A DNA stretch of 35,504 nucleotides, from contig RFVF01000050.1 in assembly GCA_009922615.1 (NCBI GenBank), forward strand, positions 1 to 35,504. The letters are read 5' to 3'. A program made the translations under genes and the position numbers. The notes under the pieces were generated by a model. That model had not been told where the DNA came from. It searched no databases and was given only the letters and a program-made list of their open reading frames with translations. The DNA comes from Pseudomonadota bacterium. Its GTDB lineage: Bacteria; Verrucomicrobiota; Verrucomicrobiia; Limisphaerales; SXTU01. Shown piece by piece: positions 1-35,504 of this stretch (position 1 is its first letter; each line of letters opens with the position of its first letter).

Positions 1-688
1 CCCAAGAGCCGCCGCTGGAAGAACTGTTGCCCCAATTCCAGTTCCAACCCGAGTCGCGCCGCCGATAACCGCCTCGGCTATAAACCGTGCCGCGCGTGGC
101 ACGAGTCATGGCGATGAGAAACAGCAAAAAGAAAAAACCAAAGATGCCGATGGCGATAAACGGGGCCGATTGGTCCGCACTCTCAGCCCGGGTGCGCCCC
201 GTGCCTTTGTATTCGCCCTTCGTGGCCGCGATCATCGCGTTCACGCCCGCCGCCAAGCCGCCAGCGTAATCACCCTTGCGCAAGTGCGGCGCGATGGTAT
301 CGCTGATGATACGCTTGCAAATTGCATCCGGCAGCGTGCCTTCCAGCCCATAGCCCACCTCGATGCGCAGCTTCCGATCCTGCACAAAGACAAAGAGGAT
401 CGCGCCGTTGCGCTTGTCCTTCTGGCCCACCTGCCACGCCTTCGCCGTGCGCACCGTGAAATCCTCGAGCGATGAATCCGTCGTCAATTTCGGAAACACC
501 GCCACCACGATCTGGCTCGAAGTCTCGCGTTCAAACGCCGCGAGCCGCTCGTTCAATTCCCTGCCCTTCCCCGCCGGCACCACGCTCGCGTAATCGTTGA
601 AAAACTTCTCCGGCCGCGGCGGCAGCGTCTCGGCGGCGAGGAGCGCGCAGCTCCACACGCAACACCAGATGAGGCCGAGACGCTTCAC
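1..688 (-). CDS. TPM-domain (YgcG/TLP18.3-type) membrane protein, partial
   Basis: The gene runs off the left edge, so its C-terminus is missing. It starts at a GTG (complement of 686-688), two bases after the lemA stop, so it is probably translationally coupled to lemA. The N-terminus is a signal peptide ending near LLAAE. A TPM domain follows: the FFNDYASVVPAG opening, SSQIVVAVFP, the NAILFVFVQDRKLRIEVGYGLEG core, and an ATKGEYKG tract. One transmembrane helix (IAIGIFGFFFLLFLIAM) comes next, then a tail rich in Arg, Gly, Trp and Ser (GGYRRRDSGWNW, then SSSGGSW at the edge), as in YgcG-like proteins. TPM domains are extracytoplasmic. Pairing with LemA is common across bacteria but the joint function is not established. 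The symbol is left blank because no specific orthologue is clear. Confidence 0.88.
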   Translation of the reverse strand, partial: MKRLGLIWCCVWSCALLAAETLPPRPEKFFNDYASVVPAGKGRELNERLAAFERETSSQIVVAVFPKLTTDSSLEDFTVRTAKAWQVGQKDKRNGAILFVFVQDRKLRIEVGYGLEGTLPDAICKRIISDTIAPHLRKGDYAGGLAAGVNAMIAATKGEYKGTGRTRAESADQSAPFIAIGIFGFFFLLFLIAMTRATRGTVYSRGGYRRRDSGWNWNWGNSSSSGGSW

Positions 689-690
689 GC

Positions 691-1326
691 TCACTTGCTG
701 GGCGGGGCCGGGGCCTTGTTAAAATCAAACTGCACCTTCGGCGCCTCCTCCGCCCCGGCCTTCGCTGCGAAGTAAGGCCGTTCCTTGAACCCAAACATGC
801 CGGCGTAAAACACCGCCGGAAACGAGCGGATTGCCGTGTTGTATGCCTGCACCGCGTTGTTGAACGTGCCGCGTTCGACGGAAATGCGGTTCTCCGTGCC
901 CTCCAACTGCGCCTGCAAGTCGCGGAAGTTCGCGTTCGCTTTGAGATCGGGATACTTCTCCACCACCACCAAGAGCCGCGAGAGCGCGGAGGAGAGCCGC
1001 CCCTGCGCTTGCTCGAACTCCGCCAGCTTTGCCGCTTCCGTCGGCGCGTTGTTGATCTGGATTTTACCCACCGACGCACGGGCATCGGTGATCTCCACCA
1101 GCGTGCTCTTCTCAAAGTTTGCCGCGCCCTGCACGGTCTGCACCAAATTGGGGATCAAATCCGCGCGGCGCTGATACACGTTCTGCACCTGCGCCCAGGA
1201 CTTGTCCACATTCTGCGACTGCGCCACGAGCTGGTTGTAGCCGCCTGCCAGCAGCAACCCGATGATGACCACCCCGCCCAACAGCAACCCTCCGATCACG
1301 CCCACGATGATGAGTGTCTTTTTCAT
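691..1326 (-). CDS. lemA: LemA family protein
   Basis: The product is 211 aa. The start is the ATG at 1326 (MKKTLIIVGV); an open extension upstream to 1380 lacks the N-terminal helix expected for the family. A hydrophobic helix spans residues 4-27. It is followed by the family signature YNQLVAQSQNVDKSWAQVQN, then YQRRADLIPNLVQTVQGAA and the helical bundle ending in FKERPYF. LemA proteins are single-pass membrane proteins with a long cytoplasmic or periplasmic helical domain of unknown biochemical role. The downstream TPM-domain gene begins two bases past the stop, so the two form an operon. An 11-bp odd palindrome (AACGATTCGTT) lies directly upstream of the start. No Shine-Dalgarno sequence is visible. 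Confidence 0.93.
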   Translation of the reverse strand: MKKTLIIVGVIGGLLLGGVVIIGLLLAGGYNQLVAQSQNVDKSWAQVQNVYQRRADLIPNLVQTVQGAANFEKSTLVEITDARASVGKIQINNAPTEAAKLAEFEQAQGRLSSALSRLLVVVEKYPDLKANANFRDLQAQLEGTENRISVERGTFNNAVQAYNTAIRSFPAVFYAGMFGFKERPYFAAKAGAEEAPKVQFDFNKAPAPPSK

Positions 1327-1472
1327 AACGATTCGTTCACCGCGATGGTTAGCCGCTCCTGTGCCCGGACGCAAATACACTTACCGGGTCACATTGTATG
1401 ATCCCGTCCGATAGGTGAGCCGTGGACCGCATTCTTGTTTTCAACGCGCCCCTTCTCCGGTAGCACTGCGCC

Positions 1473-2372
1473 ATGCAAACCAAATTACTCGTTGCCCTGC
1501 TGTTCGCCGCCGCGCTCCCCGTCTTCGGCGCGGAGAACAAAGGCCCTTCGCCCGATGACCAATACAAAAAGCTCACGCCCGACTCCGAGGAACAGCCCGG
1601 CGTGCCCAAGGGCGTCGTGACCGAATACGAATGGAACGACAGCAAGGTCTTCCCCAACACCGTGCGGAAGTATTCCGTTTACGTGCCCAAGCAATACGAC
1701 GGCAAAACGCCCGCCGCCGTCTTCGTCTGCCAGGACGGGATGCTCTACAAGGCCTCGACCGTCTTCGACAATCTCATCCACAAAAAGGAAATGCCCGTGA
1801 CCATCGGCATCTTCATCCGGCCCGGCACCAAGCCGCTCAAGCCCGGCGAAGTCGCGCCGAAACGCCCCGATGGCCGCCCTGCCCCCGCTTCCAACCGCAG
1901 TGTGGAATATGACAGTCTCGGCGATGCCTACGCGCGCTTTCTGCTGGAGGAAATTCTTCCCGAGGTCGGCAAGAAGTATAACCTCACCAAGGACCCCAAC
2001 CTGCGTTGCATCGCCGGCAGCAGTAGCGGCGGCATCTGCGCGTGGACGGTCTGCTGGGAACGGCCCAATGAGTTCCGCAAGTGCTTCACCACCGTGGGCA
2101 GCTTCACGAACATCCGCGGGGGCAACGTGTATCCCGAGCTCGTCCGCAAGGAAGCGAAGAAACCCATTCGCATCTTCCAGCAAGACGGCAGCAACGACAT
2201 CGTGAACCAATTCGGTTCCTGGCCTGAAGCGAACAAAGCCATGGCCGCCGCGCTCCAGGAAAAAGGCTACGACCACAAGTTCGTCTTCGGCGAAGGCGTC
2301 CACAGCGGCAACCACGGCACCCAACTCTTCCCCGACGCCATGCGCTGGATCTGGCGCGACTGGAAGAAGTAA
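1473..2372 (+). CDS. Secreted alpha/beta-hydrolase esterase (enterochelin esterase/EstD-like)
   Basis: The product is 299 aa with a clear signal peptide (MQTKLLVALLFAAALPVFGA). The mature part opens with RKYSVYVPKQYDGKTPAAVFVCQDG, the usual beta-strand start of the esterase D family, in which a beta-sandwich-like N-terminus precedes the hydrolase core. The nucleophile elbow is AGSSSGG with Ser184 at the centre. QQDGSND near residue 238 could supply the acid and HSGNHG (277-281) the catalytic histidine. Such enzymes hydrolyse esters on sugars, acetylated or feruloylated glycans, or siderophores; the substrate cannot be read from sequence. The gene is divergent from lemA, and its stop lies 18 bp from the stop of the convergent oxidoreductase gene. 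A TAGCAC hexamer sits only 6 nt before the ATG, and there is no Shine-Dalgarno sequence. Confidence 0.9.
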   Translation: MQTKLLVALLFAAALPVFGAENKGPSPDDQYKKLTPDSEEQPGVPKGVVTEYEWNDSKVFPNTVRKYSVYVPKQYDGKTPAAVFVCQDGMLYKASTVFDNLIHKKEMPVTIGIFIRPGTKPLKPGEVAPKRPDGRPAPASNRSVEYDSLGDAYARFLLEEILPEVGKKYNLTKDPNLRCIAGSSSGGICAWTVCWERPNEFRKCFTTVGSFTNIRGGNVYPELVRKEAKKPIRIFQQDGSNDIVNQFGSWPEANKAMAAALQEKGYDHKFVFGEGVHSGNHGTQLFPDAMRWIWRDWKK

Positions 2373-2390
2373 CCCGCGCTCGGCTCTAGC

Positions 2391-3707
2391 TCAAACCATC
2401 TCGTAGCTCCACGGCTTGCGCTGCTCGCGCGCGAGCCACTTGTTTGCTTCCGCGTCGCCGGTGAACTCTTCGGTCGCGGGGTTCCAGTTCAGCGGCCGGC
2501 CCAGGCGCATGGCGATCACGCCGAGATGGCACACGGTCACGGAGCGATGGCCGATCTCCACGTCGCAGATTGGTTGTTTTCGCGAGCGCACACAGTCGAA
2601 GAAGTTCTGCATGTGATTATCGCTGGCGTAGAGGCGCTTCGCGCTGGACGACAGGGGCGTGGTGAGCAAGTCCGGATGACTCGCCTCGATCTTGCCGCGC
2701 GTCACGAAGATCCAGCCATCGGAGCCGTGGAAGCGCACACCGTGCTGCTGCGCGGTCTTGTCCGTGACGGAGCCGTTCCAGCCATTGCCGTGCGTGCTGC
2801 GGGTGAGCTGCGTCACGCCGTTGGCGTAGGTGTAGGCCATGGCGTATTCGCTCGCGGCGGTGAAACCACCTGGGATCATTGGCACGAGCGACTGCCCCTC
2901 GATGTGCACCGGGCCGCTGCGTTCGAAGCCCGTGCCCCACAGCGCGATGTCGTTGTGATGCGCGCCCCAGTCGGTCATCGTGCCGCTGGAGTAATCCCAG
3001 AAATACCGGAACGTCACGTGCGTTTTCTCCTTCACATAATCGGTCTTCGCCGTCTGCCCCTGCCACATGTCCCAATCGAAACCGGAGGGCACCACGGTCT
3101 TCTCGAACGGCCCCTCGCGTCGTCCATGCGGCAGCCAGACATTCACGTGCTTCAACTTGCCCAGCCGGCCGTTGCGCACCAACTCGCACGCGAGGCGGAA
3201 ATTTTTGTCGCTCCGCTGCTGGCTGCCGGTCTGGAGAATGCGCCCGGACTCGCGCACGGCCTTCACCAGCCGCTTGCCCTCGTCAATCGTCAGCGTGAGC
3301 GGCTTCTCGCTGTAAATATCCTTGCCCGCCTTGAGTGCGGCGAGATTCACCAAGGTGTGCCAGTGATCCGGCGTGCCGTTGACGATGAGGTGAATGTCGT
3401 CGCGCTCCAGCAGTTTGCGGAAGTCCTTATATAACTTCGCGTCGGGCCAGGTCTTCTGTGCCTGCGCGAGATTCACGTCATCCAAATCGCACACCGCAAG
3501 CATCTGGCCCAGCGCCGCCGCCTCGCGGGCCACGCCACGCCCGCGCCCGCCGCAGCCGATGAGCGCGACGCCGGGTTTGTCATTGGCACTGAGCGGCTTC
3601 GTCGCCGCTTGGGCGGACTCGTCGAGAAACCACTGCGGCAACGTCGTGGCGGCCGCGACGGCGGCGGAAGTCTGGAGAAAGTGACGCCGCGAATTGAGGA
3701 TTTGCAT
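2391..3707 (-). CDS. Tat-exported Gfo/Idh/MocA family oxidoreductase
   Basis: The product is 438 aa. The N-terminus is a twin-arginine signal (SRRHFLQTSAAVAAA, residues 6-20), so the protein folds with its cofactor before export. The Rossmann fold shows GVALIGCGGRGRG (46-58). The family EKP motif lies at residues 134-136 (YSEKPLTLTIDEG), with Lys135 expected to act in catalysis and nicotinamide binding. The C-terminal substrate domain has DWGAHHNDIALWG and ends with conserved CDVEIGHRSVTVCHLG. These enzymes carry out NAD(P)-dependent oxidation or reduction of sugars, inositols and related alditols. Many Planctomycetes and Verrucomicrobia carry expanded Tat-type sets of unknown substrate. The gene appears monocistronic. 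Confidence 0.93.
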   Translation of the reverse strand: MQILNSRRHFLQTSAAVAAATTLPQWFLDESAQAATKPLSANDKPGVALIGCGGRGRGVAREAAALGQMLAVCDLDDVNLAQAQKTWPDAKLYKDFRKLLERDDIHLIVNGTPDHWHTLVNLAALKAGKDIYSEKPLTLTIDEGKRLVKAVRESGRILQTGSQQRSDKNFRLACELVRNGRLGKLKHVNVWLPHGRREGPFEKTVVPSGFDWDMWQGQTAKTDYVKEKTHVTFRYFWDYSSGTMTDWGAHHNDIALWGTGFERSGPVHIEGQSLVPMIPGGFTAASEYAMAYTYANGVTQLTRSTHGNGWNGSVTDKTAQQHGVRFHGSDGWIFVTRGKIEASHPDLLTTPLSSSAKRLYASDNHMQNFFDCVRSRKQPICDVEIGHRSVTVCHLGVIAMRLGRPLNWNPATEEFTGDAEANKWLAREQRKPWSYEMV

Positions 3708-3792
3708 GGGGTGATGATTTACCCCGGACCACGAGGGAGAGCAATCCTTTGAGGACGAGGAGATTCACCAGGGGCGGCGCGGCCAAGGAACA

Positions 3793-3849
3793 CAGCCGGC
3801 TCCCCACGGCGCGGACCGAGGTGGTTGCCACCGACATGGGGGCCGGCTG
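3793..3849. terminator. Strong nested hairpin between haemoglobin and oxidoreductase genes
   Basis: CAGCCGGC at 3793-3800 pairs with GCCGGCTG at 3842-3849. The stem continues past a bulged T with CCCC (3802-3805) against GGGG (3838-3841). Inside the loop a second perfect hairpin is seen: GGTGG-TTG-CCACC at 3820-3832. It lies just downstream of the haemoglobin stop (3860, minus strand) and before the oxidoreductase start, so it may stop transcription between two same-strand genes. There is no U-tract, so a processing or REP-type element is equally possible. Confidence 0.5.
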
Positions 3850-3859
3850 CCCACGACCG

Positions 3860-4453
3860 TTACTTCGCGTCCTTCGGGCGGTTCAGCACATCGTTCTTGG
3901 TGCTGGCCGCGATGGCCATGACCTGGGCGATCAGCTCCGGCTTGATCTTCAAATCCACGAGAGTCTGCTGGAGATTTTCGGCGACGGCATTGAAGTGGGT
4001 CTCGTTCAAGCCCGGCAGATTGGCGTGGGCCTTGCGCATGTCCTTGCCCGTCCACGGATTGGGTCCACCGAAAGCGGCGGAGAGGAATTCCTTCTGCTTC
4101 TGCCGCTGCTTGTTCATGTTGATGTCCTCGAAGAAGTGCTTGATCCGTTTGTCCGCGAGCACTTTGACGTAGAACGCCTCGACCGCTGCATCAATCGCCG
4201 GCTTGCCGCCCAGCTTGTGGTAGAGGCTGCTTTCCCGGGCGGCTTTCCACTTGGTCCGGCAGGCATCCTCGGCGAAGGCATAGGTTTGCCCCTCATAGAC
4301 CAGCGTGATCTTGGGGTTGACGGGTTTGCCGCTGACGGGGCAGACCTTGTTGAGCTCGGACGACTTGCCGGACGACTCCGCAGCCGGGGCGACATGCGCG
4401 AACAAAGCCAGGGCCAGACCAAGCGGGGCGAAGGATGTGAGGGAGAGTTTCAT
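3860..4453 (-). CDS. Exported YHS-like plus group I truncated haemoglobin fusion
   Basis: The product is 197 aa. A signal peptide covers about residues 1-25 (LGLALALFAHVAPAA). Residues about 35-75 form a YHS-like metal-binding unit: VCPVSGKPVNPKITLVYEG, then YAFAEDACRTKWKA with Cys38 and Cys65. Residues 77-190 match group I truncated haemoglobins closely: LYHKLGGKPAIDAAVEAFY, RIKHFFEDINM, FLSAAFGG and GLNETHFNAVAENL. By alignment from memory to cyanobacterial GlbN, His143 (RKAHANL) is the proximal haem ligand, Tyr95 the B10 tyrosine and Gln116 a distal glutamine; the second GlbN haem ligand (His46 there) is replaced by Lys119. Truncated haemoglobins of this group can detoxify nitric oxide with O2. 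The divergent neighbour is an NsrR-type NO sensor with a candidate operator in between. The exported location and the YHS fusion are unusual. Confidence 0.9.
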   Translation of the reverse strand: MKLSLTSFAPLGLALALFAHVAPAAESSGKSSELNKVCPVSGKPVNPKITLVYEGQTYAFAEDACRTKWKAARESSLYHKLGGKPAIDAAVEAFYVKVLADKRIKHFFEDINMNKQRQKQKEFLSAAFGGPNPWTGKDMRKAHANLPGLNETHFNAVAENLQQTLVDLKIKPELIAQVMAIAASTKNDVLNRPKDAK

Positions 4454-4522
4454 GAGTGGTTGCGTTCTGTTGTTTGCTGTTGAACCGGGTGACGAAAGAA
4501 GATCGGACGCCCGGCACGCTTT

Positions 4523-4545
4523 AAGAGGTAAAATAAATGCTTCTT
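4523..4545. promoter_or_regulatory. Candidate NsrR operator (11-1-11 inverted repeat)
   Basis: The left half AAGAGGTAAAA (4523-4533) and right half AAATGCTTCTT (4535-4545) are separated by one T. The architecture and outer bases match the known enterobacterial NsrR consensus: an 11-bp half-site starting AAGATG, a 1-nt spacer, and a half-site ending CATCTT. The outer AAGA/TCTT arms are perfect and the inner part is degenerate and AT-rich. The site lies 70 bp before the haemoglobin start and 100 bp before the regulator start, so it could control both divergent promoters. Confidence 0.6.
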
Positions 4546-4645
4546 TAATACAAGTGCGCTTTTTTCAAGACTATGGCAGCATGAAGTCCGTGCCGGCTCC
4601 GGCCAGCCGTCGGGCGGAATGTCCCAAGCCGACACACGCATCGCC

Positions 4646-5107
4646 ATGAAACTCAGCCTCTTCAGCGACTACTCGCTGCGCGTCCTCATGTTTGCCGCAT
4701 TAAAGCGCGAGGCCTTCCGGGTAAACGAAGTCACCGTCGCCTACGGCATCTCCCGCCACCACGTGGCCAAGGTCATCAACACCCTGGCCCGGCTGGGCTA
4801 CCTCGAAACCCGGCGCGGCCGCGGAGGTGGCATCCTGCTGGCCCGGCCCGCCGGCGAGATTCGCATCGGCAAGGTGGTGCGCGAGACGGAGGATCAGCCA
4901 GTCATCGTGGAGTGCTTCGATGCCGCGACCAACACCTGCCCCATCAGCGGCAGTTGCCTGCTCAAAGGTGCGCTGGCGCAAGCGATGAACGCCTTTTACG
5001 CGACGCTGGACCGCCACACCCTCGACGAACTGGTCAACGGTCCCCAGCGCGCGCGCATGAGCCGGTTGCTGCTGACGTCCCCCCTCCAAAAAACCTCGCC
5101 CACCTAA
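4646..5107 (+). CDS. nsrR: Rrf2-family NO-sensing repressor, NsrR type
   Basis: The product is 153 aa from the ATG at 4646 (MKLSLFSDYSLRVLMF), which is the normal Rrf2 start; an in-frame ATG at 4619 only adds a non-conserved leader. A winged helix-turn-helix covers residues 25-70 (VTVAYGISRHHVAKVINTLARLGYLETRRGRGGG). The Fe-S ligands are Cys90, Cys98 and Cys104 in ECFDAATNTCPISGSC. This spacing is typical of NsrR rather than IscR, whose ligands are spaced more tightly. NsrR holds a [4Fe-4S] cluster that reacts with nitric oxide and releases the DNA. The gene is divergent from the truncated haemoglobin, which fits a dedicated NO-response pair. An IscR-like or other Rrf2 role is possible but less likely. 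Confidence 0.85.
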   Translation: MKLSLFSDYSLRVLMFAALKREAFRVNEVTVAYGISRHHVAKVINTLARLGYLETRRGRGGGILLARPAGEIRIGKVVRETEDQPVIVECFDAATNTCPISGSCLLKGALAQAMNAFYATLDRHTLDELVNGPQRARMSRLLLTSPLQKTSPT

Positions 5108-5252
5108 CATGCACGTCGTGCGTCCTGAGTGAGGACGGTGAACCGAGTTGCTGCTGACGTTAGGATTCGGAGTATGGGATGGACGAGGTCCGACTCCCCG
5201 CTTCGGGACAACCGGAACTCAGGCCAACCTGCCCCCCGTGCCGTCAGTCGGC

Positions 5253-7082
5253 TCAAGCTGCAGGCGCACCAGAAGCCGGGGCATCCTTCTTCACCGCCGC
5301 CTTCACCTCGATGTGCAGATCGCGAAGCTGGCGGGCGGAGACGGCGCTGGGCGAGTCGGTCATGAGGCAGACACCCTTGGCGGTCTTGGGGAAGGCGATG
5401 ACGTCGCGGATGCTCGATGTGCCGCAGAGGATGGCGATGAGGCGGTCGAAGCCCAGCGCGATGCCACCGTGCGGAGGCGCGCCATACTTGAACGCCTCCA
5501 GCATGTAGCCGAAGCGGAGTTGGGTCTCATCGGGCGGGATGGCGAGGAGTTCCTCGAAGATGGTCTTCTGCACGTCCGGCTGGTGGATGCGGATGCTGCC
5601 GCCGCCGAGTTCGACGCCGTTGACCACGATGTCGTAGTGCTGGCCGCGGACTTTCTTCGGGTCGGACTTGAGGAGCGGGATGTCGTCGGCCACGGGCGCG
5701 GTGAAGGGATGGTGGCTGGAATACCAGCGGTTCAGCTCGCGGTCGAAGCCGAGCAGCGGGAACTCGATGACCCAGAGGAAATTGAACTGGTCGGCGGGGA
5801 TGACGAGCTTGCCTTGCGACTTGAGCACGTCAGCGCAGTAGAGACGAATCTTGCCGAGGATTTCGCAGGCGTTGAGCCACTGGTCGGCGGCGAAGAGAAT
5901 CAAGTCGCCTTCCTCGATGGCGAGCTTGGTCTTGAGGGCGGTCTTCTCAGCCTCGGAGAAGAACTTCACGATGGGAGATTTCCAATCGCCGTTCTCGACC
6001 TTGATGTAGGCGAGGCCCTTCGCGCCAAAGCTCTTGGCGTATTCGGTCATCGTCTCGATCTGGCCTTGCGTCGCGCCGGCCATACCTTTGGCGTTCATCG
6101 CCTTGACGACGCCACCGTTCGCAACCGCGCCGGAGAAGACTTTGAAAGTCGAAGCCTTGAAGTCCTCGGTGAAGTCCATGAGTTCCATGCCGAAGCGCGT
6201 GTCCGGCTTGTCGATGCCGTAGCGATTGAGGGCTTCCTCGAAGCTGATGCGCTTGAAGGGCGTGGGGATGTCGATGTTCAACGCGGTCTTCCACACGCGC
6301 TTCAGCAAGCCCTCGATGAGCGCGTAGATGTCTTCGCGTTCGATAAAGCTCATCTCGATGTCCACTTGCGTGAACTCCGGCTGGCGGTCCGCGCGCAAAT
6401 CCTCGTCGCGATAGCAGCGGGCGAGCTGGAAGTAACGCTCCACGCCACTGACCATGAGGATCTGCTTGAACTGCTGCGGCGACTGCGGCAGCGCGTAGAA
6501 CGTGCCGGGGTCGCGGCGGTTCGGCACGAGGAACTCGCGCGCGCCTTCGGGCGTAGACTTGAAGAGCGTGGGCGTCTCCACTTCGAGGAAGCCCTGCTCG
6601 TCCATGAACACGCGGGTGGCGGTGGCGACCTTCGAGCGGACGCGGAGGTTGCGCGCCATCTCCGGGCGGCGGAGGTCAAGGTAGCGATATTGGAGGCGCA
6701 GCTCTTCGTTGACCTTGTTGGCGACTTCGGGGTCGTCCACGGGGAACGGCAGGACGGCGGCGTGGTTGAGCACGCGCAGTTCCTTCACGAGCACCTCGAC
6801 CTGGCCGGTGGGGATTTTGTCGTTGTTCGTGCCGGCGGGGCGGACGCGGACCTTGCCGGTGATTTCGATGACCGACTCGGCGTGCAGATGCGTGGCGGTG
6901 TCGAAGGTCTCCTTCGACAAGTCCTGCGGGTCGAAGACCGTCTGCGTGCGGCCCTCGCGGTCGCGCAGGTCAATGAAGAGGACGCCGCCGAGGTCGCGGC
7001 GGGAGTGGCACCAGCCGGTCAAAGTGACGGTTTGCCCGGCGTGCTCCGGGCGCAATGCGTTGCAGTGATGCGTGCGTTTCAT
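5253..7082 (-). CDS. aspS: Aspartate--tRNA ligase
   Basis: The product is 609 aa, close to the bacterial AspRS size. It charges tRNA-Asp with aspartate in the cytoplasm. An OB-fold anticodon-binding domain comes first ([26 protein letters not shown]). Class II motif 2 is [21 protein letters not shown], and the bacterial GAD insertion domain follows. Motif 3 is [14 protein letters not shown] near the end. Leu31 after RRD is the residue seen in discriminating AspRS, whereas the non-discriminating type usually has His there, so this enzyme probably does not also make Asp-tRNA-Asn. That inference rests on one position. The start is the ATG at 7082. The gene is divergent from rpmE. No Shine-Dalgarno sequence is seen. 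Confidence 0.96.
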
Positions 7083-7263
7083 GTGCGGTCAGCAGTCGAT
7101 TTCCGGCAGCCGGCAGGCCACCGAAAGGACGCGGACTCTGGCGGGAAGCACGGCGCTTATCAAAGGAAAAAGCCGGGCCGAGACCGCTGCCCAGCCGCAG
7201 ATAGAACCGGACCGGTTCCCAGCCGACCATCCAGAACGGTTTTCCGAAAATGCAAAACAGCGC

Positions 7264-7291
7264 TTGCCAAGCGGCGGTCCGTTTGTAAGCT
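7264..7291 (+). promoter_or_regulatory. Possible rpmE promoter with very short leader
   Basis: TTGCCA (7264-7269) and TAAGCT (7286-7291) are spaced by 16 bp and end 14 nt before the rpmE ATG. Such a promoter would give a leader of only a few nucleotides. Assignment is by pattern only, and the -10 match is moderate. Confidence 0.35.
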
Positions 7292-7305
7292 ACGCGCCCT
7301 TTGAC

Positions 7306-7551
7306 ATGAAAACGGAACTGCATCCGAAATACGAAGCCGCCGAATTCCGCTGCGCCTGTGGCAACGTGGTTCTCACCCGCTCCACCCGCAAAAGCGTCCT
7401 GCTGGGCATCTGCAACGTCTGCCATCCGTTCTACACGGGCCAGCAGAAGTTCGTCGATACCGCCGGCCGCGTGGACAAATTCCAGCAACGGGCCGCCAAG
7501 ACACAGGCTGCTCAGGCCGCCGCGGCCGAGACCAAGAAGAAGAAGAAGTAG
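7306..7551 (+). CDS. rpmE: 50S ribosomal protein L31, zinc-binding type
   Basis: The product is 81 aa. The start is the ATG at 7306 ([16 protein letters not shown]), the standard L31 N-terminus; the longer open frame upstream is non-coding in style. The zinc ligands are all present: Cys16 and Cys18 (CAC), Cys36 and Cys39 (CNVC). The family signature [21 protein letters not shown] follows directly. The C-terminus is an Ala-rich then Lys-rich tail (AETKKKKK), longer than in E. coli. The four cysteines mark the zinc-dependent paralogue class, which in many bacteria is replaced by a zinc-free form under zinc starvation. prfA follows 144 bp downstream on the same strand, an rpmE-prfA order common in bacteria. 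Confidence 0.96.
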
Positions 7552-7695
7552 CTTTCCGGCCCGCCATCGCCCGCCTGGTCCACACCCGGCGGGCGATTGC
7601 TTTTTGCAGGCTGGCTGAGAGCGGAAGAGTTGATGGTGGCATCCGCCGCTCCGCTGCCGACTCACAACTATCAGTTCTCCGACGATCAGCTTCCC

Positions 7696-8775
7696 ATGGA
7701 CCTGCGTCCGCATATCGAGAAGTTCCAGCGCCGCTTCGCGGAGGTGGAAGCCGCGTTGAGCGATCCGAAGGTCTTCGACGTGCCAGCCCGGGCGCAGGAA
7801 TTGTCCCGCGAATACGCGCGGCTCAAGGACCTGGTCGCCACCGGCGCACAGTTCCTCAAGGCCCATCGTGAGCTCGAAGAAAACCGGGCGCTGATCGCGG
7901 CCGAGCCGGACGATTCCGAGATGGCCATGATGGCGAAGGAAGAAGTGGCCCGCCTCGAAGCCGACCTGAAGCGGCTCACCCTGGAAGTCCAGCGCGGCGT
8001 GCTGCCGCCGGACCCAACGGATTCCCGCAACACCATCGTCGAAATCCGCGCTGGAGCGGGCGGCGCGGAATCAGCCCTCTTCGCCGCCGATCTTTATCGG
8101 ATGTTCACCCGCTACGCCGAGACGCACGGCTGGAAGGTGGAACCGATGGATTCCAGCCCGTCCGATCTGGGTGGCCTGCGCGAAGTCATCTTCGGCGTGA
8201 ACGGTCAGGATGTTTACAAGCGGCTCAAATACGAGAGCGGCGTGCATCGCGTGCAGCGCGTGCCCGCCACCGAGGCGCAGGGTCGCATCCACACCAGCAC
8301 CTGCACGGTGGCGGTGCTGCCGGAAGCGGAGGAAGTGGACGTGGAAATCCGGCCGGAAGATTTGGACATCCAAGTCTGCCGCGCTGGCGGCCACGGCGGC
8401 CAAGGTGTCAACACGACCGACTCCGCCGTGCGCATCTTTCACAAGCCCACCGGCACTGAGGTGCGCTGCCAAGACGAGCGATCGCAGCTCAAGAACAAGG
8501 CCAAGGCGATGAAGGTTCTCCGTTCCCGCCTGCTCGAACGCAAACTCGCCGACGAGAAAGCGAAGTATGACGCGCAACGCAGTTCACAGGTCGGCACCGG
8601 CGAACGCAGCGAGAAGATCCGCACTTACAATTTCCCACAGAACCGCGTCACGGACCACCGGATCGAACTGACGCTCTACAACCTCGCCAATGTGATCGAA
8701 GGCGATCTGGACGGCATCATCAACCCGCTGATGAACCACGATCTCGAACAAAAGCTCGCCGCGTTGCCAACGTGA
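7696..8775 (+). CDS. prfA: Peptide chain release factor 1
   Basis: The product is 359 aa, matching RF1 length. It recognises UAA and UAG stop codons and triggers peptide release. The start is the ATG at 7696 (MDLRPHIEKFQRRF); an upstream in-frame start at 7597 would add non-conserved residues. The stop-codon reading motif PAT lies in HRVQRVPATEAQGRIHTSTC. The catalytic GGQ is at residues 234-236 within AGGHGGQGVNTTDSAVRIFH. The flanking residues (His before GGQ, Gly after) differ from the common GAGGQHVN; GGQG is, to my knowledge, also seen in Thermus RF1, so the protein should be functional. The C-terminus has EKIRTYNFPQNRVTDHRI, as expected. Confidence 0.96.
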   Translation: MDLRPHIEKFQRRFAEVEAALSDPKVFDVPARAQELSREYARLKDLVATGAQFLKAHRELEENRALIAAEPDDSEMAMMAKEEVARLEADLKRLTLEVQRGVLPPDPTDSRNTIVEIRAGAGGAESALFAADLYRMFTRYAETHGWKVEPMDSSPSDLGGLREVIFGVNGQDVYKRLKYESGVHRVQRVPATEAQGRIHTSTCTVAVLPEAEEVDVEIRPEDLDIQVCRAGGHGGQGVNTTDSAVRIFHKPTGTEVRCQDERSQLKNKAKAMKVLRSRLLERKLADEKAKYDAQRSSQVGTGERSEKIRTYNFPQNRVTDHRIELTLYNLANVIEGDLDGIINPLMNHDLEQKLAALPT

Positions 8776-8785
8776 ACAGACAGGT

Positions 8786-8854
8786 TCCAAAGTCCAAGAG
8801 TCCAAAGTCAGGACTCGAACGCCGGACGCCGACTTTGGACCCTTGAACCTTGGA
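8786..8854. repeat. Short direct and inverted repeats in the prfA-HAD gap
   Basis: TCCAAAGTC occurs twice as a direct repeat (8786-8794 and 8801-8809). Its exact reverse complement GACTTTGGA is at 8831-8839, giving a 9-bp stem with a 21-nt loop. A degenerate inverted copy (AACCTTGGA) is at 8846-8854. The gap between prfA and the HAD gene is nearly all repeat, so it looks like a small dispersed repeat rather than a gene. It may act as an attenuating hairpin. Confidence 0.5.
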
Positions 8855-8863
8855 TCCTTCCTC

Positions 8864-9439
8864 ATGACTCCCCGCGCCCTGATTTTTGATTGCGACGGCA
8901 CGCTCGCCGACACGATGCCCCTGCACTGGCAGGCATGGCGGGTGATCGCAGATCGCCACGGCATTCATTTCACCGAGGACCGGTTCTATCGATTGGGCGG
9001 CGTGCCCTCACGCGACATTTTGAAAATGCTGCGCGAGGAGCAGAACCTGAACTACGACCACTACGCGCTGTCGCTCGAAAAAGAGCATGCCTTCATGCCC
9101 TTTCTTCCGACCGTGCAGGGTATTTCCGAAGTGGTGGCCATCGCACGCGAGCATCACGGCAAACTGCCGATGGCCGTGGCCAGCGGCGGCAAGAAGCGCG
9201 TGGTTGAGGAGGTTCTTCGTCACCTCGAGATCCACCACTGGTTCGGAGCCATCGTGACCAGCGAAGATGTGATCCGGCAGAAGCCAGCCCCGGACATTTT
9301 TCTCGAAGCCGCGCGTCGGCTGGGAGTGGAACCGCAGTTCTGCCGGGCTTACGAGGACACCGATCTGGGAATGGAATCCATCCGCTCGGCAGGCATGGAA
9401 GCGGTGGACGTGCGGACGTTGGTCAGCGTGGTGCGTTGA
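8864..9439 (+). CDS. HAD superfamily hydrolase, beta-phosphoglucomutase-like
   Basis: The product is 191 aa, started at the ATG at 8864 (MTPRALIFDCDGTLADT). HAD motif I is DCDGT with Asp9 as the nucleophile and Asp11 as the acid/base. A small helical cap follows (HWQAWRVIADRHGIHF, then YRLGGVPSRDIL). Motif II is VASGG (with KKRVVEEVL after it), and motifs III and IV are KPAPDIFLEAARRLG and YEDTDLGMESIRSAGM. Both the cap and the 'RLGGVPSRDIL' element match the beta-phosphoglucomutase/phosphatase branch. Likely action is on a small phosphosugar; the exact substrate is unknown. The 3' end overlaps the convergent TPR gene by 17 bp. Confidence 0.9.
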   Translation: MTPRALIFDCDGTLADTMPLHWQAWRVIADRHGIHFTEDRFYRLGGVPSRDILKMLREEQNLNYDHYALSLEKEHAFMPFLPTVQGISEVVAIAREHHGKLPMAVASGGKKRVVEEVLRHLEIHHWFGAIVTSEDVIRQKPAPDIFLEAARRLGVEPQFCRAYEDTDLGMESIRSAGMEAVDVRTLVSVVR

Positions 9440-12097
9440 CCAGCTTCTGGGCGCGGTCCAGTTTTTCCTGCAACGGCTGCCGGAGGGCGGGGAACATCTG
9501 CTGCATCCTTTGATACACTTGGCGGGCGGCGGCCCAATCCCCTTGGTTTTCTCGCAATTTGCCGAGAAAAAGTCCGGCTTCCCGGACTGCTACCAGACTG
9601 GGGGATTCTCCGGGCTTCAGGTTCTTTTGGTAGAAAACATTGCTCCAGCTTTCCGCCGCGTCGGCCGGTCGGTTTTGTTTGGCCCGCACATCGCCCAGTG
9701 CCACTTCGGCGAGCGATCGCGCCTCGGCCTCAGCCCGTGGCCAGGTCATGGCCTTGAGATAAGCTCCCGCCGCCAGTTCGAGTTCCTTGGGGTCGCCGTT
9801 TTTCGCCGCCCGTTGCAAATGGCAGTTGCCAATTTGACCCATCGCGTAGGCCGCCTGCCGGTTCGTGGGAAAATTGTTGGTGATGCGATTGTAGGCGTTG
9901 ATGGCATCACCGAACGGATCCACGGCAATGTTCACGCCGCCTTGGCTCGAGCTGAGATAGGTGTCGCCCAGCGCAAAAAATGCCTCCGCCTGGATGTCCT
10001 TGGGCGTGTGCTCGTCATTGACGAGGTCAACGAAGTAGTTGGTCGCGGCACGATAGCCCTGTTGTTCACCCCGGGCCAGAGCCGCCCGGCCAGCGGACAG
10101 ACGGGCCCGGTATTTCAAGTTCCCATCGGTCCAGTTGGTGTTTTGGAAAATCATCTGGTAACTGGCCTCGGCCTTGTCATAGGCGTCTCCCAAGCTGAAG
10201 TAGTAATCTCCCACGCGGAACTGCGCCAGCGGCGCATTGCTGTGCGCCGGAAAACGCGCGACAAAATTGGTGAAGAGAGACAGGGCATTGGTCCCGCCGG
10301 CCAAATCCGTGAACCACGCAAGCTGGAACTCCACGTCCGCCCGCGCACTGTTCGTGGGGAACTGGAGCACCCACTCGTCGAGCTTGCGCACGGTGTTCGT
10401 CCAGTCGAACTCCTGCCGGTAGGAACTCGCGATACCCAGATGAACCTCCGGCGCGAGGGCGGACTTGGGGAAACGGTCCAGCAACAACTGAAACTTGCCC
10501 CGCGCCGCGACAGGCTTTGCCATGCGGTTCAGCTCGGTGCCAAACCGCAACAGCGCCTTGTCGCTGTCATTCCCGGTAGGAAACCATTGCAGGATCCGCG
10601 TCACCGCCTCTTCGGCCGCCGTGAGATTTGTCACTGCCAGCGCGGCGTTCATCTGCTGATACAGTGCCTTGTCCAGATAGTTGGTCCGCACCTGCGGAAC
10701 GTCCGCATACAGCTCGACCACCAAGGCGAAATTCCGCAGTGCATTGGTGTAATCCTTGAGCAACGACTGCGCCTCGCCGAGCTTGATGCGGGCGATGGCC
10801 TGATCCTCGGACTTGGGCAGCCGTTGCGCCGCCATCTCGAAATCAGCCGCCGACTCGGCCGCCTGGCCCAGGTGCCAGAAACACCATCCACGCTGATAGA
10901 AAGCCTCGTTGCGCAGCGGGCTGTTCGTGTAGGTGAGCACGACTTGATTCAAATTGGTCAGGGCCGCCAGCAGGATGTTCGTCCGGCCGGCAGTGACGTT
11001 CGTGCTGCTCGCGTGTTGCCGAAACTCCCGGAGCCGCAACTCGCCCAACTTGAGCTGCGCGAAATCCAAAGACGGGTCGCCGGGATATTGGGTTGAGAAC
11101 TGTTCCAGCAAGGCAACGGTCTGCGGCTCGTGATTGGTCTGCGCCAGACTGAGGTCGACGGACTTGATCAGCGCCCGCCGCCGGAGTTCCGCCGGTGAGT
11201 TGGTGGCGAAATTATTCGTGAAGGAATTCACCGCCGCTGCCAGCCGGCCCAGCTTCTCCAATACTAACCCTTGCAAGGCGTAGGACTCCGCTCGCATCAC
11301 CGGCTCCGAAAGGGCTTCCGCCTGACGAACTAAATTGGTGGCCTCGGTCAACGCCTCCACCGGCCGCCCAGCCTCGATCAAGGTGCGGCCCAGCAAAAAG
11401 CGCCGCCGCCAGTCATCCTCTTTTCCCAGTTGCAGTCCATCGAGCACGCGCGCCGCCCGTTCGGCCCCCGGGTAATCAAGAGTCGCCAGCAGTGATTCGC
11501 CCAGCAGCAAGTGTCCGCTGATGGCGAGGCTGTTGGTCGGTGACGCCTTGGCCGCAAGCTGGAAGGCCCGGTCCGGCCCGCGCAGCAGCGCGACGACGTT
11601 GGAGTGCTGCCCGAGGCGGAAGCGGGCCAGCGCCTCGTGGTGCGCGGCCGCGAAAAGATGCGGCGAGTTGGTAAAATCCCGCACCAGATGGCTGTATGCC
11701 TCAGCGGCCTTTTCAAACTGCTTCGCCTCAAAGCGCGCTTCGCCGAGCCAGAACTGATACTGGTCGGCGAGCTTGCCCGCCTGCGGCAGCCCGGCAGTCA
11801 GCAACTCGATGGCTCCGATGGAATTGCTCCGAGAAAACCTGGCCCGCGCCTGCAACAGCAGGGCCTCGTTGCGCAAAGGGGATTCCGGAAACGTGCGCGC
11901 AAACAGGCCAAACTCGCGTTCCGCACGCTCGAAATTGAGGTCCTGAAACGCCTTGGCCGCCGCGTCGAACGCTCCCTGCTGCACCGGATTCACAACCTCC
12001 TGTGCCGTGAGCCGTAACAACGCCGCCAGTGTGAACGCGAGCAGCCAACCCCACGAGCGGAGCCCGTGGTGGCGGAAATTGGATTGAAGCGCGCGGC

Positions 12098-12101
<4 letters not shown>
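9423..12101 (-). CDS. Exported tetratricopeptide-repeat protein
   Basis: The product is 892 aa from a GTG at 12101, which overlaps the uvrA stop by four bases (GTGA), so translation is likely coupled to uvrA. The N-terminus has a signal-like segment (GWLLAFTLAALLRLTAQE). The rest is a chain of degenerate TPR units of about 35 residues, such as AAAKAFQDLNFERAEREFGLF, QFEKAAEAYSHLVRDF and AEAFFALGDTYLSS. It resembles the outer-membrane and periplasmic BamD/YbgF-style TPR proteins but is much longer. Such scaffolds hold protein complexes, often at the cell envelope. No enzymatic motif is seen. Thr-Asn-rich stretches (LTNLNQVVLTYTNS) recur. The coupling to uvrA may reflect gene packing rather than shared function. 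Confidence 0.85.
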
Positions 12102-15073
<2,972 letters not shown>

Positions 15074-15211
15074 GTCGCTGAAGCTCGCGTTCCGAGTGAG
15101 TTGCCAGCGTAACGCCGGCACGGGCGGAAGCAAAGCTTGTGAAGCGCCCGCGCCGTCAACCGCAGGTTTTTTTTCGACATGCGGGGTGCTTCCGCCTTAC
15201 AACGCACCTCA

Positions 15212-15958
15212 ATGAAAGTCCTCATTCTCGGCGCCGGTTACGCCACGCGGCTCTACCCGCTCACGCTTACGCAGCCCAAGCCGCTGCTCACCGTCGCGGG
15301 CAAGCCGATGATTGACTACGTGATGGACAATCTCGCGGCCATCACCGGGATCGACCGCGTTTATGTGGTGACCAACGACAAGTTCGCCGGGCACTTCCAA
15401 AGGTGGGCCGATGACCACGCGAAGCGCGCTCCCTTTGCTTTCACGATCATCAATGACGGTTCGACTGACGACACAAACAAGCTCGGTGCCATCGGCGACT
15501 TGAATCTGGTGCTTCAGAAAGAGCGCGTGGACGACGACCTCGTCGTCGTGGCCGGCGACAATTTGTTCAGCGAAAAGCTCGGTGCGTTTGGGGAATTCTG
15601 CCGGGCGAAGAATGCACCGGTGCTGGGCGTGTATGACGTTGGCAGCATCGAGGCCGCGAAGAAATACGGCGTCGTGGCGGTGAACCGTGAGGGCGTGATC
15701 GCGGACTTCAAGGAGAAGCCCACGCAGCCTGCCAGCACGTTGATCGGCATCGCGCTCTATTATTATCCACGCGCCACGCTGCCGCTCGTGGCCCAGTATC
15801 TCGCCGAGGGTAACAATCCTGACCAGCCGGGCCGGCTCATCCAGTGGCTGTTTCCACGCACGCCGGTGTTTACCTGGACCGTGCCGGGCATCTGGTATGA
15901 CATCGGGTCGAAGGAGACACTCGATGAAGCCAACCGAATTTTTACCCGGAAGCCCTAG
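15212..15958 (+). CDS. Sugar-phosphate nucleotidyltransferase (RmlA-like)
   Basis: The product is 248 aa from the ATG at 15212 ([18 protein letters not shown]). The nucleotide-binding signature [20 protein letters not shown], with [12 protein letters not shown] after it, is complete. VVVAGDNLF supplies the metal-binding Asp, and the substrate loop [20 protein letters not shown] is also present. The family makes NDP-sugars from NTP and sugar-1-phosphate, for cell-surface glycans. The length fits the short form without a left-handed beta-helix domain. Which sugar and nucleotide are used cannot be told from the sequence; a thymidylyl- or uridylyltransferase is most likely. The gene is divergent from uvrA and followed 16 bp later by a secreted hydrolase on the same strand, suggesting co-transcription. 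Confidence 0.92.
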
Positions 15959-15974
15959 CCCGCGTTCCCCTGAC

Positions 15975-16865
15975 ATGAAAACCTCCGCTTTGTTTCTGGC
16001 TGCCCTGCTCAACGCCCAAACCCTCCTCTTCGGTGCCGCGATCCCGGCGGAAATACTCCTTTGGCCCAACGGCGCGCCGGGCTCCGAAGGCAAGACTGAG
16101 AAGGAATTGCTGGTGAAGAATGCCGCCGGTGACGTCACCAGTGTCTCCCGCGTCCACCAGCCGAGTCTAACGCCGTATCTGCCCGCCAAGGACAAGGCCA
16201 ACGGCTGTGCCGTGCTGGTCATCCCCGGCGGCGGCCATCGCGTGCTGGCCATCGCGCACGAGGGCTACAACGTGGGCGAATGGTTGCGCGACCACGGCAT
16301 CGCCGCGTTTGTGCTCAAGCACCGGCTCGCGCGGGAGACCAACTCCACTTACCAGATCGAAGTTGAGTCCCTCGCCGACACGCAGCGTGCCATGCGGCTC
16401 ATCCGCAGCCGTGCAGCGGAATGGAACGTGGACCCCGCGCGCCTGGGCGTGATGGGGTTCAGCGCCGGCGGCGAACTCGCCTGGCTCGTCAGCGCCCGCA
16501 ATGACAACGGCCTCGCCGAGGCAAAAGATGCCGTGGACAGGCAAGGTTGTCGCCCCGCGTTTCAAGCGCTGATTTATCCGGGCCATTCCGCTGCGATCTT
16601 GCCAACAAAGGAAGTTCCACCGGTCTTTCTCTGCGCGGGCTACGGCGACCGGCAGGACATTTCCGAAGGTTTGGCCGAGGCCTACCTGCGCTTCAAGAAA
16701 GCCGGCGTCCCGGCGGAGCTGCACATGTATTCCAATGCCGGCCACGGCTTCGGCCATCGCACCGGCAACGTCGGCCCGCACGCCGCGTGGCTGGACCGTT
16801 TTCAAGAGTGGCTTGCCGCAGGAGGACAGTTGACGACGAAGCAGCTCGACGCGGGGAAGAAGTAG
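15975..16865 (+). CDS. Secreted alpha/beta hydrolase (acetyl-esterase/BD-FAE type)
   Basis: The product is 296 aa from the ATG at 15975, chosen because it gives a proper signal peptide (MKTSALFLAALLNAQTLLFG). An in-frame ATG at 15924 would bury it. The oxyanion region is VIPGGGHRVLAIAHEG, the nucleophile elbow GFSAGGE with Ser163, and the catalytic histidine lies in NAGHGFGHRTG. These match secreted carbohydrate esterases that remove acetyl or feruloyl groups from xylan-like glycans (COG0657-type). The gene begins 16 bp after the nucleotidyltransferase stop. The C-terminus is Lys-rich and not conserved. Substrate is inferred from family only. Confidence 0.9.
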   Translation: MKTSALFLAALLNAQTLLFGAAIPAEILLWPNGAPGSEGKTEKELLVKNAAGDVTSVSRVHQPSLTPYLPAKDKANGCAVLVIPGGGHRVLAIAHEGYNVGEWLRDHGIAAFVLKHRLARETNSTYQIEVESLADTQRAMRLIRSRAAEWNVDPARLGVMGFSAGGELAWLVSARNDNGLAEAKDAVDRQGCRPAFQALIYPGHSAAILPTKEVPPVFLCAGYGDRQDISEGLAEAYLRFKKAGVPAELHMYSNAGHGFGHRTGNVGPHAAWLDRFQEWLAAGGQLTTKQLDAGKK

Positions 16866-17018
16866 CCACACCGCCGCCCTCACGCAGCAACGCTACGCAT
16901 CGGCGCTGGCTCACGCGACACAGTCCAAACGTTTCGCGACTTATCAATCTGATCGCCTCGGAGTGAAGGTGAAGCGGCTGGACGCAAATTGAGTTTCCGC
17001 TAGCCTGCGACGCAACAC

Positions 17019-20000
17019 ATGCTTCCCGTATCCTCCTACCGTCCCGGCCGCGAGATTGCGCGCGGCGGCATGGGCGCGGTGCTGGATGCCCGCGACCAGA
17101 AGCTCGGCCGCAGCGTGGCCATGAAGGTCATGCTCCGGCCCAATGCCAGCGCGGAGGAGCAGCAGCGTTTTCTCCAAGAGGCACGCGTGCTCGGCCAGCT
17201 CGCGCATCCCAACATCGTCCCCGTCCACGATCTGGGCACGGACGAGCGGGGGCGACTGTTTTACACCATGAAGCTCGTGCAGGGCGTGACGCTACACGAC
17301 CTGCTCCACAAGCTAAAGGCGGGGGATCCGGAAACGCTCGCCAAATATCCGTTGCCCACCTTGCTTACTGTTTTTCAGAAAGTCTGCGACGCCGTGGCCT
17401 TCGCGCATTCGCAGGGCATCATTCACCGCGATCTCAAGCCGCAAAACATCATGGTGGGCGCATTCGGCGAGGTACTCGTCATGGACTGGGGCTTGGCGAA
17501 ACTGCTGCCGGGCGGCACCGCCAGCGCAGCGCTCGCCGTGCCGATGCCGGGCACCGGGCCGACGGGTACAATCGTCGTTCAACCAGCCACGCCCAATCGC
17601 CCTGCTTCCCCCCCCGAGGCTGCGACACTCGCTTCGGTTGGCGAGCAGGCCACGGTCGTCAGCACGCAGGAAATTGTCGACGGCCCATCCGGGAGTGTCC
17701 CCACGCCACTCGTCTTCACCGGCTCGGAGACGCCGCCCACACCGCACCTTTCCGGCACGCAGCTCACCTTGGATGGCACGGTGATGGGCACACCCAACTA
17801 CATGTCGCCCGAGCAGGCCGACGGTCGGGTTACGGACTTGGACGAGCGTTCGGATGTTTATTCTCTCGGCGGCGTGCTCTACGCGGTGCTCACGCTGCAC
17901 CCGCCGGTCGAGGGTAAGGATGTGAGCGAACTGCTGAACCGAGTCCTCCGCGGTGACATCTCCGCGCCGACCGAGGCGACGCGGGGCAAGCAGCTCCCGC
18001 ACTTGCCGGAAGGCGCGGTGCCGGAAGCCCTCTCCGCCGTGGCGATGAAGGCACTCGCACTCAACCGCGAAGCGCGTTACCGCAGCGCCGGCGAACTGGC
18101 ACGGGACATCGCTGCGTATCAGGGCGGCTTCGCCACCGCCGCCGAGCAGGCGGGCGCACTCAAGCAACTGCGCTTGTTCATCGGCCGCCATCGAGCTTGG
18201 TCCGCCGCCGCGGCCGTCATGGCCTTGCTGACGGCCTTCTTCATATTTCGGTTGTCCCGTGAGCGGGATGTCGCCGAAACCAATGCTGACCTGGCCAGAC
18301 GCAACGCCGCCGAGGCCAAACGCAGCGAAGCCAAGGCCAAGACCAGCGAACAGGAGGCGCGACGGGCGGCCGAGAACCTCCGCCGCGAAAATGCCCGCGC
18401 CAACATCAACCTCGCCGACGCCGCACTCCTGGCAGCCGATCTACCCGGCATGGTGGCCGCGCTTGAGCGGTGCCCGGAGGACTTGCGTGACCAGCCGTGG
18501 GGTTACTTGGACGCGAAGCGCGATGAATCGCTGGGGGAACTGAAAGTTCCAGGCTTCGAGGTGCTCGCAGGCATAACGGCGGTGCCTGGCCGGCCAGGTG
18601 AGTTCGCGTTGGCGAATCCGAACGGCGATATCGCCTTCGTCACCGCCGCGAACGGCCAAGTGCTGCGCCAGTTCGCCACGAGCCATCGCGGCTACGTGCA
18701 ACTCGCCATTTCTGGCGACGGTCAGGTGCTCGGCGTGATGTCCGGCAACCGGCAGAAGGTCGAACTTTTCGAGGTGTCCACCGGCACCCGCTCGGCCACG
18801 GTGGTGCTGGCCGGCAATGGTGGACTAAACTTTGCTTTGAACCGCGATGGCTCGCGGCTCGTGGCCATCACGGGCACCACCAAGCCCGCGCCTTATAGTT
18901 TGGCCTGCCAGCTGTATAACACCCATACCGGCCGGCCACTCTGGAGCAGGGCGCGTGAGGGAGCGTTCAGCTCGGCGCTGATTCATCCGGACGGCACGCG
19001 GGTGCTGCTCGCCGGCAACGGAAATTGGCGCTCCTGGTGGCTGCTCAATGCCGCAGATGGCGCGGAGCTGGCGACCGTGCCGGTCTTTCCCGTCCTGCAA
19101 GCCCTCAGCCCAGACGGAAGGCTGCTGGCCATCGGCGCCGTCACGGGCGAGTTGTTACTGGTGAATCCCCTCACCGGTGTCGTGCTGCAACGGGCGCGGA
19201 TGCACACGGGCCAGCTCGCGGGCATTGCCTGGCTCGGCAAATTGTTGCTCACGCTGGGCAGCGACGGCAATTTTTCCGAACAGCGCTGGGTGTTCCGCCT
19301 ATGGGAGGGCGAGTTGCTCAATTCGCGCGGCAGTTTCTTCGGTGTGAAACAGGGCGTTACCGCGCCCGGCTGGAGCGCGAGCGAGAATGGCGAGCTGATT
19401 ATCACCGAGCGCCCACCGCGCCGCTGGAACCTCCCGGTGAATCGCGAGTTCGCAACCCTGTCCTCCACGGTTGCGGAGCAGGCGTGGGGTGGCGGGTTTC
19501 TCACGACCAACGTGGTGGTGGCCCGCAAGAATTTCGGCCTTACGCACTACTCGGTGGACGCGGGTCGCTTCACGGAACTGCCCAGCCCGAGGGGGTGGGA
19601 TTCGCTCCAGATCGTGGCTACTCACCCAGCGTCGGAACAGCTCGCCCTGGCTCGAAAAATCGGCAACGGGCCGAGCGAGGTGAAAACCTACCGCGCCTTG
19701 AACGGCCTGTTGTCCGAGCAGGCCAAAATCTCGCTGCCGGGACTAGCGAATCACCTCTCCTTCGACCGCACGGGCGAACGGCTCGCCGTAACGCATCGCG
19801 ACGGCACGCTCGAAGTCTTCGCCACGCACGACGGGCAGAGCCATTTTCGTCTGACTGGCGGTTACAGCCAAGCGGTGTTTGGCGCAGGCACAAACCTCCT
19901 CGCCCTTGAAGTCCGCCCGGGCAGCAATGCGCCCGAGCACCGGCTCGTGCGGATTGACACCACCGCAGGCCAGCCGCGTGGCAACTCGATTTCTGCGGTG

Positions 20001-20390
20001 CCGCTGACTTCGCTCGCCATCGCACCGGATGGTGGTTTGGTGGCATTCGGCAGCACCGACCGCCGCGTGTATGTCCTGCGCGCCAATGATTTCAGCACCG
20101 GCTGGGTCTTCCGCGCGCACGAGGCGGATGTTGGCGCGGTAGCATTCCACCCCACGCAGCCCATCATCGCCACCGCCTCGGTGGATGGCTCGGTCAAACT
20201 CTGGACCTACCGTGACCTGCGCCGCCCGCTCGCCACGTTCCTTGGCCTCGGCGGTGCGCCGGTGACGCTGTCGTTCAACCCCAACGGGACGTTGCTCTTC
20301 GTGGACGGTCAGGAACGCACCACGCGCGTCTTCGATGTCGCCCATGTGCGGGCACCCGCCGCAGGCGCAAAACCACTCGATGGCCGGTAA
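17019..20390 (+). CDS. Membrane Ser/Thr protein kinase with WD40-like repeats
   Basis: The product is 1123 aa. The kinase domain covers residues about 7-365: glycine loop IARGGMGAV (13-21), catalytic Lys36 (VAMKVM), HRDLKPQN with Asp138, and the metal-binding Asp156 in MDWGLAK, where DWG replaces DFG as in many planctomycete and verrucomicrobial kinases. Between DWG and GTPNYMSPEQ (256-265) lies an insertion of about 90 Pro/Thr-rich residues. One transmembrane helix spans about 393-411 (WSAAAAVMALLTAFFIFRL). A charged coiled coil follows (AEAKRSEAKAKTSEQEARRAA, 430-460). The outer part is a WD40-like beta-propeller with blade motifs such as LLAIGAVTGELLLVNPLTG and AVAFHPTQPIIATASVDGS, KLW. 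The layout suggests a sensor kinase whose propeller binds a ligand across the membrane. A TAGCCT hexamer lies 12 nt before the ATG. Confidence 0.93.
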   Translation: MLPVSSYRPGREIARGGMGAVLDARDQKLGRSVAMKVMLRPNASAEEQQRFLQEARVLGQLAHPNIVPVHDLGTDERGRLFYTMKLVQGVTLHDLLHKLKAGDPETLAKYPLPTLLTVFQKVCDAVAFAHSQGIIHRDLKPQNIMVGAFGEVLVMDWGLAKLLPGGTASAALAVPMPGTGPTGTIVVQPATPNRPASPPEAATLASVGEQATVVSTQEIVDGPSGSVPTPLVFTGSETPPTPHLSGTQLTLDGTVMGTPNYMSPEQADGRVTDLDERSDVYSLGGVLYAVLTLHPPVEGKDVSELLNRVLRGDISAPTEATRGKQLPHLPEGAVPEALSAVAMKALALNREARYRSAGELARDIAAYQGGFATAAEQAGALKQLRLFIGRHRAWSAAAAVMALLTAFFIFRLSRERDVAETNADLARRNAAEAKRSEAKAKTSEQEARRAAENLRRENARANINLADAALLAADLPGMVAALERCPEDLRDQPWGYLDAKRDESLGELKVPGFEVLAGITAVPGRPGEFALANPNGDIAFVTAANGQVLRQFATSHRGYVQLAISGDGQVLGVMSGNRQKVELFEVSTGTRSATVVLAGNGGLNFALNRDGSRLVAITGTTKPAPYSLACQLYNTHTGRPLWSRAREGAFSSALIHPDGTRVLLAGNGNWRSWWLLNAADGAELATVPVFPVLQALSPDGRLLAIGAVTGELLLVNPLTGVVLQRARMHTGQLAGIAWLGKLLLTLGSDGNFSEQRWVFRLWEGELLNSRGSFFGVKQGVTAPGWSASENGELIITERPPRRWNLPVNREFATLSSTVAEQAWGGGFLTTNVVVARKNFGLTHYSVDAGRFTELPSPRGWDSLQIVATHPASEQLALARKIGNGPSEVKTYRALNGLLSEQAKISLPGLANHLSFDRTGERLAVTHRDGTLEVFATHDGQSHFRLTGGYSQAVFGAGTNLLALEVRPGSNAPEHRLVRIDTTAGQPRGNSISAVPLTSLAIAPDGGLVAFGSTDRRVYVLRANDFSTGWVFRAHEADVGAVAFHPTQPIIATASVDGSVKLWTYRDLRRPLATFLGLGGAPVTLSFNPNGTLLFVDGQERTTRVFDVAHVRAPAAGAKPLDGR

Positions 20391-20588
20391 TCTCGCAAGT
20401 CCGCGGACAAAACCTCCCGCGCCCTGCGCCTCCCAGCCAGCCTGCTGAACGGGAGGGAAAGCCAACCATCCCTTGGCAGGTGAGTCTCAATTCCTGACTA
20501 GACCGCCGCGCCGTGAGCACGCATTCTTTGCCGGCAGCCGAGATTTTGACTGGGTCAATGCCCGCCAACGTCCAACGCCGCAACTTTT

Positions 20589-22397
20589 ATGACTGAGACC
20601 ATCGCTTTCAAACCGCCGGGCAGCTACACGTCCGCCTCGGTTCCCAAGCACGTCGTCCAGCAGCGCTTCCGCACGCCGAAGAAAAACATCCCGCAGACGC
20701 CCATTGAGCGGAACCACTTCCTCCACGTCATCCGCAACTACGTCGCCGAGTTCAACCCCGTGCCGCCCATGCCGGCGGACGAACTCAAGGTCCACGCCGA
20801 CCGCGTCATCGGCATACTCAAGTGCGACCCCATCTTCCGCGACTACATCGGCGTGCTCATCAACAACGAGATGTGGCGCGAGCAGATCGCGGCGGTGCCA
20901 TTCGAGCGCCGGCTGCTGCTGTTGCCCAAGTGCCTGCGCGTCGAAAGCAAGTGCCCCGCGCCGTTCGATGAGTTCGGCCTGCTGTGCAAACAATGCGGCC
21001 TCTGCACGATCCAAGACTTGCAAGCCGAGGCGGAGAAGCTCGGCTACGCGACGCTCGTGGCGGAAGGCTCGGCCATTGTCATGTCGCTGATCCAGACCGG
21101 GAAAATAGAGGCCATCGTCGGCGTCTCGTGCCTGAGCGTGCTGGAACGCGCGTTCCCCTACATGGAAGCCGCCGCCATCCCCGGCGTGGCGATTCCGTTG
21201 CTTCAGGACGACTGCATTGACACCACCGTGGACCTCGACTGGGTGTGGGATTACATCCACTTGACCAGCGATGACCAAACGCGCCGTCTCGACCTTGGCG
21301 CGCTGCGGGACGAGGTGGATTTCTGGTTCAGCCCCGTGGCGCTGGACACCATCATGGGCAACGCCGAGGGCGAGACCGAACGCATCGCGCGCGACTGGCT
21401 CATGCGTGCCGGCAAGCGCTGGCGCCCCTTCCTCGTCGTGTCCGCGTTTCAAGCGCTGCGCCGCGACCTCGGCAAGCCGCTGCCCGAGGACATCAAGAAA
21501 GTCGCCGTCGCCGTCGAGTGCTTCCACAAGGCCTCGCTCATCCACGACGACATCGAAGACAACGACGCGCTCCGCTACGGCGAGAAGACGCTGCACGAAG
21601 AACACGGCACCGCCGTCGCGCTCAACGTCGGCGACTTGCTCATCGGCGAAGGCTACCGCTTGCTCGCTGCGTGCAAGGCCAGCCCCGCCGCAAAGGCCGA
21701 GATGATTCGCGTGGCCAGCGAAGGCCAGCGCGAACTCTGCCGCGGCCAGGGCGCGGAACTTTGCTGGGCACGCAACCCGCAGTCGCTCACCCAGCACCAA
21801 GTGCTCGACATCTTCCGCAAGAAGACCGCGCCGGCCTTCGAGGTCGCGCTGCGCGTCGGCGCGCTCTACGCGGGCGTCGAGCAGCACGAAGAAGTCGAAG
21901 ACGTCCTGCACGTTTACAGCGAGGCGCTCGGCATCGCCTACCAGATTCGCGACGACCTCAGCGACCTTGGCGACACCGGCGAGACCAACGACATCGCCGG
22001 CCTGCGCCCGAGCCTCTTGCTCGCCGTCGCGCACGAGAAGGCGAAGGACGCCCAGAAGGAATTGCTCGCGAGCGTCTGGCGTCGCCAGCTCCCCGCCGAT
22101 GTCAGCGTGAAGGACATCGAAGCCATCTACGCCGAAGTCGGTGCCGACCTCCGCGCCAAGACCCTGCTCGAAACCTACAAGGAAGAAGCCATCCGCTGCC
22201 TGCGCGACTTGGAGAACCCGAACCTGAAAGGCCTGCTCCGCCGGGTGCTGGGCAAGATTTTCAACGACGTGGAAATCAAGGGCTGGTGCAAGGAACAGGA
22301 GCAGCTCAACGGCGTCCGCGATGGCGTGCGCCTCGAAGCCAGCGCACCTGCGCCCGAAGCCGCCCCGCGCGAACTCGACGTGGTGATGGCGAAGTGA
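20589..22397 (+). CDS. DUF116-polyprenyl synthase fusion protein
   Basis: The product is 602 aa. The N-terminal ~225 residues match DUF116: FERRLLLLPKCLRVESKC, then LLCKQCGLCTIQDLQAEAEKLGY with cysteines 115, 122, 133, 136 and 139 in a cluster able to bind metal or an Fe-S centre. GSAIVMSLIQTGKIEAIVGVSC follows. The C-terminal half is an all-helical trans-isoprenyl diphosphate synthase: GKRWRP (275-280), first aspartate-rich motif DDIED (320-324), second motif DDLSD (455-459). These bind Mg2+ and allylic plus isopentenyl diphosphates to build a linear prenyl chain. One open frame spans both parts, with no frameshift. The pairing implies that the DUF116 part acts on the prenyl product or senses something tied to it; that is inference. 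The chain length made is unknown. The downstream gap holds a REP-like element. Confidence 0.92.
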   Translation: MTETIAFKPPGSYTSASVPKHVVQQRFRTPKKNIPQTPIERNHFLHVIRNYVAEFNPVPPMPADELKVHADRVIGILKCDPIFRDYIGVLINNEMWREQIAAVPFERRLLLLPKCLRVESKCPAPFDEFGLLCKQCGLCTIQDLQAEAEKLGYATLVAEGSAIVMSLIQTGKIEAIVGVSCLSVLERAFPYMEAAAIPGVAIPLLQDDCIDTTVDLDWVWDYIHLTSDDQTRRLDLGALRDEVDFWFSPVALDTIMGNAEGETERIARDWLMRAGKRWRPFLVVSAFQALRRDLGKPLPEDIKKVAVAVECFHKASLIHDDIEDNDALRYGEKTLHEEHGTAVALNVGDLLIGEGYRLLAACKASPAAKAEMIRVASEGQRELCRGQGAELCWARNPQSLTQHQVLDIFRKKTAPAFEVALRVGALYAGVEQHEEVEDVLHVYSEALGIAYQIRDDLSDLGDTGETNDIAGLRPSLLLAVAHEKAKDAQKELLASVWRRQLPADVSVKDIEAIYAEVGADLRAKTLLETYKEEAIRCLRDLENPNLKGLLRRVLGKIFNDVEIKGWCKEQEQLNGVRDGVRLEASAPAPEAAPRELDVVMAK

Positions 22398-22399
22398 CC

Positions 22400-22498
22400 C
22401 GTGCCGGCGACTTGCAGTCGCCGAGTTGCGGGTGGATGGCTCCGAAGCCCTTCCGTTATGCTGTGGCGAGCGGACGGTGGCTGGAAGCCACCGGCACG
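22400..22498. repeat. REP/BIME-like palindromic element
   Basis: An 8-bp perfect terminal inverted repeat (CGTGCCGG at 22400-22407, CCGGCACG at 22491-22498) encloses two perfect hairpins: GGCGACT-TGC-AGTCGCC (22406-22422) and GGTGGCT-GGA-AGCCACC (22476-22492). Each has a 7-bp stem and a 3-nt loop. The element fills almost the whole gap between two convergent genes, the usual home of REP elements. It could serve as a bidirectional terminator or mRNA stabiliser. Confidence 0.75.
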
Positions 22499-22500
22499 CG

Positions 22501-23370
22501 CTACCGCAGCTCCGCGTTGTCAATCAGCCGCGTCTTCCCGATGAACACCGCCAGCGCCATGTGCGTGCCGCGCGTGACGGCGGTGGCTGGTTGCAGTGTC
22601 TCGCCATCGAAGAACTCCACGTAGTCCAGCCGCGCGGCCGGTTGCGTGGTGATGAGCGCGGCGATTTCCCTTTTCAAAACGTCGGCGTAATTCGGCGCGC
22701 GTGAGCTGAGGACGATTTCCTTCGCCAGCTTCAGCGCACGAAAAAGAATCGTCGCCTGCGGGCGCTCCTCGGCGGAGAGGTATTTGTTCCGTGAGCTCAT
22801 CGCGAGGCCGTCCTTCTCGCGACGCGTTGGCGCGACGACGAACTTGAGCGGGAAGTTCAGGTCCCGCGTCATGCGGCGGAGGATGGCGGCCTGCTGCCAG
22901 TCCTTTGCGCCGAACACCGCCACTTCCGGCAGCACGAGGTTGAAGAGCTTCGCGACGACCGTCGTGACGCCGGGGAAGTGCGTCGGACGTGAACCGCCCT
23001 CCATGCCCTGCGAGAGCCTTTCCTCCACGACGTAGGTGCTGTAGCCGCCGGAGTCGCGGCCCGGATACATCTCGGCATCGGACGGCAGGAACAACACCTC
23101 CACGCCGGCCTTGCGGCAAAGCTGCGTGTCTCGCTCCAGGTCCCGCGGGTAGGCGGACAAGTCCTCCGTCGGTGCGAACTGCGTCGGGTTCACGTAGATG
23201 CTGGCGACGACGATGCCACGCTTGCCCACGAGCCGCCGAGCACGGCTCACGAGGCTGAGGTGGCCGTCGTGCAGGTAACCCATCGTGGGCACGATGCCGA
23301 CACGTATGCCCGCACGACGCCAGCGGAGGGCGAGGCGTTGCATGGCGGCAGCGGAAGTAACGATGCGCAT
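22501..23370 (-). CDS. panC: Pantothenate synthetase
   Basis: The product is 289 aa from the ATG at 23370 (MRIVTSAAAMQRLALRW). It joins pantoate and beta-alanine with ATP to make pantothenate, the coenzyme A precursor. The nucleotide-binding motif is PTMGYLHDGHLSL with His34 and His37 of the HIGH-like set. VNPTQFAPTEDLSAYPRDLERD, then FGAKDWQQAAILRRM and SSRNKYLSAEER, are the other family blocks and hold pantoate- and ATP-binding residues. FGAKDWQQ is a small change from the common FGEKDFQQ. No other pan gene is in the window. The stop lies three bases from the palindromic element. Confidence 0.96.
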   Translation of the reverse strand: MRIVTSAAAMQRLALRWRRAGIRVGIVPTMGYLHDGHLSLVSRARRLVGKRGIVVASIYVNPTQFAPTEDLSAYPRDLERDTQLCRKAGVEVLFLPSDAEMYPGRDSGGYSTYVVEERLSQGMEGGSRPTHFPGVTTVVAKLFNLVLPEVAVFGAKDWQQAAILRRMTRDLNFPLKFVVAPTRREKDGLAMSSRNKYLSAEERPQATILFRALKLAKEIVLSSRAPNYADVLKREIAALITTQPAARLDYVEFFDGETLQPATAVTRGTHMALAVFIGKTRLIDNAELR

Positions 23371-23465
23371 GGGCGCGAAGTGTAAGCGGCCTCGGAACAA
23401 AAATGGAGAAGTTTCCGGCTCGCATGGAGTTGCCCGCCGCCTTGCTGCGCGCCTACATTGGCCCC

Positions 23466-24572
23466 ATGCAAACCGAGCGTTACACCGGCGAAGTAGTCTT
23501 CATCTACGCCTTCGACGTAGCTTATGACATGGTGCGGCAGCCAGTGAAGGAACTCCTCGGCCAGCCCGTCGCGCAGTTCAGCGTGGACGCCAGCAAGCGC
23601 AGCCCGCGCCAGCTCTCCTTCTACCGCCCGCAGATGGTCCGCCTGCCGCCGCAGGAACGCATCGGCCCGCTCGGCCCCGTGAGGGTGCATCGCACCATCA
23701 AGCTCTTGCCCATCGGTGCCATCAGCATCACCGTCCATGTGCCGTTCGAGGTGAAGAGCCTGACGGAACTCGTCGTGTTCCATGACCTCCAGTTCAGCAA
23801 CGGCTCGTTGCACGACGAGGTCAAACGCCTCGCCGAGCAAGTGCGCAACGAACTTCGCCCCTTCTACATCCGGCCGGTTGAGCCGTTGAGCGAAGAGGAA
23901 GCCTACACGGTCTTCTGTTTGCACTCGCCCGCCGCCACCACGCCGGACTTCCGCGCGGAGGACTGGCTCGCGTGCCATCGGCGCGAGATCGCATCCATGC
24001 TCACGCAGGAGCACGACGTGCAACTGCTCTCCGATCAGGAAGTGGAGGAATCCACCGGGCGCTTCCTCAGCTACTACCGTGGCGACATCGCGGTGGTGGA
24101 CTGGGATGCGGCGCTCATCGTGGACGACCCGCGCAACTTCGAGGAGACGCTCTACATCATGGAACTGGCCAACGTCCAACTTGCCGAGTTGGAAGCCTAC
24201 GACCGACTGCTCGACGACGCGCTGGAGCGCTCCTACCGCGACCTCTCAAATCAGCCGGCCCAACGCCGCTCCAAGATCGTCATGCAAGAATTGCGTGAAA
24301 TCCGCGTGGACATGGCGCGCCTGAGCGACGAGCTCTCCAACATCTCGAAGTTCTTCGGCGACTGGCATCTCTCGCGCATCTACTCGGCGCTCTCCACACG
24401 GTTCCACCTTGCCGAATGGCATCGGACCATTGACGAGAAGCTGCGCACACTCGATGGGCTTTATCAGTTGCTGAAGACCGACCAAAACAACCGCTGGATG
24501 CTCATCCTCGAGATCACCATCGTCCTGCTCTTCGTGCTCGACTTGATTCTGCTCTTCGTGGGGATGAAATGA
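23466..24572 (+). CDS. RMD1/DUF155-like tail-anchored membrane protein (tentative)
   Basis: The product is 368 aa from the ATG at 23466 (MQTERYTGEVVFIYAFDVAYD); an in-frame ATG at 23403 would add 21 unconvincing residues. The N-terminal half is a mixed alpha/beta domain with no motif I know. The second half holds the pattern I recognise as DUF155/RMD1-like: VVDWDAALIVDD, NFEETLYIMELANVQLAELEAYD, a helical coiled region to FFGDWHLSRIYSAL, and a single C-terminal membrane helix (ILEITIVLLFVLDLILLF, about 344-362) ending a few residues from the stop. RMD1 proteins are best known from mitochondria; bacterial members have no firm role. A TACATT hexamer sits 6 nt before the ATG. The family call is from pattern only. 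That it is a real gene is much surer. Confidence 0.6.
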   Translation: MQTERYTGEVVFIYAFDVAYDMVRQPVKELLGQPVAQFSVDASKRSPRQLSFYRPQMVRLPPQERIGPLGPVRVHRTIKLLPIGAISITVHVPFEVKSLTELVVFHDLQFSNGSLHDEVKRLAEQVRNELRPFYIRPVEPLSEEEAYTVFCLHSPAATTPDFRAEDWLACHRREIASMLTQEHDVQLLSDQEVEESTGRFLSYYRGDIAVVDWDAALIVDDPRNFEETLYIMELANVQLAELEAYDRLLDDALERSYRDLSNQPAQRRSKIVMQELREIRVDMARLSDELSNISKFFGDWHLSRIYSALSTRFHLAEWHRTIDEKLRTLDGLYQLLKTDQNNRWMLILEITIVLLFVLDLILLFVGMK

Positions 24573-24625
24573 TGAGCAGCGTAACGGTTGTCCCGATCGT
24601 GGCGTCTTCATTGGCATAGCTACGC

Positions 24626-25495
24626 ATGAAGCCTTCATTGAAGTTCGTCGCCGTTTTCACTTGGTTCAGCCTGTTACCGTTGCCGGCGGCGGATGCCCCG
24701 GCCAACGAACCGTTGCGGGTCTTCATCTGCGGACACAGTTTTCACATCTTCACGGCACGGATCCTCCCGGAGCTGGCCCGGTCCGCCGGAATCGCATACG
24801 TGGAGGCCGGCCAGCAGATGCTCGGGGGCTCGCGCACGCTCCAGCATTGGAACCTGCCCGATGACCAGAACAAGGCCAAGGCCGCCTTGCGCGCAGGCAG
24901 CGTGGATGTGCTCACGCTCTCGCCCCACATGCTGCTGCCCGATGAGGGCATCGACAACTTCACCAAGCTCGGGTTGGAAAAGAACCCGAAGCTGCGCGTG
25001 CTCGTGCAGGCGTCGTGGCCGGCGTATGACGGCCGGGCGTCCAGCCCGCCGATCACGCCGGAGGAGCGCAGCCGCACGTCTGTGGCCGCGCTGCGCGAGC
25101 TGCGCCAAGGACACGACGAGCGGTGGTTGAAGAAACTGGAGGCCCAAGTCCGCGCGCTCAATCAAGCGGTCGGCCACAACGCGGTCTTCATCGTGCCGGT
25201 CAGCGACGCCGTGTTTGCCTTGCGAGAGCGGATCGTTGAAGGCAAGGCGCCGGGGCTAAAGGCGCAGGCGGAGTTGTTTCAGGATCCGCTCGGGCACGCG
25301 GCGCCGCCGCTCGCGTTGCTGGTGACTTACTGTCAGTTTGCCGCGATCTACCAGCGTTCACCGGTGGGATTGCCGGTGCCTTCGTTGATCAAGAATCATC
25401 CACAGGCCGCCGAATTGACGGCCTTGCTCCAGCAGCTTGCGTGGGAGGCGGTCTCGCAGTATCTCATGAGCGGCCTGAAGCCGGCCAAGCCGTGA
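24626..25495 (+). CDS. Secreted SGNH/GDSL-like hydrolase family protein
   Basis: The product is 289 aa with a signal peptide (FVAVFTWFSLLPLPAADA). LRVFICGHSFHIF puts a Ser (Ser38) in a GxS position near the N-terminus, as in the SGNH block I. Block V would be DPLGH near the C-terminal third (FQDPLGHAAPPLALLVTYC), giving the Asp-His pair, followed by YQRSPVGLPVP. The spacing (DxxxH rather than DxxH) is unusual, so catalysis is not certain. Related proteins in this phylum are often annotated as sialate O-acetylesterase-like or hypothetical. It lies just upstream of the sulfatase gene on the same strand and may be co-transcribed with it for glycan degradation. Confidence 0.65.
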   Translation: MKPSLKFVAVFTWFSLLPLPAADAPANEPLRVFICGHSFHIFTARILPELARSAGIAYVEAGQQMLGGSRTLQHWNLPDDQNKAKAALRAGSVDVLTLSPHMLLPDEGIDNFTKLGLEKNPKLRVLVQASWPAYDGRASSPPITPEERSRTSVAALRELRQGHDERWLKKLEAQVRALNQAVGHNAVFIVPVSDAVFALRERIVEGKAPGLKAQAELFQDPLGHAAPPLALLVTYCQFAAIYQRSPVGLPVPSLIKNHPQAAELTALLQQLAWEAVSQYLMSGLKPAKP

Positions 25496-25522
25496 CCGGT
25501 TTCGCCCAGTGTGAACCAGTTT

Positions 25523-26785
25523 ATGAATCATCGCTTCCGTCCCCTGCCCTGCGTCCGCCGGTTGGTCCTTTGCGCGTTGCTGGCTGCGGTGGGGCTGGCC
25601 GCACAGCTCCGTTCCGCCGCTGCGCCGCACCCGAACGTGTTGGTGATTCTTGCGGATGACTCCGGGTGGGGGGATTACAGCATCTGCGGCAACACGAATA
25701 TCAAGACGCCGAACATCGACGCACTCGCGCGCGCGGGTGCATCGCTCGACCGCTTCTATGTGTGCGCGGTGTGCTCGCCGACGCGGGCGGAGTTTCTCAC
25801 CGGTCGCTACCATCCGCGTGGCGGCGTGCGCGGGGTCTCGACCGGTCAGGAACGGTTGAACTTGGACGAGAAGACCATCGCCGATGCCTTCAAGGCGGCG
25901 GGCTACGCGACGGGCGCATTTGGCAAGTGGCACAATGGCAGCCAGTGGCCGTATCACCCGAACGCACGCGGGTTTGATGAGTATTACGGTTTCACTTCTG
26001 GTCACTGGGGCGAATATTTCGATCCGCCGCTGGAGCACAACGGCCAGCTCGTGCGCGGCAAGGGTTACATCGCGGACGATCTCACCGATCACGCGATCGC
26101 GTTCATGGAGAAAAACCAGGCGAAGCCATTCTTCTGCTATCTGCCCTACAACACGCCGCACTCGCCGTGGGCCGTGCCGGACTCGTTTTGGCAGCGATAC
26201 AAGGACGCACCGATCCCGATGCGCAGCCAGGAGGGCGACAAGGAGACGTTGCCGGAAACCCGTTGCGCGCTCGCGATGGTGGAGAATCTCGACTGGAACG
26301 TCGGCCGCGTGCTCAAGCGGCTCGACGAGCTCAAGCTGGCCGAGAACACAATCGTGATTTACTTCTCCGACAACGGCCCAAATTCGTGGCGTTGGAACGG
26401 GGGGATGAAAGGCCGCAAAGGTTCCACGGATGAAGGCGGCGTGCGCTCGGTGTTCTTCCTCCGCTGGCCTGGCGGCGGCATCCGGCCCGGCACGAATGTG
26501 CGCGAGATCAGCGGGGCGATTGACCTACTGCCCACGCTCACGTCGCTGGCGGGGATTCCGCGCGTCGGAGCAAAGCCGTTGGATGGCAAGGATCTTTCGC
26601 CGTTGCTCAAGGGTGGCCCCGCACCCGCGTGGACCGACCGCGTGATCTTCAACAGTTTCGGTCCCAACGTCAGCCGAAGCCGTGAGCGCCTGGCGCAAGG
26701 AAGTGTTGGGTCCTGCCGCCGTGCTCGCCGAGGCGGGCTCCAAGGCCAAAGGCAAGGCACGCAACTCCATTCTCCCGCCGGATGA
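25523..26785 (+). pseudogene. Formylglycine-dependent sulfatase, N-terminal part (frame broken)
   Basis: The start is the ATG at 25523 ([10 protein letters not shown]) with a signal peptide; a GTG at 25511 is an alternative. The alkaline-phosphatase fold shows [13 protein letters not shown] (metal Asp45 and Asp46), [17 protein letters not shown] with Cys84 as the residue modified to formylglycine, FGKWHNGS, and [15 protein letters not shown]. This is a typical type I sulfatase that removes sulfate esters from glycans. Homology holds to FNSFGPNVS near 26672. After that, the frame reads an unrelated Arg/Gly-rich tail to the stop at 26785. The rest of the enzyme continues in the next frame from about 26675. 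Compared with family members, about 40 residues between these points are missing. It is probably inactive, unless the assembly is wrong. Confidence 0.8.
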
Positions 26786-27263
26786 CCGGCCGTTCACGGT
26801 GGGCTATCGTGAATTTCCCATGACGCCGCTGCCGGCCCGCGATGGCGTAGCCCACGGCGACATTCGTCGCAGTGCAGGTGCGCCGAACTCGTCCTATTTC
26901 GTGAATTGGAAATCGCCCACCGATTCGATCACATGGGACATCGACGTGCACACGACGGGTGAGTATGACGTGACGATCCTCTACACTTGCCCCGAGGCTG
27001 ATGCCGGCGCGACAGTGGAGTTGAGCTTCAACGGCAGCCGCCTCAGCGGAAAGGTTGCGCCGGGCTGGAATCCCCCCCTTTACACAAACCAAGACACCAT
27101 TCCGCGCCCGCTGGTGGAATCGCAGATGAAGGAATTCCGTCCGCTGAAACTCGGCACGATCAAACTCGCCAGCGGACGGGGACAACTAACTCTCCGCGCG
27201 ACCGAGGTGCCGGGCCGCAGCGTCATGGATCTGCGGCAGGTGATGCTCACCCTGCGGCCGTGA
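26682..27263 (+). pseudogene. Sulfatase C-terminal fragment in the shifted frame
   Basis: This frame reads [13 protein letters not shown], then [68 protein letters not shown] and LGTIKLASGRGQLTLRATEVPG to the stop at 27263. It corresponds to the C-terminal carbohydrate-binding-like beta-domain found at the end of related planctomycete and verrucomicrobial sulfatases. The frame joins the N-terminal part at about 26670-26680, offset by +1. The ATG at 26682 is only the first start in the open frame and may not be used. It is most simply the downstream remnant of the same gene. Confidence 0.75.
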
Positions 27264-27331
27264 GGCACAGCATTCGGCGAAGGCAGCTTCAACTTGGCGC
27301 GACCAGCGCTTTCGCTCACGCTGCGGCCGTG

Positions 27332-28174
27332 ATGACTGGTAATTCCCATTTCAAAGGCTGGGCCAAGCCGGGCCCGGTGCCGCCGGGCTTGGTCAACGGC
27401 CTGACCGTTGCACAGGATGAAACGCTGGATGCGATCAGCGGGCACTTCCGGTTGTTTCAGTTGCGCGACGGACACCGCTTTTCCACGGATGACATTCTCA
27501 CGGCATGGTATGGGACGAGCTGGTGCCCGACGGCACGCACCGCGCTCGATCTGGGCAGCGGCATCGGCACGGTGGGAATGATCGTGGCGTGGCGTTTGCC
27601 AGGCGCGCGTTTGGTGACGGTAGAAGCGCAAGCGGCGAGCGTGGCGTTGGCAAAGAAGTCGGCGAAATTCAACGGCCTAGAAACGCGTTACGAAATCCGC
27701 GAAGGAGATTTTCGGAGTCCAGATGTGTTGCGGACCGACGAGAAATTTGACCTCATCACTGGAAGTCCGCCTTACTTTCCACCCGGCACGGGCGTGGCCA
27801 GCGAGCATCCGCAGAAGCTCGCCTGTCGCTTCGAGCTGCGCGGGACAGTCGCGGATTATTGCGCCACGGCGGCGAGACAGCTCGCGCCTGGCGGCGTCTT
27901 CGCCTGCGTATTTCCCTACGAGCCGGCCCAGCTCGCGCGCGTGCGCACCGGCGCACGGGAGGCGGGATTGGTGATCGTGCGCCAGCGACCGGTGGTGTTT
28001 CGCGAGGGCGAGTCACCGTTGATCGGGCTCTTCGCGATGATGCGGGAACCGGATTTGCCGGACTGGATTTGCGGCCGGACTTGGACCGAGCCCGAGCTCA
28101 TCATCCGCACGCGCGAGGGGACCATTCACCCGGAGTATTCCTCCGTAAAGCTGGCCATCGGCTTTCCGCCGTGA
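27332..28174 (+). CDS. TrmN6/YfiC-like small-domain methyltransferase
   Basis: The product is 280 aa from the ATG at 27332 (MTGNSHFKGW), with a GTG three bases earlier as alternative. The N-terminus has DETLDAISGHFRLFQLRDGHRFSTDDILTAWYG, which matches the start of the TrmN6 group. Motif I is ALDLGSGIGTVG (71-82), binding S-adenosylmethionine. Motif IV is TGSPPYF (SPPY at 145-148) in place of the common NPPY/NPPF. Enzymes of this group methylate adenine N6 in tRNA1-Val or the exocyclic amine of rRNA bases. Ser for Asn in motif IV is a deviation that could affect base choice. The gene precedes gyrB by 268 bp and seems unrelated to the sulfatase. Confidence 0.8.
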   Translation: MTGNSHFKGWAKPGPVPPGLVNGLTVAQDETLDAISGHFRLFQLRDGHRFSTDDILTAWYGTSWCPTARTALDLGSGIGTVGMIVAWRLPGARLVTVEAQAASVALAKKSAKFNGLETRYEIREGDFRSPDVLRTDEKFDLITGSPPYFPPGTGVASEHPQKLACRFELRGTVADYCATAARQLAPGGVFACVFPYEPAQLARVRTGAREAGLVIVRQRPVVFREGESPLIGLFAMMREPDLPDWICGRTWTEPELIIRTREGTIHPEYSSVKLAIGFPP

Positions 28175-28292
28175 GGAGCGGAGCAACAGGCAGAGATTAT
28201 CCGCGCACGGCAGCCGACTACGGAGAGTGCTTTCAGCCGGCTTGCGCAATCGGTTGAAGGGGCGGTTTTAGCCCTACCCAACTAATGGTGTA

Positions 28293-28309
28293 TCCTCCGT
28301 TTTGGAGGA
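28293..28309. other. Small hairpin in the 268-bp gap before gyrB
   Basis: TCCTCC-GTTTT-GGAGGA forms a perfect 6-bp stem and 5-nt loop. It lies between the methyltransferase stop (28174) and gyrB start (28443). A weak GGGC...GCCC stem is at 28260-28274. GGAGGA in the stem resembles a Shine-Dalgarno sequence, but no convincing small gene follows. Otherwise I see no gene in this gap; it probably carries the gyrB promoter. Confidence 0.4.
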
Positions 28310-28406
28310 CGAAATAAGCATTGTCGGAGAGGTGGCCTTCCGCTACTTTTTCGAGCGTCTCGCAGTCGGGTCAATAAGCCGATTTCAAGCGGTGTTTTTC
28401 CGGTGA

Positions 28407-30929
<2,523 letters not shown>

Positions 30930-30946
30930 AGAAAGCAATTGACAGA

Positions 30947-30966
30947 TGTAGTCACGCGTGACCACA
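30947..30966. promoter_or_regulatory. Palindromic operator candidate for the antitoxin promoter
   Basis: TGTAGTCACG (30947-30956) and CGTGACCACA (30957-30966) form a 20-bp palindrome matching at 9 of 10 positions per half. It lies immediately after TTGACA (30939-30944), a perfect -35 box, and 8 bp before the antitoxin GTG. A dimeric antitoxin bound there would cover the promoter spacer, the usual autoregulation of type II modules. Confidence 0.6.
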
Positions 30967-30974
30967 TTTCAACC

Positions 30975-31340
30975 GTGAAAACGAAACGAACAGTGCCGCT
31001 CTACAAGCGGAAGCTAAAACCCATCGCGGACATGACGCCGGAAGTTGCCGGACCAATGGTCGTGCGCGAGGCGATCACACTGCCAGGGGTGGGGTTGTCC
31101 ATTCCGGTGCGTGCCGCCAAGGCCAAACTCTCCGCCCTATTGGAAATGGTCGCGGGCGGACAAGAAGTGACCATTACTTCGGATGGCGTGCCCAAAGCCG
31201 TGTTGTCTCCCGTGGCCAAGCGCGAGCAACGCCAAGTGTTCACCGGAACGCGGGAGCATTTAAAGAAGATGCCTCCGTGGCGGGGTGGACCGACTGCTGA
31301 GGCGCTGATCCGCGAAGACCGCGATGGCCGGGGCTGGTGA
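30975..31340 (+). CDS. Type II antitoxin, Phd/YefM family
   Basis: The product is 121 aa if started at the GTG at 30975 (VKTKRTVPLYKRK). An upstream TTG at 30939 would read through the palindrome, and an internal ATG at 31033 is another option. The Phd/YefM core is IPVRAAKAKLSALLEMVAGGQEVTITSDGVPKAVLSPV. It is preceded by a 35-residue basic N-terminal extension and followed by a helical tail (TGTREHLKKMPPW, then TAEALIREDRDGRGW) that likely wraps the toxin. The partner PIN-domain gene begins 7 bp after the stop. This pair sits between gyrB and gyrA in the same direction. Confidence 0.82.
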   Translation: MKTKRTVPLYKRKLKPIADMTPEVAGPMVVREAITLPGVGLSIPVRAAKAKLSALLEMVAGGQEVTITSDGVPKAVLSPVAKREQRQVFTGTREHLKKMPPWRGGPTAEALIREDRDGRGW

Positions 31341-31347
31341 CTGGCTC

Positions 31348-31785
31348 ATGTATCTCGATTCCTGCATCCTTGTAAAATTGCTGGTTGTCGAACCCGACAG
31401 CGAGTTTTTCATTGGCGCGCTGGAGGGGCGGCAGTTGGTTACTTCTCAACTGGCGCAGACCGAAATCTTCTCGGCGTTGCTCGCCCGAGAGCGCGCCGGG
31501 AAGATATCCGCCAAGGACCGCCGTCTGGCTTGGCAGGAGTTTGAAGCCCGGGTGGCAGCACATGAGATCAAACTAGAACCGCTGAACGCCCTCGTCCTCC
31601 GTAAAGCCCGGCATACATTGGAACGCTGCCATCCCGAGGTGCCATTGCGGACGTTAGATGCGATACACCTCGCGTCGGCGGACTTGGCACATATTTTCCC
31701 ACTGGCGACCACTGACTCGCGCCTGCGCGACGCCGCAACCCTGATGGGCTTCCCCGTTTTCCCGCCTGCGGAAGCAACCGGATAA
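31348..31785 (+). CDS. PIN-domain toxin, VapC-like
   Basis: The product is 145 aa from the ATG at 31348 (MYLDSCILVKLL). An alternative ATG at 31324 overlaps the antitoxin by 17 bp. The acidic residues of a PIN ribonuclease are all present: Asp4 (YLDSC), Glu39 (QTEIFSALL), Asp103 (TLDAIHLASA) and Asp122 (TTDSRL). PIN toxins cleave RNA, often tRNA or rRNA, when free of antitoxin. The gene ends 6 bp before the gyrA start, so gyrA is probably transcribed through it or from a promoter inside it. Confidence 0.85.
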   Translation: MYLDSCILVKLLVVEPDSEFFIGALEGRQLVTSQLAQTEIFSALLARERAGKISAKDRRLAWQEFEARVAAHEIKLEPLNALVLRKARHTLERCHPEVPLRTLDAIHLASADLAHIFPLATTDSRLRDAATLMGFPVFPPAEATG

Positions 31786-31791
31786 TTTTTC

Positions 31792-34431
31792 ATGCCCGAC
31801 GAAACTCCCCCCACTCCCCCACCCGCGCAGCCCACCGGCTCCGCCTACACGCAGGGCGAGAAAATCACCAAGATCAACGTCGCCGACGAGATCAAAAACT
31901 CGTTCCTCGACTACTCGATGTCCGTCATCATCTCGCGCGCGTTACCAGACGCGCGTGACGGTCTCAAGCCCTCGCAACGCCGCATCCTTTACGCGATGCA
32001 CGAGCTGTCGCTCTTCCCCGGGCGCAAGCACTACAAGTGCGCCAAGATCTGCGGCGACACCTCCGGCAATTACCACCCGCACGGCGAAGCTGTCATCTAC
32101 CCCACGCTCGTCCACATGGCCCAGCCCTGGGTCATGCGCGAGAAGCTCGTGGATGGCAAAGGCAACTTCGGCTCCGTCGAGGCCGACCCGCCCGCCGCGA
32201 TGCGTTACACCGAGGCCCGCCTCACGCACCTCGGTGCAGCGCTGATGCAGGACATGGACCGCGACACGGTGGACTTCGTCCCGAACTACGACGAGCGCAT
32301 GACGGAGCCGACCGTCTTCCCGGCGGCGTTCCCCAACCTCCTCGTCAACGGCGGCACCGGCATCGCCGTCGGCATGGCCACCAACATGCCACCGCATAAC
32401 CTCGGCGAGGTCATCGACGGCATCTGCGCGCAGATTGACGATCCAACGATCACCATCCCGGGCCTGATGAAATTCATCAAGGGCCCGGACTTCCCCACTG
32501 GCGGTTTCATCTGTGGCATCGAGGGCATCAAGAATTATTTCGAGACCGGCCGCGGCTCCATCAAACTGCGCGGCAAAATCGGCAGCGAAGAACTCAAGGG
32601 CAACCGCGAGCAGCTTGTCATCACGGAAATCCCCTTCAACGTGAACCGCGCGGCGCTCGAATCGAGCATCGCCGACCTCGTAAACCAAAAGGTCATCACG
32701 GACATCTCCGCGATGCGCAACGAGTCGGACGAGCACTGCCGCCTCGTCATCGAGCTGAAGCGCGACGCCCTGCCCAAGGTCGTCATCAACAATCTCTTTC
32801 AGCACACGCAGCTGGAGATTTCCTTCAGCGTCAACGCCCTCGCCATTGACCACGGCAAACCCAAGACGCTGAACCTCAAGCAGCTCATCGCCGCCTACAT
32901 TGACCATCGCCGCGAAGTCATCCTGCGCCGCACGCGCTTCGAGCTGCGGAAGGCCGAGGAGCGCGCCGAATTGCTCGAAGGCTACCTCGTCGCGCTCGCG
33001 AACCTTGATGAGTTCATCCACATCATCCGCAGCAGCGACAACAAGGAGGAGGCCCGCGTGAAGCTGCTCGCCTACGAGTGGACCCGCGAGCAAGTCGAGC
33101 GCTGGGGCATCCTCATCCGTCACGAAAGCCAGCTCACTGACGGCCGTTACTCCCTCGCCGAACGCCAAGTAGACGCGATCCTCGAACTTCGTCTCTACCA
33201 GCTCACGGGTTTGGAAATCGACAAAGTCGAGGCCGAATACAAGCAGCTCATCGAGCTGATCAAGGACCTCCTCGACATCCTCGCGAAGGAATCGCGTGTC
33301 ATGGCCATCATCAAGGCTGAGCTGAAAACCATCCGCGAAAAGCACGCCACACCGCGCCTCACGCAAATCGTCCCCGATGAAGGCGAGATCGCCATCGAGG
33401 ATCTCATCGCCAACGAAGGCGTCATCATCACTCTCACCCACGGCGGCCTCATCAAGCGCACCGCCGTCTCCGCCTACCGCGCGCAGCGCCGCGGTGGCAA
33501 GGGCGTCATCGGCATGACCACGCGCGAGGCCGACACGCCGGAGGAAAGCGACTTCATCGAGCACCTCTTCACCGCCAGCACGCACGACTACCTCATGTTC
33601 TTCACGAACACGGGCCGCGTGTATGTCGAACGCGTCCACGAAATCCCCGACATGGGCCGCGCCAGCAAGGGCCGCAGCATCGCGAACCTCCTCGAGCTTC
33701 AGGCCGAGGAAAAAGTCGCCGCCCTCATTCGCATCCAGTCCAAGCTCGACGCGAACAAGGAAGACATCACCTGGCAGCAGCCCGGTGAACTCTTCTTCGC
33801 CACGCAGCAGGGAACAGTGAAGAAAACTTCGCTCAACGAGTTCGGCAACGTCCGCAAAGGCGGCATCATTGCCATTGGCATTGACCCCGGCGACACGCTC
33901 ATCGAGGTGATGCTCACGCGCGGCAGCACCGGCGAGACCGATCCCGGCGATGACGTGGTCCTCATCACGCACAGTGGCATGAGCATCCGCTTCAGCGAGT
34001 CCGACGTGCGCAGCATGGGCCGCAGCGCCACCGGCGTGCGCGGCATCTCCCTGGAGGCGGGCGACACCCTCGTGGCCGCCGCCATCGTCGTGCCCGATGC
34101 CACCCTGCTTGTGGCCGGCGAGAACGGCATCGGCAAGCGCACCGACTTCGGCGAGTACCGCGTCCAGTCCCGGGGCGGCAAGGGCATCATCACCATGAAG
34201 ACCGGCGACAAGACCGGCGGCGTGGTGGGTGCGCTCACCGTCAAGGACACCGACGAGATCATGCTCATCACCAGCGGCGGCCAGATGGTCCGCATCCCCG
34301 TGCAGGGCGTGCGCGAAGCCGGCCGCAACACGATGGGCGTAAAACTCGTGGACCTGGACGCCAACGACAAACTCCAAGCCATCGCCCCCGTCATCAGCGA
34401 GGAACGCGGCGAAGAGCCTCCGGCGGCGTAA
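31792..34431 (+). CDS. gyrA: DNA gyrase subunit A
   Basis: The product is 879 aa. It is the breakage-reunion subunit of gyrase. The N-terminus has a Pro-rich leader before INVADEIKNSFLDYSMSVIISRALPDARDG. The active-site tyrosine is Tyr139 in AAMRYTEARLT. The GyrA-box AQRRGGKG starts the C-terminal DNA-wrapping beta-pinwheel and separates it from ParC. The quinolone-resistance region reads HPHGEAVIYPTLVHMAQPW. Aligned to E. coli, Ser83 is Ala100, Asp87 is Pro104 and Asp82 is Glu99. Most of the gene is well conserved. It starts 6 bp after the PIN toxin stop, with no Shine-Dalgarno sequence. Confidence 0.97.
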   Translation: MPDETPPTPPPAQPTGSAYTQGEKITKINVADEIKNSFLDYSMSVIISRALPDARDGLKPSQRRILYAMHELSLFPGRKHYKCAKICGDTSGNYHPHGEAVIYPTLVHMAQPWVMREKLVDGKGNFGSVEADPPAAMRYTEARLTHLGAALMQDMDRDTVDFVPNYDERMTEPTVFPAAFPNLLVNGGTGIAVGMATNMPPHNLGEVIDGICAQIDDPTITIPGLMKFIKGPDFPTGGFICGIEGIKNYFETGRGSIKLRGKIGSEELKGNREQLVITEIPFNVNRAALESSIADLVNQKVITDISAMRNESDEHCRLVIELKRDALPKVVINNLFQHTQLEISFSVNALAIDHGKPKTLNLKQLIAAYIDHRREVILRRTRFELRKAEERAELLEGYLVALANLDEFIHIIRSSDNKEEARVKLLAYEWTREQVERWGILIRHESQLTDGRYSLAERQVDAILELRLYQLTGLEIDKVEAEYKQLIELIKDLLDILAKESRVMAIIKAELKTIREKHATPRLTQIVPDEGEIAIEDLIANEGVIITLTHGGLIKRTAVSAYRAQRRGGKGVIGMTTREADTPEESDFIEHLFTASTHDYLMFFTNTGRVYVERVHEIPDMGRASKGRSIANLLELQAEEKVAALIRIQSKLDANKEDITWQQPGELFFATQQGTVKKTSLNEFGNVRKGGIIAIGIDPGDTLIEVMLTRGSTGETDPGDDVVLITHSGMSIRFSESDVRSMGRSATGVRGISLEAGDTLVAAAIVVPDATLLVAGENGIGKRTDFGEYRVQSRGGKGIITMKTGDKTGGVVGALTVKDTDEIMLITSGGQMVRIPVQGVREAGRNTMGVKLVDLDANDKLQAIAPVISEERGEEPPAA

Positions 34432-34481
34432 TACCTGTTAGTCCGCTTCACACGCTTTCTGTAACTCAAAACAAAAAGTAT

Positions 34482-34880
34482 ATGGCACAATACGCAATCG
34501 CATTCGACCTCGACACAAGAGCAATGGCCACTGCTGGCCTCACACGTGCAGACATCACTTCGGTCTATCAGACGGAGATTCCAGATGCGTTGACCGCATG
34601 TGGCTTCACTGCACATCCGCAGGGTTCGCTCTACCACACGGAGGCCGACGCTGATCCGATTACAGCGATCATGCGATTGCAGGGATCGCTCCGTGGTCAG
34701 GCTCCTCGGTTCTGCCGGTATGTTCGCCGCGTTCATGTTTTCCGCATGGAAGAGTGGAGCGACGTCACGCCGCTTATTTCAACCGCCGGTGCGCAAGCAG
34801 CACCGGCACCTGCTCCAGACGAGGAACTCGACGAGGCAGACTTTCTGGAGGACCAAAGAGACATCGTTCTGGGCCGATGA
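34482..34880 (+). CDS. VapD-family protein (Cas2-like endoribonuclease fold)
   Basis: The product is 132 aa. MAQYAIAFDLDTRAM opens with the ferredoxin-like strand and the acidic FDLD of VapD. It is followed by SVYQTEIPDALTACGFTAHPQGSLYHTE, then the helix ITAIMRLQGSLR and RYVRRVHVFRMEEWSDVTPLI, all matching the VapD pattern. VapD proteins are small toxin-like ribonucleases with a Cas2-like fold, found on plasmids, in phage regions and in gene cassettes. The tail is Ala/Pro-rich then acidic (APDEELDEADFLEDQ). Base composition is clearly lower in GC than gyrA, suggesting transfer. No antitoxin-like gene is adjacent. The stop is followed at once by an attC-like stretch. Confidence 0.75.
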   Translation: MAQYAIAFDLDTRAMATAGLTRADITSVYQTEIPDALTACGFTAHPQGSLYHTEADADPITAIMRLQGSLRGQAPRFCRYVRRVHVFRMEEWSDVTPLISTAGAQAAPAPAPDEELDEADFLEDQRDIVLGR

Positions 34881-34886
34881 CAACGC

Positions 34887-34980
34887 GGCTAACCATGCTC
34901 TGCTGCGAACCCGACATGGCGTCGCGGTTGGCAATCGTTGCGTCCCGAGTGCCGGCTCGCTGAACTTGGGTCTTTAGGCC
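34887..34980. other. Degenerate attC-like site after the VapD gene
   Basis: Six bases after the VapD stop the sequence reads GGCTAACC (34887-34894), one mismatch from the integron R'' core RYYYAAC. It ends TTTAGGCC (34973-34980), one base from the GTTRRRY-type R' core. Between them lies an imperfect hairpin (AACC and GAC at 34908-34915 against GTC and GGTT at 34921-34929). A second near-core (GTTAGTC, 34437-34443) precedes the VapD gene just after gyrA. Size (~94 bp) fits attC sites. The match is by eye and tentative. Confidence 0.4.
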
Positions 34981-35027
34981 ACTCCGCCCACTCGACATCC
35001 TGAACCACTCAATATACTAACTCCCAT

Positions 35028-35438
35028 ATGGAACGCTTTTGGAAAGCAGCACTTAGCGTAGCAGGCATTGGAGCTATCGGCCTCTTTGTCTTTTGGTCGC
35101 TATACAAACAGTGGCTTACTCTTCCCATTTTTCCCCAATTGTCGCAGGAGCAAGCGTTCCAGCTTCTCCGCAACTTTCTGTTTCTCACCTTCGGCTCAGC
35201 CGTCCTCGGCGTCGGAGCGTATCTCGTCACCTATCGAAGGAGTGGTGTTGAGGTCGGCGATGTCCCACGCCATACGCGCGATTTGAGGCTCCCGAATGGC
35301 TCTCGATTCACGGATGCGCAGTTTGATTCGTATCGGGGTGTCTGGGTTGCTCTCCAAGGTCTTCGCCAGGCCGGCGATGCACTTTGGAGCCAAGCATCAC
35401 AAGAGAACCTCGATGCCTTCGTTCTAGCAGCCTGTTAA
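35028..35438 (+). CDS. Small two-helix membrane protein, possibly truncated
   Basis: The product is 136 aa from the ATG at 35028 (MERFWKAALSVAGIGAIGLF). Two transmembrane helices are visible: about residues 8-25 (ALSVAGIGAIGLFVFWSL) and 51-68 (FLFLTFGSAVLGVGAYLV). A soluble helical part follows (DAQFDSYRGVWVALQGLRQAGDALWSQ) and stops abruptly at LDAFVLAAC. The abrupt end in the middle of a helix suggests loss of the natural C-terminus, but the right window edge is near. Function is unknown. Small membrane proteins of this kind are common in mobile cassettes. The remaining 66 bp to the edge hold nothing I recognise. Confidence 0.65.
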   Translation: MERFWKAALSVAGIGAIGLFVFWSLYKQWLTLPIFPQLSQEQAFQLLRNFLFLTFGSAVLGVGAYLVTYRRSGVEVGDVPRHTRDLRLPNGSRFTDAQFDSYRGVWVALQGLRQAGDALWSQASQENLDAFVLAAC

Positions 35439-35504
35439 AAATCGTTTCCTCCTGTAACGCGCGAACAATGCGGCGCGTCCATGGTGAGCATGGCACTGGG
35501 ACGA

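Follow-up and report, generated by a model that had tools for sequence, protein, structure and literature searches.

Across 115 genomes from a single phylum, the Verrucomicrobiota, a gene that joins a DUF116 domain to a polyprenyl diphosphate synthase has been co-inherited with two other protein families, one of radical-SAM and one of squalene-cyclase-like type. We studied this fusion from its copy in the window, by which we mean the whole 35,504-nucleotide stretch of DNA analysed, where positions 20589-22397 of the plus strand form one open reading frame with an ATG start, encoding 602 residues (the stop codon is counted in the span). Judged from sequence comparisons and gene context, the fusion may be a redox-coupled, Fe-S-linked enzyme that acts on prenyl diphosphates in an uncharacterised pathway to cyclic terpenoids, an explanation that we favour tentatively and would give slightly less than an even chance. 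The fusion itself is already in print, and what is new here is its pathway setting and altered active site, neither of which was found in the literature searched, a body of text that most subscription papers lie outside. DUF116 gains from this a defined partner set and a testable reaction.

The fusion gene and its two halves

A Pfam scan of the protein at E <= 1 returned PF01976 and PF00348 and no third family. Both passed their Pfam gathering scores by a wide margin, with 122.5 bits against a cut-off of 25 for the DUF116 half and 155.5 bits against 27 for the synthase half (polyprenyl_synt). An earlier, sequence-only reading of this DNA had described one 602-residue frame joining DUF116 to a prenyl synthase, which the reading frame and the Pfam matches bear out, and the positions that it gave for five cysteines (115, 122, 133, 136 and 139) and for the DDIED (320-324) and DDLSD (455-459) motifs are exact. 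It had placed DUF116 over residues 40-225; a significant PF01976 match is indeed there, but it begins at residue 77 rather than 40. The features of the gene are as follows.

20589..22397, plus strand: DUF116-polyprenyl synthase fusion gene (open reading frame and Pfam)
20700..20819, plus strand: N-terminal helical extension, residues 38-77 (helices H38-55 and H63-77 predicted in the model)
20817..21254, plus strand: DUF116 domain, residues 77-222 (PF01976, E 1.4e-35)
20931..21005, plus strand: cysteine cluster C115, C122, C133, C136 and C139, residues 115-139 (kept in 34/34 rows)
21129..21131, plus strand: invariant Cys181 (34-row alignment and 80 relatives)
21213..21215, plus strand: invariant Cys209 (34-row alignment and 80 relatives)
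21381..22103, plus strand: polyprenyl synthase domain, residues 265-505 (PF00348, E 2e-45)
21531..21536, plus strand: Ala315-Ser316, 5 and 4 residues ahead of the first Asp motif (34/34 rows, 80/80 relatives)
21546..21560, plus strand: first Asp-rich motif DDIED, residues 320-324 (alignment)
21576..21578, plus strand: Tyr330, where RRG has its second Arg (Tyr in 33/34 diverse rows, Asn in one; 80/80 relatives)
21951..21965, plus strand: second Asp-rich motif DDLSD, residues 455-459 (alignment)
21966..22007, plus strand: shortened stretch, residues 460-473, at the site of the LGK loop of the references (alignment with seven reference synthases)

To our knowledge, DUF116 has no settled function. 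PMC5898192 describes the family (PF01976, COG1852, arCOG02078) as having a CxxCxxC motif and further conserved cysteines, and proposes a flavodoxin-like fold and an electron-transfer role. The fusion shares the cysteine pattern reported there, together with a PF01976 match well over the cut-off; whereas archaeal DUF116 proteins are described in that paper as having two N-terminal membrane spans, the fusion has a short helical N-terminus and carries the synthase after DUF116. Seven cysteines in all are identical in every row of the 34-row alignment (30 fusions and 4 stand-alone DUF116 proteins), C181 and C209 being two more invariant positions beyond the five recognised earlier, and each of the seven is present in 80/80 relatives with the exception of C136 (79/80). 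The model of the DUF116 half (mean pLDDT 86.0) has strands alternating with helices, and it matched no PDB structure at E <= 0.001 and none in the viral library. The weak top rows of that structure search include a response regulator, in agreement with the flavodoxin-like proposal (PMC5898192), and are too weak to rely on; the DUF116 profile searched against PDB sequences gave a best E of 0.97. Two further ideas about this half were rejected, namely kinship with the ferredoxin partner described below (hhalign probability 5.3 over 17 columns) and a role as an IspH substitute, the latter because the window's genome has two IspH-family (LytB) genes over the cut-off (G000:C1:80782-81588 and G000:C1:41310-42335).

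The full-length model of the fusion (mean pLDDT 78.8) matches prenyl synthases in structure, with 1wy0 at the top. With the trans-polyprenyl diphosphate synthases (IspA, IspB and GGPP synthase) the synthase half shares the PF00348 family and fold, both Asp motifs, GKRxRP and KT, but it differs from them in having Tyr for the second Arg of RRG, in having no LGK loop and in forming a separate clade. It also falls below every NCBIfam cut-off (best 138.6 against 450). The stretch at residues 460-473 has a constant length in 79/81 rows and is one or two residues shorter in the other two; among nine fusion rows shown, the LGK loop is missing in eight, and the ninth (L128) has residues there with no Gly-Lys. 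Other synthases of the same organisms behave differently. The 17 fusion genomes of our phylum sample hold 23 further synthases, 21 of which were read, with the loop readable in 19, and these non-fusion enzymes have Arg-Arg in 21/21 and Gly-Lys in 18/19 (not L158). We take the second Arg of RRG to contact IPP and the loop Lys to contact the allylic diphosphate, on the pattern of E. coli FPP synthase. The sequence-only reading had called both domains complete, which is too strong for a synthase half that has lost two basic features of its family.

Much of the active site is nevertheless retained. The first Asp motif is kept in 34/34 diverse rows and both motifs in 80/80 relatives; in the second motif the diverse rows have D455 in 32, D456 in 33 and D459 in 31 of 34, the remaining positions being an Asn once, a Glu twice and otherwise gaps in one row. 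Lys276 is kept in 33/34 diverse rows, and R279, H313 and K412 in 34/34. Since K276, R279 and H313, which we assume to be IPP-side residues, are kept, the IPP site of the synthase half would be changed rather than erased and would still allow the use of IPP. We built a tree of 37 rows from seven references and 30 fusion rows, having left out four of the 34 fusion rows for being short; in it the fusion synthase halves form a clade apart from the references, with several long branches and unsure deep joins. The other two synthases of the window's genome join IspB (100/97) and IspA (99/98).

A scan of a species-genome collection gave 443 stretches encoding a relative of the fusion, of which we analysed the best 80 (69-97% identity); the remaining 363 may include plain synthases. 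The fusion is present in all of these best 80 of 443. Of the 80, 79 could be read over at least 540 residues (L068 is cut by a contig end), and a single stop codon interrupts the frame of one, L044. Conservation is higher in DUF116 (median identity of 90.4% to the window's copy) than in the synthase half (75.2%), and comparisons with seven relatives gave dN/dS values of 0.005-0.070 over DUF116 and 0.025-0.208 over the synthase half. Both halves are under strong purifying selection, and the earlier judgement that the gene is not decayed holds.

It could be argued that the fusion works as a conventional polyprenyl diphosphate synthase of medium or long chain length, in which DUF116 does no more than sense the redox or metal state and gate synthesis, with the cyclase using the product, and the kept Asp motifs together with K276, R279, H313 and K412 speak for this. 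So does Ala315-Ser316, which resembles IspB (an aromatic residue occupies this site in FPP and GGPP synthases); by the chain-length rule for the family, such a pattern would let the fusion, should it elongate chains at all, go beyond C20. However, the second RRG Arg and the LGK loop are gone from the fusion and kept in other synthases of the same genomes, and it would be unusual for a mere regulator to be better conserved than the enzyme that it regulates. Gating by redox or metal state is not favoured by the present data over a direct electron-donating role, and we regard an ordinary gated synthase as doubtful, if still a credible contender.

Gene partners in Verrucomicrobiota

We searched the 115 Verrucomicrobiota genomes for DUF116, the radical SAM protein, the cyclase and PF00494. 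DUF116 occurs in 22 of them; mapping which genomes hold the fusion, as the sequence-only reading had suggested, gave 17/115, each with a long fused frame (G098 also has a stand-alone copy). The radical SAM protein, at E <= 1e-140, is found in 16/17 fusion genomes and 0/98 others. The one fusion genome without it, G114, has the cyclase, and one further radical-SAM match among those listed (1e-30 or better) lies in G055 at E 4.5e-45. The cyclase, at 233 bits or more, is present in 17/17 fusion genomes (as four pieces in G053) and 0/98 others, the best match in these other genomes being 89 bits among the matches listed (1e-20 or better). Fisher values of 1e-18 for the radical SAM protein and 1e-20 for the cyclase are inflated by shared ancestry and overstate the association. 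The 17 genomes span 12 families, and within one genus (g23) the fusion, the radical SAM protein and the cyclase are all present in G029 and all absent from G003 and G032.

Stand-alone short DUF116 frames were seen in four genomes (G003, G032, G095 and G110). In three of the four loci the gene is divergent from one for a CrtI-family (phytoene desaturase family) oxidoreductase (L112:9331-11399, L115:9220-11311 and L127:8265-10330); one of these three oxidoreductases was scanned and scored 446.4 bits against a cut-off of 238.1, and PF00494 is absent from the genomes of these loci (G095, G003 and G110). The DUF116 match at L087 (G032) contains one in-frame stop, as does a weak partial match at L105 (G094).

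Among relatives the fusion is often part of an operon. At locus L048 one strand carries, in order, a GcvH-like gene, a CobW-type GTPase, an unassigned frame, a [4Fe-4S] ferredoxin, the radical SAM gene, the fusion, a prenyltransferase-type toroid and the squalene-cyclase-like gene, and upstream, on the opposite strand, lies a NifS-like cysteine desulfurase. The listed reading frames overlap by 4 bases at three junctions, their start codons having been set mechanically, and where relatives differ in sequence the codon phase of the differences is consistent with the frames upstream of the fusion. Plus-strand frames upstream of the GcvH-like gene were set aside, as a minus-strand gene fits the codon phase equally well and it is that strand that matches the NifS-like desulfurase. 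The unassigned frame and the ferredoxin are a single gene in distant loci. The N-terminal part of the ferredoxin partner (CxC...C...ACxPR) may resemble HdrA, but the HdrA rows recovered align solely with the ferredoxin part of that protein. The GcvH-like protein (L048:1837-2301) aligns with the lipoyl-lysine region of GcvH, with the Lys kept, and scores 58.6 bits against 22.2 for PF01597 but 60.6 against 115.85 for NCBIfam gcvH; with the adjoining NifS-like gene it may point to sulfur or lipoyl chemistry.

Counting only loci with enough flank among the 80 closer ones, we found the radical SAM gene in 35/69, the ferredoxin in 37/62, the toroid in 38/64, the cyclase in 13/56, the GcvH-like gene in 29/55, CobW in 26/55 (25 upstream on the same strand) and NifS in 18/53 (17 upstream on the other strand). 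No partner gene lies nearby in 27 of the 80, nor in the window itself. In the 16 other fusion loci of the phylum sample the corresponding numbers are 12 for the radical SAM gene, 13 for the ferredoxin, 13 for the toroid and 9 for the cyclase. The sequence-only reading had proposed a role in isoprenoid-linked chemistry, possibly involving redox or metal state, and the company that the gene keeps, isoprenoid-type genes and genes for Fe-S proteins, makes this a sound direction; what does not stand is the picture of a plain, complete prenyl synthase, with Tyr330 in place and the LGK loop missing.

The operons of several distant carriers (L110, L111, L116, L122, L123, L125 and L126) also hold genes for a NapH-like membrane protein, a polyferredoxin and PQQ_2-type propellers, which gives the impression of an electron-transfer chain linked to the pathway. 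It may be, then, that the pathway yields a prenylated or cyclised redox lipid, such as a quinone-like carrier, used by these proteins in some lineages. The NapH-like protein and polyferredoxin occur in 7, and the propellers in 12, of the 16 other fusion loci, in keeping with this; at the 80 closer loci, however, there was no hit to the NapH-like or polyferredoxin queries, hits to the two propeller queries numbered 2 and 6, and no head-group gene was seen. A redox lipid as the end product is distinctly unlikely on this showing.

In the window's own genome (G000) the partner genes are scattered on contigs other than that of the fusion. Contig C290 has the ferredoxin and the start of the radical SAM gene, within which the contig ends, and more radical-SAM pieces lie on C14 (with two in-frame stops, perhaps a second, damaged copy) and C109. 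NifS and the cyclase are about 1.1 kb apart on C266, and the toroid is on C1. The radical-SAM pieces, all at contig ends, are:

C14:77-937, radical-SAM piece
C290:27306-28244, radical-SAM piece
C109:3460-3744, radical-SAM piece

The partner cyclase and the proposed pathway

The partner cyclase scores 118.2 bits against a cut-off of 26.1 for PF13243, and its nearest solved relative is the squalene-hopene cyclase 1gsz (E 6.6e-40). A DxDD motif (PDADD) is present in 10/10 partner cyclases read and in 0/14 toroids. The partner cyclase resembles squalene-hopene cyclase in family, motif and nearest structure, but it lies far below the NCBIfam hopene_cyclase cut-off (92.5 against 431.1 bits), and 12 of its 17 carriers have no PF00494 enzyme to make squalene. 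PF00494 was found in 5/17 fusion genomes (G000, G066, G007, G020 and G053) and 25/98 others, showing no link with the fusion across the 115 genomes (p 0.77); in the 12 remaining fusion genomes the cyclase is present with no recognised squalene/phytoene synthase of this family. These 12 are listed as 92-97% complete, at which level one gap would be possible and twelve hardly, so the absence is hardly an artefact. Weaker cyclase matches occur in six non-fusion genomes and in that of the window, and all seven have PF00494.

A bolder version of our explanation is that the fusion replaces squalene synthase in an Fe-S-dependent manner, reductively coupling two prenyl diphosphates with electrons from DUF116 and feeding the SHC-family cyclase, which would amount to a squalene-synthase-free route to polycyclic terpenoids in Verrucomicrobiota. 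Such a role would be in keeping with the altered IPP side and the extra cysteine domain of the fusion, with its cyclase partner and with the lack of PF00494 in 12 of the 17 genomes. The fusion is not a member of the squalene synthase family, having no PF00494 match at E <= 1, and it is only if it does replace squalene synthase that a likeness would arise, in that each would be a class I enzyme, with a pair of Asp motifs, supplying a cyclase of the squalene-cyclase type. We consider such a replacement unlikely. If the cyclase substrate does arise without squalene synthase, then cyclic terpenoids, possibly lipid biomarkers among them, would be missed by surveys based on squalene synthase.

A different possibility is that the cyclase acts directly on a prenyl diphosphate or prenylated acceptor supplied by the fusion, with no tail-to-tail coupling. 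The profile of the cyclase picks up smaller SQHop_cyclase_C proteins as well (514-539 residues, E 7.7e-15 and weaker), so a prenyl-diphosphate substrate may be possible for it, and the 12 genomes without PF00494 are in line with this. Set against it are the finding that squalene-hopene cyclase is the best solved relative of the cyclase and the fact that the redox domain and changed IPP side of the fusion would be left unexplained, and we find it improbable. That DUF116 is merely a structural domain (e.g. a zinc site) with no catalytic part is highly improbable given its seven invariant cysteines and the several Fe-S proteins in the gene setting, although a cofactor is seen in no solved relative.

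Returning to the redox-coupled, Fe-S-linked enzyme that we favour, we infer both the order of the steps and each chemical step in what follows. An ordinary synthase of the cell would make a short prenyl diphosphate. The DUF116 half of the fusion would bind Fe-S or another metal and take electrons from the ferredoxin, and the class I site of the synthase half would ionise the prenyl diphosphate made by the other synthase; with the IPP-side Arg gone, the fusion might join or reduce the prenyl diphosphate rather than carry out plain IPP addition. The radical SAM protein and the toroid would act on its substrate or product, before or after the fusion, and the DxDD cyclase would close the rings. 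Counting against this explanation are the loci without partners, G114 with no radical SAM protein, the presence of PF00494 in five of the 17 genomes and the retention of K276, R279 and H313 on the IPP side.

Prior reports and further occurrences

The fusion of DUF116 to a polyprenyl synthetase in some bacteria, with Psta_0175 of Pirellula staleyi as the example, is described in PMC5898192, and its occurrence in Planctomycetota rests on that source. Within the literature searched, PMC5898192 is the only paper to name COG1852, arCOG02078, pfam01976 or PF01976, and none mentions polyprenyl alongside both squalene cyclase and radical SAM. Few genes make up the core set, namely those for the ferredoxin, radical SAM protein, fusion, toroid and cyclase, and the relatives that carry the fusion include an isolate record, Chthoniobacter flavus Ellin428 (L051), which makes bench study feasible.

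In a plasmid collection, 95 records match the fusion, none of them over as much as 80% of its length, and each of the 10 rows listed begins at residue 216 or later and so falls in the synthase half. Several metagenome bins (L006, L008, L010, L012 and L013) bear titles that say Proteobacteria, Klebsiella pneumoniae or Akkermansia muciniphila and have fusions 85-96% identical to that of the window; their taxon labels look wrong. The neighbours of the fusion in the window have no apparent link to it, being a gene for a long kinase-like protein with a repeat-like C-terminal part, as read from its sequence (17019-20390, plus strand), and panC (22501-23400, minus strand; 284.4 bits against a cut-off of 212.75).
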